DNA of 64,000 bases, taken from positions 1 through 64,000 of the forward strand of contig CP070778.1 in the NCBI GenBank assembly GCA_020346245.1, in the 5' to 3' direction. The notes beneath the pieces were generated by a model. The model saw nothing but the letters and a program-made list of their open reading frames with translations. It was not told the DNA's origin and did not search any database. Source of the stretch: Flavobacteriaceae bacterium. Lineage in GTDB: Bacteria; Bacteroidota; Bacteroidia; Flavobacteriales; Flavobacteriaceae. How positions within the stretch are numbered: position 1 is the first letter of the stretch; the number at the start of each line of letters is the position of its first letter. Shown here piece by piece: positions 1 to 64,000 of the stretch. The translations under genes were made by a program, and so were the position numbers.

Positions 1-100
1 AGAAAAAAAGCTTTTGAATTATAAGATTAAACAACCCGGTTTTCAGGAATAAGAGTCGTCTTAATCTATCCTTGCTTTATTTGAGCCATAAAGGGAGAAC

Positions 101-214
101 TTATCTTCGTCCTGTATGCACATTAATAGGTCTTAAAACACCTTTTGTTTTTGGAAAAACAATAACATAACTCATTAAAAGTGCAACGGGTAATAATAGA
201 ATAAATAGTATCAT
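101..214 (-). CDS. possible small membrane protein (37 aa)
   Basis: A short open frame starts at an ATG 10 bases after the stop codon of the small secreted protein gene at 225-482, on the same strand. The first 20 residues are almost entirely hydrophobic (one membrane segment) and are followed by a short basic tail ending in GRR. No homologue is recognised. The spacing and the clean hydrophobic-then-basic layout favour a real co-transcribed small membrane protein, but an ORF this short can arise by chance. The paralogous secreted gene at 5258-5476 has no such companion. Confidence 0.3.
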   Translation of the reverse strand: MILFILLLPVALLMSYVIVFPKTKGVLRPINVHTGRR

Positions 215-224
215 AAGATTGGGG

Positions 225-482
225 TTAGGCTAATTTGGGGTTGTTTTTTTTCGTAGAAAAAGCTAAAGCTCTCTTTACTCTTGTATTTTTGAATTTGTAT
301 AAGCGCGTAACAGCGTCTTCTTTTGTTGCCTCAATTTGCCCACTATTGTAAGAAACAGGAAGGCTACTATCCAAAACAATATCCATTTGTAATGCTTCAA
401 CTTTACCATAGTTTGTAGTTTTTTGGGCCAGAGCAGCTGCTCCGAATAGAAGTATAAGTACTAAGGTTAAAAAGGCTTTCAT
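225..482 (-). CDS. small secreted protein, paralog of 5258-5476
   Basis: This 85-residue protein has a signal peptide (residues 1-19, cleavage after ALA) and a mature part of about 65 residues. Its C-terminal half carries the pattern RLYKxKNxRVKxALxFxTKxNxxKLA. The protein encoded at 5258-5476 has the same pattern and the same final KLA. The two genes also share a conserved upstream block (527-656 and 5522-5650) at the same distance from the ATG, so they are a duplicated gene plus promoter. Function is unknown. The basic C-terminus suggests an exported peptide that could interact with the envelope, but that is a guess. There is no Cys lipobox and no known domain. Confidence 0.8.
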   Translation of the reverse strand: MKAFLTLVLILLFGAAALAQKTTNYGKVEALQMDIVLDSSLPVSYNSGQIEATKEDAVTRLYKFKNTRVKRALAFSTKKNNPKLA

Positions 483-526
483 GTTATTAGATTTGGGTAT
501 AATAAAATAACTACAGAAAGTGATAT

Positions 527-656
527 CCCCGGGGTATAAATCGCTGAAAGAACCATATTTTTCGGTACCTGGAAAAAATTACGATAAAGTGATAAAAATT
601 TCGGATATAAAGATTCAAGGCCCAAAACCCTTCATCGGTATTTTGGGTTTTTAACC
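527..656 (-). promoter_or_regulatory. conserved upstream block, copy A
   Basis: This non-coding DNA precedes the 225-482 gene and aligns nearly without gaps with 5522-5650, upstream of its paralog. In plus-strand orientation the shared anchors are CCCCGG (527-532), TATTTTT (556-562), GGTA (564-567), GATAAAGTG (583-591), AAAAC (624-628), TATTTTG (639-645) and TTTAACCG (650-657). GATAAAGTG lies 101 bases from the ATG in both copies, and the AACC anchor lies 70 bases further out in both. No TAnnTTTG -7 element is present, so expression probably depends on an activator or an alternative sigma factor. The binding protein is unknown. Confidence 0.6.
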
Positions 657-816
657 GGTTTTGTAAATGGATTATTTGGGGCTATTAAGAGTATGATGAT
701 AAAAACCAGAGAAAAAGAAGTGGTATTGTGTAGGAAATTAAAACTCCACGAAGTCATTTCGACATGAGTTGTGAAGCAACGATTGAGAAATCTCTATCGA
801 AATTCAAAGTCTCTTG

Positions 817-3372
817 TCATCTTCCTTCCTTACGCAAAACGACCAATGGTGGGCTGTTTAACACACTCCTGCTGTTGCCAAGGCCTATTACCAGAACCAA
901 AATGGTAATTCCCGGCAGCAGCACTAAAAAAGGCACAAGTGAAGGCACAAAAGGTGCTTTAAACACAAAACTGGCCAGTAACTGGCTACTTATCAGTGAA
1001 AGCAATACTCCGATACCACTACCCAATATGCCTAAATAAAAATATTCAAGGGCCGTTATTTGCAAAATCTGCTTACTTTTTGCACCCATAGTTCGTAAAA
1101 GAACACTCTCTTTTATGCGCTGATATTTACTTGTCCGAACGGCTCCAATTAATACAATAATCCCGGTTAAGATGCTAAAAAAGGCCATAAAATTGATCAC
1201 CCAGGCAATTTTCTCCAGAATATTCTCGATTAGGGTTACAATCTGTCGTAAATCGAGCACCGAGATATTAGGAAATTTTCGAACTAATTCGCGCTGTAAT
1301 CCGGCCGAAGCCGCGGCATCGGGTGCATTTGTTGTTATAACGTGAAACTGAGGGGCATTCTCCAAAACCCCTTTGGGAAAGACCAGGTTAAAATTGGGTT
1401 GCATTCTTGCCCATTCCACCGCCCGAATATTTCCTACGACAGTTTCCATCAGTACACCCTGGACATTAAAAACAATCGTATCACCCAGCACTACTTCAGC
1501 ATCCCTGGCAATATTATCGGCTATGGAAACCGGGATTGGGCCTTCTTTTGAAATTTCAGGCAACCATTCACCTTCGATAAGGGTTTCTGAAGAAATCATG
1601 CTATCCCTGTAAGTTACTCTGAATTCATGATTTAAAACCCATTTGTTCATGGTCAGGGTTGTGTCTTTCCTGAGATCATTCGCAGATCGTCCTTTTATCG
1701 AATGTATCCGCATAGTAACTATTGGAATATTGTCTAATACCGGTAAGCCTTTGGGAGTGATGCTTCCCTCTACTTCTTCTTTTTGCTCGCTTTGCACATC
1801 CAACAAAATTATATTGGGACTATTTTTGCTGCTATCGAGCTGTGCCATTGCCAACAGCATATCTTTTGTAAAATATAGGGTACTGATTAAAAAAGCTCCG
1901 ACCCCAATTGCTACAAGTAGTACCATGGTCTGATTATTTGGCCGAAAAAGGTTTAACAGGCTTTGCCTCGAAGTAAAACTCCATTTGGTGGGAAAGTACT
2001 TTTTTATCCCTTTCATAAAAAGGGTGGCAGCACCTGCCAATACGGAGAATGTTACTGAAATACTGATCACAAAACCTAAGGCATAGCGCAGGTCTTCCAA
2101 AAGCCACAAGGAAAAAAGAAAAACAAAGATTATTATTCCTATAAACACAGTTACTCTGGCTCTTCTGGGACGCTCCTCTTGTGATTCCTGAATTCGCAGC
2201 ACCTGCAATGGTGAGACATACCAGGTACTCATAAGTGGCAAAAGTGCAAATAATACAGACATCAGCACTCCAAGTAACAAGCCCATTATAATGGGTTGCG
2301 TTGAAAATGACAATTGAATCTCAAAAGGTAATAACTCCTGTAGCAGGCTTGGAAAAGTAAGCTGCAATAAAATACCCCCTAAGGTTCCTATTATACCCCC
2401 AAGAAAGCCCATACCGGCTATTTGGATCAAATAAATAAGGAATGATTGTCTCCGGCTAGCCCCCATGCATTTGAGCACAGCCACTGACCTCAATTTTTCC
2501 TTTATATAGATTTGTACAGAACTCGCGATACCAACACAGCCCAATAAAAGAGCAATAAATGCCACGAGGTTAAGGAATTTTCCAACATTTCCGTAATTAC
2601 GACCCAATTGCCTGCTCCCGGAGGTATGCGTGTCAAGATCTGCATTTTCGGCATCCAAAACAGGGTCGAGTTCTTTGTCAAGAACATCGAGGTCCATTTC
2701 AGGTGGGGCTAGGAAATAGTAATTATAGTCCAGACGACTTCCTACCTGAAGCAATCCTGTTTGGTCAATAATACCAAATGGAACAATAACCGGTGGCGCA
2801 AAAGAGCTTGCAATTGCACCACTGCCAGGCGCAGATACCAGAGATCCAACGATTGGCAAACTAGTATTGCCTATTTTTATTATATCCCCGACTTGCAATT
2901 CAAATTGCAGCATTACAGTGGCATCTACAAGGGCACCTTCTTTAGAGATGTAGGTAGTTGAAGCATCTGCGGGTTCAGTTTCCAACTCTCCATAAAGGGG
3001 AAAACTACCTTTAATTCCACGCACACGTACCAGTTTACTACCTTCATTTTTTGGAAATGCCGCCATGGATGCAAAATTCACTTCCATACCCTTTGCTCCT
3101 CCTAATGAATCCATGATCTTCTGAACTTTCTCATTGGGCGGTTGTCTTGAATCTATAATAAAATCGGCACCCATAAGAGATTTGGACTGGAAGCGGATAT
3201 TTTCTTTAAGGTTATCACTAAAAGACTGAATAGACACCAGGGCTGTAATGCCCAGGATTATTGAGGCCATAAACAAAATAAGTCTGCCCCCGCTAGCCTT
3301 TCCATCACGCCATGCCATTTTTAAAAGCCAGCCTGTGCCTGCCACAGATTTGGGTTCCTGCTGTTGTTTCAC
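817..3372 (-). CDS. ABC transporter permease, FtsX-like (YbbP type)
   Basis: This 851-residue inner-membrane protein has an N-terminal membrane segment (about 34-54), a periplasmic MacB-PCD-like region, and two FtsX-type four-helix modules (about 270-430 and 740-845), with extra helices near 400-520. This matches the YbbP/LolE-like permease family, which runs at about 800-850 residues. It overlaps the upstream ATPase gene by four bases (ATGA), so the pair is translationally coupled. With a TesA-like esterase gene divergent next door, the layout recalls Escherichia coli ybbA-ybbP/tesA. The substrate is unknown. The family is thought to act in extraction or export of envelope molecules rather than classic import. 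Confidence 0.9.
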   Translation of the reverse strand: MKQQQEPKSVAGTGWLLKMAWRDGKASGGRLILFMASIILGITALVSIQSFSDNLKENIRFQSKSLMGADFIIDSRQPPNEKVQKIMDSLGGAKGMEVNFASMAAFPKNEGSKLVRVRGIKGSFPLYGELETEPADASTTYISKEGALVDATVMLQFELQVGDIIKIGNTSLPIVGSLVSAPGSGAIASSFAPPVIVPFGIIDQTGLLQVGSRLDYNYYFLAPPEMDLDVLDKELDPVLDAENADLDTHTSGSRQLGRNYGNVGKFLNLVAFIALLLGCVGIASSVQIYIKEKLRSVAVLKCMGASRRQSFLIYLIQIAGMGFLGGIIGTLGGILLQLTFPSLLQELLPFEIQLSFSTQPIIMGLLLGVLMSVLFALLPLMSTWYVSPLQVLRIQESQEERPRRARVTVFIGIIIFVFLFSLWLLEDLRYALGFVISISVTFSVLAGAATLFMKGIKKYFPTKWSFTSRQSLLNLFRPNNQTMVLLVAIGVGAFLISTLYFTKDMLLAMAQLDSSKNSPNIILLDVQSEQKEEVEGSITPKGLPVLDNIPIVTMRIHSIKGRSANDLRKDTTLTMNKWVLNHEFRVTYRDSMISSETLIEGEWLPEISKEGPIPVSIADNIARDAEVVLGDTIVFNVQGVLMETVVGNIRAVEWARMQPNFNLVFPKGVLENAPQFHVITTNAPDAAASAGLQRELVRKFPNISVLDLRQIVTLIENILEKIAWVINFMAFFSILTGIIVLIGAVRTSKYQRIKESVLLRTMGAKSKQILQITALEYFYLGILGSGIGVLLSLISSQLLASFVFKAPFVPSLVPFLVLLPGITILVLVIGLGNSRSVLNSPPLVVLRKEGR

Positions 3373-4058
3373 GATATTACCGTGCTTTCGTTAGTAGCTA
3401 TCTTTCCACCTCTAAGCCTGAGTATATGCTGCGTTCGTTTAGCAAGGTCCAGGTCATGTGTTACTATAACCAATGTAGTACCTGCTTCTTTATTGAGTTC
3501 AAAAAGTAGTTTTACAACTTTTTCTCCGGTTTCTTCATCAAGGTTTCCTGTAGGTTCATCAGCAAAGAGTATAGAAGGTCTATTACTAAATGCTCTTGCC
3601 AACGCAACTCTCTGTTGCTCTCCACCTGACAACTGAGAAGGATAATGGTGCGACCTATCTGACAATCCAACTTTCTCCAATAATGCCATAGCTTGTTTAC
3701 CGGCTTCTTTTACGCCTTGCAGTTCTAATGGTACACTCACATTCTCAAGGGCAGTTAAGGTAGGAAGTAGCTGAAAATCCTGAAAAATAAACCCAACTTC
3801 TCTATTGCGTAAAAGAGAGCGCTGATCTTCACTTAAATCGTTAATTCGAGTTCCACAAAGTTCTATGGACCCGGAATCTGGTTCATCTAACCCGGCACAT
3901 AGTCCTAATAAAGTAGTTTTACCACTGCCCGACGGACCCACAATAGCAAAGGTATCGCCCTCCTCTATTTCAAAGGAAATAGCATCAAGAACAGTTAGTT
4001 TTTTGGAACCACTGGAATAGGTCTTCCCAAGTTGGTTAACGTTTAATATCTTTGACAT
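3369..4058 (-). CDS. ABC transporter ATP-binding protein (YbbA/LolD type)
   Basis: This 229-residue cytoplasmic ATPase has Walker A GPSGSGKT at residues 41-48, a Q-loop (IFQDFQLLP), signature LSGGEQQRVALARA, Walker B ILFADEPTGNLDE and a switch His in VTHD. Its length is typical of the MacB/LolD/YbbA group that drives FtsX-like permeases. It overlaps the permease gene by four bases and is transcribed away from the esterase gene at 4133. The partner and gene order make YbbA more likely than LolD, but these ATPases are hard to separate by sequence alone. Confidence 0.93.
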   Translation of the reverse strand: MSKILNVNQLGKTYSSGSKKLTVLDAISFEIEEGDTFAIVGPSGSGKTTLLGLCAGLDEPDSGSIELCGTRINDLSEDQRSLLRNREVGFIFQDFQLLPTLTALENVSVPLELQGVKEAGKQAMALLEKVGLSDRSHHYPSQLSGGEQQRVALARAFSNRPSILFADEPTGNLDEETGEKVVKLLFELNKEAGTTLVIVTHDLDLAKRTQHILRLRGGKIATNESTVIS

Positions 4059-4132
4059 TGATAGAAATTAGATTTTGTTTGCAACGACGCAGCAAAATAA
4101 TGAAATGATTTCGACATATAGACCCTTATATA

Positions 4133-4825
4133 ATGCATACCTTCTTAAAATTTCGTTATTTTTTTGTGTTTTTACTATTAGTGTCTTGTGGAGGAAAGTC
4201 TGGCCAGACCATTAGTAATTCACCAGCTACAATTGAACAAGCGGAAGAAAATGTCGATGAATCAGGAAACCCCAAAGTCATTGTGTTCTTTGGTGATAGC
4301 CTCACCGCTGGATATGGTCTCGAAACGGAGGAGGCATTCCCGGCTGTAATTCAGCAGTATATTGATTCCCTTAGTTTAAATTACACTGTGATTAACGCCG
4401 GCCTGAGCGGTGAAACAACAGCTAGTGGAAGGAATAGGCTGGATTGGATACTAAATCAGAAAGCTGATGTGTTTATTTTGGAATTAGGTGCCAATGACGG
4501 GTTGCGTGGCATACCCCTAAATGAGACAAGACTCAACCTGCAGGCTATAATAGATGCAGTAAAAGAGAAAAACCAGGAAACAGTTATCATCCTTGCCGGA
4601 ATGCAGATACCACCTAACATGGGCCAGGAGTATACAGCAGAATTCAGAAAAATCTTCCCTGAACTGGCCGATGATAACAAAACTTTAATCATCCCCTTTT
4701 TACTAGACCATGTAGCAGGTATTCCGAAATTAAACCAGGATGACGGTATTCACCCTACTGTGGAGGGCCAAAAAATAGTTGCCCAAAATGTATGGGAAGT
4801 GTTAGAACCTGTATTAACCAAATAA
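4133..4825 (+). CDS. tesA: GDSL arylesterase / lysophospholipase, lipoprotein (TesA-like)
   Basis: This 230-residue SGNH hydrolase has a lipoprotein signal peptide ending at LLVSC (lipid-modified Cys19), so it is membrane anchored in the envelope. Block I is FFGDSLTAG (GDSL at residues 54-57, nucleophile Ser56), block II has the conserved Gly in NAGLSGET, block III is GAND (119-122) and block V has the catalytic Asp204 and His207 in DDGIHP. The family hydrolyses acyl esters and thioesters such as lysophospholipids. It is divergent from the YbbA/YbbP-type transporter genes, an arrangement also known in Proteobacteria. That hints at a shared envelope-lipid role. Confidence 0.9.
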   Translation: MHTFLKFRYFFVFLLLVSCGGKSGQTISNSPATIEQAEENVDESGNPKVIVFFGDSLTAGYGLETEEAFPAVIQQYIDSLSLNYTVINAGLSGETTASGRNRLDWILNQKADVFILELGANDGLRGIPLNETRLNLQAIIDAVKEKNQETVIILAGMQIPPNMGQEYTAEFRKIFPELADDNKTLIIPFLLDHVAGIPKLNQDDGIHPTVEGQKIVAQNVWEVLEPVLTK

Positions 4826-4853
4826 ACATTGAACTAATTGAATTATAAATAAC

Positions 4854-5228
4854 ATGGAAAATATTATCAATGCGCTTTCCTGGATAGATTCTGCCGCTGC
4901 CACGGTATGGATACTGCTTACCATTATCATGTTCTGGTTTCTTTACAAGGTATATGAAACAGAAGGCAGGAAACATCCAATCTTCCACTTCGGCATCTTT
5001 TTGATGGTCCTGGTATGGCTATATCCACTTTACACTTTTCTATTTAATCAGTTAGAAATTGCCTTATTGGGCAATCTGATCACCCTATGGGCAACTGCAT
5101 CCTATATGAAAAAGTTGAAGAAACTCCCGATTAAGGAATATAAATGGATGATACCACAAATTATCTGGATAATTATCGCTTCATTTTACGTGGGTAGTAT
5201 GCTTGTTGAGAAGTATCTGACGGCCTAG
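4854..5228 (+). CDS. small four-helix membrane protein, function unknown
   Basis: I do not recognise this 124-residue protein. It has four likely membrane helices at about residues 14-34, 42-63, 66-85 and 98-117, a short basic loop (KKLKKLP, about 86-92) and no signal peptide. Aromatic residues are frequent in the helices. It starts 28 bases after the TesA-like gene on the same strand and may be co-transcribed. The ATG at 4854 begins just before the first helix and no better start is seen. Confidence 0.75.
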   Translation: MENIINALSWIDSAAATVWILLTIIMFWFLYKVYETEGRKHPIFHFGIFLMVLVWLYPLYTFLFNQLEIALLGNLITLWATASYMKKLKKLPIKEYKWMIPQIIWIIIASFYVGSMLVEKYLTA

Positions 5229-5257
5229 CCGGGAGCTAATAAAATGATCCCTAAACA

Positions 5258-5476
5258 TCAAGCCAATTTAGCTTTGTTTCTTTTTGTGGTAAAAGATAAA
5301 GCTTTCTTTACTCGGCTATTTTTGTTTTTATACAAACGAGCAACAGTATTTTCTTGAGTAGTTGAAGTAACTATACTCATTTCTATAGTTTCTACTTTGG
5401 TATCAACTTTAGAATCCTGAGCTTGTGCAGCTACTCCGATAAAAAGAACAAAAATTAAAGTTACAATCGTTTTCAT
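5258..5476 (-). CDS. small secreted protein, paralog of 225-482
   Basis: This protein of about 72 residues has a signal peptide ending AAQAQ and a mature part of about 52 residues. It has the same C-terminal pattern as the 225-482 protein (ARLYKNKNSRVKKALSF, then TKRNKAKLA). The ATG at 5476 is chosen over the adjacent GTG at 5479. It gives exactly the same distance (101 bases) to the conserved GATAAAGTG motif as in the paralog. Function is unknown. Its final residues face the stop of the small membrane protein gene 29 bases away (convergent). Confidence 0.8.
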   Translation of the reverse strand: MKTIVTLIFVLFIGVAAQAQDSKVDTKVETIEMSIVTSTTQENTVARLYKNKNSRVKKALSFTTKRNKAKLA

Positions 5477-5521
5477 CACTTGGGTCGTTTTATATAAATA
5501 AAACGCCCAATAGACATCTCA

Positions 5522-5650
5522 CCCCGGTTGTAATTCGTCGAAAAGCCCTTATTTTTAGGTATCTGACAAAAACATGGATAAAGTGTAAAAAAGTGTCGAT
5601 GAAAGGATCAATACCCTAAAACACCTAAGCGATATTTTGTGTATTTAACC
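5522..5650 (-). promoter_or_regulatory. conserved upstream block, copy B
   Basis: This is the counterpart of 527-656, upstream of the second secreted-peptide gene. Anchors in plus orientation are CCCCGG (5522-5527), TTATTTTTAGGTA, GATAAAGTG (5577-5585), AAAACAC (5618-5624), TATTTTGTG (5633-5641) and TTTAACCG (5644-5651). The far end reaches the stop codon of the M23 peptidase gene (5645-5647). The block is therefore confined to the intergenic space here but lies inside a 334-base gap in copy A. Confidence 0.6.
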
Positions 5651-6343
5651 GATAGTAGGTGGTGTGATTTTAAGGAGTAAATTGGGGTCCGGACAATTTA
5701 TCTGATATCCCGTCAGGTCTTTTTGAGTACAAACTCCTGGATAATCTCCCGAAAAACCCCCTAAATCCTTTATTATCTGGAAATGCAAATGAGGAGCATA
5801 GTTTACATTAATCTCCACTTCGCCCAAAGTTGCCAATACATCTCCTGTCTTGAATTCCTTGTTTTTATGTAATCCATTTAGCGACGCTATGGATAAATGT
5901 CCATAGAGCGTATAGAATTGCACCCCCTTCAATTCATGTCTCAAAATAATAGTCGGGCCATAGTCGCCAGACGCAGTATTGTTTTTGAAACTGTGTACTA
6001 CCCCCCCCAGTGGAACAATTACTTTAGTGCCGTCTTTAGCCCAAAAATCTATTCCCAGGTGAATATTGCGCTCCGCCTCTCCTTTTCCAACAAAACCAGG
6101 ACTCTTCTTATATAAGTTCCGCCTTTCCAAATAACCGCCATACGCTATAGTATAAGAGTCATAGTTGACTACCTCATCAATATAATCCTGACAAACAGCT
6201 GGATTACTAACATCCAGCAGTTCTAATTTTTTATTTAAAATTGATAAATCAATTGGAATATAATTGCTGAGCGGGATTTCGCCGTCCAAAACGGTTCGTG
6301 GGCCCTCGGTATCGTTTAGAAGTACTTTCTCAAACAAAGTCAT
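5645..6343 (-). CDS. M23 family (LytM-type) metallopeptidase
   Basis: This 232-residue protein has a C-terminal Peptidase_M23 domain. The zinc-binding pattern is HLGIDFWA (HxxxD), then YGHLS and HLHFQI (HxH), so all expected metal and catalytic residues are present. The family cuts peptide cross-bridges in peptidoglycan. Unusually there is no signal peptide or membrane segment; the N-terminus is charged and polar. The protein either reaches the envelope some other way or acts on another substrate. The ATG at 6343 is the only sensible start. The gene is divergent from msrA. Confidence 0.85.
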   Translation of the reverse strand: MTLFEKVLLNDTEGPRTVLDGEIPLSNYIPIDLSILNKKLELLDVSNPAVCQDYIDEVVNYDSYTIAYGGYLERRNLYKKSPGFVGKGEAERNIHLGIDFWAKDGTKVIVPLGGVVHSFKNNTASGDYGPTIILRHELKGVQFYTLYGHLSIASLNGLHKNKEFKTGDVLATLGEVEINVNYAPHLHFQIIKDLGGFSGDYPGVCTQKDLTGYQINCPDPNLLLKITPPTIG

Positions 6344-6460
6344 TGAAATTCAAATTAAAGGTTTTGAACTTTGGTTATTATAGATCGTAAAGTCATTAAT
6401 TAACAGGTCTTTAACCTCATTTGATGAAAGATTTATTGATTTTTGAAATAAATTCGAAAA

Positions 6461-7138
6461 ATGAAATTACTGAAATTAGGCGTAATTCTAGCCATAACTT
6501 TGTTCACCACAAGTTGTGAATCCAAAATTAAAAATAAAACAGAGCCAGCCAAAGAAGTAGTTTTGGTTGAAAAATATTCCAAACAAGATCTTCAAAAGTA
6601 TGAAACTGCCTATTTTGCAAGTGGATGCTTCTGGTGTGTTGAAGCAATATTTGAGAGCGTAAAAGGCGTTAAGGAAGTAATTTCTGGTTATGCCGGTGGA
6701 ACTGAAGAAAACCCTACTTACGAACAGGTAGGTTATGGAAAGACTTCGCATGCTGAAGCGGTAGAAGTATATTACGACCCAAAAGAAATCTCCTATATGG
6801 AACTGGTACAAGTTTTCTTTGGATCTCATGATCCAACCAGTCTAAATCGCCAAGGGCCAGACCGGGGAGCTCAATATCGTTCTATTGCATTTTATAAAAA
6901 TCCCGAAGAAAAGAAGATAATAGAGACCTATATGGTGGCATTGGAAGAAAGTGGCGTGTATGGTGCTCCTATTGTAACAGAAGTCACTGCCTTCACCAAG
7001 TTTTATGATGCTGAAGATTACCATCAGGATTACGAAAGAAAACATCCCGATAATTCCTATATCCGTAATGTATCAATTCCCAGGTTAAATAGATTCAAAA
7101 AGAATTTTCCCGATTACCTTAAAGAAGAGGTGCATTAG
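6461..7138 (+). CDS. msrA: peptide-methionine (S)-S-oxide reductase MsrA, lipoprotein
   Basis: MsrA reduces methionine-S-sulfoxide in proteins. The catalytic motif GCFWCVE is at residues 55-61 (nucleophile Cys56), followed by the conserved YAGG, GHDPTSLNRQGPDRGAQYRS-type and DYHQDY segments. The N-terminus is a lipoprotein signal ending TTSC (Cys19), so this copy is a membrane-anchored envelope enzyme rather than cytosolic. It is monofunctional (225 residues, no MsrB domain). It is a single-gene transcript ended by the hairpin at 7169-7197. Confidence 0.95.
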   Translation: MKLLKLGVILAITLFTTSCESKIKNKTEPAKEVVLVEKYSKQDLQKYETAYFASGCFWCVEAIFESVKGVKEVISGYAGGTEENPTYEQVGYGKTSHAEAVEVYYDPKEISYMELVQVFFGSHDPTSLNRQGPDRGAQYRSIAFYKNPEEKKIIETYMVALEESGVYGAPIVTEVTAFTKFYDAEDYHQDYERKHPDNSYIRNVSIPRLNRFKKNFPDYLKEEVH

Positions 7139-7168
7139 GTTTAAATAACAAGACATGTTATTTCTGAT

Positions 7169-7197
7169 AAAAGCAACTTTTTCAAGTTGCTTTTTTT
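7169..7197 (+). terminator. intrinsic terminator after msrA
   Basis: A perfect 11-base-pair stem (7169-7179 with 7184-7194, core GCAACTT/AAGTTGC) with a TTTC loop runs directly into a seven-T tract. It sits 30 bases after the msrA stop codon. Confidence 0.9.
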
Positions 7198-7247
7198 ATT
7201 TGTGAGCTGTACCCCCTATATTTAAACAATTCTAATTCAACCTCCCA

Positions 7248-8636
7248 ATGAAAAAAACACAAAACGCTCATTTTTACTACACTACAATTCTTATACTATT
7301 ACTTACTTCGCTGGGATGTTCAGATTCCAAAAAAGACAATGTTCCCTGGATTTCCTTGTTTGATGGGGAAAACTTTAATGGCTGGACAATTAAAGGAGGA
7401 GAAGCGTCCTATGAAATAAGGGATAAAGTAATTGTAGGCATTACTGTACACGATACCCCAAACACCTTTTTAACCACAGATAAAATGTATGATAATTTTA
7501 TTCTGGAATTAGACTACAAAGTAGATTCCACAATGAATTCTGGTATTCAAATTCGAAGCAATAGTTTCCCTCATTACAGAAATGGTCGTGTTCATGGTTA
7601 CCAGATTGAAATAGATCCTTCAGATAGGGCATGGAGCGCGGGAATCTACGACGAAGCCAGAAGGGGCTGGTTAAACACCATGGCTAATAATCCAAAAGCC
7701 CAACAGGCATTCAAGCAAAACGAATGGAATCACTATAGGATTGAAGCTATTGGAGATACACTTAAAACCTGGATTAATGACGTGCCCGCCTCCTTTTTGA
7801 TAGATGAGAAAACCAAAAGTGGCTTTATTGGATTGCAAGTGCACAGTATAGGAAAAGACCAAAAGGCAGGAACAGAAATTCAATGGAAAAATATAAATAT
7901 CCTTACAGACAGCCTTGCCAAATATTCAAGGAAAAGCCCACTGATACCAATTATTACAAAAAACCAACTCACTTTAGACGAAGAAAGAAATGGCTGGAAA
8001 CTCCTTTGGGATGGTGCCACACACAAAGGTTGGCGGGGGGCACGCATGGATGACTTCCCTACTGAGGGCTGGGTTATAGAAAATGGTGAGCTTATTGTGT
8101 TGTCATCGGGAGGTGAAGAATCTGCAGCGGGTGGAGACATTGTTACCGAGGAACTATATGGCAATTTTGAACTGAAGTTGGATTTTAAACTTACCAAGGG
8201 CGCCAATAGCGGAATTAAATATTTTGTGGATACAGATATAAATAAAGGTCCTGGATCATCTATAGGTCTGGAATACCAAATTCTGGATGATGAAAATCAT
8301 CCCGATGCCAAGTTGGGCAATCATGAAGGAAGCAGAACACTGGCATCCTTGTACGATCTCATAAAAGTTGACCCGGATAAACCTGTGAATCCTATTGGCG
8401 AATGGAATCATGCGCGTATCGTTTCCATAGATAACCATGTGGAACATTGGTTAAATGGTATGAAAGTTTTAGAATATGAACGAAAAAGTGATTCTTATAA
8501 AAAATTGGTGGCAGAAAGTAAATATAAAGTCTGGCCTAATTTTGGTGAAGCAGATCAAGGCCATATATTACTTCAGGATCATGGTGATCGTGTTGCATTC
8601 AAAAATATTAAAATAAGACCAATCCTAAGCGAATAA
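7248..8636 (+). CDS. tandem DUF1080 (3-keto-disaccharide hydrolase-like) lipoprotein
   Basis: This 462-residue lipoprotein (signal ending SLGC, Cys24) carries two concanavalin-like DUF1080 domains, about residues 33-218 and 245-460. Each starts with a W-x-SLFDG or W-x-LLWDG motif followed by GW, and each ends with a KNI(N/K)I strand. Pfam names the family 3-keto-disaccharide hydrolase. Members bind glycans or cleave 3-keto-glycosides in the periplasm. It heads an operon: the next gene starts three bases after its stop and encodes a Tat-exported Gfo/Idh/MocA oxidoreductase. Such an enzyme could make 3-keto sugars. Which of the two domains is catalytic cannot be told from the sequence. Confidence 0.88.
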   Translation: MKKTQNAHFYYTTILILLLTSLGCSDSKKDNVPWISLFDGENFNGWTIKGGEASYEIRDKVIVGITVHDTPNTFLTTDKMYDNFILELDYKVDSTMNSGIQIRSNSFPHYRNGRVHGYQIEIDPSDRAWSAGIYDEARRGWLNTMANNPKAQQAFKQNEWNHYRIEAIGDTLKTWINDVPASFLIDEKTKSGFIGLQVHSIGKDQKAGTEIQWKNINILTDSLAKYSRKSPLIPIITKNQLTLDEERNGWKLLWDGATHKGWRGARMDDFPTEGWVIENGELIVLSSGGEESAAGGDIVTEELYGNFELKLDFKLTKGANSGIKYFVDTDINKGPGSSIGLEYQILDDENHPDAKLGNHEGSRTLASLYDLIKVDPDKPVNPIGEWNHARIVSIDNHVEHWLNGMKVLEYERKSDSYKKLVAESKYKVWPNFGEADQGHILLQDHGDRVAFKNIKIRPILSE

Positions 8637-8639
8637 ACA

Positions 8640-9968
8640 ATGACTACAAGAAGAGATTTTATTAAAAAAACCACTGTCGGCAGTGCCGCCATTACCTTAG
8701 GGACTTTTGCCCTGCCAGGAAACCTGAATGCAGGCATATTAGGAGCCAATGATCAATTGCAGGTAGCGGTTATAGGAGTAAGAAGTAGGGCTAAGGCTCT
8801 GACCATGGGTATTTCCAAAAGTCCAAATGTAAAGATCATTTACAATTGCGATGTAGATGACACCATAATAGAGGCACACAATATTTGGTGTCAGGAAAAA
8901 ATTGGTTACGTTCCTAAAGTGGAGAAGGATTTTAGAAAAATGCTGGAAGATAAAGATGTGGACGCCGTATTCATAGCAACACCGGAACACTGGCATGCCC
9001 CTATGGCCATAATGGCAATGCAAGCTGGAAAACATGTTTATGTTGAAAAGCCTTGTAGTCATAATCCTTACGAGAATGAATTATTGGTTGCTGCTCAAAA
9101 AAAATACGGGAAGAAAGTACAAATGGGCAACCAGCAACGTTCCGCTCGAACTTCTATTACTGCGATAAAGGATATTAGAAAAGGTATTATTGGAGATGTA
9201 TATAAAGGAGAGGCTTACTACTCCAATAGCCGATCATCTATAGGAAACGGGGTAAATATAGCTGTACCACCTACTTTAAACTGGGATCTGTGGCAAGGAC
9301 CAGCTCCACGAAAAGCTTATAAAGATAATATTCACCCATACAATTGGCATTGGTTCCGCAACTGGGGAACAGGTGAAATTCATAATAATGGCACTCATGA
9401 AATAGATATCTGCCGATGGGCATTGGGTGTTGATCTTCCTGAAACTGTTACTTCTTTTGGAGGCAAATACGCTTATGATGATGATTGGCAATTCCCTGAC
9501 AACCAACAGGTGACATATACCTTCGGCGACAATAAGTTCATAACCTGGAATGGCCACAGCCGGGGAGTAATGAAGCCCGAACAACCAGGAAGAGGTGCCA
9601 CCATTTATGGCAGTAAGGGTACAATAGAGCTTAGCAGGCAGAGCTATAAATTGTATGACTTAGATGGAAGACCCATCAAATTTGAATTTGAAACAGGTGG
9701 GAGTGCAACAATAGATACAATGGGTGCCGGCGATCTGGATGGCATGCATATTGCAAATTTCTTTAACGCCATTAGGCTGGATGAAGTACAAAATTCGCCC
9801 ATAAAAGACGCAAGTATAACTACAATGCTTTGTCATCTGGGAAATATGGCCCAGGATGCCGGAGAAACACTTAAGGTGGATACGGAGACAGGTAAAATCC
9901 TGAATAACAAGAAAGCAATGGAGGCCTGGAAAAGGGATTATGAAAATGGCTGGGAACCAAAATTATAA
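8640..9968 (+). CDS. Tat-exported Gfo/Idh/MocA family oxidoreductase
   Basis: This 442-residue protein has a twin-arginine signal (TTRRDFIKKT, then a hydrophobic stretch to about residue 26), a Rossmann NAD(P)-binding domain and a C-terminal alpha/beta domain. The EKP motif is intact (residues 136-138, VEKPCSHN). The glycine loop is degenerate: GVRSRA at 46-51 in place of GxGxxG. The family oxidises or epimerises sugars, and some Tat-exported members (GH109) cleave glycosides by an NAD-dependent mechanism. The gene lies three bases after the DUF1080 gene and 11 bases before a second family member. The substrate is unknown, probably a sugar or glycoside. Confidence 0.9.
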   Translation: MTTRRDFIKKTTVGSAAITLGTFALPGNLNAGILGANDQLQVAVIGVRSRAKALTMGISKSPNVKIIYNCDVDDTIIEAHNIWCQEKIGYVPKVEKDFRKMLEDKDVDAVFIATPEHWHAPMAIMAMQAGKHVYVEKPCSHNPYENELLVAAQKKYGKKVQMGNQQRSARTSITAIKDIRKGIIGDVYKGEAYYSNSRSSIGNGVNIAVPPTLNWDLWQGPAPRKAYKDNIHPYNWHWFRNWGTGEIHNNGTHEIDICRWALGVDLPETVTSFGGKYAYDDDWQFPDNQQVTYTFGDNKFITWNGHSRGVMKPEQPGRGATIYGSKGTIELSRQSYKLYDLDGRPIKFEFETGGSATIDTMGAGDLDGMHIANFFNAIRLDEVQNSPIKDASITTMLCHLGNMAQDAGETLKVDTETGKILNNKKAMEAWKRDYENGWEPKL

Positions 9969-9979
9969 GTAAGATATAT

Positions 9980-11170
9980 ATGAAGCGTAGAGAATTTGTG
10001 ATCAAAAGCGGTCTGGCAACTGCCTCTATTGGTACTGCAAGTTTTATGGTATCCGGGATGGTATCTCCTGGAAAAGGCACAGATATAATAAACATTGGTG
10101 TTATTGGTACAGGAGACCGCGGGGGCGGACTTATAAACGTAATGAATACTATTCCTGAATTAAACGTAGTTGCCTGCTGTGATGTTTTGCCTTTCAGACT
10201 TCAGAAAGGAATTTCAAATACCTCTGGAAAAGCAAAAGGATATTCGGATTACCGCAAACTTCTGGATCGGAAAGATATAGATGCTGTTTTGATTGCTACT
10301 CCTTTTAATACACATGCGCAAATAGCAATGGAAGCAATTGATGCAGATAAGCATGTTTTTTGTGAAAAGACGTTAGCCAAAGGATTTGACGGAATAATAC
10401 AAATAAGAAACAAAGTAAAAAGTTCGGATAAGATCTTCCAAACCGGACATCAGTACCATAGTTCTCATTTATACCGCCATGTTGTAAACCTCATCCAGAA
10501 TGGCAAAGTAGGAAAAGTAATTGCTATTGAATGTCAATGGAACCGAAATGGAAACTGGAGGAGACCGGTGTCTGATTCTAAATTAGAACGAGCAATTAAC
10601 TGGCGCATGTATCGAGAATATTCCGGTGGTTTGGTGGCCGAATTATGTTCTCATCAGATTGATTTTACAAATTGGGTTCTAAATGCAACACCAGACAAGG
10701 TATTAGGTGTTGGTGGAATTGACTACTGGAAAGATGGCCGCGAAACATTTGACAATGTACATCTTATCTATAGTTATCCCGATGGGGTAAAAGCCTCTTT
10801 CACATGCTTAACCAGTAATTCAAAAGATGATTACCAAATAAAAGTGATGGGAGACAAAGGTACTCTGATCATTGACTACGTTAACGCATGGTTCTTTCCT
10901 GAAGGGAATTACAAAAAAGAAATTCAGGATGTTGACGGGGTTTCAGGAGCTACCGTTAAATGGGATGAAGGCAAAGGAATTCCAATTGATATAGAACATG
11001 CAGATCCAAGTGCCCAGGCTTTAATTGACTTTAAAACCAATATCTTAAATAATACAATTCCTGCATCTGACTTTGTTTCCGGTGCTAAGGCCGCTGCCTG
11101 TGTTCAGATGGGTTTAGATGCTATGTACGAGAATAAAATCGTGGAATGGAATAATGATTTGAATTTATAA
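9980..11170 (+). CDS. Tat-exported Gfo/Idh/MocA family oxidoreductase (second copy)
   Basis: This 396-residue protein has a twin-arginine signal (MKRREFVIKS) and a typical glycine loop GTGDRG (43-48). The usual EKP is replaced by EKT (129-131), which alters the lysine neighbourhood of the active site. Residues GHQYH and ELCSHQIDF in the C-terminal domain supply likely catalytic or substrate His residues. It is only distantly similar to the upstream paralog, so the two probably catalyse different steps. It is the last gene of the 7248-11170 operon. Export in folded form through Tat fits a protein carrying bound nucleotide. Confidence 0.9.
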   Translation: MKRREFVIKSGLATASIGTASFMVSGMVSPGKGTDIINIGVIGTGDRGGGLINVMNTIPELNVVACCDVLPFRLQKGISNTSGKAKGYSDYRKLLDRKDIDAVLIATPFNTHAQIAMEAIDADKHVFCEKTLAKGFDGIIQIRNKVKSSDKIFQTGHQYHSSHLYRHVVNLIQNGKVGKVIAIECQWNRNGNWRRPVSDSKLERAINWRMYREYSGGLVAELCSHQIDFTNWVLNATPDKVLGVGGIDYWKDGRETFDNVHLIYSYPDGVKASFTCLTSNSKDDYQIKVMGDKGTLIIDYVNAWFFPEGNYKKEIQDVDGVSGATVKWDEGKGIPIDIEHADPSAQALIDFKTNILNNTIPASDFVSGAKAAACVQMGLDAMYENKIVEWNNDLNL

Positions 11171-11214
11171 GCAGGGAGTGCTCAAACTCATGATGTTGAA
11201 GTTGAAGGCGCAGT

Positions 11215-12663
11215 TTATTTTTTCAGTAGGATTTCGCTATATCTGGAATCTATTACTATTGACTTTCCTGAGTCCTTTTGCATAAAATACCCGTTATGCA
11301 CAAAACTGTTTCCGTTTTTTTCAGATACCAATTTTAAATCTGATGGTCCTGAGTATGAAGAAGAAGTGCCGTCTATTGAAATATTAAATGCTGTCTGTGG
11401 CAATTGGCAAACAAATTCCCCATTTTGCACGGTTAATTCTAAATCCTCAAAATTATCAGCAATTGTATTGATCTCTATTGCGCCAAGATCGTTTTTTATT
11501 TGGGCACTTTTAAGTAACCTGTCTATTGTAACATCAGAAGAAGTAGCATTTAGGTTTAAGATATTTACGTCTTTTAAAGACACTTGCTCTGAGAAATTTA
11601 GGTTTAAATTCCCGTAATTCCATCGTTGAACAGATACTGGCGAATAGGAAGCCACAATTTTAGTCTTTTCTCCATCTATTGTGGAGGCAAGCAACCTTGA
11701 ATAAGACAAGGTTGCATTCATGTTTCTTGTATTTTCCGCCAATTTAACCTCCCCGTGGCGCACATTCATTTTAAGCTTCGTGGACTTAGGCATTTTAATT
11801 TTTATGGTCTTTTTTACTTTATAATTTCTTCTTTCACCATCTGCAGACCGATAAAAAACATTAGGGCCATCCTTCCCTTGCTTTGATATAATAACATTCT
11901 TGTGAACTTTACGATGTTCTTCCATTGCTTCTCTTCTGGCTTCATGTGCCTCGCGCCTCAATTCCTGGGCTTCTTTTCTCATTTCTTCCCTTTCTTTGCT
12001 CATTTCCTCTCTTTCCTTCATCATTTCTTCCCTGGCAGCTTCACGCTCTTCTACCCTGGCCTCCATCTCCTTGCCCCATGCTTCCATTTCCTTTTGATAC
12101 TCTTCATCAAAACCCTTTTCAAACTCTATGGCCCATTTTTCAATATACTTTTCACCTTCTTTCTCGTAAGCATCATAATCAAATTTCTCAATAACTATCG
12201 GCGGTACAGGTGGCATTGGAGGCATATCCTTTATAATTTCAGGAATATCCGGAATTTGTATATCTAAAAACAGCGGCTCCATATTAGGCATTTCCGGAAT
12301 GTCAACAACAATATGCTTATTGGAGCTGTCGTCCCAATAACTCCATGAATGCTCACCACTGGTTTTAATGGTTATTTCCTGGCTATTGCCCAGTATTTTT
12401 ATTCCCTCCTTGCTAAAATAAGCTTCTGCCTCCTCAGGGGTGGCTCCCTCAAGTTCAATTGTAGCTTCTATAACTACCTGATTTTTATTCCAGGTTTCAA
12501 ATTCAATATCGGCATGACTCGTGTTGATATCTACAACAGCCTCATCCCCTACCGTAAACGTTTCTTTGTACGTTTTCGATTTTATTTGTCCATAACTGGC
12601 CATTGCAAAAAGGCAACAGCTAAGAACCAAACTTTTAAACACTTTGTGATGTAACTTGTTCAT
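11215..12663 (-). CDS. exported DUF4097-like beta protein with long charged helix
   Basis: This 482-residue protein has a signal peptide (1-25, ending ASYGQ). The N-terminal (27-120) and C-terminal (257-480) parts are repetitive beta strands like DUF4097/adhesin-type domains. Between them lie a proline-rich linker (121-157) and about 90 residues of extremely charged helix (165-255) with repeated EEM-KERE and RREA units. It has no membrane anchor. It is the last gene after a sigma factor and a membrane anti-sigma-like gene, overlapping the latter by 29 bases, which suggests a role in that signalling circuit or as its target. Exact function is unknown. Confidence 0.75.
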   Translation of the reverse strand: MNKLHHKVFKSLVLSCCLFAMASYGQIKSKTYKETFTVGDEAVVDINTSHADIEFETWNKNQVVIEATIELEGATPEEAEAYFSKEGIKILGNSQEITIKTSGEHSWSYWDDSSNKHIVVDIPEMPNMEPLFLDIQIPDIPEIIKDMPPMPPVPPIVIEKFDYDAYEKEGEKYIEKWAIEFEKGFDEEYQKEMEAWGKEMEARVEEREAAREEMMKEREEMSKEREEMRKEAQELRREAHEARREAMEEHRKVHKNVIISKQGKDGPNVFYRSADGERRNYKVKKTIKIKMPKSTKLKMNVRHGEVKLAENTRNMNATLSYSRLLASTIDGEKTKIVASYSPVSVQRWNYGNLNLNFSEQVSLKDVNILNLNATSSDVTIDRLLKSAQIKNDLGAIEINTIADNFEDLELTVQNGEFVCQLPQTAFNISIDGTSSSYSGPSDLKLVSEKNGNSFVHNGYFMQKDSGKSIVIDSRYSEILLKK

Positions 12664-13219
12664 TTTCTGATGATTTTAATTGATCTAATTTTAATTTTAA
12701 CTTCTGCAATAACTGTAATCTTAATTGTAGGTTTTTAATAAGAGCATTAATGGTCTGATCATTGGGACCAATTTCATTTAATTCAATATTCAGTCTTTCG
12801 TATTCCTTATCAAGCTCAGACAATCGGGACATGAAGTCATCTACGAGGGCCTTATTTTCATCAGAAACCTCCAAACGGGATAATTCCAAATTAATATTGG
12901 CCACATAGTAGTTTTCTATTTTCTTCAAGTCAGGTGACAGGTCCCCCAGGGAATACCCCTGCGGTTGCTTATTCTCTGTTCCTTTATCAACTATATCCGA
13001 AGGTTGGGGTGCCTCATAGCTAAAATTTATATACGTATAAATTCCTAGGCTAAAAAGCACTAAAATTGAAGCCGCAATTTTTATAAAATAGAAGGTTGAC
13101 TTTCTTTTAACCGGCAACTCCTTATCCAACCTATTTATAAACCGTTCCTCATGACCTTTTTTCATAGGGTGCTTTTGCCCTTTTTCTTTTTTGAATAATT
13201 CTCTAAGATCCTGTGCCAT
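12635..13219 (-). CDS. putative anti-sigma factor (single-pass membrane protein)
   Basis: This 194-residue protein has a cytoplasmic basic N-terminus of about 40 residues (with GHEERFINRL), one membrane helix (about 44-64) and a periplasmic helical, coiled-coil-like region rich in Leu and charged residues (about 100-185). It lacks the zinc-binding HxxxCxxC of classical ZAS anti-sigma factors. The call rests on topology and on overlapping the ECF sigma gene by 17 bases and the downstream exported-protein gene by 29 bases. It would hold the sigma factor inactive at the membrane until an envelope cue arrives. Confidence 0.65.
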   Translation of the reverse strand: MAQDLRELFKKEKGQKHPMKKGHEERFINRLDKELPVKRKSTFYFIKIAASILVLFSLGIYTYINFSYEAPQPSDIVDKGTENKQPQGYSLGDLSPDLKKIENYYVANINLELSRLEVSDENKALVDDFMSRLSELDKEYERLNIELNEIGPNDQTINALIKNLQLRLQLLQKLKLKLDQLKSSENEQVTSQSV

Positions 13220-13760
13220 AACGTCTTTCTTTTAATAATTCCTTTAAATGTCCTTTACCTCTGAGCAAGCGGGTTCTGGATGTGGTCTCTGTTAATTTCA
13301 ATATTTGCGATATCTCTTTATGATCATATCCCTCCATGAGGTAAAGCTGCACAACAAGTCGGTATTTCTCTGATAGTTCATTTATCGCCTCTTTAACCTC
13401 ATCAATTGATATCCCATCTTCTACGGTCCAGTCATCATCCTCCACAATATGAATACTATTCTCATTCAGCTCCTGGAAACGTTCCTTTTTCGTTTTAAGA
13501 AAATCGATACTCTTGTTAATGACAATTCGCTTTAACCATGCACCAAATGTTACTTCACCTTTGAATTGATCTATCTTTTGAAAAGCCTTAATAAAGGCTT
13601 CCTGTACAACATCTTCCGCGTCATCGGGATCATTCACAAATCGCTTTGCTACATAAAACATTCCCTCACAGTATTGCCTGTAAAGCCCTAATTGTGCTTT
13701 TCGATCGTTGGCTTTGCAACGCTCTACCAGATCTATTTGAAACATTTGGCCGGTTTCCAA
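13203..13760 (-). CDS. ECF RNA polymerase sigma factor
   Basis: This 185-residue protein has sigma region 2 (YRQYCEGMFYVAKRFVNDPDDAEDVVQEAFIKAF, around residues 24-57, with the DDAEDVVQE core) and sigma region 4 (LSEKYRLVVQLYLMEGYDHKEIS and a helix-turn-helix to about 175). It is typical of ECF sigma-24 family members. The promoter region is shared with the divergent aldose epimerase gene. Co-transcription with the anti-sigma-like gene is implied by the 17-base overlap. Autoregulation is likely for such operons but no binding site is identified here. Confidence 0.92.
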   Translation of the reverse strand: METGQMFQIDLVERCKANDRKAQLGLYRQYCEGMFYVAKRFVNDPDDAEDVVQEAFIKAFQKIDQFKGEVTFGAWLKRIVINKSIDFLKTKKERFQELNENSIHIVEDDDWTVEDGISIDEVKEAINELSEKYRLVVQLYLMEGYDHKEISQILKLTETTSRTRLLRGKGHLKELLKERRYGTGS

Positions 13761-13854
13761 TTTTAGGTATTAGTTGTTGTTATCTTAAGGACGAATGAAA
13801 AAACTACATGTTGCAAAAAACAAGTACTTTTAAGAAATTTTTAAAAAATTCGCC

Positions 13855-14763
13855 TTGCAACAAGTTACAATTAAAAACAATTTTATATCCTTAAGTGTCC
13901 TGGATTATGGCGCTATTGTTCAAAAAATTATGTTTAAAGGCAAGAATGGAAAAAAGCTGAATCTGGTGGTTGGTTTTGAAAATCCTGAAGACTATATTCA
14001 AGATCAAATAGCTCTGGGCGCCTGTGTTGGCAGATTTGCCGGGAGGATATCAAATGGAGGTTTTAGTATTAATGACACTACCTATAAATTATACTCGGAA
14101 CACGGGGTGCATCTTCATGGAGGAAAGCAAGGATTCAACAAAAAATACTGGACCCTGGACAAAGTTGTTCAGGATGAACAACCCTTGGTTACATTGAGTT
14201 ACAAAAGCCCGCATATGGAGGAAGGCTATCCGGGAAACCTGAATGCAAGTGTGACTTATAAACTTATTGATAATGCGCTGCATATAATTCATGAAGCAGT
14301 GACGGACATGTCTACCGTAGTAAATTTGACCAACCATTCATACTTTTGCCTGGATAATACAAATTCCATTGATCACTATGAGTTACAATTGGAATGCCCT
14401 CAAATAGTAGAGACCCGTACTAATTTACTACCTACCGGGAATTTAGTTTCCGTTTCGGATACGGATTATGACTTCCTAAATAGAAAAAAAATAGCCAAAA
14501 AACGCCTGGATACGCCCTATGTGGTTTCACAAGGTGCTAAAAAAGTGGCTGAATTATATTCGCCGGTTTCGGGAATACAAATGAAAGTTGAGAGCAATCA
14601 GCCGGCCGTAGTTGTCTATACGCCACTTGAATTTGGGGCTATTTGTTTTGAAACCCAAAACTATCCTGATGCACCGAACATTCAAACCTTTCCATTGGCA
14701 CTGTTGCATCCCGGAGAAACCTATAACAACCGGGCAGTTTTTACTTTTGATTTAGTAACTTAG
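13855..14763 (+). CDS. galM: aldose 1-epimerase (galactose mutarotase family)
   Basis: This 302-residue beta-sandwich protein interconverts alpha and beta anomers of aldoses. Family landmarks are GRFAGRISNG (N-terminal sugar-binding Arg), the catalytic His in VNLTNHSYF, and the C-terminal FETQNYPDAPN with the catalytic Glu. A TTG at 13855 is taken as the start, because the frame then begins just before the conserved LDYGA strand and no ATG is available upstream. It has no signal peptide, so it is cytoplasmic. A DUF2911 gene follows after 25 bases. Confidence 0.88.
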   Translation: MQQVTIKNNFISLSVLDYGAIVQKIMFKGKNGKKLNLVVGFENPEDYIQDQIALGACVGRFAGRISNGGFSINDTTYKLYSEHGVHLHGGKQGFNKKYWTLDKVVQDEQPLVTLSYKSPHMEEGYPGNLNASVTYKLIDNALHIIHEAVTDMSTVVNLTNHSYFCLDNTNSIDHYELQLECPQIVETRTNLLPTGNLVSVSDTDYDFLNRKKIAKKRLDTPYVVSQGAKKVAELYSPVSGIQMKVESNQPAVVVYTPLEFGAICFETQNYPDAPNIQTFPLALLHPGETYNNRAVFTFDLVT

Positions 14764-14788
14764 ACAAACTAATCAACACTACTGCGAT

Positions 14789-15349
14789 ATGAAAGTATTA
14801 AAATGGATTTTGATCATATTAGCGGCATTGGCCTTGCTTTTTTTCTTTGTGGGAATGCCCTATCTAAAAGAACAAACAAAGAAAAATAGCCCTCAAAAGA
14901 CCGTAGTATATACAAAAAATGGTATGGATCTTACTGTAAAATACAGCAGTCCATTTAAAAAGGGAAGGGTAATTTTTGGCGATTTAGTTCCTTATGATAC
15001 TGTTTGGCGTACTGGGGCTAATGAGCCTACTACTTTTACCACTAATTCTAAAATTTATATTATGAATAAAGAGCTTCCTGCAGGTACCTATTCGCTTTGG
15101 ACAATCCCCGGTACAGAAAGTTGGGAGGTTATTTTTAATAAGAATGTTCCAGATTGGGGGGTTACAATAATGAGTGGTGGTAAAGAAACAACAAGAATCC
15201 CGGAAGAAGATATAGTAAATGTTGCGGTGCCCAGCATTAATTTAGTGGAAACAGTTGAAAGTTTTACTATAGATTTTGAGGACACCGGACAATTATATCT
15301 CAGCCTCGATTGGGACAAAACCAAAGTTCGGGTGCCTATTAATAACTGA
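14789..15349 (+). CDS. DUF2911 membrane-anchored protein
   Basis: This 186-residue protein has one N-terminal membrane helix (about 5-25) and a DUF2911 domain. The domain contains a VWRTGANEPTTF motif and YSLWTIPG, both hallmarks of this Bacteroidota-rich family. Function is unknown; the domain is thought to be an extracytoplasmic beta sandwich. It sits between galM and meaB. The next gene's TTG start follows its stop after two bases, so these genes are probably one transcript. Confidence 0.85.
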   Translation: MKVLKWILIILAALALLFFFVGMPYLKEQTKKNSPQKTVVYTKNGMDLTVKYSSPFKKGRVIFGDLVPYDTVWRTGANEPTTFTTNSKIYIMNKELPAGTYSLWTIPGTESWEVIFNKNVPDWGVTIMSGGKETTRIPEEDIVNVAVPSINLVETVESFTIDFEDTGQLYLSLDWDKTKVRVPINN

Positions 15350-15351
15350 CA

Positions 15352-16398
15352 TTGAGCAAAGAAAAAAATAAAGTTTCAAAAGGGGTTCTCCAGGTAAAAA
15401 AGCACCGCAAAAAGAAACTCTCTGTTGAGGATCTTACCAAAGGTGTCCTAAGTGGGGATAAAGCTATATTAGCCCGTGCCATAACTGTAGTGGAAAGCAC
15501 CAGAGATGAAGACCTGAAGAAGGCCTATTCTTTAATTGAGAATTGCTTGTCAAAAAAATCTAAAAGTATTAGAATTGGTATAACAGGTGTACCCGGTGTT
15601 GGCAAAAGCACCTTTATAGAAATCTTCGGAAAAACCCTTACAAACCTAGGTAAGAAAGTTGCCGTATTGGCTGTAGATCCTACAAGCACCCTTAGCAAGG
15701 GAAGTATTCTGGGTGATAAAACACGTATGCAGGAGCTCGTTAAAGATCCTAACGCCTTTATTCGACCATCGCCTTCTGGTGATTCTCTTGGTGGAGTGGC
15801 CCGTAAGACACGGGAATCAGTGATCTTATGCGAAGCAGCCGGGTTTGATATAGTTTTAATAGAAACTGTAGGAGTTGGCCAAAGTGAAACCGCCGTGCAT
15901 AGTATGGTCGATTTCTTCCTGCTTTTAAAATTAGCAGGCGCCGGGGACGAGCTTCAGGGGATAAAAAGGGGCATTATGGAAATGGCAGATGCCATCGTCA
16001 TTAATAAAGCTGAGGGTGATAATCTGAAAAGAGCACAACGGGCAAAAGTGGAATTTGAAAGGGCATTGCAGCTCTACCCCCCAAAAGAAAATGGCTGGAT
16101 TCCAAAGGTAAGTACTTGTTCGTCCATTGAGAATACGGGCATAGTTGAAATCTGGGAGACGATTAAGAAATTTTTGGACACTACCACGAAAAGCGGGTAT
16201 TTTGAAAGCAACCGTCAAAATCAGAATAAATACTGGCTTCTGCAGACCATAAATGAACTTTTAAAACAACACTTTTTCCAGGTATCCAGTGTTAAAGAAA
16301 ATCTGGAATTGATGATGCAGCAGGTAGCTAAAGATAAGATCTCACCATTTAGGGCTGCCGAACTACTAATGGCAGGATATAAGAAAGAACTTAAATAA
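15352..16398 (+). CDS. meaB: MeaB/ArgK-type G3E GTPase (methylmalonyl-CoA mutase chaperone)
   Basis: This 348-residue GTPase has P-loop GITGVPGVGKST (76-87), the conserved VDPTS and DKTRM switch segments and a VINKAEGD base-recognition motif (NKxD variant). The family protects and repairs B12-dependent acyl-CoA mutases. The first 25 residues are unusually Lys-rich. The TTG at 15352 is chosen because no Met codon occurs until well inside the domain. No mutase subunit gene is in this window, so its client must lie elsewhere in the genome. Confidence 0.9.
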   Translation: MSKEKNKVSKGVLQVKKHRKKKLSVEDLTKGVLSGDKAILARAITVVESTRDEDLKKAYSLIENCLSKKSKSIRIGITGVPGVGKSTFIEIFGKTLTNLGKKVAVLAVDPTSTLSKGSILGDKTRMQELVKDPNAFIRPSPSGDSLGGVARKTRESVILCEAAGFDIVLIETVGVGQSETAVHSMVDFFLLLKLAGAGDELQGIKRGIMEMADAIVINKAEGDNLKRAQRAKVEFERALQLYPPKENGWIPKVSTCSSIENTGIVEIWETIKKFLDTTTKSGYFESNRQNQNKYWLLQTINELLKQHFFQVSSVKENLELMMQQVAKDKISPFRAAELLMAGYKKELK

Positions 16399-16435
16399 AA
16401 AGTATAAATTTGTCGCAACACTTTTATATACCAGA

Positions 16436-17395
16436 ATGAATCCGGTTACGCTCTCACTTATTTCAATTGTCATACCTCTTTATAATGAAGAGGAAAATGT
16501 AGTCCTTCTCACCAACAAGATTAACGAGAGCCTGAAAGGTTATCTTCACCAGATTATTTATGTGGACGATTTTTCTAAAGACAATACCCGAAAAGTCATA
16601 AAGGACATGAAGGATCCCAATGTTCATCTTATTTCTCTAAAAAAGAACTATGGACAAAGTTTGGCATTGGCGGCTGGCATTGATTATGCTCAAGGAGAAT
16701 ATATTATAACCATGGATGGAGACCTGCAAAATGACCCGCAGGATATTCCCAAAATGATGGAGTATGTGGTAAGTGGTGAATATGATGTTGTTACCGGCAT
16801 ACGGCAAAAAAGAAAGGATTCCCTGGTTAAAAAAATTCCTTCCAAGATCGCAAATTTCATGGTCCGGCGCGTAACTAAGTTAGACATCAAAGACAATGGA
16901 TGCGCCCTTAAAGTATTCACCAGGGATATTGCAAAGGATTTGAATTTGTATGGTGAAATGCACCGGTTTATTACTTTACTGGCACATTTGGAAGGTGCTC
17001 AGATAAAACAGGTTCCGGTAAAACACCATGCACGGAATGCAGGTGTTTCAAAATATGGTTTGGAACGCGTTTTTAAAGTAGTGGCTGATATGATGTTGCT
17101 TCTTTTTATCAGGAAGTATTTTCAACGACCCATCCATTTGTTTGGAATTTTAGGAGTACTTCTTATTATTTTAGGAATTTTCATAAATATTTACTTACTC
17201 ATTGTAAAACTGGGTTACGGACAGGACATAGGCAACAGACCTTTGCTTATTTTTGGAATGATGTTCATATTAGCTGGTATTCAACTATTTACAATCGGAA
17301 TAGTCATGGAATTATTAATTCGAACCTATTACGAATCTCAAAATAAACGTCCGTACCGAATAAAAAACATATCCGTTGGTGGGCAATCTTCGTAA
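16436..17395 (+). CDS. family 2 glycosyltransferase, polyprenyl-phosphate type
   Basis: This 319-residue protein has a GT-A domain (residues 8-230) with VIPLYNEEEN, YVDDFSKDNT and the metal-binding DGD at 94-96 (TMDGDLQNDP). Two C-terminal membrane helices follow (about 240-260 and 272-295). This layout is typical of DPM1-like enzymes that transfer a sugar from a nucleotide donor to undecaprenyl phosphate. The following membrane-protein gene overlaps by 20 bases. A TAAATTTG -7-like element lies at 16405-16412. The product could supply lipid-linked sugar to the ArnT-like transferase encoded nearby on the other strand. Confidence 0.9.
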   Translation: MNPVTLSLISIVIPLYNEEENVVLLTNKINESLKGYLHQIIYVDDFSKDNTRKVIKDMKDPNVHLISLKKNYGQSLALAAGIDYAQGEYIITMDGDLQNDPQDIPKMMEYVVSGEYDVVTGIRQKRKDSLVKKIPSKIANFMVRRVTKLDIKDNGCALKVFTRDIAKDLNLYGEMHRFITLLAHLEGAQIKQVPVKHHARNAGVSKYGLERVFKVVADMMLLLFIRKYFQRPIHLFGILGVLLIILGIFINIYLLIVKLGYGQDIGNRPLLIFGMMFILAGIQLFTIGIVMELLIRTYYESQNKRPYRIKNISVGGQSS

Positions 17396-18251
17396 AAAAG
17401 GAATCACCCTCCTTAAAATCCTTTTTAGCTTTGTATTGCTATATTTTGTTTTTACAAAAATTCAATTCAGTGAGGTTTGGGAGATCCTTAAAGGAAGTAA
17501 TTTTTCTTATTTGTTAGCCGCTCTACTATTATTTGTAATATCCAAAATCTTATCGGCCTTTCGTCTGAACTTATATATACATCAAATCAAAATATTTCTT
17601 ACGCAATTGAGCAATATAAAACTTTACCTGCTGGGTATGTTTTATAATCTCTTCTTGCCAGGCGGGATAGGAGGCGATGCATATAAGGGGTATGTGCTAA
17701 AAAAAAAGTACGAAGTGAAAACCAGGAGTGTAGTTTCTATTCTGATTTTAGACCGGCTTAATGGTCTTTTATTAATCTTTGTAATTAGCTGTATCCTTGC
17801 TCTTTTTTTAGACGAGAACAGGATAAATTCTTATAGAATATTATTTGGAATAGCCATAGCGCTAAGTATTCTGGTATTTTGGATTTTCAATAAAAGATTT
17901 TTTTCATTCGTTTATCGGGTTTTTTGGAAATCACTGGGTTTTTCTGCTTTGGTTCAGCTTGCCCAATTAATAAGTGTTTTATTTATTTTGAAAGCACTAG
18001 GCGTGGAAGGCCATACCATTGCTTATTTATTTATATTCCTGATATCTTCTATAGTTTCGGTTTTACCCCTTACAATTGGCGGAATAGGCAGCAGAGAAGT
18101 GGTGTTCTATTATGGGGCATTATGGCTGGGATTAGACGAGAATACATCTGTGAGTATTAGCATGTTATTTTTCCTTATCACCGCCCTTGTTTCACTAACA
18201 GGAATAGTTTACCATTTTAAAAAACCAGAATTAAAAGAGATTATACCTTAA
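17376..18251 (+). CDS. LPG-synthase-TM-like membrane protein (UPF0104, flippase-like)
   Basis: This 291-residue protein has about eight membrane helices. It matches the lysylphosphatidylglycerol synthetase transmembrane family (UPF0104/YbhN), with the conserved NLFLPGGIGGDAYKGY-like segment and the late PLTIGGIGSREVV motif. Family members act in lipid or lipid-linked sugar translocation or modification. Start codons TTG (17376) and GTG (17379) are adjacent. Either start places the gene overlapping the glycosyltransferase gene by 17-20 bases, so coupling is strong. It ends five bases from the convergent gene. Confidence 0.85.
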   Translation: MVGNLRKKGITLLKILFSFVLLYFVFTKIQFSEVWEILKGSNFSYLLAALLLFVISKILSAFRLNLYIHQIKIFLTQLSNIKLYLLGMFYNLFLPGGIGGDAYKGYVLKKKYEVKTRSVVSILILDRLNGLLLIFVISCILALFLDENRINSYRILFGIAIALSILVFWIFNKRFFSFVYRVFWKSLGFSALVQLAQLISVLFILKALGVEGHTIAYLFIFLISSIVSVLPLTIGGIGSREVVFYYGALWLGLDENTSVSISMLFFLITALVSLTGIVYHFKKPELKEIIP

Positions 18252-18256
18252 ATATT

Positions 18257-19918
18257 TTATTCTGTAAGGTGAATTAAATGCATTTTGTTCAGTATCTCAT
18301 CCCTTGTGGCAGGATTTAAAAACTTTGGTTGTAAACGTGTTATCCTAAACTGATCAACCGTGAATTGTTTGTCCCAGTGCAATCCGGAATCCCTTAATTT
18401 TTTAAGATCATTATCCGCTACATAGACCCAAACCGGGCCAAGACCGGCCAAATTAGTATACTCTGAGAATTTAACAGGATGTTGGTTGTAAAAATCCAGG
18501 CCCCATGTATGATGCCACGTAATTTTATAAATAGAATCTACAGGGATATTATTCTCAGCTACAATCCCGGCCATCGTGGATCCAGCCTGGTACTTAAGTA
18601 AAGAAGGATAAAAGTGTGCGTTTAAAATGGCATTTAAAAGAAGAGAACTGTAAACTGAGATGCTTATTAGCTTAAGACCATATCCCTCTCCCTTCATGAC
18701 GTAATAAACAATCAGCCCCAAAGCCACTGCCAATAAAACATAGGCATACCAGTTTGATATCTTGAATACATATAAACAAATCAGGACCGTGGAAATAAAA
18801 ACCAGACCCAGAATAAAATATTGAAGCCCAAGAAAAACCTTAATATTTTTTTCCTTTGATGAATTTAGTAATTCTTCGATAAATGATGCTGAGAGTATTG
18901 CGAATAAAGGAATAAGAATATTTAAATAATGTGGTAATTTAAATTGAGCAAAACTTATGATTAGAAAAATCAAAGTAATACCCCCAACGGTTAGTATTTC
19001 CCGCCCGGAATCTCTGCGGAACCTGATCGCTATAAACTCTCTAGCCCTGGTCCAATATGCGGCAATACCGATCAGGGTCCAGGGAAGAAATACCCATAAA
19101 AAAGTATGAAAAAAGAAAAAATAATCGCTGCTGTTTTTTCCCACGCCTTCTCCGCTCAATCGTTCAAAACTTTGTTCCCACAAAATAAATAGTATTCCAC
19201 TCCTATGGTCTTTCCCCCTGATAACCTTCTCCGGATGCAAATCAAATTGCAGGTAGTATGCATATAATATTGGGGTTATGGTTAAGCCAAAAACGGCCAG
19301 GGCAACCAATACCTTCCAATTAAATAATAGTTTCCATTTATTCGTATAAATTAAATGGCAAAGTAGAGGCAGACCTATAACCAAAATTGCAATCTGACCT
19401 TTGGTAGAAAAAGCGATTCCTGCTCCAAAGGCCCCCATCAGCAAATTTTTAAAAGAATCTTTTTCTATATAAGTTGCAAGTTGCCAAATGGCAAAAATGG
19501 TGAAGCCGGTAAGAACCGCATCCGTTCGTACGTCAATATTAGAAAGCACAATGGTTTGTGCGGTCATAAAAACAAGTGAGGCTATTTTTCCTACTTCCCT
19601 ATTGTATAGCAGCCTTCCCAGACCAAAGCAGCTATAAGCGCCTAAAAGTGTAGCTAAAATGCCGGGGATACGATAGGCCCATTCATTAAGTCCGAATATT
19701 TTAAAAGAAATAGCTGCCAGCCAATAATGCATATGGGGCTTATCCAAATATTCCTCCGGACCTTTAATCAGGTTTATAAAATCATTTTCCTGCACCATCC
19801 GCATAGCCATTACTGCAAATTGCGCTGAATCATTTTCAAAAAGAGTCACAAACATTCCAGCCAGATATACCAGAATAATAAGTATAAGGAAAATCCAATA
19901 CCTCGTATTTGAGATCAT
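18257..19918 (-). CDS. ArnT-like membrane glycosyltransferase (PMT/GT83 type)
   Basis: This protein of about 553 residues has 10-12 membrane helices. The first periplasmic loop contains the acidic END motif (NDSAQFA), and YLDKPHMHYWL follows, as in ArnT and PMT-family transferases. These use polyprenyl-phosphate sugars to glycosylate lipid A or other envelope acceptors. The ATG at 19918 is preferred because it overlaps the PAP2 stop as ATGA. A longer frame with a TTG-type start would overlap that gene far more and adds a non-hydrophobic tail. It is co-transcribed with PAP2 and the 75-residue protein. Confidence 0.88.
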   Translation of the reverse strand: MISNTRYWIFLILIILVYLAGMFVTLFENDSAQFAVMAMRMVQENDFINLIKGPEEYLDKPHMHYWLAAISFKIFGLNEWAYRIPGILATLLGAYSCFGLGRLLYNREVGKIASLVFMTAQTIVLSNIDVRTDAVLTGFTIFAIWQLATYIEKDSFKNLLMGAFGAGIAFSTKGQIAILVIGLPLLCHLIYTNKWKLLFNWKVLVALAVFGLTITPILYAYYLQFDLHPEKVIRGKDHRSGILFILWEQSFERLSGEGVGKNSSDYFFFFHTFLWVFLPWTLIGIAAYWTRAREFIAIRFRRDSGREILTVGGITLIFLIISFAQFKLPHYLNILIPLFAILSASFIEELLNSSKEKNIKVFLGLQYFILGLVFISTVLICLYVFKISNWYAYVLLAVALGLIVYYVMKGEGYGLKLISISVYSSLLLNAILNAHFYPSLLKYQAGSTMAGIVAENNIPVDSIYKITWHHTWGLDFYNQHPVKFSEYTNLAGLGPVWVYVADNDLKKLRDSGLHWDKQFTVDQFRITRLQPKFLNPATRDEILNKMHLIHLTE

Positions 19919-20484
19919 ATACCATACTTGTATACGGCAAAGATATACAACTTTGCAAATAGCCAACCAAATAGTAATCCCACGCCTATGCCACTTAACA
20001 CGTCTAAAGGAAAATGTACCCCGATATAAATTCTACTGTAGGAGACAAAGATGGCCCAAACAATTAAAAAGATTCCAAAAAACTTATAGTAAGGCCTCAA
20101 GAGAATGGTAAAGAATAAAGCCAGTGCCGATGTATTTGCGGCATGTGCCGAAAAATAGCCGAATTTGCCACCGCAATAGCCTTTAACCAGACGCATAATT
20201 GGACTCACTTCAGGATCATAGCAGGGGCGTAATCGTTGAATGCCATACTTAAAAAAATTGGATAATTGATCCGTAGCTGTGATCAATACGATTACAGTGA
20301 TAACTACGAAAAGCAGTTTCTTTGTTCCAAAATGTTTATATGAAAGTAGTAGTAATAATGCATACAAGGGAATAGCACTCCACTTGTTGGTAAGAAACAT
20401 CCAGAAAGTATCCCATTCGGAACTTCCCAGATTGTTTAGAAAAAGGAACACCTCCTTGTCGAGTTGCATTAATTCTTCTAACAT
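19915..20484 (-). CDS. PAP2-family membrane phosphatase
   Basis: This 189-residue protein with five or six membrane helices carries the three phosphatase motifs. They are K79-x6-R86P87, S112-A-H114 (a PSGH variant without Pro) and S150R151-x5-H157. Family members dephosphorylate undecaprenyl pyrophosphate or lipid A. Coupling to the ArnT-like transferase (four-base overlap) fits polyprenyl carrier recycling or removal of a lipid A phosphate before sugar addition. It starts one base after the stop codon of the upstream small gene. Confidence 0.9.
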   Translation of the reverse strand: MLEELMQLDKEVFLFLNNLGSSEWDTFWMFLTNKWSAIPLYALLLLLSYKHFGTKKLLFVVITVIVLITATDQLSNFFKYGIQRLRPCYDPEVSPIMRLVKGYCGGKFGYFSAHAANTSALALFFTILLRPYYKFFGIFLIVWAIFVSYSRIYIGVHFPLDVLSGIGVGLLFGWLFAKLYIFAVYKYGI

Positions 20485-20485
20485 C

Positions 20486-20713
20486 CTAGTCTTCGTATCT
20501 GGCTATTTCCCGATCATAAAATTCAGTAGCCGCTTCTATTAAACTCTCTGCTTCTTCAGATAGTGCTTTTTCATCTTCTGCAGTGAAATCTTCCAGCCAT
20601 TCCACCTCATCATTTTCGAGGTTCAAAATAAACCTTGGATATTCAGTATGCACTATAAATATAGCTGTGGGGTAATCCGTATTGTCGCCAAGTAAAAACT
20701 TTGGAAAATGCAT
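20486..20713 (-). CDS. small acidic cytoplasmic protein, unknown
   Basis: This 75-residue, strongly acidic protein has the layout beta-strand, beta-strand, then a Glu-rich helix (about 43-75). The first half contains a FIVHTEYPRFILNL-type strand pair followed by EWLEDF. There is no signal peptide or membrane segment. It is the first gene of the three-gene operon with PAP2 and the ArnT-like transferase. I do not recognise a family. Codon use and the one-base spacing to PAP2 support a real gene. Confidence 0.75.
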   Translation of the reverse strand: MHFPKFLLGDNTDYPTAIFIVHTEYPRFILNLENDEVEWLEDFTAEDEKALSEEAESLIEAATEFYDREIARYED

Positions 20714-20790
20714 AGATCAAATCATTTTTAAATTTATCGGGTAACATAAATTACCAATCATTTACATAAGTACTTTAAGAAGTAAAACCA

Positions 20791-22158
20791 TTAAGTGCCT
20801 ATAAGTCGTTTGGTCATTTTGTTGAACCGAATATACAACATAATTGCCGATGCCGTTAAGCCTGAAAGCAATCCTATCCATATCCCCGTACTCTTTAATT
20901 CTGTATGTAAACCAAGGTAGTAGCATATGGGAAACCCTATCAACCAATAGGCAATAAGTGTAATTAGCGTTGGTACTTTAACATCTTGTAACCCTCTGAG
21001 AGCACCAAGTATAACCACCTGAAGACCGTCTGATATCTGGAAAAATGCTGCCACCAAAAGTAATTGTGAAGCCAAAAGAATTACTTCCAAATTATCTGCC
21101 TGGTTAATAGGGTCGTTAACATCCAGGTAAATAGTAGGGAACCAATGCCGGCCTAAAAGGAAAATTATAGCAAAAACTACTTCCAACAGCAATGTAAGGA
21201 TAAAAATAGACCGGGCAATTCGTCTTAATTCTGTAAAATTTTTAAGCCCCTTCTGATTACCAACACGAATCATAGCAGCTACTCCAAGTCCCATTCCAAA
21301 CATGAATGTCATGCTACTAAGATTTAATGCGATCTGATTTGCTGCCTGCGGATTTTTGCCTAAAACACCACTGATCCAGATGGCCGCTGTAAATATGGCT
21401 ACCTCAAAAAACATTTGCAATGCAGATGGAAATCCAAGATGTATGATCTTTTGCATTACCTCTTTTTCTATCTTTTTGAAGTTAAATCCAGTAACATAAT
21501 CGTGAAATTTTTTTTTCTTCTTCAACAGGTACCAAAGCATTATCAGCATAATAACACGAGAAGCGAGCGTGCCAATTGCAGCCCCAATTATTCCAAGTTT
21601 TGGAAAGCCCATAGCACCAAAAATCAGTAGGTAATTCAACACTATATTAATCACATTGGCTGCAATAGTGGCATACATGGGATATTTTGTTTGAGACAAT
21701 CCTTCTGAAAATTGTTTATAAGCCTGAAACATTACCAGAGGAACCAATGAAAAAGCCACCAAATCTAAATATGGAATAGACAAGGCTACCACTTCAGGTG
21801 GCTGGTCCATTAGATAAAGTAAAGGCTTTCCTAATTGAATAAGACCAAAAAGTGCTATCCCAAGCAAAGTACATAGCAACAATCCGTGTTTAAGAGCACT
21901 TTTACCGCCGGCCTTATTGCCAGCGCCATCAGCCTCAGCGACCAATGGTGTAATTGCAGTTGAAAATCCTATTCCCAGAGACATAGCTACGAAGACAAAA
22001 CTATTTCCCAAAGATACCGCTGCCAGTTCTGCAGTACCCAATTGCCCTACCATAATATTATCGGCAAAAGCAACAAAGGTGTGCCCCAGCATCCCTAAAA
22101 TAACGGGCACTGCCAGCCTTATATTATATCTGAATTCTTTGGTATATTGTTGCAGCAA
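20791..22158 (-). CDS. MATE family multidrug/cation efflux transporter (NorM-like)
   Basis: This 455-residue protein has 12 membrane helices in two MatE repeats. It has typical N-terminal GHTFVAFADNIMVGQLG and second-repeat segments (QIALNLSSMTFMFGMGLG). The family exports cationic drugs or metabolites in exchange for sodium or protons. It is monocistronic. A TATATTTG -7 element lies on its strand at 22180-22187, 22 bases upstream of the ATG. Confidence 0.92.
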   Translation of the reverse strand: MLQQYTKEFRYNIRLAVPVILGMLGHTFVAFADNIMVGQLGTAELAAVSLGNSFVFVAMSLGIGFSTAITPLVAEADGAGNKAGGKSALKHGLLLCTLLGIALFGLIQLGKPLLYLMDQPPEVVALSIPYLDLVAFSLVPLVMFQAYKQFSEGLSQTKYPMYATIAANVINIVLNYLLIFGAMGFPKLGIIGAAIGTLASRVIMLIMLWYLLKKKKKFHDYVTGFNFKKIEKEVMQKIIHLGFPSALQMFFEVAIFTAAIWISGVLGKNPQAANQIALNLSSMTFMFGMGLGVAAMIRVGNQKGLKNFTELRRIARSIFILTLLLEVVFAIIFLLGRHWFPTIYLDVNDPINQADNLEVILLASQLLLVAAFFQISDGLQVVILGALRGLQDVKVPTLITLIAYWLIGFPICYYLGLHTELKSTGIWIGLLSGLTASAIMLYIRFNKMTKRLIGT

Positions 22159-22179
22159 ATCTGGATATTTTTAAGGCTG

Positions 22180-22187
22180 CAAATATA
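22180..22187 (-). promoter_or_regulatory. -7 element of the MATE gene
   Basis: TATATTTG on the minus strand matches the Bacteroidota -7 consensus TAnnTTTG. It sits 22 bases before the ATG, so the leader would be short. A clear TTG -33 element is not visible at the usual distance. Confidence 0.45.
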
Positions 22188-22302
22188 GGATTTACTATCG
22201 GTTTAATAAGAGAATTACTAAACTTCTGATACCAGGGATCGGAGGTACAACGGCCTAAACTGTGATGGGTTTGAGTTTATACGGTATAATCTTCTGTACA
22301 TC

Positions 22303-23076
22303 TTATATTTTCTTGGCCTCCTCCCAAAATACATCCATTTCTGCAAGTGACATTTCCCTGAGGTTTTTACGCTTTTCTTTGGCCTTGCCCTCCAGATACT
22401 GAAACCGCTTTATAAATTTCTTGTTAGTTCTTTCCAGTGCACTTTCCGGGTTAATATCTAAAAATCTGGCATAATTAACTATAGAGAATAGCACATCTCC
22501 AAACTCGGCTTCTAATTTGTCTCTGTTCCCCGAATTAAGTTCCTCCTGCAATTCTGACAATTCTTCTTTGACCTTTTCAAAAACTTGCTCCGGGCGTTCC
22601 CAGTCAAATCCAACTCCCGCTACTTTTTCCTGAATCCTATTTGCCTTGACTAATGCGGGAAGGCTGTTTGGAACCCCTTCAAGCACACTTTTTTTTCCTT
22701 CGCTGAGTTTAATATTTTCCCAATTCCTTTTTACATCATCTTCATTTGCAACGGATACATCCCCATAAATATGAGGGTGCCGGTTAATAAGTTTATCACA
22801 AATTGAATTAGCTACATCAGCTATATCAAAACTATTTGATTCAGACCCTATTCTTGCGTAAAAAACAATATGTAACAATAAATCTCCAAGCTCATTTTTT
22901 ACCTCATTGAGGTCATTATCCAGAATCGCGTCACCCAATTCATAAGTTTCTTCAATTGTAAGGTGCCTTAATGTTTGAAGTGTTTGTTTTTTATCCCATG
23001 GACATTGCTCCCGGAGCTCGTCCATAATAGTCAGCAGCCTATCGAAGGCTTTAAGTTGTAATTCTCTTTTAGTCAT
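22303..23076 (-). CDS. mazG: nucleoside triphosphate pyrophosphohydrolase MazG
   Basis: This 257-residue protein has two MazG domains. The first carries CPWDKKQT and the metal-binding EETYELGDAI (EExxE), then ELGDLLLHIVFYARIG. The second is the C-terminal EEVKEELSELQEEL and EFGDVLFSIVNYARF. The enzyme hydrolyses NTPs and dNTPs to monophosphates and cleans up aberrant nucleotides. The ATG at 23076 (MTKRELQLKAFDRL) matches the usual family start; a nine-residue upstream extension is unlikely. Confidence 0.93.
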   Translation of the reverse strand: MTKRELQLKAFDRLLTIMDELREQCPWDKKQTLQTLRHLTIEETYELGDAILDNDLNEVKNELGDLLLHIVFYARIGSESNSFDIADVANSICDKLINRHPHIYGDVSVANEDDVKRNWENIKLSEGKKSVLEGVPNSLPALVKANRIQEKVAGVGFDWERPEQVFEKVKEELSELQEELNSGNRDKLEAEFGDVLFSIVNYARFLDINPESALERTNKKFIKRFQYLEGKAKEKRKNLREMSLAEMDVFWEEAKKI

Positions 23077-23180
23077 AAGACGAGCATTTGTGTAAAAGTA
23101 CAAATACGAATGAAACAGGTGTATGGAAAAATTAGACTAATTTAGGAGAATTCAACCACCGTATAACAAACGCGAACAAC

Positions 23181-24017
23181 ATGCTCTCCAGAAGAAATTT
23201 TTTATTACAATCAACTATTATCACAACCGGGTCATTCCTGCTACCTTCTTTTACCTTTGCTTCAGATAAATCACAGCATTTTGGAGTTCAATTGTATTCA
23301 TTTCGCAACGAAATGGCCAAAGATGCCATTGGGACGTTAAAACAAATTGCCGCTCTTGGCTTCAAAGAAATTGAAACTGCCCGAAGCCAGAAAGGCCATT
23401 ATTATGGCCTGGCTCCTGCTGAGATGAAGTCTGTTTGTAAGGATCTCAATATGAACCTGAAGAGCGGACATGTTCACTTAGATAACAAGTGGCAGCAAAC
23501 CATGGAAGAAGCCGTGGAATCGGGTCAGGAGTATCTTATCTGTTCTTCAATGCCCAGCCGGGGACAAACTGTGGACAATTATAAAAAGGTGGCTGAAGAA
23601 TTCAATAAAGCAGGAGAGGCATGTAAAAAATTGAATATAAAATTTGGTTATCACAATCATGAATATGAATTTGAAACCGAAAATAATCAGGTTCTTTATG
23701 ATGTTCTCCTAAACAATACTGAGGCAGATCTTGTTCATATGGAGTTAGACCTAGGATGGGTTATAGTGGCAGGCAAGGACCCTTTGGACTATTTTAAAAA
23801 GTATCCGGGAAGATTTCCCTTATGGCACCTCAAGGACATGGATATGGCTACAAAAGAAAGTACTGAATTTGGCAAGGGTGGCCTCGATATTCCCACAATG
23901 ATGGCTCATAAAAAGGATTCAGGTGTAAGGCACATCTTCATAGAACAGGAAGAATATTCCAATAATCCATTGGACAGCATGAAACATAACATGGCTTTTT
24001 TAAAGAAGATTTCATAG
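23181..24017 (+). CDS. exported sugar phosphate isomerase/epimerase-like TIM-barrel protein
   Basis: This 278-residue AP-endonuclease-2/xylose-isomerase-like TIM barrel follows a signal sequence with an SRRNFLL twin-arginine-like motif (residues 1-27). Barrel landmarks are GVQLYSFRNEM, GYHNHEYEFE, the metal-ligand-type ELDLGWV, and the final FIEQEEY. Exported members act on oxidised or keto sugars in the periplasm. Its position before a transporter and a D-aminoacylase-like gene, and its resemblance to enzymes encoded near Gfo/Idh/MocA genes, suggest uptake-linked sugar processing. The exact reaction is unknown. Confidence 0.87.
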   Translation: MLSRRNFLLQSTIITTGSFLLPSFTFASDKSQHFGVQLYSFRNEMAKDAIGTLKQIAALGFKEIETARSQKGHYYGLAPAEMKSVCKDLNMNLKSGHVHLDNKWQQTMEEAVESGQEYLICSSMPSRGQTVDNYKKVAEEFNKAGEACKKLNIKFGYHNHEYEFETENNQVLYDVLLNNTEADLVHMELDLGWVIVAGKDPLDYFKKYPGRFPLWHLKDMDMATKESTEFGKGGLDIPTMMAHKKDSGVRHIFIEQEEYSNNPLDSMKHNMAFLKKIS

Positions 24018-24047
24018 AAATTTTTTTATTGGGCGCATCAAAAAACA

Positions 24048-25406
24048 ATGTCTGAATTAATAGATCCATATTCACTTTCCGAAGATAAAATTAAACAACC
24101 CCCTTCAACCTTTAAAGGACGGCTGAAATTTTTAGGACCCAGCTTTATACTCTCTGCATCCATTGTGGGATCAGGCGAATTGATAGCAACAACCACTTTA
24201 GGTGCCGAAGCAGGATTTATAACATTTTGGGTAATCATCGTGAGCTGCATAGTAAAAGTAGCGGTTCAGTTAGAATTTGGAAAACATACAATCCTTACCG
24301 GCGAAACAGCAATGCAAGCCTTCAATAAGCTTCCCGGACCTGTGATCGGGAAAGCCAGGTGGACTGTTTGGACTGTATTGGCTGTAATGATCATAAAACT
24401 ATTGCAAGTTGGAGGTATTGTAGGTGGCGTTGCTATAATATTAAATATGGCCATTCCCGGAATTGGTATTCCGGTATTTTGTTTTGGAATTGCGATAATC
24501 GTGGCCTTGATGATTTTCAGGGGGTATTACTCTTTTATTGAAAAATTTTCCCTCAGCATGATCGGGTTCTTTACAATATTCACATTTGCCTCCCTATATT
24601 TTCTGAAGTTTACGCCTTATTCCATAACCCTTGAAAACATCTGGAGTGGGCTTCAGTTTAATTTGCCTAAAGAAGCTGTAGCTGTTGCCATAGGTGCTTT
24701 TGGTATAACCGGTGTTGGTGGCGATGAAATAATCCATTACAACTACTGGTGTCTTGAAAAAGGCTATGCAGCATTTACAGGTAAGAACGATCAATCTAAA
24801 GATTGGGAAATAAGGGCTCAGGGGTGGTTAAAAGTTATGAAACTCGATGCAATTATTGCCATGTTCATCTATACATCTGTGACGGCTGCCTTCTATTTAT
24901 TGGGTGCGGCTGTACTTCATGCTCAGGGTTTTGTGCCAGAAGGATACGCTATGGTAGAGACACTCTCTACTATGTATACAGAATCTTTAGGGATTCATGC
25001 CAAATCAGCATTCCTTATAGGAGCATTTATTACATTGTTCTCAACATTGTTCGCAGCTTTGGCCGCATGGACCAGACAGATTACCGACATATTTGGTCAA
25101 TTAGGATGGATCAGTTTTTCTAACTTTAAGCAGAGGAAAAAAACAATAGCAGTACTGGCATGGATAGTACCATTATTATGGGCTTTGTTGTTTGTCTTTA
25201 TTAAATTACCAGTTTTAATGGTTCTAACCGGTGGTATTGTTGGGTCTTTCCTGCTTTTTCTTGTAGTCTATGCCGTGATCCATTTTAGATATTTAAGAGA
25301 ACAGCCTCTGTTTAAAGCTGGTTTTTTTTATGATCTTATCTTGTGGATAAGTATTTTAAGTATTCTTGGTGTTGGTATTTTAGGTCTTATCAAATTATTT
25401 AGCTAA
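24048..25406 (+). CDS. Nramp-fold transporter lacking the canonical metal-binding motifs
   Basis: This 452-residue protein has about 11 membrane helices and clear Nramp-family similarity (FLGPSFILSASIVGSGE, then helix and loop patterns along the whole length). Helix 1 normally carries DPGN and here reads GSGE (41-44). Helix 6 normally carries MPH and here reads TGVGGDEIIHY (221-231). The Asp, Asn and Met ligands for divalent metal are thus absent. It may transport another solute or use a different ion. It lies 30 bases after the TIM-barrel gene and 36 before the D-aminoacylase-like gene, so the context is catabolic rather than metal homeostasis. Confidence 0.85.
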   Translation: MSELIDPYSLSEDKIKQPPSTFKGRLKFLGPSFILSASIVGSGELIATTTLGAEAGFITFWVIIVSCIVKVAVQLEFGKHTILTGETAMQAFNKLPGPVIGKARWTVWTVLAVMIIKLLQVGGIVGGVAIILNMAIPGIGIPVFCFGIAIIVALMIFRGYYSFIEKFSLSMIGFFTIFTFASLYFLKFTPYSITLENIWSGLQFNLPKEAVAVAIGAFGITGVGGDEIIHYNYWCLEKGYAAFTGKNDQSKDWEIRAQGWLKVMKLDAIIAMFIYTSVTAAFYLLGAAVLHAQGFVPEGYAMVETLSTMYTESLGIHAKSAFLIGAFITLFSTLFAALAAWTRQITDIFGQLGWISFSNFKQRKKTIAVLAWIVPLLWALLFVFIKLPVLMVLTGGIVGSFLLFLVVYAVIHFRYLREQPLFKAGFFYDLILWISILSILGVGILGLIKLFS

Positions 25407-25442
25407 ATCCTTTATGGCAACTCAATTGAAAAAATAGATATA

Positions 25443-27092
25443 ATGAAGTTAAAACAAATTGTAATTGTATTCTCAATAATTGGCCTTCTTATAGGATGTG
25501 AGAACCAGAAGTCTTATGATCTTCTGATTAGAAATGGTATTATTTTGGATGGATCAGGTGAAAAATCATTTAAAGGAAGTATTGCCATCAATGCGGATAC
25601 CATTGTTGCAATTGGCGATTTAAAAAATGTGGTCGGTGAAATGGAAATAGACGCCAGCGGACTTACAGTTGCTCCCGGGTTTATAAATATGTTGAGTTGG
25701 GCCAATGTTTCCCTGATCGAAGATGGAAGATCACAAGGGGATATAAGACAAGGTGTAACCCTGGAAGTTATGGGCGAAGGACGTTCCATGGGCCCGCTAA
25801 ATGAAACCATGAAAAAGGAAATGAAAGAATCACAACAAAATATCACTTATGATATTGAGTGGACTACCCTTGGAGAATACCTGGAGTATCTTGAAGAAAA
25901 AGGCGTTTCTACCAATATCGCCTCTTTTGTTGGTAATGGCACCTTAAGGGAGTATGTAATGAATTACGAAACCAGACCCCCTAATGAGGATGAATTAGAT
26001 AAAATGAAAGAGCTTACAAAAGGGGCTATGGAGGAAGGTGCAGTTGGTCTTTCCACATCTTTAATATACGTGCCCAGCGGGCATGCTAAAACGGAGGAAA
26101 TTATTGAATTGGCCAAGGTTGCCGCGGCATACGATGGTATGTATATTTCGCATATCAGGGATGAAGAAGAACGCCTCTTAGATGCCGTTCGCGAACTTAT
26201 TACTATATCCGGAGAAGCAGAGATACGCTCGGAAATATACCACTTTAAAGCTTCAGGCAACGCCAACTGGCATTTACTGGACAGTGCAATAGCACTTGTA
26301 GACAATGCACGAAAAAAGGGGCTGCCAATAACAACCGATATGTATATGTATAATGCGAGCTCTACAGGGCTCAACGTAGTACTACCATCATGGGCAAAAG
26401 AAGGCGGACATAAGAAAACAATGGCACTGATAGCGCAACCTGAAAAAAGGAAGCAGATGATTAGTGAAATAGATTTTCATGTGCCTCCGGAAAAGATTCT
26501 TTTGGTGGGTTTCCGTAATAATGAAATGAGGCAACTAATAGGCGAAACGCTTGCCGAGATAGCCGAGGATAGACAAATATCTGCTCATGAAGCCGTTGTT
26601 GACTTAATACAGGAAGATAACAGCAGAATTCAGGTTATATATTTTTCAATGTCCGAAGAAAACATAAAAAAGAAATTGGCACTTCCCTATATGGCTATCT
26701 GTTCTGATGCCGGATCATATACTAACGAAGGGGTTTTTTTGGAACAAAGTACACATCCAAGAGCGTATGGATCATTTGCCCGATTATTAGGTCATTTTGT
26801 ACGTGACGAAAAAGTTATTCCTTTGGAGGAAGCTGTATACAAACTTACTGCTCTCCCTGCAACAAATCTGAAAATAAAGAACAGGGGCTTTCTTAAAGCC
26901 GGCTATTACGCAGATGTTGTAATTTTTGATGCAGATAAAATAAAAGACAATGCTACATTTGCCAAACCACATCAATATGCCACTGGCATGAAACACGTCT
27001 TTGTAAATGGTATTCAGGTACTCAAAGATGGAGAACATACCGGTGCATTCCCGGGAAGGGTGGTTCGTGGACCTGGATGGAAAGGAAAATAA
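25443..27092 (+). CDS. D-aminoacylase/amidohydrolase-like lipoprotein with altered metal site
   Basis: This 549-residue lipoprotein (signal ending LIGC, Cys19) belongs to the N-acyl-D-amino-acid deacylase branch of the amidohydrolase superfamily. It has APGF (77-80), EGAVGLSTSLIYVPSG, IYHFKASG (His267), DMYMYNASSTGL and ICSDAGSY. The HxH that normally follows APGFID is missing: residues 81-86 are INMLSW. The GNCG motif, with its metal-ligand Cys, is replaced by GEGR. Either the enzyme uses a reduced metal site or the activity has changed. It is the third gene of the 23181-28010 operon. Confidence 0.85.
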   Translation: MKLKQIVIVFSIIGLLIGCENQKSYDLLIRNGIILDGSGEKSFKGSIAINADTIVAIGDLKNVVGEMEIDASGLTVAPGFINMLSWANVSLIEDGRSQGDIRQGVTLEVMGEGRSMGPLNETMKKEMKESQQNITYDIEWTTLGEYLEYLEEKGVSTNIASFVGNGTLREYVMNYETRPPNEDELDKMKELTKGAMEEGAVGLSTSLIYVPSGHAKTEEIIELAKVAAAYDGMYISHIRDEEERLLDAVRELITISGEAEIRSEIYHFKASGNANWHLLDSAIALVDNARKKGLPITTDMYMYNASSTGLNVVLPSWAKEGGHKKTMALIAQPEKRKQMISEIDFHVPPEKILLVGFRNNEMRQLIGETLAEIAEDRQISAHEAVVDLIQEDNSRIQVIYFSMSEENIKKKLALPYMAICSDAGSYTNEGVFLEQSTHPRAYGSFARLLGHFVRDEKVIPLEEAVYKLTALPATNLKIKNRGFLKAGYYADVVIFDADKIKDNATFAKPHQYATGMKHVFVNGIQVLKDGEHTGAFPGRVVRGPGWKGK

Positions 27093-27119
27093 ATAGTGGC
27101 TCTTTTTAAAAGTAACAGT

Positions 27120-28010
27120 ATGAAAAAAATAGGTACTCTAGTAATCGTATTGATATCAATAGGATGTCATGCCCAAAGATCAGAATTGGTGGCCGATAAT
27201 GCTACCCTTACTCTGGTGGCCTCGGATTACAAATTTACTGAAGGACCGGCTATGGATAATAATGGAGATGTATACTTCACCGATCAACCAAATAACCGCA
27301 TTATTAAATGGAATGCATCAGATAATTCGGTTTCTGTTTATATGGAAAAAGCGGGCAGAGCTAATGGACTCTACTTTGATCACGATGGCAGTCTTTTGGC
27401 ATGTGCCGATGAAAATTTTGAACTTTGGAAAATAGACAAGGCCAAAGATCATATAGTACTCGTCAACGAATTTCAAGGAAAAAAACTCAATGGCCCTAAT
27501 GACCTGTGGGTAGATTCAAAGGGAGGGATTTATTTTACAGACCCTTATTATCAAAGGCCTTACTGGGATCGCAAAGAGAAAGAAATTGAAAATGAACGTG
27601 TTTACTATTTAACTCCAGACAGGAATGATTTGCGTATTGTTGCGGACAATTTTGTACAGCCCAATGGAATAATAGGCACTCCGGATGGCAAAATGATTTA
27701 TATCGCCGATATAGGTGATAAAAAAACGTATAGTTTTACTATTTCTGAAAATGGAGACCTTACTGATAGGAGATTATTTACAGAACTGGGTTCAGACGGG
27801 ATGACAATAGACAATCAGGGAAATGTTTATTTGACCGGAAATGGAGTAACCGTTTTTAATAAAAAAGGCAAAGAAATACTACAAATACCTGTGCCTCAAA
27901 AATGGACAGCCAATGTTACGTTTGGCGGGCCTGATCAGAGTGTCTTATTTATTACCGCAATGAATTCAATCTATACCCTGGATATGAAGGTAAATGGTGT
28001 ACGATACTAA
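27120..28010 (+). CDS. SMP-30/gluconolactonase family protein, exported
   Basis: This protein of about 296 residues has a signal peptide (cleavage around CHAQ) and a six-bladed SMP-30 beta-propeller. The metal-site landmarks are EGPAMD (Glu near residue 42), NGPNDLWVD, QPNGI and SDGMTID. Such lactonases open sugar lactones made by sugar dehydrogenases. This fits neighbouring Gfo/Idh and GMC oxidoreductase genes. The ATG at 27120 starts a normal signal peptide; the earlier GTG at 27096 adds eight odd residues. It follows the D-aminoacylase-like gene after 27 bases. Confidence 0.88.
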   Translation: MKKIGTLVIVLISIGCHAQRSELVADNATLTLVASDYKFTEGPAMDNNGDVYFTDQPNNRIIKWNASDNSVSVYMEKAGRANGLYFDHDGSLLACADENFELWKIDKAKDHIVLVNEFQGKKLNGPNDLWVDSKGGIYFTDPYYQRPYWDRKEKEIENERVYYLTPDRNDLRIVADNFVQPNGIIGTPDGKMIYIADIGDKKTYSFTISENGDLTDRRLFTELGSDGMTIDNQGNVYLTGNGVTVFNKKGKEILQIPVPQKWTANVTFGGPDQSVLFITAMNSIYTLDMKVNGVRY

Positions 28011-28090
28011 TTTAAGAATATGATTCATATCATTGTGGAAAAAGAAAAAACTGTTTAAATAGTCCTAAGCAAAAACACAATACCCGATTC

Positions 28091-28828
28091 TTGAAAAAAT
28101 TTCTAATTCTTCAAATGCGACCGGAAAATGAAGCTTGTGAAAGTGAGCTTCAGGCAATTTTGCGCTATGGTGGTTTGACTCCTGAAGAGGTCCATCGCAT
28201 CAGGGTTGAACAAGACAATATTGAGGAAATTGAATTTAACAATTACCTGGCAATAATTGCCGGTGGAAGCCCTTTTGACATAAGCATCCCGGAAGAAAAA
28301 AAAAGTATCACACAAAAAAGAGTTGAAGAATTTTTTAATTCTCTTTTTGACAAGATAATTCCTGAAGATTTTCCATTTCTAGGAGCCTGTTCCGGAAATG
28401 GACTTTTGGGAAGATATTGCGGGGCTTCTATTTCAGGCAAATATGCCGAAACTCTAAGAAGTGTTGATGTTTGGGTAACGGAGGAAGGAGCCAAAGATCC
28501 TCTTTTAAAGGGCCTTCCAAAAAAATTCGATGCATTGGTTGGGCATAAGGAAGCTTGCGATACAGTTCCACCGGGGGCTGTTCTCCTTGTTTCTTCAGGT
28601 CCTTGTCCTATTCAGATGTTTCGGGTCAAAAAAAATATCTATGCCACTCAATTTCATCCTGAAGCGGATGCCGATGAATTTATACTTCGTATCAAAATTT
28701 ATAAATATGCTGGATATTTCAGGCCAGAAGAAGCAGAAGAATTAAGCGCGGCGATACGAGAATCTCATACGCCCGTCCCCAAAGAAATACTTCGTAGATT
28801 TATAGACAGATACAGATCCAAAAAATAA
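28091..28828 (+). CDS. class I glutamine amidotransferase-like protein (GMP-synthase-type)
   Basis: This 245-residue GATase1 protein has a nucleophile elbow with Cys in LGACSGNGLLG and the His-Glu pair in QFHPEAD. These are the catalytic triad positions of amidotransferases. The synthetase domain of GuaA is absent, so it is a stand-alone amidotransferase of the GMP synthase-like group often linked to amine or gamma-glutamyl hydrolysis. A TTG start at 28091 fits the usual KKFLILQMRPE N-terminus. The 80-base gap makes operon membership uncertain. Confidence 0.8.
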   Translation: MKKFLILQMRPENEACESELQAILRYGGLTPEEVHRIRVEQDNIEEIEFNNYLAIIAGGSPFDISIPEEKKSITQKRVEEFFNSLFDKIIPEDFPFLGACSGNGLLGRYCGASISGKYAETLRSVDVWVTEEGAKDPLLKGLPKKFDALVGHKEACDTVPPGAVLLVSSGPCPIQMFRVKKNIYATQFHPEADADEFILRIKIYKYAGYFRPEEAEELSAAIRESHTPVPKEILRRFIDRYRSKK

Positions 28829-28894
28829 TTTCCACCCACTTATTTTATTTGCCATCTTTTTAGTAATTTAAGCCTAAACCTTTATTAAGGAGTT

Positions 28895-29368
28895 ATGGCC
28901 AGCTATTCTTTAACCATTAATAATAAAACATACAATGTAGAAATAAAAGGAGAGACTACTTTACTCTGGGTTTTGCGGGAGCATCTTGGACTCACGGGAA
29001 CAAAATATGGCTGTGGCATAGCTTTATGTGGCTCTTGTACGGTGCATCTGGACGGTAAGCCGGTTAGATCATGCACGATACCCCTGAGAGCGCTGAAAAA
29101 GGATCAGAAAATAACTACAATAGAAGGGTTATCCCAAAATGGTGACCATAAGATTCAGAAAGCCTGGATAGAAGCTCAAGCCCCTCAATGTGGTTATTGC
29201 CAGTCAGGACAGATTATGCAGGCTGCGGCCTTGCTTGCCAAAAACCCAAATCCAACAAGGGAAGAGATAAAAACATATATGAATGGAAATCTATGCCGGT
29301 GTGGCACGTATTTGCGTATTGTAAAGGCCATAGAAATAGCAGCAGGAAAAACCTCAGCCAACACCTAA
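28895..29368 (+). CDS. (2Fe-2S) small subunit of molybdenum hydroxylase (IorA-like)
   Basis: This 157-residue protein contains a plant-type ferredoxin domain (C40, C45, C48, C60) and the all-helical second iron-sulfur domain (C99, C102, C134, C136). These are the eight Cys of CoxS/IorA-type subunits. It transfers electrons from the molybdopterin subunit encoded 33 bases downstream. It has no signal peptide, while the partner has a Tat signal. Export would therefore need co-translocation with the partner. Confidence 0.93.
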
Positions 29369-29401
29369 AAAATTTAAGCGTATCAAACTTAAGTTGAAAT
29401 A

Positions 29402-31570
29402 ATGAACAAGGCATTAAGTAGAAGAGAATTTCTTAAAACCTCCGGTGGGGTCGCATTATTAATTGGGGTTTCCGGAATTCTGCCTCAGATGATTTCTTGT
29501 AAAAACAAAAAAGAAGCACAGGAAATCATCGAAAAGCACTCACTTTCTGCCTGGGTACAATTAACCAATGACGGCAGGGTTATTATATACAACCCGGCAG
29601 CAGAATTGGGCCAGGGATCCATGACTTCATTACCTGCAATTTTTGCAGAAGAAATGGATGCAGATTGGTCTACGGTCTCAGTAGAATTCTCGCCCCAAGT
29701 ATCTGCTATTTACGGATCGGATAAATGGAGTCCAAATAATAAGGTAATGCTGACTGCAGGAAGTAGGATAACGTATGGTTATTATTCCATTATGAGACAA
29801 GCCGGAGCTCAGGCCCGCTATATTCTAATGCATAGTGCAGCCCAACTTTGGAAAACCCCTATGAAAGAACTTAGCACAACTAATGGTGCTGTAATTGACT
29901 ATCAGGATGGTAGAAGCATAAGTTACGGGGAACTTGTCCCTCATCTGGTCATGCCCGAAAAGCTACCGGAATTCTCTGAATCAGAGTTTAAGAATCCCAA
30001 AAACTATCGGTTTATAGGAATAGATCAACCCAGAGTTGATATTCCGGAAAAAGTAATGGGAACCACGAGGTTTGCCATAGATATTAAATTACCAGAAATG
30101 CTATATGGCGTGCTTGAACGTGGGAAAGTGCATGGGGCAAGTCCAAAACTAAATAATGAGTCTAAAATTCTAGCACTTGAGGGCGTGCTCAAACTAGTCC
30201 GTTTTGATTATGCGATAGGAATTATTGCTGAAACCCTGGAGCAGGCTTTGGCTGCCAAAAAACTATTGGATATAACCTGGAGTGAAGCCCCTTCGAGCCG
30301 TTTCAATTCCCAGGAATGTTACAAGAAATATGGCAAAATAGCTACAGATCAAACAACCGGCAAAGTAATTGTAAATAAAGGAGATATTGGCAGCGCAATT
30401 AAATCAGCTTATAAAAAGTTTACTGTCGATTTTAAAAATGATTATGTCTATCACGCCCAAATGGAACCCCTAAATGCTGTTGTACAGGTTGGTAAAGACG
30501 GAAAATCAGCCGAGGTTTGGGTTGGAAGCCAACAGGGTTTCGATTCTAAGCTTGGAATTCCAAATTACCTGGGGATTCCGGCAGAAAATGTAAAAATTAA
30601 TTTGCAGTATTTAGGAGGAGGATTCGGAAGAAGGAGTATGACCGATTTTGTGCTCGAAGGAACAGGTTTGGCCAGGGAAATTGCTCCCAGACCAGTAAAA
30701 TTAATTTGGACCCGTGAAGATGATGTGAGTTATGGTGCCTACAGACCGCTGACTTTACAACGGTTAACTGCCGCTACAGATGCTCAGGGGCATATTACAG
30801 GTTTTTCACATTGTGTTGTTGGAGATGGCGGTAATTTGGTAGCCAGTGGTATTCGGATAGATTACTATGATATTCCCAATAAATTTGCCGAATGGCGGGA
30901 AGTTTCTGAAGGTATTAGGCTAAAACACTGGCGTTCAGTGGGCCATGCCCCAAACAAATTTGCCATAGAGTGCATGATCGACGAAATAGCTACTTATTTC
31001 AGGAAAGATCCGGCCGACCTAAGAAGAAGATTACTGGCTAAGTCACCCAGGGGCCTGGCTACCCTTGAAAAAGCAATGGCAATCTCTGATTGGGGTTCAA
31101 CAATTGATGTTGACCGCGCTAAAGGGATTGCTTTTTTGGAGCGAAGTGGCACATTTAGTACTGGCGTTTGTGAAATTTCTGTAAATAGTACTACCGGAAA
31201 AATTAAGGTTCATAACTTTTGGAGTGCCAGTGATGCTGGAATTGTAATACAACCAGATAATGTTAAAGCACAAATGGAAGGTGGAATATTAATGGGAATT
31301 AGCAGTGTCCTCAAAGAGCAGCTGACCGTTGTAAACGGCCAAATACAACAGTCCAACTTCAATGATTACGAAATATTGCGAATGGCAGATATCCCAGATA
31401 ACATAGAAACTGCAATAATTGAATCTCACGAACCTCCACGCGGAGTAGGAGAATCCGGTACACCGTTAGTTGCATGTGCTATTGCCAACGCTTTCCTGAA
31501 ATTAACCGGTAAACCCCTCAGGCATTTACCATTCTCTCCGGAAAGGGTATTAAATGTCCTAAATACCTGA
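29402..31570 (+). CDS. Tat-exported molybdopterin-binding hydroxylase subunit (IorB-like)
   Basis: This 722-residue large subunit of a xanthine-oxidase-family enzyme has the twin-arginine signal SRREFLKTSGG (6-16) and a possible lipid-attachment Cys in MISC (about residue 33). Conserved cofactor-contact segments include GGGFGRRS, AQMEPLNAVV and the C-terminal PPRGVGESGTP, which carries the catalytic Glu. The family hydroxylates aldehydes or N-heterocycles, with electrons leaving through the small subunit. No FAD subunit or cytochrome gene follows, as expected for the IorAB subtype. The substrate is unknown. Confidence 0.9.
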   Translation: MNKALSRREFLKTSGGVALLIGVSGILPQMISCKNKKEAQEIIEKHSLSAWVQLTNDGRVIIYNPAAELGQGSMTSLPAIFAEEMDADWSTVSVEFSPQVSAIYGSDKWSPNNKVMLTAGSRITYGYYSIMRQAGAQARYILMHSAAQLWKTPMKELSTTNGAVIDYQDGRSISYGELVPHLVMPEKLPEFSESEFKNPKNYRFIGIDQPRVDIPEKVMGTTRFAIDIKLPEMLYGVLERGKVHGASPKLNNESKILALEGVLKLVRFDYAIGIIAETLEQALAAKKLLDITWSEAPSSRFNSQECYKKYGKIATDQTTGKVIVNKGDIGSAIKSAYKKFTVDFKNDYVYHAQMEPLNAVVQVGKDGKSAEVWVGSQQGFDSKLGIPNYLGIPAENVKINLQYLGGGFGRRSMTDFVLEGTGLAREIAPRPVKLIWTREDDVSYGAYRPLTLQRLTAATDAQGHITGFSHCVVGDGGNLVASGIRIDYYDIPNKFAEWREVSEGIRLKHWRSVGHAPNKFAIECMIDEIATYFRKDPADLRRRLLAKSPRGLATLEKAMAISDWGSTIDVDRAKGIAFLERSGTFSTGVCEISVNSTTGKIKVHNFWSASDAGIVIQPDNVKAQMEGGILMGISSVLKEQLTVVNGQIQQSNFNDYEILRMADIPDNIETAIIESHEPPRGVGESGTPLVACAIANAFLKLTGKPLRHLPFSPERVLNVLNT

Positions 31571-31729
31571 TTCGCATTGGGTTTAAAGTCTATTCAAAAT
31601 ACAGGTTAACTCAACGTTTTTAGTACCTTTAGCGTGTACTTAAAAAAAATCTTTAAAAAGGATCTAAAGTTTATACTATACGTTTTTCAGATCAATTATT
31701 AAAGTTAATTACTTCAGAGGTAAGCTATA

Positions 31730-32107
31730 ATGAAGAGAAGAAAATTTTTGTTAGCATCAATTTCTGCTTTTGTTCTAAGCCTTGTTTCACTTTGGTATTA
31801 CAAGTTTAGATCCACAAAAATTGAAGCGCTTAGCTATCCTATGGACCTTTCAAAAATCTGTGACCGAAAGACATTAATTGGTATAGGAACTACGCATAGG
31901 AAGTTAACTGATGAGAATACTAAAAACTATTTAGAAGAACTTTTGCTTCAGGATGCAGTAGTGATTGAAACCAACCTGAAAATGAGTTTGAGAAATAAAG
32001 TAACGGAAGACTTTAACACTGGAAATACGATTCTCATCGATGGCTGGTTACTTTCTAAAACAGAAGCCAGGCAATGCGCCTTTTTATCAATGTCTGAAGT
32101 AAATTAG
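31730..32107 (+). CDS. Tat-signal small subunit of GMC dehydrogenase
   Basis: This 125-residue protein has a KRRKFLL twin-arginine-like signal and a hydrophobic stretch to about residue 25. A small helical domain ends with TILIDGWLLSKTEARQCAFLS. That ending resembles the small subunits (gluconate 2-dehydrogenase subunit 3-like) that accompany GMC flavoenzymes. The GMC gene begins five bases after its stop. In characterised systems such as glucoside 3-dehydrogenase, the small subunit is needed to export and mature the FAD subunit, which lacks its own signal. Confidence 0.75.
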   Translation: MKRRKFLLASISAFVLSLVSLWYYKFRSTKIEALSYPMDLSKICDRKTLIGIGTTHRKLTDENTKNYLEELLLQDAVVIETNLKMSLRNKVTEDFNTGNTILIDGWLLSKTEARQCAFLSMSEVN

Positions 32108-32112
32108 AATTA

Positions 32113-33648
32113 ATGCATACAGACGCCAGAAAACTTGCAAACAACGCCAAAATTGAAGGGGATCTTTGTATTGTTGGTGCAGGTGCAGCGGGCATCAGTA
32201 TGGCACTGGACTGGAATAATAGTGGTAAAAAAGTAATCCTTCTGGAAGGTGGAGGTTTTGAGTACGACAACAAAATTCAAGATCTGTATTCCGGTAACTC
32301 CACAGGACAAAGATATTACCCCCTACGATCGTGCAGATTGCACTTATTTGGAGGGACTACGGGTCATTGGGGAGGTATGTGCGCCCCGTTTGATCACATT
32401 GATTTTAGAAAGAGAAGTTGGGTGCCGGACAGTGGCTGGCCTATTTCATTGGAAGATCTTGTGCCCTTTTATAAAAGAGCCCAGGGTTTATTTGAACTGG
32501 ATGCCTATAATTACAACCTGCATTATTGGCAAAAAGAATACCCAGCCCTCACCCCTTTCCCACTCGACAAGAACATTATATGGTCTAAGATGTGGCAATT
32601 CAGTCCCCCCACCAGATTTGGCAAAACATATAAGGAAACCATTGTTAAGTCGCCAAATATTCATCTGTATACGTATGCTAATCTTACAAAAATTGTAGCA
32701 AATAATGCAGTTAGCAACATAAAGGAGCTGATAGTAAAAAATCTTGAAGGGAAAACCCAGAGGGTAAGGGCCAAAAAGTTTGTCCTGGCCTGTGGTGCCA
32801 TACAAAATGCCAGGATGTTACTTGCATCAAGTGATGTGGCAAAAAAAGGAATAGGAAATGGTAATGACCTTGTAGGGCGATATTTTATGGAACATCTGGA
32901 AATTAAGTCTGCAGAATTATGGCTCAAAAGACCAATTTCAACTGAGTTATACATTTTTGATTACGGGACGCGTAAACCGAGGGCAGAATTGGCTCTTACC
33001 GAAGGGATTCAAGAGGAAACCGGTATTCTAAACGGTTCTGCTTCCCTGACACCTCTCGTAATGGCCAAACAACAGATGCCTTTAATAGATGTATGGAGCA
33101 ATGAAGATCCAAGGAAATCCTTCGATAAATTAGTGGCTAATTTCAGAGAATCCAGAGAGCAAAACGCTTCCTGGCAGAATGAGAATGGAAATACGGCTTT
33201 TGAATTATTTACACGCATGGAGCAGGCCCCAAATCGCAATTCAAGGGTAACGCTTTCGAATGAAAAAGATGCCCTGGGCGTACCAAGACCCCAATTGCAT
33301 TGGGAGTTAACGGATTTGGATAAATACAGTATTAGAAAATTTTATCATATTCTTGGCACACAAATGGGCAAGGCCGGTATAGGCAGGGTAAGATTGGAAG
33401 AATTCCTCTGGGATGAAAAGGACAATTCAATGCCGGATCGGTTAGGTGGAGGCTGGCATCATATGGGAACTACCAGAATGAGTGAAGATCCAAATAAAGG
33501 AGTGGTAGATGCAAATTGCAAAGTTCATGGTATTTCCAACCTCTTTATTGCCGGCTCTGGTTGCTTTAGTACCGCCGGTGCTCCAAATCCTACGCTTACC
33601 CTGGTTGCGCTGTCTTTAAGATTGTCTGATCATTTAAAAAAGGGCTAA
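32113..33648 (+). CDS. GMC family FAD dehydrogenase (glycoside/polyol dehydrogenase-like)
   Basis: This 511-residue flavoprotein has the N-terminal FAD motif VGAGAAGISMALDW, the second GMC signature near FGGTTGHWGGMCAPF, and the C-terminal GWHHMGTTRM and GAPNPTLT segments, where the catalytic His-Asn pair sits. It lacks a signal peptide, consistent with hitch-hiking on the Tat small subunit encoded immediately upstream. Enzymes of this layout oxidise gluconate, sorbitol, fructose or C3 of glucosides. Given the DUF1080 and Gfo/Idh/MocA genes in the window, pyranoside 3-oxidation is a reasonable guess. No cytochrome c gene is adjacent. Confidence 0.88.
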   Translation: MHTDARKLANNAKIEGDLCIVGAGAAGISMALDWNNSGKKVILLEGGGFEYDNKIQDLYSGNSTGQRYYPLRSCRLHLFGGTTGHWGGMCAPFDHIDFRKRSWVPDSGWPISLEDLVPFYKRAQGLFELDAYNYNLHYWQKEYPALTPFPLDKNIIWSKMWQFSPPTRFGKTYKETIVKSPNIHLYTYANLTKIVANNAVSNIKELIVKNLEGKTQRVRAKKFVLACGAIQNARMLLASSDVAKKGIGNGNDLVGRYFMEHLEIKSAELWLKRPISTELYIFDYGTRKPRAELALTEGIQEETGILNGSASLTPLVMAKQQMPLIDVWSNEDPRKSFDKLVANFRESREQNASWQNENGNTAFELFTRMEQAPNRNSRVTLSNEKDALGVPRPQLHWELTDLDKYSIRKFYHILGTQMGKAGIGRVRLEEFLWDEKDNSMPDRLGGGWHHMGTTRMSEDPNKGVVDANCKVHGISNLFIAGSGCFSTAGAPNPTLTLVALSLRLSDHLKKG

Positions 33649-33962
33649 GATTTTATTTAGGAATTACTATTTAGCTTAAGAATAGCATCAATCAATTTAA
33701 ATAGGAAACCTGTACTAAAAGTTATTGTTTTTAACAGTAAACTTAGGTTATTCAAAAAGACAAAAACGGCTTTTTACCAGATTCAATAATGATTATTCCG
33801 GAATCTGTGATAACTTATAATTTCTGTACCTTTATTTTTGATTTGCAAAGGTATTTTTCCCGCAAGAAAAAATGAACTAGTAAGTTTTTTCGAGTCAATA
33901 AACATCTAAATGGAAAGTTTTTTCCTTTACTCAGCTTTTCATCAATATTAACCAGGAAGAAA
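33649..33962. other. 314-base gap with inverted repeat and -7-like element
   Basis: No gene is visible between the GMC and DinB genes. An inverted repeat TACCTTT (33827-33833) / AAAGGTA (33847-33853) with a 13-base spacer could be an operator. A TATTTTTG -7-like element overlaps it at 33833-33840, about 120 bases before the DinB ATG. The remainder is AT-rich without recognisable structure. Confidence 0.35.
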
Positions 33963-34559
33963 ATGAAATTAAAAACTACCCTTATGGCCTTATTCTTAAT
34001 TACTATTATGCATTCACAGGACAAGAACCCTCAGGACCTGCCTTATTATCAGATTCCGGACTATCCGGATAGTTATACCCCAGGTACTGTGGTCGCCAGA
34101 ATGATAGATGGTTTGGGATTCCGTTATTATTGGGCAACTGAAGGGTTGAGGCCGGAAGACCTTGCCTATAAGCCCTCTGAAAGTAATAGGACTATTGATG
34201 AAACCCTGGATCATATTTATAACTTATCTCGCGTCGTGTACAACTCTTCAATAAAGGAAATAAATGATAGAACAAAGACCGGGGAAAAAGAACTTTCTTT
34301 CCAGGAAAAAAGAAAACGCACTTTGTTTAATTTAAAGAAAGCCAGTGAAATTTTTAGTGCTGCTAAAGATCTGAATGAATATCCTGTAATCTTTAAATCT
34401 AAATCGGGTACATTTGAAAATCCTTTCTGGAATCAAATAAATGGGCCAATTGAGGATGCCGTCTGGCATTGTGGTCAGATCGTAGCCTTAAGAAGAGCTG
34501 CGGACAACCCAATTGATTCAAAAGTCAATGTATTTAGAGGTGTAAGGCGAACAGATTAA
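33963..34559 (+). CDS. exported DinB-family protein
   Basis: This 198-residue protein has a short signal peptide (to about residue 19, MHSQ) and a four-helix DinB/YfiT-like domain. His residues in TLDHIYNLSR and DAVWHCGQIVALRR are typical divalent-metal ligands. Some DinB proteins are thiol transferases, but most are uncharacterised. The ATG at 33963 gives a normal signal peptide. It precedes a symporter gene by 149 bases and its link to the sugar genes is unclear. Confidence 0.8.
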   Translation: MKLKTTLMALFLITIMHSQDKNPQDLPYYQIPDYPDSYTPGTVVARMIDGLGFRYYWATEGLRPEDLAYKPSESNRTIDETLDHIYNLSRVVYNSSIKEINDRTKTGEKELSFQEKRKRTLFNLKKASEIFSAAKDLNEYPVIFKSKSGTFENPFWNQINGPIEDAVWHCGQIVALRRAADNPIDSKVNVFRGVRRTD

Positions 34560-34708
34560 TTATTTGGGAATAAACAGGAATGCCTTTTTAAGGTTTGCCT
34601 CAAATCTCGGAAAGAATTTATCCAATAATAAAACTATTGTAATACCCTCGTACCATTTTGTTAGTAACAGGCATTTGCATTTAAATGCTATTGCTTATTT
34701 TTAAAGCA

Positions 34709-36307
34709 ATGACATTACTCACTTTTATACTCTTCACTGGGTTTGTTGCACTTTATGCCACCTGGAAACTTAGGCAGGATAAATTAAATACCAAAGATGG
34801 TTATTTTCTGGGAGGAAGATCACTTACCGGAATTGTCATTGCAGGATCCTTACTTCTTACCAATATTTCTACAGAGCACCTTGTGGGGATGAATGGCTCT
34901 GCCTATAAGAATGGGGCCATTATAGTAGCATGGGAGGTTACATCGGCATTAGCACTGGTAATTGCGGCTTTGTATTTTGCACCCAGGTACCTAAAAATGG
35001 GCTTAACGACCATTCCTGAATTTTTGGAAAAACGGTTTGATGGTCTTACAAGAACTCTTATTGCACTATTGCTTATTATATCATTTGTAGCAACACTTTT
35101 GCCTATTGTGCTATATACCGGGGCTTTAAATATTGAAGCAATATTTGAAATATCCGAACTTTTAAATGTAAGCCAAAAGGAAGGTATATGGATTACGATA
35201 CTTGTTGTTGGAGGAATTGGTGCCATATATGCGATATTTGGCGGCCTTAAAATGGTCGCTTACACAGACACCATAAATGGTTTTGGTCTGCTCGTGGCAG
35301 GTTTACTTGTTCCTATTTTGGCCCTCTGGAGTATAGGTGACGGAAATCTTGCCGAAGGTATTAGTATTGTCTTTAAAAAAAATCCGGGTAAATTTAATGT
35401 TGTTAGCAGTGAATCGGGCATTGGGCCAGGATCGAGATCTGCTATTTTACCTTTTGAAGTAATTTTTACCGGATTAATGCTCAACCAGATTTATTTCTGG
35501 ACCATGCACCAGTCAATAATCCAAAGGGTACTTGGGGCGGTTAGCCTTAAAGAAGCCCAAAAAGGTTTGCTATTTACGGGATTACTGAAAATCCTGGTTC
35601 CTTTGATAATTGTGCTTCCCGGGCTTATAGGGTTTTATTATTTTGGGGAAGAATTTTATAACAATCCGGACAGTGTTTATCCCAATCTGGTGAAAATGGT
35701 TTTACCGGCCTGGCTAACCGGATTCTTTGTAGCTGTCATGATGGGCGCAATACTTACCACCTTCAACAGTGCCTTAAATAGTGCAGCAACAGTTTTTAGC
35801 CTTGGTATTTTTAAAAGGTATATCCAGAAAAATGCAACTGAAAGAAGGCTTGTAAGTATAGGTAAATGGACTTCAGCCATACTTGCTGTTTTTGCCATTG
35901 GAATAGCTCCTTTTGTGGCCAATGCTCCTGAAGGACTTTATCAACTCTTACAACAACTTAACGGTATATTTTTCATCCCCATTGCCAGCGTAATTATTGC
36001 AGGCTTTTTATTGCCCAAGGTATCAGCCACAGGAGCTAAGGCCGGCTTACTCTTTGGCTTGTTATTTTATATTATAAGCTACTTTGTCCTGGAAGTTGAT
36101 CTGCATTTTGTTCATATTTGGGGAATAGAATTTGTACTTAATATTGGTATAATGCTTTTAATATCACAGTTTTTTCCAAACAAGGAAATTTTTGTGATTA
36201 AGGATGCCGGGGTATTAAATCTTAAACCATGGAGATTTGCAGGACCTTTTAGCTTGTTTTTGGTAGTATTCACCATTATTTTGTACCTTTTACTAGGAAA
36301 TGTATGA
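34709..36307 (+). CDS. sodium:solute symporter (SSS family), probable sugar/inositol uptake
   Basis: This protein of about 532 residues has 13-14 membrane helices of the sodium:solute symporter family. The N-terminal DGYFLGGRSLTG and GMNGSAYKNG segments match SGLT/inositol-type members. The ATG at 34709 begins just before the first helix; an ATG 24 bases upstream is possible but adds a redundant hydrophobic stretch. The 3' end overlaps the myo-inositol oxygenase gene by eight bases, which makes myo-inositol the most likely cargo. That assignment is by context only. Confidence 0.87.
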   Translation: MTLLTFILFTGFVALYATWKLRQDKLNTKDGYFLGGRSLTGIVIAGSLLLTNISTEHLVGMNGSAYKNGAIIVAWEVTSALALVIAALYFAPRYLKMGLTTIPEFLEKRFDGLTRTLIALLLIISFVATLLPIVLYTGALNIEAIFEISELLNVSQKEGIWITILVVGGIGAIYAIFGGLKMVAYTDTINGFGLLVAGLLVPILALWSIGDGNLAEGISIVFKKNPGKFNVVSSESGIGPGSRSAILPFEVIFTGLMLNQIYFWTMHQSIIQRVLGAVSLKEAQKGLLFTGLLKILVPLIIVLPGLIGFYYFGEEFYNNPDSVYPNLVKMVLPAWLTGFFVAVMMGAILTTFNSALNSAATVFSLGIFKRYIQKNATERRLVSIGKWTSAILAVFAIGIAPFVANAPEGLYQLLQQLNGIFFIPIASVIIAGFLLPKVSATGAKAGLLFGLLFYIISYFVLEVDLHFVHIWGIEFVLNIGIMLLISQFFPNKEIFVIKDAGVLNLKPWRFAGPFSLFLVVFTIILYLLLGNV

Positions 36308-37118
36308 CATGGAAAAAGTATTCAGAAATTATAAGGATATAGATGTAAATGCAGCCGTTCGGGAACATTATCGTAAGATGCGTGAAAGGCAGACTTTTGA
36401 ATATGTTCAGCGGATGCAGCATAAATATTTGAAGTTTGACAAGCCTATGGATCTTTGGGATGCGATGAGCCATTTAAATGACCTTATTGATGTCAGTGAT
36501 CCGGATTTGGATCTGCCCAATGTGCAACATCTTATTCAAAGTGCTGAAGCAATTAGAGAGGACAGGCGACCAGACTGGATGCAATTGGTTGGACTCATTC
36601 ACGATTTGGGTAAAGTGATGTTTTTATGGGGAAGTGATGAAGATGGAACCAGCCAGAACGAACAATGGGGAATGGTAGGTGATGTTTTTGTAGTTGGTTG
36701 TGCGCTTCCGGAATCTTGTGTTTACCCTGAATTCAATAAGCTTAATCCGGATATGAGTGATTCCAGGTATAATTCAGAATTGGGAATATACAAAGAGCAT
36801 TGTGGTCTGGATAATCTTAATTTGGCCTGGGGGCATGATGAATATCTTTTTCAGGTATTAAAAAACCACAAAAATAACTCACTACCCGAAGCCGGGATGG
36901 CCATGATTAGGTACCATTCCTTTTACCCATGGCATACCGGAGCAAGTTATAGCGCTTTGCTCAGTGCCAAAGACGAGGAATATTTAAATTGGATACGAGA
37001 TTTCAATAAATATGATCTTTATACTAAATGTAATAAGACCTATGATCTGGAAGAGATAAAGGCTTATTATATGCCTATAGCTCAAAAGTATCTCGGAACA
37101 GAACCTATTTACTGGTAG
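36300..37118 (+). CDS. myo-inositol oxygenase (MIOX)
   Basis: This 272-residue HD-domain di-iron enzyme cleaves myo-inositol to D-glucuronate with O2. All expected iron ligands are visible: His77, His101-Asp102 (LIHDLGK), His169 (WGHDEY), His196 (IRYHSFYPWH) and Asp229 (FNKYDLYTK). The length matches eukaryotic and bacterial MIOX. The ATG at 36300 overlaps the symporter gene; an in-frame ATG at 36309 is also possible. The first step of inositol use is thus coupled to uptake. No uronate isomerase genes are in the window. Confidence 0.93.
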   Translation: MYDMEKVFRNYKDIDVNAAVREHYRKMRERQTFEYVQRMQHKYLKFDKPMDLWDAMSHLNDLIDVSDPDLDLPNVQHLIQSAEAIREDRRPDWMQLVGLIHDLGKVMFLWGSDEDGTSQNEQWGMVGDVFVVGCALPESCVYPEFNKLNPDMSDSRYNSELGIYKEHCGLDNLNLAWGHDEYLFQVLKNHKNNSLPEAGMAMIRYHSFYPWHTGASYSALLSAKDEEYLNWIRDFNKYDLYTKCNKTYDLEEIKAYYMPIAQKYLGTEPIYW

Positions 37119-37386
37119 GTAAAAATGAAAAAGGATCCCCTAACAAAGTGAAATCTCGAACAATAAACTACAAGGTTTTATATTAATAACCGGTATTATT
37201 GATTTCTGCATCCATACTTAAAATTATTTATCGGAAAGTCTGCGCAAAGAGTGTGCAATAACTATATTTCTGTCCACCTATCATTTGTCTGAAGGGAATT
37301 AAACCTTTTGGATTCTTTAAATAATTTTTATGATATATTAACAATATAAGATGATCAAAATCATTAAATTAGAGTAAAACGGGTTG

Positions 37387-37394
37387 TATTTTTG
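37387..37394 (+). promoter_or_regulatory. -7 element before the 37423 gene
   Basis: TATTTTTG matches TAnnTTTG and ends 28 bases before the ATG at 37423. No good TTG -33 is seen. The rest of the 304-base gap (37119-37422) is AT-rich and shows no gene or strong hairpin. Confidence 0.35.
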
Positions 37395-37422
37395 CTAGCA
37401 ATCTTAATAAAATATCTACATC

Positions 37423-38757
37423 ATGAAACATAACATATTCGATAAATCCAGTAATATTCTTTTAGCAATAATCATCGGAATTGCTTTGCTGGTGGGGATG
37501 CCAGTAAATATTCACGCAGCTACTTTCTTCCAGGATGACGCCCAGCAAGTAACATCTTACAATCAATTCAAAGGAGAGGTCGTTGATGCGAACAACAACA
37601 AGCCCCTTGTATTTGCAACACTAACTTTGGAAGGAACTAATATTAGTACTATAACAAATACAGAAGGGAAGTTTTTATTAAAAATTCCTACCAGCATTGG
37701 ACAGGGAAATATTGTTGTCGCCTTTTTGGGCTATAAATCTTCTTTAATTCCGCTAGGGCAATTGAAGGAAAACAATAATAAGATTGCATTGACGGTCTCA
37801 GTAACTGAATTGGATGAGGTAAATGTCGTTATACCAAAAAGTGCACGAGCCCTGGTAAGGGAAACGCTTAGAAAAAAAGGTGAGAATTACTTTGACGATC
37901 CCACACTTATGACGGCATTTTACAGAGAAACCATCAAAAAGAGAAGGAAGAATGTATCGCTTTCCGAGGCCGTGGTAAACATTTATAAATCTCCGTATAC
38001 CACCGGACAAAAAGATGCTGTGCAACTTTATAAGGCCAGAAAGAGTACAGATTATAGTAAATTAGATACCTTGGCTCTAAAACTCCAAGGAGGTCCTTTT
38101 AATGCACTCTATGTAGATATCATGAAATACCCGGAATATATCTTTAATGAGGTAACGATGGAAGACTATAATTTTACTTTTGAAAGGTCTACAAGGATTA
38201 ATGATAAATTAATTTATGTAATTGGTTTTAAACAACGTCCGGATATTTATGACCCGCTGTATAAAGGCCAATTATTTATTGATGCTGAAAAAAAGATACT
38301 TACCAGTGCCATATATTCTTTAAATATTACGAATAAAGAACTGGCCAGTAAATTGTTTGTGAGAAAAAAACCCCGCAACGCCAGGGTCTATCCAACAGAT
38401 ATAGCCTACAGAGTGGATTATAGGGAAAAAGATGGAAAATGGTACTATGGTTATAGCAATGCGCTATTGGAATTTAAAATCAACTGGGATAAAAAACTTT
38501 TTAATTCTGTTTATAGTATGAGCTGCGAAATGGCTGTAACGGACTGGGAAAAGAATCTTGCCGGTGAAGTTCCTAAAGCCAAGGATAGACTTAATTCCTC
38601 TATTATACTTAGTGATGCGGCCGTTGGTTTTTCAGATCCGGATTTCTGGGGGGAATACAATATAATAGAACCGGAAAAATCTATTGAATCGGCCATTAAA
38701 AAGATTCAACGACAATTAAAAAAGTCTAAGACTGAAGGCGGCGAATCTGCTCCTTAA
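37423..38757 (+). CDS. exported carboxypeptidase-regulatory-like domain protein
   Basis: This 444-residue protein has a signal peptide or anchor (hydrophobic 13-31). A CarboxypepD_reg-like beta sandwich (about 46-130, FKGEVVDANNNKPLVFATLTLEGTNISTITNTEGKF pattern) comes first. A C-terminal domain of about 300 residues follows, of the type usually found with it in Bacteroidota outer-membrane-associated proteins. It is not a TonB receptor: no plug or barrel follows. Function is unknown, probably envelope or surface. It is monocistronic, ended by the hairpin at 38783-38807. Confidence 0.8.
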   Translation: MKHNIFDKSSNILLAIIIGIALLVGMPVNIHAATFFQDDAQQVTSYNQFKGEVVDANNNKPLVFATLTLEGTNISTITNTEGKFLLKIPTSIGQGNIVVAFLGYKSSLIPLGQLKENNNKIALTVSVTELDEVNVVIPKSARALVRETLRKKGENYFDDPTLMTAFYRETIKKRRKNVSLSEAVVNIYKSPYTTGQKDAVQLYKARKSTDYSKLDTLALKLQGGPFNALYVDIMKYPEYIFNEVTMEDYNFTFERSTRINDKLIYVIGFKQRPDIYDPLYKGQLFIDAEKKILTSAIYSLNITNKELASKLFVRKKPRNARVYPTDIAYRVDYREKDGKWYYGYSNALLEFKINWDKKLFNSVYSMSCEMAVTDWEKNLAGEVPKAKDRLNSSIILSDAAVGFSDPDFWGEYNIIEPEKSIESAIKKIQRQLKKSKTEGGESAP

Positions 38758-38782
38758 AATTGGCAATAACATATCTTAAATA

Positions 38783-38812
38783 AATCGGCCCCCATCAGGG
38801 GCCGATTGCTAT
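38783..38812 (+). terminator. probable terminator hairpin after 37423-38757
   Basis: A 10-base-pair GC-rich stem (38783-38792 with 38798-38807, AATCGGCCCC/GGGGCCGATT) with a five-base loop lies 25 bases after the stop codon. The following tract GCTATTT is only weakly U-rich. Confidence 0.65.
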
Positions 38813-39127
38813 TTAATTGACATGCTGAATATCTTTCAGCACAAAGACTTTGACCTTGACACTTATCAACAATTGTTTATAAAACCCGTTCATAACATGT
38901 TGATTTTTAATTTCTTATAATTTTTGAATTATTTTAAAAAATGATTTATATTTATATCATGGTTCAAGGGAAGTGCCTGTCTAGGGTAAATCATTAGAAC
39001 CATTATAGAGTTGACGTTCTTTATATTATTGTTTAATCTTAAAGTTAATTTAGGGTAATTTATTATCAGATTTTAACTGCAAGACGAGCATGATGAAAGA
39101 GGGCTGTAGCTTTCCGGACTTATGTGG

Positions 39128-39374
39128 ATTCATTTACGTTAAATATAGAGCTTAGGTTTTGTGTTTAAGATAGGTGAATTAAAACGATAAGAAGATGCCT
39201 TCACGTGTTGCTTGGTTGAAAAATTAACAACATAGAAAGTTTCAAACGTTGATGCAGTTAGTCAAATGCAATCATTGGTTGCAGTCCTGTACTACGGTAC
39301 AGCACAAAAAGTTTGCTAACTACTTCTAAAAAGCCATGTCTGTGTACTTGTACAACGATATGGCTTTTGTTTTT
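39128..39374 (+). ncRNA. candidate structured RNA ending in an intrinsic terminator
   Basis: Within a 757-base gene-free gap the plus strand folds into several strong elements. Hairpin 1: 39128-39135 with 39172-39179, then 39139-39145 with 39162-39168. A three-way junction is closed by 39254-39266 with 39312-39323 (11 Watson-Crick pairs, one mismatch, one bulge). The junction holds 39267-39271/39279-39283 and 39287-39292/39297-39302, the latter capped by a C(UACG)G tetraloop. A long terminator hairpin (39329-39368) and T-tract follow. No protein frame fits. I cannot match it to RNase P, tmRNA, SRP, 6S or a riboswitch class. The 5' end and promoter are uncertain. Confidence 0.45.
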
Positions 39375-39375
39375 A
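39329..39375 (+). terminator. long intrinsic terminator of the candidate RNA
   Basis: A 12-pair outer stem (39329-39340 with 39357-39368, including one G-U) encloses an inner TGTAC/GTACA stem (39343-39347 with 39350-39354). GTTTTT follows. It lies about 140 bases before the isocitrate dehydrogenase ATG, which has its own -7 element. It therefore ends an upstream transcript rather than one containing that gene. Confidence 0.75.
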
Positions 39376-39479
39376 TACCCACCTTTTGCAAAATACGCCA
39401 TTTATTTTTTTAGCAATACACCACACAATAATCTCAACTAAAGTTTAATTTTCTGGCGTTTATTGCAACCTTAATATTG

Positions 39480-39487
39480 TATATTTG
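39480..39487 (+). promoter_or_regulatory. -7 element of the isocitrate dehydrogenase gene
   Basis: TATATTTG is a perfect TAnnTTTG match 27 bases before the ATG at 39515. A TTG occurs at 39463-39465, giving a short 14-base spacer, so the -33 element is doubtful. Confidence 0.5.
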
Positions 39488-39511
39488 CTGCGCTTTAAAC
39501 AATCTATCTAA

Positions 39512-41734
<2,223 letters not shown>

Positions 41735-41757
41735 TATAATTCAGTAATAAAATACTT

Positions 41758-41791
41758 GACCTCAACAAATTTAGTTGGGGTCTCTTTGTTT
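41758..41791 (+). terminator. intrinsic terminator after isocitrate dehydrogenase
   Basis: A nine-pair stem (41758-41766 GACCTCAAC with 41774-41782 GTTGGGGTC, one G-U) with an AAATTTA loop is followed by TCTTTGTTTT. It lies 24 bases after the stop. Confidence 0.75.
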
Positions 41792-41811
41792 TAAAATACT
41801 GTTAACATTGA

Positions 41812-41840
41812 TTTGATTTTATTCTTAATCTATATTTTTG
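41812..41840 (+). promoter_or_regulatory. promoter of the TonB receptor gene
   Basis: TTTG at 41812-41815, then a 17-base spacer, then TATTTTTG at 41833-41840 (TAnnTTTG). The TTG and GTG codons at 41838 and 41841 overlap or abut the -7 element, so translation must start at the ATG at 41856. Confidence 0.6.
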
Positions 41841-41855
41841 GTGAAAATTGCTTCT

Positions 41856-44258
41856 ATGAACCAACCATTACGACAATTCGTAATAGCCTTTTTCTTTCTA
41901 TTCTCAATAGCCCTCTTTTCACAACAAAGATTTACCCTGAGTGGAACAATAACAGAAGCTTCAAGTAATGAAACTTTAATAGGAGTTACTTTACTGGTTC
42001 CCGATCTGAATACCGGTGTTACCACAAATGACTATGGTTTCTACTCCTTAACCCTGCCGGAGGGAGAATATCAAATCAGGCTAAGTTATTTAGGATATCA
42101 GGACATAGTTCAAACCATATCACTTACGCAGGATCTCAGACTAAATTTTGAAATGTTTGAAGAGGTTGAACAGCTAGAAGAAGTTGTGGTAACTGCAGAT
42201 GTAGAAAAAATCAATATTCGAAAGCCACAAATGAGTGTGAATACGCTATCTGCACAAACCATTAAAAAAATTCCTGTGATTTTGGGTGAAGCAGATGTAA
42301 TAAAATCACTACTGCTTTTGCCAGGTGTTACAAGTGCAGGAGAGGCCTCTTCAGGATTTAACGTGCGTGGTGGTGCTGCAGATCAGAACCTCATATTGCT
42401 GGATGAAGCTACTATATTTAACTCTTCCCATTTGTTTGGGTTTTTCTCCGTTTTTAACCCGGATGCCATAAAGGATGTAAAATTATTTAAGGGGGGTATT
42501 CCTTCCAGATATGGGGGACGTGTTTCTTCGGTACTTGAAATATTCCAAAAAGAGGGGAATAGCAATAAATTTCATATGACCGGTGGTATAGGTGCCGTTG
42601 CGAGCAGGTTATTGGCGGAAGGCCCAATTATAAAAGATAAAGCCGCATTTTTAATCGGTGGCAGAGCCTCATATGCCCATTTATTCCTTCCTCTGGTTGA
42701 AGTTGAGAACAAAGCCTATTTCTATGATCTTAATACCAAGTTGAATTACAAGATAAATGAAAGGAACAGTATTTACCTTTCGGGTTATTTTGGTCGTGAT
42801 GTATTTAGTATCTCAAATAATTTTATAAATACCTATGGCAATAGTGTAGTTAACTTTCGTTGGAACCATCTTTTTTCTAATAAATTATTCTCTAACCTCT
42901 CTTTGATCTACTCTGATTATTATTATGGTCTGGAACTCGATTTTGTAGGGTTTGAATGGGATTCCGGAATTAAGAATTTTAATGTTAAGTATGACTTTAA
43001 GCATTATCTAAGCGAAAAATTGCGACTTAATTACGGGTTAAATAATATCTACTATAAATTCAATCCTGGAAAAATAGTTCCAAACAGTCCTGAGTCTGGT
43101 ATTGTGGAAGAACAACTTATAGAAAAGTATGCCAATGAATTTGCAGCCTATTTGGGTGTAGAACAGGATATAACAGAAAACCTTAGTTTACAATATGGTT
43201 TAAGGTTTAGCTATTTTATGAGGCTGGGGCAGGATGAATTGAATGTTTACGAAAATAACAACCCGGTTATTTTTGACCCTTTTCTTCTTGTCTACAGGGA
43301 AGCAGAACCAATTGGAACCATAAACCCGGGACGGGGAGAAACTTTAGCCACATTTGCAAATCTGGAACCTCGCGTTTCATTGGCTTACACCCTAAATCCC
43401 AATAATTCGTTTAAAGCCAGTTATACAAGACTTGCCCAATACCTTCACCTGCTATCAAATACCAGTTCACCTACTCCCTTGGATGTCTGGACTCCCAGCG
43501 GTCCCTTTGTTAAGCCACAGCTGTTGGATCAATACGCACTTGGATATTTTAGAAATATTAAAAACGGTGATTATTCATTTGAGACCGAAGTCTTTTACAA
43601 AGACATTCAGAATAGAATAGATTATATAGATGGCGCAAATTTAATTGCTAATAATGCAATTGAGCAGGTAATTTTAAATGGATCTGCCCGGGCATATGGT
43701 TTGGAGCTGCTGTTTAGAAAAAACCAGGGTAAGTTTCAAGGGTGGCTTGCATATACATTATCACGCTCAGAACAAAGAACTCCGGGTAGAGCTCCTGTTG
43801 ATGATAATGGGAGGTCTAATCAAGAAACTGGTATTAATCTGGGGGAATGGTATAGCACTCCTTATGACAAAACACATGATATTTCTGTATATGGAAGTTA
43901 TGATCTTAATAAGAAATGGACTTTCAATAGTAATTTTGTCTATCAAACCGGCCAACCCACTAATTACCCTATAGGGCAGTTTGAGTTTCAGGGAATTGTA
44001 GTTCCGTATTATGGCTTGCGAAACAAGGAGCGATTACCCGACTATCATAGATTGGATATTTCAGCAACCTTAACTCCAAAGAAAAATGCTGGGAGAAACT
44101 GGAAATCCCAGTGGGTGTTCAGCATTTATAACGTTTACAACCGCATGAATGCAGCATCTATAAATTTCAGAGAAAACCAGGATACAGGAGTCAATGAAGC
44201 AGTTCGCACCTCTATTTTTGGCATTGTTCCTTCTGTAACCTATAATTTTAAATTTTAA
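41856..44258 (+). CDS. TonB-dependent outer-membrane receptor
   Basis: This 800-residue protein has a signal peptide (to about residue 24), a CarboxypepD_reg-like domain (LSGTITEASSNETLIGVTLLV pattern), a TonB plug (with SGFNVRGGAADQNLILLDEATIFN) and a 22-strand barrel ending in VTYNFKF with the C-terminal Phe. A DUF4249 lipoprotein gene follows after seven bases, a pairing seen repeatedly in Bacteroidota and distinct from SusCD. The cargo is unknown. The ATG at 41856 is supported by the promoter position. Confidence 0.93.
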   Translation: MNQPLRQFVIAFFFLFSIALFSQQRFTLSGTITEASSNETLIGVTLLVPDLNTGVTTNDYGFYSLTLPEGEYQIRLSYLGYQDIVQTISLTQDLRLNFEMFEEVEQLEEVVVTADVEKINIRKPQMSVNTLSAQTIKKIPVILGEADVIKSLLLLPGVTSAGEASSGFNVRGGAADQNLILLDEATIFNSSHLFGFFSVFNPDAIKDVKLFKGGIPSRYGGRVSSVLEIFQKEGNSNKFHMTGGIGAVASRLLAEGPIIKDKAAFLIGGRASYAHLFLPLVEVENKAYFYDLNTKLNYKINERNSIYLSGYFGRDVFSISNNFINTYGNSVVNFRWNHLFSNKLFSNLSLIYSDYYYGLELDFVGFEWDSGIKNFNVKYDFKHYLSEKLRLNYGLNNIYYKFNPGKIVPNSPESGIVEEQLIEKYANEFAAYLGVEQDITENLSLQYGLRFSYFMRLGQDELNVYENNNPVIFDPFLLVYREAEPIGTINPGRGETLATFANLEPRVSLAYTLNPNNSFKASYTRLAQYLHLLSNTSSPTPLDVWTPSGPFVKPQLLDQYALGYFRNIKNGDYSFETEVFYKDIQNRIDYIDGANLIANNAIEQVILNGSARAYGLELLFRKNQGKFQGWLAYTLSRSEQRTPGRAPVDDNGRSNQETGINLGEWYSTPYDKTHDISVYGSYDLNKKWTFNSNFVYQTGQPTNYPIGQFEFQGIVVPYYGLRNKERLPDYHRLDISATLTPKKNAGRNWKSQWVFSIYNVYNRMNAASINFRENQDTGVNEAVRTSIFGIVPSVTYNFKF

Positions 44259-44265
44259 GCTGACT

Positions 44266-45156
44266 ATGAAAAAATTTATATGCCTCTTAGCAGTTTTAGT
44301 TCTAAATGTTGCCTGTGAAGATGTCATAGACGTAGAGGTTCCCACTGAGGAACCAAGGTTAATAGTGGATGCCCTGATACGGGTTGATATAGATGAGCAA
44401 TATATTCCTGTGGAGGTTAAATTATCTTTAAGCAGTAATTTTTTTAATGATAATACCCCAACTTCGGCAGAAAGTGTGTTAATTCAATACGATGAGTATG
44501 AAGATGGAATAATTATAAATTCAGGGTTTTCTAATTTAGCTGAAGAAATTCCCGGATCTGGCATTTATACTCCTGATCCTGATTATTCATCAGATCAAAG
44601 GATCCCTACCAGCATCTTAGACAGGAATTTAGTATTTAACCTGTTAATAAGGCATGAGGGCAGATTATATCTGGCTACCACAGAATATGTGCCTTCAGTT
44701 CCAATAGATTCTCTGATTCAGGGAGATGGAACACTCTTTAGTGATGATGAAACAGAAGTTATTGTATCGTTTACCGATGATCCTGACAGGGATAATTTTT
44801 ATCTTTTCGACTTTGGTTTTAGTGAATTTCTTGTTACAGAAGATAAATTCTATAAAGGACAGCAATTTAGTTTTTCATACTTCTATGATCAAATTTTTGA
44901 ACCTGATACGGAACTTGAAATTGGGATTATGGGTGCGGACAGAACTTTTTTCAACTATATGGATCTCATTATTGAGCAAACCACCAATGATGCCGGAATT
45001 TTTGCAACCCCTGTGGCAACTGTTCGGGGTAATGTATTTGACATTACAGATATAGACAATATAGATGTTTCCGATAATGTTGGTCAACCCAATGTATTTC
45101 CTCTGGGTTATTTTGCAATTGTACAGGAATACAAGGGCAGCCTGGTTATTCAGTAG
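44266..45156 (+). CDS. DUF4249 lipoprotein, partner of the TonB receptor
   Basis: This 296-residue lipoprotein (signal ending NVAC, Cys17) begins its mature part CEDVIDVEVP, the hallmark of DUF4249 proteins. The rest is beta-rich. By analogy with other receptor-lipoprotein pairs it may act as the extracellular lid or substrate-binding partner of the TonB receptor. That role is inferred from genomic pairing. It is translated seven bases after the receptor stop codon. Confidence 0.85.
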   Translation: MKKFICLLAVLVLNVACEDVIDVEVPTEEPRLIVDALIRVDIDEQYIPVEVKLSLSSNFFNDNTPTSAESVLIQYDEYEDGIIINSGFSNLAEEIPGSGIYTPDPDYSSDQRIPTSILDRNLVFNLLIRHEGRLYLATTEYVPSVPIDSLIQGDGTLFSDDETEVIVSFTDDPDRDNFYLFDFGFSEFLVTEDKFYKGQQFSFSYFYDQIFEPDTELEIGIMGADRTFFNYMDLIIEQTTNDAGIFATPVATVRGNVFDITDIDNIDVSDNVGQPNVFPLGYFAIVQEYKGSLVIQ

Positions 45157-45211
45157 GACAAATATATTTTACTTGTTTCATGGCCCGTAAGATTTTCTAT
45201 TTATTGGAATT

Positions 45212-46348
45212 CTAATCTTTCATCCGATTCTTAAGAAAGTTAACCATGGCTAATTCAATTAAAACAGAAGCATTTTCAATGCTATAAGATATTGGCTTTG
45301 AAGGATCCCGAATTTCTAATACCTCAACAATACCCATCGCTGCAAGTTCTTTTTTAGTTACCTCTGATACGCCACAAACGACAATAACAGGGATGTTGTA
45401 TTTTTTCCCCAGTTGGCACACTCCATGTATTAATTTTCCTCTTAATGTCTGTTCATCAATTTTGCCTTCTCCGGTAATAATGAAATCCATGGAGTTGGTT
45501 TCTAATAGCTTATCAATCCGAGCCAGTTTGAAAATGAAATCTGTACCACTAATATAGTCCGCATTTAAAAACGTCTTCAAACCATACGCTGCGCCACCCG
45601 CAGCTCCGGATCCGGCTATATGGGAAAAATCTTTTCCCAATTGCCCTGCCACAACAGAATGCAAATGTTTCAATCCTTTGTCCAGAAATTCTACATCTTC
45701 TTTATTGGCACCTTTCTGGGCGGCATAAACATAAGCTGCCCCCTTTGGTCCGAATAACGGATTGTCTACATCGTTAACAGCATAAATCTCTAAGTTTTTA
45801 TAACCTTTCAGGAAGTTTGATGGTTTTATTTTGCCAATCTTCAATAAATTTTTTCCTATCGGTTTTAGTGAATTTCCAAATTCATCCAGAAATGAAAAAC
45901 CGCATGCCGTTGATATTCCTATACCCGCATCGTTAGTTGCACTGCCCCCCAGGCCAATATATATTTTTTTAGCCCCTTTTAAGATGGCATCTTTTATTTG
46001 AATCCCAGTACCCATCGTTGATGTTAGCATTGGATTGCGTTGCTTATCACTTAATAATTCCATTCCTGATGCTTTGGCAAGTTCTATATACGCCTCACCT
46101 GTTTGGGGGTTTATTAAATATTCCGCGCTGATTTTCCTTCCTAAAGGGTCTGTTGTAGCAGTTTTTATGGTTTCCAGTTCTACATAGGACCTCACCGAAT
46201 CAAGAAATCCATCCCCCCCATCAGATGCGGCAACACTGTAAATGCCAGCTTGCGGAAAACGATTTGAAATTACCCTGCTTATAGCCTCAGTAACCTGCTT
46301 TGCACTAAGAGATCCCTTAAATTTATCTGGTACAAGTAGGAAATTCAT
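45212..46348 (-). CDS. glycerate kinase (GarK/GlxK family)
   Basis: This 378-residue glycerate kinase of the GlxK/GarK type has the N-terminal VPDKFKGSLSA, DGGDGFLDS, the nucleotide-binding GLGGSATNDAGIG and the late TGEGKIDEQTLRGK. It phosphorylates D-glycerate to 2-phosphoglycerate, an exit point for sugar-acid catabolism including glucarate and glyoxylate routes. It is cytoplasmic and stands alone between convergent and divergent neighbours. It could serve the oxidative sugar catabolism suggested by nearby genes. Confidence 0.93.
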   Translation of the reverse strand: MNFLLVPDKFKGSLSAKQVTEAISRVISNRFPQAGIYSVAASDGGDGFLDSVRSYVELETIKTATTDPLGRKISAEYLINPQTGEAYIELAKASGMELLSDKQRNPMLTSTMGTGIQIKDAILKGAKKIYIGLGGSATNDAGIGISTACGFSFLDEFGNSLKPIGKNLLKIGKIKPSNFLKGYKNLEIYAVNDVDNPLFGPKGAAYVYAAQKGANKEDVEFLDKGLKHLHSVVAGQLGKDFSHIAGSGAAGGAAYGLKTFLNADYISGTDFIFKLARIDKLLETNSMDFIITGEGKIDEQTLRGKLIHGVCQLGKKYNIPVIVVCGVSEVTKKELAAMGIVEVLEIRDPSKPISYSIENASVLIELAMVNFLKNRMKD

Positions 46349-46506
46349 ACACTTAAATTAATTATGATTTTGATAATCCATTTAGATTGACCAGTCATTG
46401 AATTGGCTCCTTACAGAAATATATTTCGCTAATTTCTAAATCCTCCTCTGTATAAATATACCGTAATATTCTTATTTTTAACCTCATCCATCTGGTGAAG
46501 CCAATT

Positions 46507-46734
46507 ATGAAAACGAACAAAGAATTACTAATTAAGGGGGTAAAATACCTTGTCTATACGCTGGTACTCATGTTTACAGCACCGGTTGTATTATTTCAGG
46601 CATTCAAAAATACCGAACATTCATTTTATATTCCTGTGCTCATTGTTGGTTTTATTTTAGCGATTGCCGCCATAATTATGGGTTTTTATAGTATTAAGGT
46701 TCTGATGGCAGGCATTTTTACCGGAAACAAATAA
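46507..46734 (+). CDS. small membrane protein, DUF6095-like
   Basis: This protein of about 75 residues has two membrane helices (about 13-33 and 41-66) and the N-terminal KTNKELLIKGVKYLVYTL pattern of a flavobacterial family labelled DUF6095. Function is unknown. The ATG at 46507 is preferred over a GTG 12 bases upstream. It lies just ahead of the translation-factor operon but is separated from it by the strong thrS promoter. Confidence 0.75.
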   Translation: MKTNKELLIKGVKYLVYTLVLMFTAPVVLFQAFKNTEHSFYIPVLIVGFILAIAAIIMGFYSIKVLMAGIFTGNK

Positions 46735-46788
46735 CTTATCAATAAACTATCTGGGTTTCTAAAACTTATAAAAATCATCTAGGGATAT

Positions 46789-46820
46789 TTTGCCTTCATA
46801 TTCCTAAGATGCTATCTTTG
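46789..46820 (+). promoter_or_regulatory. promoter of thrS-infC-rpmI-rplT
   Basis: TTTG at 46789-46792, a 20-base spacer and TATCTTTG at 46813-46820 form a near-perfect Bacteroidota vegetative promoter, 25 bases before the thrS ATG. Confidence 0.75.
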
Positions 46821-46845
46821 CAAACTTAATTCCACATACCGGTAT

Positions 46846-48786
46846 ATGATCAAAATAACACTCCCTGATGGGACAGTCAAAGAGTATAAAAAAGGCATAA
46901 CTCCCATAGATGTGGCCAAAAGCATCAGTGAAGGTTTAGCCAGGAATGTTATTTCTGCAAAATTTAATGATACGGTGGTGGAAACCGTTTCTTCATTGAA
47001 TGAAGATGGTAAACTTGTTCTTTACACCTGGAGCAATACGGAAGGAAAAAAAGCATTTTGGCACTCTTCCTCACATATTATAGCGCAGGCACTGGAAGAG
47101 TTATACCCCGGTATAAAACTTACAATTGGTCCTGCTATTGAAAACGGGTTTTATTACGATGTTGATTTCGGGGAGCATGCAATTTCTGAAAAAGATTTTC
47201 CGGCTATTGAAAAAAAAGCGCTGGAAATTGCCCGTGGAAAACATAACTTTAAAATGCGTTCCGTTTCAAAGAAGGATGCCCTGAAATTTTATAAAGAACA
47301 GCACAATGAATACAAGGTAGAGCTAATAGAAAATCTTGACGATGGTACTATTACCTTTTGTGATCACGATACTTTTACCGATTTATGCAGGGGTGGTCAT
47401 ATCCCAAATACGGGCATTGTTAAGGCCATTAAAATAATGAATGTTGCGGGTGCCTACTGGCGTGGCGATGAAAATAAAACACAGCTCACCCGTGTTTATG
47501 GAATTTCCTTTCCAAAACAAAAGGAACTAACAGAATATCTGGAATTACTTGAAGAAGCCAGGAAAAGAGATCACAGGAAATTAGGTAAAGAACTGGAATT
47601 ATTTACCTTTTCCCAAAAAGTAGGACAAGGTTTGCCATTGTGGCTTCCAAAAGGTGCTGCTTTAAGAGAGCGTCTTGAAAATTTTCTGAAGAACGCTCAA
47701 AAAAAGGCGGGTTACGAAATGGTAATTACACCACATATTGGGCAAAAGGAATTGTATGTTACTTCCGGACATTATGATAAATACGGAGAAGATAGTTTTC
47801 AACCTATTCATACCCCTAAGGAAGATGAGGAGTTTTTATTAAAACCGATGAATTGTCCGCATCATTGCGAAATATTTAATTCCAGACCCCTGAGCTACAG
47901 GGAACTTCCAAAACGGTTTGCCGAGTTTGGTACAGTTTATCGTTATGAACAAAGTGGCGAACTTCATGGACTTACACGTGTAAGAGGTTTTACCCAGGAT
48001 GATGCTCATATATTCTGCACACCAGATCAGTTGCATCAGGAATTTATTAATGTAATTGACCTTTCTCTTTATGTTTTAGGTTCATTGGGCTTTGAAAATT
48101 TTGTCGCTCAGGTTTCCTTAAGAGATCCGGAAAAGCCCGAAAAATATATTGGTTCTATTGAAAACTGGGAAAAAGCGGAAAAGGCAATCCTTAATGCTGC
48201 GGAAGAAAGAAATTTAAATTTCGTCGTTGAAAAAGGCGAAGCAGCCTTTTACGGACCAAAATTAGATTTTATGGTCAAAGATGCCCTTGGCAGAAATTGG
48301 CAACTGGGTACTATTCAGGTTGATTATAACCTCCCGGAACGCTTTGATCTAACCTATAAAGGCAGTGATAATGAGGAACACAGGCCTGTAATGATTCACA
48401 GGGCACCATTTGGCAGTATGGAACGATTTGTTGCCTTACTACTGGAACATACCGGAGGAAATTTTCCATTATGGCTTACACCCGATCAGGCTATTCTACT
48501 GCCGGTAAGTGAGAAACATGAAAAATATGCGGAAAAAGTTTTAAATTCATTGGAAAATCACGAAATTCGCGCGCTCGTTGATGTTAGGAACGAGACTGTA
48601 GGAAAGAAAATACGGGAGGCAGAAATGAATAAAATACCATTTATGCTAATCGTAGGTGAAAATGAAGAGGCACAAAATACTATATCGGTCCGTAAACACG
48701 GAGGTGAAGACCTGGGCACGTTAAGTGTAAAAGAATTTGCAAACTTGGTCGAAAAAGAAATAAGTAGTACATTAAAGTCGTTTTAA
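46846..48786 (+). CDS. thrS: threonyl-tRNA synthetase
   Basis: This 646-residue class II synthetase attaches threonine to tRNA-Thr. Domains: TGS (1-62), the editing domain with its [12 protein letters not shown] zinc-like motif and the later CRGGHIP, the catalytic core with motif 2 ([28 protein letters not shown] pattern) and the zinc-binding Cys in MNCPHH, and a C-terminal anticodon-binding domain. It leads the conserved operon with infC, rpmI and rplT. No leader structure for translational autocontrol is obvious. Confidence 0.97.
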
Positions 48787-48814
48787 TAATAAAGTTTAAT
48801 TAAATATATAAGCC

Positions 48815-49369
48815 ATAGCAATACGAAGAAGATTTAGGCCCCAACCCAGGAGGGAAAACAAGAACCCTCATAATATCAATGAAAAAATTACCGCACCAAG
48901 TATTCGATTGGTTGGTGATAACGTTGAAGTTGGGATATATCCCATTGCTAAGGCAATTGCACTGGCAGAAGAGCAAGGTCTGGATTTGGTGGAAATTTCA
49001 CCAAAGGCGGATCCGCCGGTTTGTAAAATAATAGATTATAAAAAATTCCTTTACGAGCAAAAAAAGCGAGAAAAGGTAATGAAGGCGAAAGCCACCAAAG
49101 TAATCATAAAGGAGATTAGATTTGGCCCCAATACTGATGATCACGATTATGAATTTAAAAAGAAACATGCTGAAAAGTTTCTGAAAGATGGAGCTAAATT
49201 AAAGGCTTACGTTTTTTTTAAAGGAAGGTCTATAGTTTATAAGGACAAAGGTGAAATTCTCTTGTTGAGGCTGGCACAGGAGTTGGAAGAATTTGGCAAG
49301 GTGGAGCAGATGCCGAAGCTTGAAGGAAAGCGAATGACAATGTTCATTGCACCTAAGACGAAAAAGTAA
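48815..49369 (+). CDS. infC: translation initiation factor IF-3, apparent ATA start
   Basis: This protein of about 184 residues prevents 50S joining and proofreads start codons. The conserved N-terminus AIRRRF is encoded immediately after an ATA codon at 48815-48817. An in-frame TAA lies at 48809-48811 and no ATG, GTG or TTG lies between it and the conserved region; the first TTG (48908) would remove 31 conserved residues. An ATA start (like AUU in Escherichia coli infC) fits autoregulation, since IF-3 discriminates against rare starts. The rest is standard: [17 protein letters not shown], then the C-domain to MFIAPKTKK. Confidence 0.93.
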
Positions 49370-49407
49370 GAAAGAAAAGAAGCGAGATTAATAAACAAAT
49401 AGGAAAG

Positions 49408-49605
49408 ATGCCTAAGATGAAAACAAAATCCAGTGCCAAAAAGCGTTTTAAGCTTACAGGTTCTGGTAAAATTAAAAGAAAGCACGCTTTTAAGAGTCAC
49501 ATTTTGACAAAGAAATCTAAAAAGCGAAAGCTTAAGCTAACGCATGCGACATTAGTACACGATTCTGATGTAGCAAATATTAAAGGACAATTAGGTTTAA
49601 AATAA
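49408..49605 (+). CDS. rpmI: 50S ribosomal protein L35
   Basis: This 65-residue basic protein has the L35 pattern [20 protein letters not shown], then K/R-rich repeats. It is 38 bases after infC in the standard infC-rpmI-rplT order. Confidence 0.97.
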
Positions 49606-49706
49606 ACTGTCCTTTGGGTAATTAGTATTAACCATGGAGTTGGGCCAATAAAAGTGTTTCTGGAATTATTCTTTAAACCGCCTGCTACAAAAACAAATGT
49701 AAAAAA

Positions 49707-50051
49707 ATGCCAAGATCAGTAAATTCAGTAGCTTCCAGAGCCAGAAGAAAAAAGGTGATGAAGCAAGCCAAAGGTTACTTCGGAAGACGTAAAAACGTCT
49801 GGACAGTAGCTAAAAATGCGGTTGAAAAAGCAATGGTATATGCTTATAGGGACCGTAGAAATAAGAAAAGAAATTTTCGTGCACTATGGATCACTCGTAT
49901 TAATGCGGGTGCAAGGCAGCATGGTTTGTCTTATTCGCAATTTATGGGTAAAGTTAAAGCCAATAATATAGAACTAAACAGAAAAGTTCTTGCGGATTTA
50001 GCAATGAACCACCCGGATGCCTTTAAAGCCGTTGTGGATAAGATAAAATAG
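49707..50051 (+). CDS. rplT: 50S ribosomal protein L20
   Basis: This 114-residue protein has the family pattern [25 protein letters not shown] and [11 protein letters not shown]. It is the last gene of the thrS operon and ends at a strong terminator. L20 represses its own operon in other bacteria; the 101-base space before it could hold such a site, but I cannot demonstrate one. Confidence 0.97.
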
Positions 50052-50070
50052 AATAAAACTCTCGCTTTAA

Positions 50071-50102
50071 AGCCCTGATGATAGTCATCAGGGCTTTTTT
50101 TA
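50071..50102 (+). terminator. intrinsic terminator after rplT
   Basis: A perfect 11-pair stem (50071-50081 with 50085-50095, AGCCCTGATGA) with a three-base loop is followed by TTTTTT. Confidence 0.93.
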
Positions 50103-50118
50103 TCTTCCTTTAACAGGA

Positions 50119-50541
50119 TTAACTCCCAAAACAGCTGAGGATTAAGCTGCGGCCCGAAGCGCTATTTCTATGCTCGCATAAATAGATTCCCTGCCAGATA
50201 CCCAGATTTAAACGTCCACCACTAATCGGAATTTGAATTGAAGACCCCATCAGCGACGCTTTAATATGTGCAGGCATATCGTCCGAACCTTCAAAAGTAT
50301 GTATATAATACGGGGCATCTTCCGGTACCATGATATTCATATGTGCCTCAAAATCTGAACGAACCGTGGAGTCCGCATTTTCATTAATAGTTAAACTTGC
50401 CGATGTATGTTTTATGAACACATTCAGGAACCCCATCTTAATTCCCTTTATTTCCGGAAAATTATCTATAATAGTCTTGGTAATTAAATGAAAACCTCGT
50501 TTATAAGGTTTTAATCGTATTTCTTTTTGGTAGAATTTCAT
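50119..50541 (-). CDS. YjbQ/UPF0047 family protein
   Basis: This 140-residue UPF0047 protein has the conserved HTSASLTINENAD, HMNIMVPED and the C-terminal GTWQGIYLCEHR-like segment (LGIWQGIYLCEHR). The conserved His residues probably bind metal. The family has weak thiamine-phosphate-synthase activity in Escherichia coli complementation, but its true role is unknown. It is convergent with the rplT operon and divergent from the HAD gene. Confidence 0.9.
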   Translation of the reverse strand: MKFYQKEIRLKPYKRGFHLITKTIIDNFPEIKGIKMGFLNVFIKHTSASLTINENADSTVRSDFEAHMNIMVPEDAPYYIHTFEGSDDMPAHIKASLMGSSIQIPISGGRLNLGIWQGIYLCEHRNSASGRSLILSCFGS

Positions 50542-50577
50542 TGCCGTTTATATTGTGTAAAACTTTGTGAAAGTTAC

Positions 50578-50606
50578 TTGTAATTTACACATAAAAAATA
50601 CCTTTG
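50578..50606 (+). promoter_or_regulatory. promoter of the HAD hydrolase gene
   Basis: TTG at 50578-50580, an 18-base spacer and TACCTTTG at 50599-50606. A TTG codon at 50604 lies inside the -7 element and cannot be the start, which fixes translation at the ATG at 50625. Confidence 0.6.
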
Positions 50607-50624
50607 CCCAGAACAACAAGAAAT

Positions 50625-51428
50625 ATGGATTTATCTGCAATAAAAATGGTCGTAACGGATATGGATGGAACACTTTTAAATTCCAGTCATGAAGTAAGTC
50701 CTCTTTTTTTTGAATTATACAGGGAATTAAAAAAAAGGGGAATCCTTTTTGTAGCAGCCAGTGGCCGCCAATATAACAGTATTGCCGATAAACTGAGTCA
50801 AATAGAAAATGAGATAATAATTATCGCGGAGAATGGCGGACTTGCCATAGAGAATGATCAGGAATTAATTTCAACCCCTTTAGATTCAAATTCGAAGAAT
50901 ATTATCCTGAGTATTTTGGAAAATATTGATGGTGCCCATCCTGTATTATGCGGAAAACACAATGCTTATATTCTTGGTGAATCTCCAAGATTTATAAATA
51001 CATTAAAAGAGTACTACACCAAATATTCAGTTATAGAAGATTTGCAAGGGTTTGAGAATGAAGTTATGAAAATTGCGGTATATCACTATGAAGGTTCAGA
51101 AAAACACATATACCCATTGGTGAAGCACCTGGAAGGTAAACTCAAGGTAAAAGTATCTGGTGAAAACTGGGTAGATTTATCCCATATAAATGCACATAAA
51201 GGTTATGCATTGCAGAAAATACAGGAGCAACATAGCATTGGTCCCGAAGAAACTCTGGTTTTTGGTGACTACAACAATGACCTGGAAATGCTTGCGCTGG
51301 CAAAATATAGTTTTGCTATGGCTAATGCACACCCAAATGTCCTAAGATCTGCTAATTATACCACCTTGAGCAATGATGATTTTGGAGTAGAGCATATCCT
51401 GAAAAAACTAATAAAGGATAAAAACTAG
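50625..51428 (+). CDS. Cof-type HAD superfamily phosphatase
   Basis: This 267-residue IIB-subclass HAD phosphatase has motif I DMDGTLL, motif II in FVAASGR, the cap domain (about 80-185) and motif III/IV with the Lys in HINAHKGYAL and FGDYNNDLEML. Members dephosphorylate sugar phosphates, FMN or PLP; the substrate is not predictable. The ATG at 50625 is set by the promoter. The 3' end overlaps the convergent gene by four bases. Confidence 0.9.
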   Translation: MDLSAIKMVVTDMDGTLLNSSHEVSPLFFELYRELKKRGILFVAASGRQYNSIADKLSQIENEIIIIAENGGLAIENDQELISTPLDSNSKNIILSILENIDGAHPVLCGKHNAYILGESPRFINTLKEYYTKYSVIEDLQGFENEVMKIAVYHYEGSEKHIYPLVKHLEGKLKVKVSGENWVDLSHINAHKGYALQKIQEQHSIGPEETLVFGDYNNDLEMLALAKYSFAMANAHPNVLRSANYTTLSNDDFGVEHILKKLIKDKN

Positions 51429-52744
51429 GTCTTTTGTTTCTTCTTGCGAGCTGCCGGAAATAATACGTTGTTTAAAATTAGTCGGTAGCCGGGAGAATTT
51501 GGATGAAGTTCCAACTCAGTTTTTGGATCACCTACCCTATGCTGGTAGTCCTCCGGATCGTGTCCACCATAGAAAGTAAAAAATCCTTTCCCTTTAATAC
51601 CATGTATATAACGAGCTTCTCCGTTTATTTTATTTTCACCTAAAACCAGTACGGTAGGTTTTACTTCATTTCGTTCAAAAGCAGTTGTCTGTCCCATAAA
51701 TCCCTTTACCAACGAAGTGTGATTCTGGCAGAGCATGGTTGGAACAGGGTCCCACTTAGCTGAAAAGTCCATTAAACTAAAATAATCTGTCTCTCTTGCA
51801 ACATTACTCCGCTTACTTGTCATATCAATGGAGGAAAATTCATAACGCAATGGATTTCGCTCTAATGTAAAATTTGTAAAGGCAAAGGTTTTTTTGAAGT
51901 CCAGCCTTCTTTGATAATTGGCATCCGAAGGGTCCCCATCAAACATTGGTTCACAAATATCAACGCCATCGGCCGCGAGAGAAATATCGAAACTATCTGT
52001 TGCAGAGCACATTGCAAACATGAATCCTCCGCCTATTACATAGTTCCTTATTTTAAGCGCAACGGCTCTTTTTTCCTCTGAAACCTTGCTGTATCCAAGC
52101 TTTGCCGCTAAGGCCTCTGCTTCCTGTTTGCCTTCAATATACCAGGGGGCAGCTCTGTAAGCCCCATAAAATTTACCATATTGTCCCGTAAAATCTTCAT
52201 GGTGTAAGTGAAGCCAGTCATATAAAACAAGTTTATTATCAAGTACTTCTTCGTCGTAAATGGTGATATAAGGAATTTCTGCATAAGTCAATGCCATGGT
52301 TACCGCATCATCCCAAGGCTGATTGTTCTTGGGCGAGTAAACGGCTATTTTTGGTGCTTTCTCCAGAATTACTGCTTCCTGATTTTTAGACGGACTACTT
52401 ATACCATCCAAAATAGATTGGGTTTGTCCGTCCGACAAAATTTCAAAGCTTACCCCTCTAATCTGGCACTCTTTCCGGATAGATTCGCCATCAGGTAATA
52501 AAAATGAACCACCTCTGTAGTTTAACAGCCATTGAACTTTTTGTTGTTTGGTTAATACCCAATACGTAATACCATAAGCTTTCAAATGGTTTTCCTGACT
52601 CTCCGCATCCATGGGAATTAGAATTGTAGAAGCTCTGGCTTGAAAAGAAGCTAAAAAAAGAGATAGAAAAAGTATCAGAAAGGTTGCAATCTTAGGCTTT
52701 CTGAAAAGTGATAAGCAGGAATTAAAAAGGTACATCATTGTCAT
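51425..52744 (-). CDS. exported protein, often labelled asparagine synthetase B
   Basis: This protein of about 439 residues has a signal peptide (hydrophobic 18-33, cleavage after ARA). I see none of the domains of asparagine synthetase: no N-terminal Cys nucleophile and no ATP pyrophosphatase loop. Instead GGGFMFAMCSATDSFD (Cys246) looks like a nucleophile elbow of a class I glutamine-amidotransferase-like or ThuA-like fold. The late FFTFYGGHDPEDY would supply a His. It overlaps dnaB by 23 bases, with three possible ATG starts (52744, 52738, 52735). Function is unknown. Confidence 0.75.
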   Translation of the reverse strand: MTMMYLFNSCLSLFRKPKIATFLILFLSLFLASFQARASTILIPMDAESQENHLKAYGITYWVLTKQQKVQWLLNYRGGSFLLPDGESIRKECQIRGVSFEILSDGQTQSILDGISSPSKNQEAVILEKAPKIAVYSPKNNQPWDDAVTMALTYAEIPYITIYDEEVLDNKLVLYDWLHLHHEDFTGQYGKFYGAYRAAPWYIEGKQEAEALAAKLGYSKVSEEKRAVALKIRNYVIGGGFMFAMCSATDSFDISLAADGVDICEPMFDGDPSDANYQRRLDFKKTFAFTNFTLERNPLRYEFSSIDMTSKRSNVARETDYFSLMDFSAKWDPVPTMLCQNHTSLVKGFMGQTTAFERNEVKPTVLVLGENKINGEARYIHGIKGKGFFTFYGGHDPEDYQHRVGDPKTELELHPNSPGYRLILNNVLFPAARKKKQKT

Positions 52745-54275
52745 CCGGGTCTAAATCAGAATCATCATTCATAGTACTTCCAAAAGCTTCTTCCGCATCA
52801 GGAAGGTTTTTCGGTATGAACGGATTATCCCCATCTATATTCATCTTCGACTGAAACTCAAATGGCGAATCAAAGTCATCCAAGTTATCAAATTTACCCA
52901 GTTGTGCAATGAACTTTAACCTAATATTATCTAATCCACCATTCCGGTGCTTAGCTACAATAAACTCTGCCTGGCCCTGAGTTGGTGTTCGCTCTTCATC
53001 ATCCCATTCATCAATTTTATAGTATTCCGGGCGATATATAAAGGAAACGATATCGGCATCCTGCTCAATAGCACCAGATTCCCGAAGATCGGATAAAATA
53101 GGTCTTTTACTACCACCTCTGGTTTCAACGGCCCTTGACAACTGAGATAAAGCGATAACCGGAACATTTAATTCTTTTGCCAGTGCCTTTAAGTTTCTCG
53201 AAATCGTTGAAATCTCCTGTTCCCTATTTCCTCCCTTTTGACTCCCACCCGCAGTCATTAATTGCAGATAATCCAGCACAATTAACTTAATTTTATGTTG
53301 TGATGCTAATCGCCTTGCTTTCGCCCTGAGATCAAAAATGGAAAGGGATGGGGTATCATCAATGAATAAAGGTGCTTTTTCCAGCGCCTTAACTTTTACG
53401 TTCAATTGTTCCCATTCATGTTTTTCGAGTCTTCCCGTTCTAAGTTTCTCAGAAGGCAAACCTGTTTCAGAAGATATAAGCCTGGTAATTAATTGTACAG
53501 AAGACATCTCCAAAGAGAAAAAAGCCACAGGGATATTGGAATTGACAGCCATATTCCTTGCCATGGATAATGTGAGCGCGGTTTTACCCATACCCGGCCT
53601 TGCCGCAATAATTACCAAATCACTTGGTTGCCATCCGGATGTGAGCCGGTCTACTTTATCAAAACCAGAAGGAATACCACTTAATCCATCCTTATTTGAT
53701 ATTTCCTCAATTTTCTTTTTGGCCTGAATCACCAGGTTTTGAGCTGTTTCAGCAGAACGCTTTAAATTTCCCTGGGTAACTTCATATAATTTAGCCTCTG
53801 CATTATCCAGAAGGTCAAATACATCCGTAGCATCAGTATAAGCATCCTCAATAATTTCACTCGAAATTTTAATCAGACTACGTTGAATATATTTTTGAAG
53901 AATAATCCTGGCATGGAACTCAATATGCGCAGAAGAAGCTACTTTTTGAGTTAATTTTATTAAATAAAAATCTCCGCCAACGGACTCAAGTCGCTCATCC
54001 TTGCGTAGTTGGCTTGAAACGGTTAATAAATCGACCGGTTCTGAACTTTCGAACAATTTAAAGATAGCTTCATAGATATATCGATGCGCATCTTTATAAA
54101 ATGCATCCGGATGTAAAATATCGATAACTTCATCCACACCCTTCTTATCAATCATCATTGCACCAAGCACAACTTCCTCTAAATCAACAGCTTGAGGTGG
54201 TATTTTACCTTTCTCAAGATTGATGATTGCTGACTTGCCTATTTTATGACCAGTAATTGGGTGGGGTTTTTCCAT
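52722..54275 (-). CDS. dnaB: replicative DNA helicase DnaB
   Basis: This 517-residue hexameric helicase has the N-terminal DnaB domain (PPQAVDLEEVVLGAMMID), a linker helix and the RecA-like motor with Walker A ARPGMGKTAL, Walker B IKLIVLDYLQLM and the late Arg-finger region SDLRESGAIEQDADIV. No intein interrupts it. The C-terminal tail is acidic and ends DDNDVPF, the expected type for a partner-binding tail. The ATG at 54275 is preferred over an upstream TTG. The downstream exported-protein gene overlaps its last 23 bases. Confidence 0.96.
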   Translation of the reverse strand: MEKPHPITGHKIGKSAIINLEKGKIPPQAVDLEEVVLGAMMIDKKGVDEVIDILHPDAFYKDAHRYIYEAIFKLFESSEPVDLLTVSSQLRKDERLESVGGDFYLIKLTQKVASSAHIEFHARIILQKYIQRSLIKISSEIIEDAYTDATDVFDLLDNAEAKLYEVTQGNLKRSAETAQNLVIQAKKKIEEISNKDGLSGIPSGFDKVDRLTSGWQPSDLVIIAARPGMGKTALTLSMARNMAVNSNIPVAFFSLEMSSVQLITRLISSETGLPSEKLRTGRLEKHEWEQLNVKVKALEKAPLFIDDTPSLSIFDLRAKARRLASQHKIKLIVLDYLQLMTAGGSQKGGNREQEISTISRNLKALAKELNVPVIALSQLSRAVETRGGSKRPILSDLRESGAIEQDADIVSFIYRPEYYKIDEWDDEERTPTQGQAEFIVAKHRNGGLDNIRLKFIAQLGKFDNLDDFDSPFEFQSKMNIDGDNPFIPKNLPDAEEAFGSTMNDDSDLDPDDNDVPF

Positions 54276-54387
54276 GTGTGTAAAAATATACAATTAACCT
54301 TTAGTTAACTTTAAATTAAGCTTTAACGATATCAACTGATAATTAACAATTTGGGTGTTCATAAGTTACGAATTTGTGTTGATAACC

Positions 54388-54416
54388 AAAAAAATCCGAA
54401 GAATGAATTCTCCGGA
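54388..54416 (-). terminator. intrinsic terminator after accA
   Basis: On the minus strand, a nine-pair stem (54408-54416 with 54395-54403, one G-U) with a TTCA loop runs into seven T (54388-54394). It lies 28 bases after the accA stop and separates accA from dnaB. Confidence 0.85.
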
Positions 54417-54443
54417 CTTCCTTCATCCTCATAAAAAAGTGGA

Positions 54444-55397
54444 CTAGCCGTTAAACACGCCCATATTTGCATATTTATCCATACGGGCTTTAACTAATTC
54501 TTTTGGTGATAACTTTTTGAGGTCCTCATAATGCTTAGAAATTTTGTTTTTGACGATTTCAAAAGTTTTGTCTCTATTACTATGTGCACCTCCGGAAGGT
54601 TCCCGAACAATCTCATCAATTAGTTTTAACTTTTTCATGTCCGTCGCAGTAAGTTTCAGTGCCTCCGCAGCAATTTCCTTATACTCCCAACTTCTCCATA
54701 AGATTGAAGAGCAGGATTCCGGAGAGATAACAGAATACCAGGTATTTTCAAGCATCAATACCTTGTCTCCTACCCCTATTCCCAAAGCTCCACCGGAAGC
54801 CCCTTCACCTATTATCATTACAATAATCGGTACTTCAAGACGGGTCATCTCAAGAATATTCCTGGCTATAGCCTCCCCTTGTCCCCGCTGTTCTGCTTCA
54901 ATGCCGGGATAGGCACCGGGTGTATCAATTAAACAAACAACCGGGATGCCGAACTTTTCAGCAGATTTCATAAGTCTGAGTGCTTTCCTGTATCCTTCGG
55001 GATTAGCCATCCCAAAATTCCTGTATTGTCTGGTTTTAGTATTATAGCCCTTCTGCTGACCAATAAACATATAACTTTGGTCTCCAATTTTGCCCAACCC
55101 GCCTATCATGGCTTTGTCGTCTTTTACATTCCTGTCACCGTGCAGCTCTAAAAAGGTATCTCCGCAAATGGCGTTAATATAATCTAACGTATATGGTCTG
55201 TTGGGATGCCTTGAAAGTTGCACCCGCTGCCAGGCAGTAAGGTTTTTATAGATATCTTTTCGTGTATCTTCTAATTTTTTTTCAATTTGCCTGCAGGTCT
55301 CCGTTACATCAACTTCGCTCTCCTCCCCAATAATCTGGCATTTTTCCAATTGTTCCACCAATTCCTTAATAGGAAGTTCAAATTCCAAATATTCCAT
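54444..55397 (-). CDS. accA: acetyl-CoA carboxylase carboxyltransferase subunit alpha
   Basis: This 317-residue subunit transfers CO2 from biotin to acetyl-CoA, the first step of fatty-acid synthesis. Family landmarks are [48 protein letters not shown] and the oxyanion-hole [12 protein letters not shown]. Length matches AccA. A TATATTTG -7 element lies at 55449-55456 on its strand. It is monocistronic. Confidence 0.97.
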
Positions 55398-55448
55398 TAA
55401 AAAAGGTTTTTGCCACCTTCAGGGATGGCATTAGTTAGATTGTCTGAA

Positions 55449-55456
55449 CAAATATA
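55449..55456 (-). promoter_or_regulatory. -7 element of accA
   Basis: TATATTTG on the minus strand matches TAnnTTTG, about 52 bases before the accA ATG. A -33 TTG is not evident. Confidence 0.45.
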
Positions 55457-55516
55457 AAATTTTATACTGTCTTACACATTAAATTAATAAACACTTGAGG
55501 AAAACTTGCTTCTTAT

Positions 55517-56407
55517 TTAACCCTCATTATTAGCTTTTCTTCTGGTCTTCAGAATACCATTTGCAATAATTGTGGTCACTATAATAAGGGCTCCAATATA
55601 AAAAAACAGACTCATCTTTTCGCTTTGTCCAAAGATTAAAAGCGCCAAAAGAATGCCATAAACAGGTTCCAAATTTATCGTTAGCATAACAGTATATGGA
55701 CTAATAAACCTCATAACCTTTATTGCTGCTATAAAAGCATAGGCCGTACAAACAGTGGCCAGGAGAAAAATAAAAAACCAGTCGTTTAAGGGAAGTGCAA
55801 AAAATGCGCCATTAAAGGATCCGTCCATTGCCAAATAAAATGTAATAAATAACGCTCCGCTCATTAGTTCGTAAAAAGCAATTGCAGATGGTTTGTGAGT
55901 TTTAATTAATTGCCCATTAATAAGAGTAAATACGGATCCCAGAAATGCTGAAATAAGTGCCAGATATATCCCCTGGCTATAAGAAGTATTAACATTAAAG
56001 ATTAGGTATAGGCCAAAAACAACCATCAGACCAAATACAACTTCATACCAAATCATTTTTCTCCCATACCATATTGGCTCAAGAAATGCTGTGAATAATG
56101 CACCCGTAGACATTGTCACCAATGCAATAGAAACATTGGACACTTTTATGGCCTTAAAAAATGTTACCCAGTGCAAAGCAATTATAAGACCTGCCAACAA
56201 CATAATCATTGTGGTTTTAATACTGAACCTAATGGAATGACCTTTGATTAAAATAAAAACAGCAACCAGGGAAGAGGCGATTAACATTCGATACCAAACC
56301 AGGGGAATGGCATCAATTGTAATTAATTTTCCAAGCACTGCCGTAAAACCCCAAATTAAAACGATCAGGTGAAGGTGCAGGTAGTTTTTTAGCTTATCGT
56401 TTGGCAT
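55517..56407 (-). CDS. EamA/DMT-family transporter
   Basis: This 296-residue protein has ten membrane helices in two EamA repeats (about 8-140 and 150-288). It is a probable metabolite exporter of the drug/metabolite transporter superfamily; the substrate is unknown. It overlaps the LptG gene by 14 bases and is the third gene of the tgt-lptG-EamA operon. The short tail RRKANNEG is basic and cytoplasmic. Confidence 0.9.
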   Translation of the reverse strand: MPNDKLKNYLHLHLIVLIWGFTAVLGKLITIDAIPLVWYRMLIASSLVAVFILIKGHSIRFSIKTTMIMLLAGLIIALHWVTFFKAIKVSNVSIALVTMSTGALFTAFLEPIWYGRKMIWYEVVFGLMVVFGLYLIFNVNTSYSQGIYLALISAFLGSVFTLINGQLIKTHKPSAIAFYELMSGALFITFYLAMDGSFNGAFFALPLNDWFFIFLLATVCTAYAFIAAIKVMRFISPYTVMLTINLEPVYGILLALLIFGQSEKMSLFFYIGALIIVTTIIANGILKTRRKANNEG

Positions 56408-57473
56408 TCTTAAGCAAATAAAACCCTAAAATACCAAATAGCACATTCGGTATTATTACTGCCAACAATGGGGAAAAGCCCGATTGTTCCGCCAGTGTAC
56501 CAAATACTTTATCAAAGAATATGTATATGAAGGCCACTCCAATTCCAAAAGCCAGGTTCACACCCATGCCACCACGACGCTTCACTGAAGAAACGGCCAC
56601 CCCAATTACCGTAAGAATAAATGCGGCAACCGGGAGTGCCCACCGACGGTATTTGACTAAAATGTAGGAGTTAATATTTGATGCTCCCTTTTTTTTCTGG
56701 ACCTCAATAAATTCATTGAGTTCAAATAAATTTTTAGTCTCGGCTACGTAGGAAACCGGGGTTAAGTCTTCAATATTGAATACAAATAAAGTATCCAGTC
56801 TTCTTTTCTTCTCAATTACTTCGGTATTGGCCCTTATTTTGCGCTTGACATATGAAGTTAATCTGTAGAGGCTGTCTTTTGGCACCCAACGAATATTACC
56901 CGCTGTTATCTTGTATTCCAATTGATTCTGATCATTAAAATGTTCAAAAGTAAAATTATAGCCTATCCTTCTTGCCGGATCAAAACTACTGACATAAATA
57001 AAATCATTCTCATTCAGTTGATTAAAGATATTACTGGTAATCCGATCTTTATTTCCCCTTTTTAAATATTTAAACTTAAACTCATTGTACTTTTTACTGG
57101 CATTAGGTACAATGAACATCCCCATAAAAAACATTAGCACCGCAATAATACTTGCCCCAATCCAGTAGGGCCGCAAAAAACGACTATAAGAAACACCCGA
57201 ACTTAGAATGGCCACTATTTCAGTATTATTGGCCAATTTTGAAGTAAAGAAAATAATAGATAGAAACAAAAAGATGGGAAATAACAGACTTCCGATGTAA
57301 ATCGTAAAATTAAGATAATAGATAAGTATTTCATTCAGGGGAGCTTCATTGTCTATCATCTTCCCTATCTGCTCGGCAAGATTAAGCATAATTCCAATAG
57401 GCACAAATAGCATTAACATGGTACCAAAAGTGGCCAGATATCTTTTTAATATGTATTTGTCTAAAATTGTCAT
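56394..57473 (-). CDS. lptG: LptG/LptF (YjgP/YjgQ) family permease
   Basis: This 359-residue inner-membrane protein has three N-terminal membrane helices, a periplasmic beta-jellyroll (about 120-265) and three C-terminal helices, the layout of LptF and LptG. These extract lipopolysaccharide with the LptB ATPase. It starts two bases after the tgt stop, an order common in Bacteroidota. LptG is favoured over LptF by that context, not by diagnostic residues. Confidence 0.85.
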   Translation of the reverse strand: MTILDKYILKRYLATFGTMLMLFVPIGIMLNLAEQIGKMIDNEAPLNEILIYYLNFTIYIGSLLFPIFLFLSIIFFTSKLANNTEIVAILSSGVSYSRFLRPYWIGASIIAVLMFFMGMFIVPNASKKYNEFKFKYLKRGNKDRITSNIFNQLNENDFIYVSSFDPARRIGYNFTFEHFNDQNQLEYKITAGNIRWVPKDSLYRLTSYVKRKIRANTEVIEKKRRLDTLFVFNIEDLTPVSYVAETKNLFELNEFIEVQKKKGASNINSYILVKYRRWALPVAAFILTVIGVAVSSVKRRGGMGVNLAFGIGVAFIYIFFDKVFGTLAEQSGFSPLLAVIIPNVLFGILGFYLLKNAKR

Positions 57474-57475
57474 GC

Positions 57476-58606
57476 TTATAACCTCTTGTCCATTTGCAGC
57501 ACCATCCTATTCTTCCAGTTTAAAAAAGTCCCTGCGAAAATATGGTTTCTTGCCTCCCTTACCAATCTCATATAAAAACCAAGGTTGTGAATCGTAGCTA
57601 TTTGTTTGCCTAAATATTCATTCGCCGCAAATAAATGACGTAAATATGCTTTCGTATATTCTTTATCAACAAAGGTAGTACCCTCTTCATCAATCACGGA
57701 AAAATCATTTTCCCATTTTTTGTTTTTTATATTAATAGTCCCATGTGCGGTAAATAGCATACCGTTCCTTGCATTCCTGGTAGGCATCACACAATCAAAC
57801 ATATCTATACCTAACGCAATGTTTTCCAAAATATTAATTGGTGTTCCAACACCCATAAGGTAACGCGGTTTATCCTTAGGCAAAATATTACAAACAACTT
57901 CGGTCATAGCATACATCTCCTCAGCTGGTTCTCCAACAGAAAGTCCGCCAATTGCGTTCCCCTCTGCCCCTGCATTTGCAATATACTCAGCAGACTGAAT
58001 ACGCAGATCTTTATATGTAGACCCTTGTACAATAGGAAAAAAGGACTGAGAATAACCATACTTATAAGGCAGTTCATCTAAATGATTAATGCATCGATCT
58101 AACCATCGGTGTGTCATATGCATTGATCTTTTTGCATAGTTGTACTCACAAGGATAAGGTGTGCACTCATCAAAGGCCATAATGATATCCGCGCCAATTG
58201 CCCTTTGAATTTCCATAACATTTTCAGGAGTAAACATATGTAGGGACCCATCAATATGAGATTTAAACTTTACACCTTCTTCTTTTATTTTCCTGTTGGC
58301 AGAGAGCGAATATACCTGGTAACCTCCGCTGTCTGTAAGAATATTTCTATCCCAACCCATGAACTTATGTAATCCGCCTGCCTGTTCCAGGATTGAAATT
58401 TTTGGTCTTAAAAATAAATGGTAGGTATTCCCCAGAATAATATCAGGGTCAATTTCATCCCGAAGTTCTCGCTGATGGACACCTTTTACCGATGCCGCTG
58501 TTCCGACTGGCATAAATATTGGCGTCCTAATTACACCATGGTCCGTTATTAGTTCTCCTGCACGGGCCTGTGTCCCAGAATCTGTATGTTCTAATTTAAA
58601 CTTCAA
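57476..58606 (-). CDS. tgt: queuine tRNA-ribosyltransferase (Tgt) lacking zinc cysteines
   Basis: This 376-residue Tgt exchanges guanine 34 of GUN tRNAs for preQ1. The catalytic Asp residues are present: D92 (TDSGGYQVYS) and D271 (FDCVMPTRNARNG). Bacterial Tgt normally binds zinc through three Cys in a DxECxCxxC segment plus a His. Here residues 305-318 read IDEEGTTFVDKEYT, with no Cys, while His340 (ATIHN) remains. The fold must be held without the usual zinc site. It is the first gene of the tgt-lptG-EamA operon, with a TATATTTG -7 at 58623-58630. Confidence 0.94.
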   Translation of the reverse strand: MKFKLEHTDSGTQARAGELITDHGVIRTPIFMPVGTAASVKGVHQRELRDEIDPDIILGNTYHLFLRPKISILEQAGGLHKFMGWDRNILTDSGGYQVYSLSANRKIKEEGVKFKSHIDGSLHMFTPENVMEIQRAIGADIIMAFDECTPYPCEYNYAKRSMHMTHRWLDRCINHLDELPYKYGYSQSFFPIVQGSTYKDLRIQSAEYIANAGAEGNAIGGLSVGEPAEEMYAMTEVVCNILPKDKPRYLMGVGTPINILENIALGIDMFDCVMPTRNARNGMLFTAHGTINIKNKKWENDFSVIDEEGTTFVDKEYTKAYLRHLFAANEYLGKQIATIHNLGFYMRLVREARNHIFAGTFLNWKNRMVLQMDKRL

Positions 58607-58622
58607 AGCGAGAATTCAATGG

Positions 58623-58630
58623 CAAATATA
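58623..58630 (-). promoter_or_regulatory. -7 element of the tgt operon
   Basis: TATATTTG on the minus strand, 17 bases before the tgt ATG, matches TAnnTTTG and implies a very short leader. No well-spaced TTG is seen upstream. Confidence 0.5.
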
Positions 58631-58713
58631 CTCAACTGGCCTGCATAAATTACTTAACAAAAAAATAAAGTTCTTCCAGAGCTTCTAACGTTAATAAAAT
58701 ATTATAACTACTC

Positions 58714-58744
58714 TTGTAAAGGCAAAACTTTGCCATTACATTTG
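58714..58744 (+). promoter_or_regulatory. promoter of the transketolase genes
   Basis: TTG at 58714-58716, a 20-base spacer and TACATTTG at 58737-58744, 23 bases before the ATG at 58767. It is one of the best Bacteroidota-type promoters in the window. Confidence 0.7.
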
Positions 58745-58766
58745 ACGCTGATAAAACCAATATAAA

Positions 58767-59612
58767 ATGTCAGAAATAAAGGAATTAGAAGGCCTCGTTT
58801 CGCAAATCCGGCGAGACATTGTGCGTATGGTGCACAAAGTAAATTCGGGCCACCCGGGAGGCTCCCTGGGATGCACAGAATTTATGGTAGCATTGTATAA
58901 TGAGATCATGGACTTAAAAGAAGGTTTTGATATGGATGGAATTGATGAAGACCTGTTCTTTTTATCAAACGGCCACATTTCCCCTCTTTTTTATAGTGTA
59001 CTGGCCAGACGGGGTTACTTCCCCGTTGAAGAATTGCAAACATTCAGGTTATTGAATTCCAGGCTGCAGGGTCACCCGGCTACTCATGAAGGTTTGCCCG
59101 GGGTTCGCATTGCCTCCGGTTCATTAGGCCAGGGTATGTCTGTTGCTATAGGAGCCGCATTGGCAAAAAAATTAAATGGCGATGATCATATGGTATATAG
59201 TCTTCATGGCGATGGCGAACTTCAGGAAGGCCAGAATTGGGAAGCCATAATGTATGCCGCAGGAAATAAGGTTGATAACCTGATAGCAACTATTGATCAT
59301 AACGGGCAGCAAATTGATGGTGCCACATCTGATGTTTTACCTATGGGTGATTTAAAGAAAAAGTTTGAAGCTTTTGGTTGGGACACGATGGAAATTAAAA
59401 ATGGAAATAACCTCGCCGAAGTTATCCAGGGCCTCAAGGAAGCAAAAAAGAGAACCGGTAAAGGTAAACCGGTTTGTGTAATCATGGATACTGTAATGGG
59501 GCATGGCGTGGATTTTATGATGCATACACATGCATGGCACGGAAAAGCACCCAATGATGAACAATTGGAAATAGCATTAAACCAAAATCCGGAAACACTC
59601 GGTGACTATTAA
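58767..59612 (+). CDS. transketolase, N-terminal subunit
   Basis: This 281-residue protein carries the thiamine-diphosphate-binding half of transketolase: HKVNSGHPGGSLG (conserved His near residue 29), GSLGQGMSVAIGAAL, GDGELQEGQNWEA (GDG-NQ motif) and TVMGHGVDFM. The partner subunit with the pyrimidine-binding half is encoded 24 bases downstream, so the enzyme is split in two. It shuttles two-carbon units between sugar phosphates in the pentose phosphate pathway. Confidence 0.95.
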   Translation: MSEIKELEGLVSQIRRDIVRMVHKVNSGHPGGSLGCTEFMVALYNEIMDLKEGFDMDGIDEDLFFLSNGHISPLFYSVLARRGYFPVEELQTFRLLNSRLQGHPATHEGLPGVRIASGSLGQGMSVAIGAALAKKLNGDDHMVYSLHGDGELQEGQNWEAIMYAAGNKVDNLIATIDHNGQQIDGATSDVLPMGDLKKKFEAFGWDTMEIKNGNNLAEVIQGLKEAKKRTGKGKPVCVIMDTVMGHGVDFMMHTHAWHGKAPNDEQLEIALNQNPETLGDY

Positions 59613-59636
59613 TTCTCAAGACGAAAAACAGATTTA

Positions 59637-60593
59637 ATGAAAAAATATACAGATCAAGGAAAAAAAGACACAAGAAGTGGTTACGGAGCCGGCATGACAG
59701 TACTTGGACGCACAAATCCGAAAGTGGTGTCCTTGTGTGCAGATTTAGTAGGTTCGCTTAAAATACAGGAATTTATTAATGAAAATCCGGAACGATTTTT
59801 CCAGGTCGGAATCGCCGAAGCCAATATGATGGGTATCGCAGCCGGACTTACCATTGGAGGATATATTCCTTTTACAGGGACTTTTGCAAACTTTTCTACA
59901 GGCAGGGTTTATGATCAAATCAGGCAGTCCATAGCGTATTCCCATAAAAATGTAAAGATATGCGCTTCACATGCCGGTATTACACTAGGCGAAGATGGGG
60001 CCACCCACCAAATACTGGAGGACATTGGACTAATGAAAATGCTGCCGGGAATGACGGTTATCAATCCTTGTGATTTTAATCAAACGAAAGCAGCCACCAT
60101 AGCAATTGCAGCGCACGAGGGACCGGTATATTTGAGATTTGGAAGGCCTGCTGTACCTAATTTTACGCCTGAAGATCAAAAATTTGAAGTTGGAAAAGCA
60201 CTACTCCTCAATGAAGGTACGGATGTTACTATTTTGGCCACAGGACATTTAGTCTGGCAATCTTTGATTGCCGCTGAAAATTTGGAAAATCAGGGTATTT
60301 CAGCTGAGGTAATTAATATACATACCATTAAGCCATTAGATGAGGAAGCCATAATTAATTCTGTGAAAAAGACCGGTGCGGTAGTAACTGCAGAAGAACA
60401 TAATTATCTGGGTGGACTTGGGGAAAGTGTTGCCAGAACTTTGACTTCTCGTTATCCTGTGCCACAGGAGTTTATTGCCACAAAAGACACCTTTGGTGAA
60501 AGTGGAACACCTGATCAGTTAATGGAAAAATATGGTTTGAATAATAAAGCTATAGAAATGGCCGTTGTAGGGGTGTTAAAAAGAAAGACTTAA
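59637..60593 (+). CDS. transketolase, C-terminal subunit
   Basis: This 318-residue protein carries the central pyrimidine-binding domain (with QVGIAEANMMGIAAGL, whose Glu activates the cofactor) and the C-terminal domain of transketolase (AEEHNYLGGLGESVA). It forms a heteromeric enzyme with the product of 58767-59612. Family members at this length are regularly found as separate ORFs in Bacteroidota and Archaea, so it is not a frameshift. Confidence 0.95.
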   Translation: MKKYTDQGKKDTRSGYGAGMTVLGRTNPKVVSLCADLVGSLKIQEFINENPERFFQVGIAEANMMGIAAGLTIGGYIPFTGTFANFSTGRVYDQIRQSIAYSHKNVKICASHAGITLGEDGATHQILEDIGLMKMLPGMTVINPCDFNQTKAATIAIAAHEGPVYLRFGRPAVPNFTPEDQKFEVGKALLLNEGTDVTILATGHLVWQSLIAAENLENQGISAEVINIHTIKPLDEEAIINSVKKTGAVVTAEEHNYLGGLGESVARTLTSRYPVPQEFIATKDTFGESGTPDQLMEKYGLNNKAIEMAVVGVLKRKT

Positions 60594-60644
60594 AAACTTG
60601 TGGTTCCGTTTTAGATTCCACAAGATCATTAAAACGAGAACATT

Positions 60645-61232
60645 ATGAAAAAGACACTTGTAATTATCCTATTATTTTTAGGTTGTTTATCCTCTTTTGC
60701 TCAGAAAAAATCTGGTTTTGGCATTAAAGCCGGGCTTAATTACAGTTCTAACGGAGATTATCTTGAAGCTGTTGGGGAAGCGCTGCAAAATCCGGATGCA
60801 AACGTTGGCTATCATATTGGTTTGTATGGAAAAGTAGGAGATAGATTTTATCTGCGACCCGAGGTTGTCTATACACATACAAAATCTGGCTACTCAGACG
60901 GTAACCTTAAAATTGACAAACTTGATATTCCTATATTAGGAGGTTGGCGCATAATTGGCCCTTTAAATATCTTTCTGGGTCCGTCTTTTCAATATATTTT
61001 TAATTCTAAATTCAGCGATATATCCATAGAGGATATTGAAAATGACTTTACAGTGGGTCTGAATATTGGCGCAGGAGTCAATCTGGGTAGAATTGGATTA
61101 GAAATACGTTATGAGCGAGGCTTTGGAGAAAACATAGCTACTTTTATTAATTCCAATATTACGTCTTTGCCTGAAAGCAGGGTAGACACCAGGGCAGAAC
61201 AGGTTATCTTTAGCTTATCTTACAAATTCTAG
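60645..61232 (+). CDS. outer-membrane beta-barrel protein (PorT-like)
   Basis: This 195-residue protein has a signal peptide (ending SSFAQ, about residue 20) and an eight-strand-type barrel with GIKAGLNYSS at the start and the terminal IFSLSYKF ending in Phe, the outer-membrane targeting signature. It belongs to the PorT/outer-membrane beta-barrel group. Function is unknown. It follows the transketolase genes by 51 bases but is probably transcribed separately. A bidirectional terminator follows. Confidence 0.85.
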   Translation: MKKTLVIILLFLGCLSSFAQKKSGFGIKAGLNYSSNGDYLEAVGEALQNPDANVGYHIGLYGKVGDRFYLRPEVVYTHTKSGYSDGNLKIDKLDIPILGGWRIIGPLNIFLGPSFQYIFNSKFSDISIEDIENDFTVGLNIGAGVNLGRIGLEIRYERGFGENIATFINSNITSLPESRVDTRAEQVIFSLSYKF

Positions 61233-61250
61233 CTAATCTTTGACATAATA

Positions 61251-61280
61251 AAAAAGCCCGCATCTATACGGGCTTTTTAG
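61251..61280. terminator. bidirectional intrinsic terminator
   Basis: A ten-pair stem (61251-61260 AAAAAGCCCG with 61269-61278 CGGGCTTTTT) with an eight-base loop has T-tracts on both strands. It lies between two convergent genes. Confidence 0.9.
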
Positions 61281-61299
61281 TTACTGCAATTCTTTTCAA

Positions 61300-62253
61300 T
61301 TAACTATCCGCATCCAGATAATCGGGAGTTCCATCTCCATCGGAATCCGGAAAAGTAATATTTCCTTCATTGTCAATTACAATTTCATCTCTGGTAAGCG
61401 TACCATCCTGGTCGTCATCCTGATCCAGGTGATTTGGCAGGAATCCAAAGCCGGAGGATAGCTCAACGCTTTCATCTGTATTATCATCAGAGAAAATACC
61501 ATTGTTGTTCAGGTCCTCCATAATGGAGGGAATTCCATCATTATCGTAATCTGTAGCCTCTTCAAACAAACCGGTATTTACCTGAAAAACCAGTATGTCA
61601 TAAAGTCCAATCCCGCCACTTAATGGCGGGTTATTGTAATATGCCAATCCGGAAGGAAGAAACATTAATCCAACACCACTTCCTGTAATCTCTGAAGTGC
61701 CATCAGGATTAGGAATTACCTCTGTGCCAACCTTAAAATTTGAAACGCCCGCAGCATAGCCTCTAAGAAAAAACGGAAGGTACTGCCAGGTATAGGTAAC
61801 GTTACTGTCAAAAACATTCCCAGAAAGTAATTGCCCTTCATATTTCACTAAAGTTGAATCTCCGACTGTAGGACTTCCGCCTGTTCCCTCACGAGCTTCA
61901 AGATAATATAGCGTGTGATCTACCACTATATCCTCTTCCAAATTAAAAGTTTCTGAGGAAACCGGAATAGTCATTGTAGATACCTGATCTGAAAGAGGAA
62001 TCTTATCCTGAGCATCACCAGCTATCGTATCCAAAACTATTTTAAAATTGAAATCCGCAGGCGGGTTTTCAAATTCTTCATAGTTATAATAATGTGTTTT
62101 TAAATATTCTTTAATTGTTGCATCATTTTCTGCTTCAACCTCCGCAAGGGGCCTAGGAGGAACAACCTCCACATCCAGACTATCATCATCATTACTACAA
62201 GCAGCTAGTATAGACAAGGCCGCAATAAAGAGCAGAACTCCTTTTTCTTTCAT
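61300..62253 (-). CDS. FKBP-type peptidyl-prolyl isomerase lipoprotein with calcium-type repeats
   Basis: This 317-residue lipoprotein (signal ending LAAC) has an N-terminal linker and an FKBP-like domain (about 110-225) with VKYEG and GSGVGLMFLPSGLAYYN segments. The C-terminal about 95 residues hold several DxDxDG motifs (DYDNDGIPS, DQDDDQDGT, DSDGDGTPD) resembling thrombospondin type 3 calcium-binding repeats. It probably folds or holds outer-membrane proteins. The ATG at 62253 gives a normal lipoprotein signal; a longer frame adds ten basic residues. Confidence 0.85.
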   Translation of the reverse strand: MKEKGVLLFIAALSILAACSNDDDSLDVEVVPPRPLAEVEAENDATIKEYLKTHYYNYEEFENPPADFNFKIVLDTIAGDAQDKIPLSDQVSTMTIPVSSETFNLEEDIVVDHTLYYLEAREGTGGSPTVGDSTLVKYEGQLLSGNVFDSNVTYTWQYLPFFLRGYAAGVSNFKVGTEVIPNPDGTSEITGSGVGLMFLPSGLAYYNNPPLSGGIGLYDILVFQVNTGLFEEATDYDNDGIPSIMEDLNNNGIFSDDNTDESVELSSGFGFLPNHLDQDDDQDGTLTRDEIVIDNEGNITFPDSDGDGTPDYLDADS

Positions 62254-62331
62254 AGATCTTCTTTTGAAGCCCGCAAGATACAATTTTCCACTATTTTTGT
62301 TTTAGTCGTTAACAAAGATTTTTATTTGTAA

Positions 62332-62703
62332 ATGCGTATAGATAAGTATTTGTGGAGTACCCGCTATTATAAGACCCGAAATATGGCCTCAGAAGCCTGT
62401 AAAAAAGGGCATGTTCGTATTAATGGAAAAGCAGTTAAACCTTCAAGAGAAGTTTATAAACTGGATGAAATTGTAGTACGTAAAAATCAAATTAATTATG
62501 AATTTGACGTTCTGGATATACCCCCCGGAAGGGTTAGCGCAAAACTTGTGGATATTTACAGAAAGGACACCACACCAAAGGAAGCATTTCAAAATACTGA
62601 ACTATTGCGTTTGAGCAAAAACCATTACAGGGAAAAAGGACTTGGCAGACCAACTAAAAAGGAAAGACGGGACATAGACGATTATCTGGATGAAACTGAA
62701 TAG
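62332..62703 (+). CDS. S4-domain RNA-binding protein (Hsp15/HslR-like)
   Basis: This 123-residue protein begins with the S4 domain (MRIDKYLWSTRYYKTRNMASEACKKG pattern) and ends in a basic and acidic tail (TKKERRDIDDYLDETE). Hsp15 binds stalled 50S subunits carrying nascent chains. It overlaps the methyltransferase gene by 14 bases. A TATTTTTG -7-like element lies at 62292-62299. Confidence 0.9.
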   Translation: MRIDKYLWSTRYYKTRNMASEACKKGHVRINGKAVKPSREVYKLDEIVVRKNQINYEFDVLDIPPGRVSAKLVDIYRKDTTPKEAFQNTELLRLSKNHYREKGLGRPTKKERRDIDDYLDETE

Positions 62704-63271
62704 AACTTATTGGGAAGAGCGATATGCTGCGAATAATCTGGGTTGGGATATTGGTACCGTATCTACCCCCCTGAAGGAGTATATTGATCAACTTGAAGAT
62801 AAAAACCTTAAAATATTGATTCCAGGCGCCGGTAATGGTTATGAAGCAATTTATCTTCAGAAAAGCAGATTCACTAATGTATATATAATCGATCTTGCAA
62901 GGCAGCCTTTGGAAAAAATAAAAGCCGAAATTCCCGAAATTGAGGATAAGCACCTCATAAATGGCGATTTTTTTGATCTGGACCTAGAGGATTTTGACCT
63001 AATACTGGAACAAACTTTTTTTTGTGCTCTGAATCCAAAGTTGCGCGCAAACTACGTCCAAAAAATGCTTCAGCTTTTAAAGCAGGGCGGTAAACTTGCC
63101 GGACTTTTTTTTGATTTCCCGTTGGCACCAAATGGTCCGCCGTTTGGAGGTAGTGCAGAAGAGTACAGGGCATTATTTGATCCATTTTTCAAGATAAAAG
63201 TACTGGAGCGTGCAAACAACTCCATAACACCGAGAAAAGGTAAAGAACTGTTTTTTATCTTTGAAAAATAA
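62690..63271 (+). CDS. TPMT-family SAM-dependent methyltransferase
   Basis: This 193-residue methyltransferase has the thiopurine-methyltransferase-like start WEERYAANNLGWDIG, the SAM motif LIPGAGNGYEA and a catalytic-region segment LEQTFFCALNP. Its substrate is unknown; related bacterial enzymes methylate thiols, selenium or tellurium compounds. It overlaps the S4 gene by 14 bases and precedes the phosphoribosyltransferase gene by 12 bases. Confidence 0.88.
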   Translation: MKLNRTYWEERYAANNLGWDIGTVSTPLKEYIDQLEDKNLKILIPGAGNGYEAIYLQKSRFTNVYIIDLARQPLEKIKAEIPEIEDKHLINGDFFDLDLEDFDLILEQTFFCALNPKLRANYVQKMLQLLKQGGKLAGLFFDFPLAPNGPPFGGSAEEYRALFDPFFKIKVLERANNSITPRKGKELFFIFEK

Positions 63272-63283
63272 TTTAGTGCCATT

Positions 63284-63784
63284 ATGCAAAATAAAATACT
63301 TTCCCACGTACAGATTCAACATAAGATAAGAAGGATTGCCTATCAGATCTATGAAACCAATGTATCTGAGAAAAAAATTATACTCGCAGGAATTGTGGGA
63401 GGAGGTCTAAATTTTGCAAAAAAATTACAGGCCGTATTGGAAGACATCACAACAGCAGAAATTGTATTGTGTAAAGTAATGATGGACAAAAAGAATCCTA
63501 TTAAGAGCGGGGTTACCTTGTCTATTCCTGAAAGTGAATATATAAATAAATCGGTAGTCCTGGTAGATGACGTCCTGAAGACCGGAACTACCCTCATTTA
63601 TGGCGTGCACCATCTTCTGAAAACGCCTCTAAAACAATTAAAAACGGCAGTTCTTGTAAACAGAAACCATAAAAAATATCCTGTTAAAGCAGATTTTAAA
63701 GGGATATCGCTATCCACCTCCTTGCAGGAACATGTTCAGGTAGAATTCAAGGCAAAAAATTATGCAGTTTACTTAGGGGAGTAA
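63284..63784 (+). CDS. phosphoribosyltransferase-family protein (PyrR-like)
   Basis: This 166-residue type I phosphoribosyltransferase fold has the PRPP-binding motif VVLVDDVLKTGTTL. Its similarity is to PyrR/uracil-type members, with the preceding IVGGGLNFAKKL loop. It may act as a regulator or salvage enzyme; no pyrimidine genes are adjacent. The 3' end overlaps the convergent shikimate kinase gene by 12 bases. Confidence 0.85.
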   Translation: MQNKILSHVQIQHKIRRIAYQIYETNVSEKKIILAGIVGGGLNFAKKLQAVLEDITTAEIVLCKVMMDKKNPIKSGVTLSIPESEYINKSVVLVDDVLKTGTTLIYGVHHLLKTPLKQLKTAVLVNRNHKKYPVKADFKGISLSTSLQEHVQVEFKAKNYAVYLGE

Positions 63785-64000
63785 AGTTAGTATTTCGTCT
63801 TTTACCTCTTCAGGACGCCTTTTATCGCCAAGAACAGTGTAATTGGCGCGGGAATAAAAAACTCCTCTTTCAAAAATATGTTTCCCAATAAACTCAGGTA
63901 AAGCTTCATCCCCAAGGTGGGCAATCAATGGTCTGTGCTCTTTCTCTCTATGAAGCCTTTCTGTCAGAGAAGCAATAGTTAGTTTAATATAAAAAACCAA
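63773..64000 (-). CDS. aroK: shikimate kinase, C-terminal part (cut by window edge)
   Basis: The last 75 or so residues of a shikimate kinase are present: the lid region with REKEHRPLIA (substrate/ATP-binding Arg) and the C-terminal ERGVFYSRANYTV strand-helix. The frame is open at position 64000, so the P-loop N-terminal half lies outside the window. It makes shikimate 3-phosphate in aromatic amino-acid synthesis. Confidence 0.85.
   Translation of the reverse strand: MVFYIKLTIASLTERLHREKEHRPLIAHLGDEALPEFIGKHIFERGVFYSRANYTVLGDKRRPEEVKDEILTLLP

Follow-up and report, generated by a model that had tools for sequence, protein, structure and literature searches.

A structured noncoding RNA upstream of isocitrate dehydrogenase that appears to found a new family in the Flavobacteriaceae

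A gap of 757 bases (38758–39514) separates the gene of a CarboxypepD_reg-like protein from icd in the 64,000-nt stretch of Flavobacteriaceae DNA analyzed here (the window), raising the question of what this interval encodes. As a preliminary description had stated, the gap holds no credible ORF: the mechanical ORFs reach at most 47 aa, and no conserved ORF was found among the congeners' versions of the gap. The same description had placed a structured RNA at 39128–39374. Our analysis upheld the 3′ end and moved the 5′ end about 170 nt further upstream, since P0, P1, the start of P2 and the RNA promoter all lie outside that interval. The noncoding RNA gene would accordingly span about 415 nt, from ~38959 to ~39375 (Table 1), with both ends inferred from the promoter, P0 and the terminator to within about 3 nt.

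The RNA has a promoter and a terminator of its own, the spacing of the former and the presence of the latter both being conserved. The TTG-N18-22-TAnnTTT promoter consensus recurs at a near-constant distance 5′ of P1 in the congeners and in most window-type relatives, and P0 starts 5 nt downstream of the −7 box, at the inferred start site. At the other end, the double-stem terminator with a T-tract proposed earlier reappeared in the MFE folds as a two-part hairpin. When one icd upstream region was taken from each of 100 sampled Flavobacteriaceae genera, 76 contained this hairpin motif, and its lower stem carries compensatory changes within the family; the apparent conservation of its sequence is partly a sampling effect, because the motif served to collect many of the sequences. 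The CarboxypepD_reg-like gene upstream ends with a separate terminator at 38783–38807. The −7 element attributed to icd in the preliminary description also held up, being conserved at 20–40 nt before icd in most relatives and belonging to a promoter located 3′ of the RNA terminator.

Table 1. Coordinates of the RNA gene, its helices and the neighboring icd elements in the window
Feature	Coordinates	Strand	Details
RNA promoter, Bacteroidetes type	38924–38953	+	TTG 38924–38926, 20 nt, TATATTT 38947–38953
Whole structured noncoding RNA	38959–39375	+	~415 nt; DNA homology, covariation, fold z −4.6
P0, 5′-terminal helix	38959–39003	+	AUGGUUC (38959–38965) / GAACCAU (38997–39003)
P1 hairpin	39004–39025	+	UAUAGAG/CUUUAUA over nearly invariant CGUUCUUU (39015–39022); significant covariation
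P2, long-range helix	39026–39190	+	39026–39034 / 39182–39190; closes the 5′ domain
5′-domain hairpin	39098–39115	+	AGAGGGC/GCUUUCC region; consensus structure of 30 sequences
5′-domain long hairpin	39125–39180	+	MFE fold
Pa	39191–39243	+	GAAACAU/AUGUUUC in relatives, degenerate in this genus; encloses Pb hairpin 39207–39231
3′ junction domain	39251–39326	+	significant covariation in Pc and Pe
Pc	39251–39258/39319–39326 and 39262–39267/39311–39316	+	3′ junction domain
Pd	39268–39282	+	GCAAU..GGUUGC; loop sequence nearly invariant
Pe	39284–39305	+	UNCG loop; 3′ junction domain
Intrinsic terminator	39329–39376	+	AAAGCCAU..AUGGCUUU and T-tract; two-part hairpin
icd −7 element	39480–39487	+	TATATTTG; separate from the RNA promoter; conserved in relatives
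icd, monomeric isocitrate dehydrogenase	39515–41734	+	neighbor outside the RNA; Pfam PF03971, 1285 bits

The fold was stronger than those of dinucleotide shuffles, with z from −3.9 to −4.6 and none of 100–200 shuffles equally good, and the MFE of the inferred transcript had a z of −4.6, P0, P1 and P2 appearing unprompted. Inspection of P0 revealed compensatory changes among genera (AUAGC/GCUAU, ACAAU/AUUGU, GUGGC/GUCAC and AGAAC/GUUCU). P1, which covaries as in UACGAAG/CUUUGUA, contains the almost invariant element CGTTCTTT, kept at most loci, and in P2 two covarying pairs are significant for the window type and one for the longer group. The long hairpin that the preliminary description saw at 39128–39179 is part of the MFE folds in nearly the same position, where relatives such as L010 and L011 have, by inspection, a hairpin of altered sequence. 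Columns of Pa are among the significant covarying pairs, with 4–5 pair types, and Pb is present in the MFE fold with a probability of about 0.95. The MFE folds also recovered the three-way junction and C(UACG)G loop noticed earlier, and congeners keep the UNCG tetraloop of Pe as UUCG or UCCG.

Covariation was tested in two sets of RNAs, 30 of the window type and 52 of the longer type, each aligned by sequence only. The test was restricted to the proposed pairs and used a statistic not taken from R-scape; the RNAalifold structures come from the tested alignments themselves, and the controls were alignments generated by simulation along the inferred trees and put through the same folding. Consensus folding yielded −111.6 kcal/mol for the window type and −144.8 kcal/mol for the longer type; the tree-simulated alignments averaged about −18 and −22. 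Covarying pairs that reached significance numbered 8 (in P1, P2, Pa, Pc and Pe) and 21 (in most helices), respectively, against control means of 0 and 0.05, while a search of all column pairs without a given structure returned, at E<0.05, one pair for the longer type and zero for the window type. Covariation measured against simulated controls is our main evidence, from aligned sequences, for taking this structure to be real, and the secondary structure is conserved with compensatory changes. An AT-rich gap will always yield some fold, and terminators are frequent, but we give practically no credence to chance folding of such a gap next to the terminator of the upstream gene, a reading already refuted by covariation against the tree-simulated nulls and contradicted by the fold z of −4.6, by cross-genus homology and by the upstream gene's having its own terminator.

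Rfam 15 gave no gathering-level match in the window, and with E up to 5 neither the window nor 28 relatives had a credible match on the RNA, in agreement with the earlier remark that the RNA lacks the landmarks of RNase P, tmRNA, SRP and 6S. Its size and housekeeping-like conservation would fit a diverged copy of one of these four RNAs, but besides the missing Rfam match, the RNase P of the window genome is located at 1460323–1460642 (186.8 bits) and its 6S-Flavo RNA (RF01685) at 1502664–1502771 (110.1 bits; 108 model positions), and the tmRNA of the congener G004 lies on another contig. Identity with RNase P, 6S or tmRNA was rejected on these grounds; the housekeeping-copy reading no longer stands for RNase P and 6S, and as a whole it is extremely improbable. 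6S-Flavo is likewise a structured noncoding RNA of flavobacteria and does not match the gap RNA. An open-access literature search found no description of the RNA, with the Rfp sequences in the supplements of PMC9723704 outside the comparison. Rfam 15 and the open-access literature thus support calling the RNA undescribed, as the preliminary description did.

Homologues are widespread in the family, in genera that include Maribacter, Zobellia, Arenibacter, Cellulophaga, Winogradskyella, Polaribacter, Tenacibaculum, Aquimarina, Algibacter and Aequorivita. DNA search found them in 21 of 60 related genomes, and about three quarters of the 100 sampled genera have the RNA near icd. The CGTTCTTT element lies 250–560 nt before the terminator motif in most motif-carrying loci (129 loci), and it is also missing from the 23 icd upstream regions that lack this motif. 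When 84,980 species genomes were scanned with a pattern blind to icd, 67 of the 80 loci among the matches listed were upstream of icd. The RNA occurs in two main length types, of ~415 nt (window type) and of ~440 nt or more, and a shorter form exists in some genera. When the window genome was searched with a covariance model trained solely on the longer group B, the single match was at 39193–39372 (E 2.4e-6); by this longer-type model the RNA is single copy there. Outside the family, this covariance model, whose reach is limited, did not recover the RNA from the rest of the order; two weak order-level matches (G252 and G279) were rejected as terminators behind protein genes, terminator-only matches in Clostridium and Corynebacterium were rejected as chance hairpins, and Butyrivibrio is presumed to be the same case. 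Two odd matches to an exact P1 pattern, which has no bearing on distribution, fell within coding genes. One genome of g146, probably Flavobacterium, has no RNA in its rplS–icd gap (L268, G158); the gap is only ~280 nt, and the model match there is of the terminator type only, which suggests loss in this genus or gain in the others. Contigs with the flavobacterial order rplS–RNA–icd also turned up in a Chlorobiota MAG (L148) and a Rokubacteria MAG (L180), probably binned wrongly.

The usual gene order in most genera is rplS, RNA, icd. The window genome has the RNA beside icd, with rplS 0.9 Mb off, at 951329; the gene one beyond the RNA's upstream neighbor encodes a myo-inositol oxygenase (PF05153, 321 bits; 36300–37118). 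Elsewhere the RNA adjoins rplS with other genes downstream (L163, L169, L177, L187, L188 and L199), icd being replaced by a convergent unrelated isocitrate dehydrogenase, a topoisomerase subunit, a YebC-like gene or others. In the Winogradskyella MAG L163, for instance, a different isocitrate dehydrogenase of 479 aa occupies the usual place of the monomeric icd in reversed orientation (L163:1856–3295, minus strand). The RNA likewise keeps to rplS in four genomes where its distance from icd is ~4–7 kb, and a pentapeptide-repeat protein gene often stands between the two in Winogradskyella- and Gelidibacter-like genomes (L015, L130, L150, L164 and others). Because the RNA stays with either neighbor and icd keeps its own promoter, we regard it as neither an icd leader nor an rplS 3′ UTR, and the label 'upstream of isocitrate dehydrogenase' is a location, not a function.

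These arrangements bear directly on the idea of a cis-regulatory leader or riboswitch of icd, controlled through its terminator like other leader RNAs. In most homologues the RNA and its terminator do stand directly before icd, in the same orientation, and the icd and icd-II riboswitch candidates of Proteobacteria (PMC8632094) are also structured RNAs with a three-stem junction upstream of icd. Those candidates, however, are cis elements near the start codon, whereas the flavobacterial RNA has a separate terminator, is followed by a separate and conserved icd promoter, and persists where the next gene is not icd, where icd is on the other strand or kilobases off, and where the pentapeptide-repeat gene intervenes. 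With no fixed link to a downstream icd, the leader reading was rejected on gene order and is highly unlikely. A mild cis effect on icd, for example by terminator read-through, may still occur, because most homologues sit just upstream of icd.

Homology, a compensatory fold, a promoter, a terminator, a single copy and a place independent of icd and rplS are all evident from sequence comparison. What they most likely describe is a trans-acting structured noncoding RNA founding a new family, and we consider it probable that this is a stand-alone gene for an untranslated RNA of ~415 nt with its own promoter, intrinsic terminator and conserved fold, acting in trans. In this model, RNA polymerase would start at ~38959 from the RNA's own housekeeping-type promoter and produce a discrete, untranslated molecule of ~415 nt ending at the intrinsic terminator at ~39375. 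The transcript would then fold into P0, P1 over CGUUCUUU, the P2-closed 5′ domain, the 3′ junction domain and the terminator hairpin, and would presumably act in trans and not as an icd switch, either by scaffolding a protein–RNA complex or as a regulatory RNA. How much of the structure is conserved, how widely the RNA is kept and its occurrence in single copy all favor a trans-acting and probably protein-bound RNA.

A base-pairing regulatory small RNA, whose structure would mainly protect it and present short seeds, is a special case of the stand-alone RNA. Long sRNAs with intrinsic terminators occur, and Rfp18 of Flavobacterium psychrophilum is a conserved structured sRNA of a related genus (PMC9723704); it and other structured sRNAs of this species are likewise flavobacterial independent transcripts with strong predicted structure. 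However, covariation over most of the ~415-nt fold and the P2-closed multi-helix domain exceed what an sRNA needs, and the g146 genome, probably of Flavobacterium itself, has no RNA between rplS and icd. We therefore see base pairing as a possible but rather doubtful role for the trans-acting RNA.

Equally tentative is the proposal of a new large housekeeping-like RNA class confined to the Flavobacteriaceae, perhaps a ribonucleoprotein scaffold, in which boxA antitermination of the rRNA kind, through CGUUCUUU, would help to make the long RNA. The CGUUCUUU element of P1, ~55 nt from the RNA start, is a possible boxA-like element, and GTTCATTGACATATTG occupies a similar position in the rRNA leaders of relatives. 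Comparison of GTTCTTTATATTATTG in the RNA with GTTCATTGACATATTG gave agreement at 11 of 16 positions, a comparison chosen after the fact. The likeness is only a lead, because the match is imperfect and was noticed after the fact, and because P1 would hide the element.

Among known systems, OLE, ROOL and GOLLD (PMC12286853) are likewise stand-alone, untranslated RNAs with extensive covarying structure and a function not obvious from their neighbors; unlike them, the flavobacterial RNA is shorter (~415 nt), has no Rfam match and was found only in Flavobacteriaceae. It appears to establish a new RNA family, as a further orphan among large structured bacterial RNAs, and occurs in most of the genera sampled from a major marine family of bacteria, several of these genera being culturable. 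As the gene is single copy and its promoter and terminator are defined, it lends itself to deletion and direct probing, which makes its function immediately accessible to experiment. A new Rfam entry would result and help to annotate the rplS–icd gap, which is usually left empty. In the relative L073, a Flavo-1 RNA (RF01705, 49 bits) lies at L073:110–191, upstream of the L19 leader and rplS, giving this locus three structured RNAs in succession.
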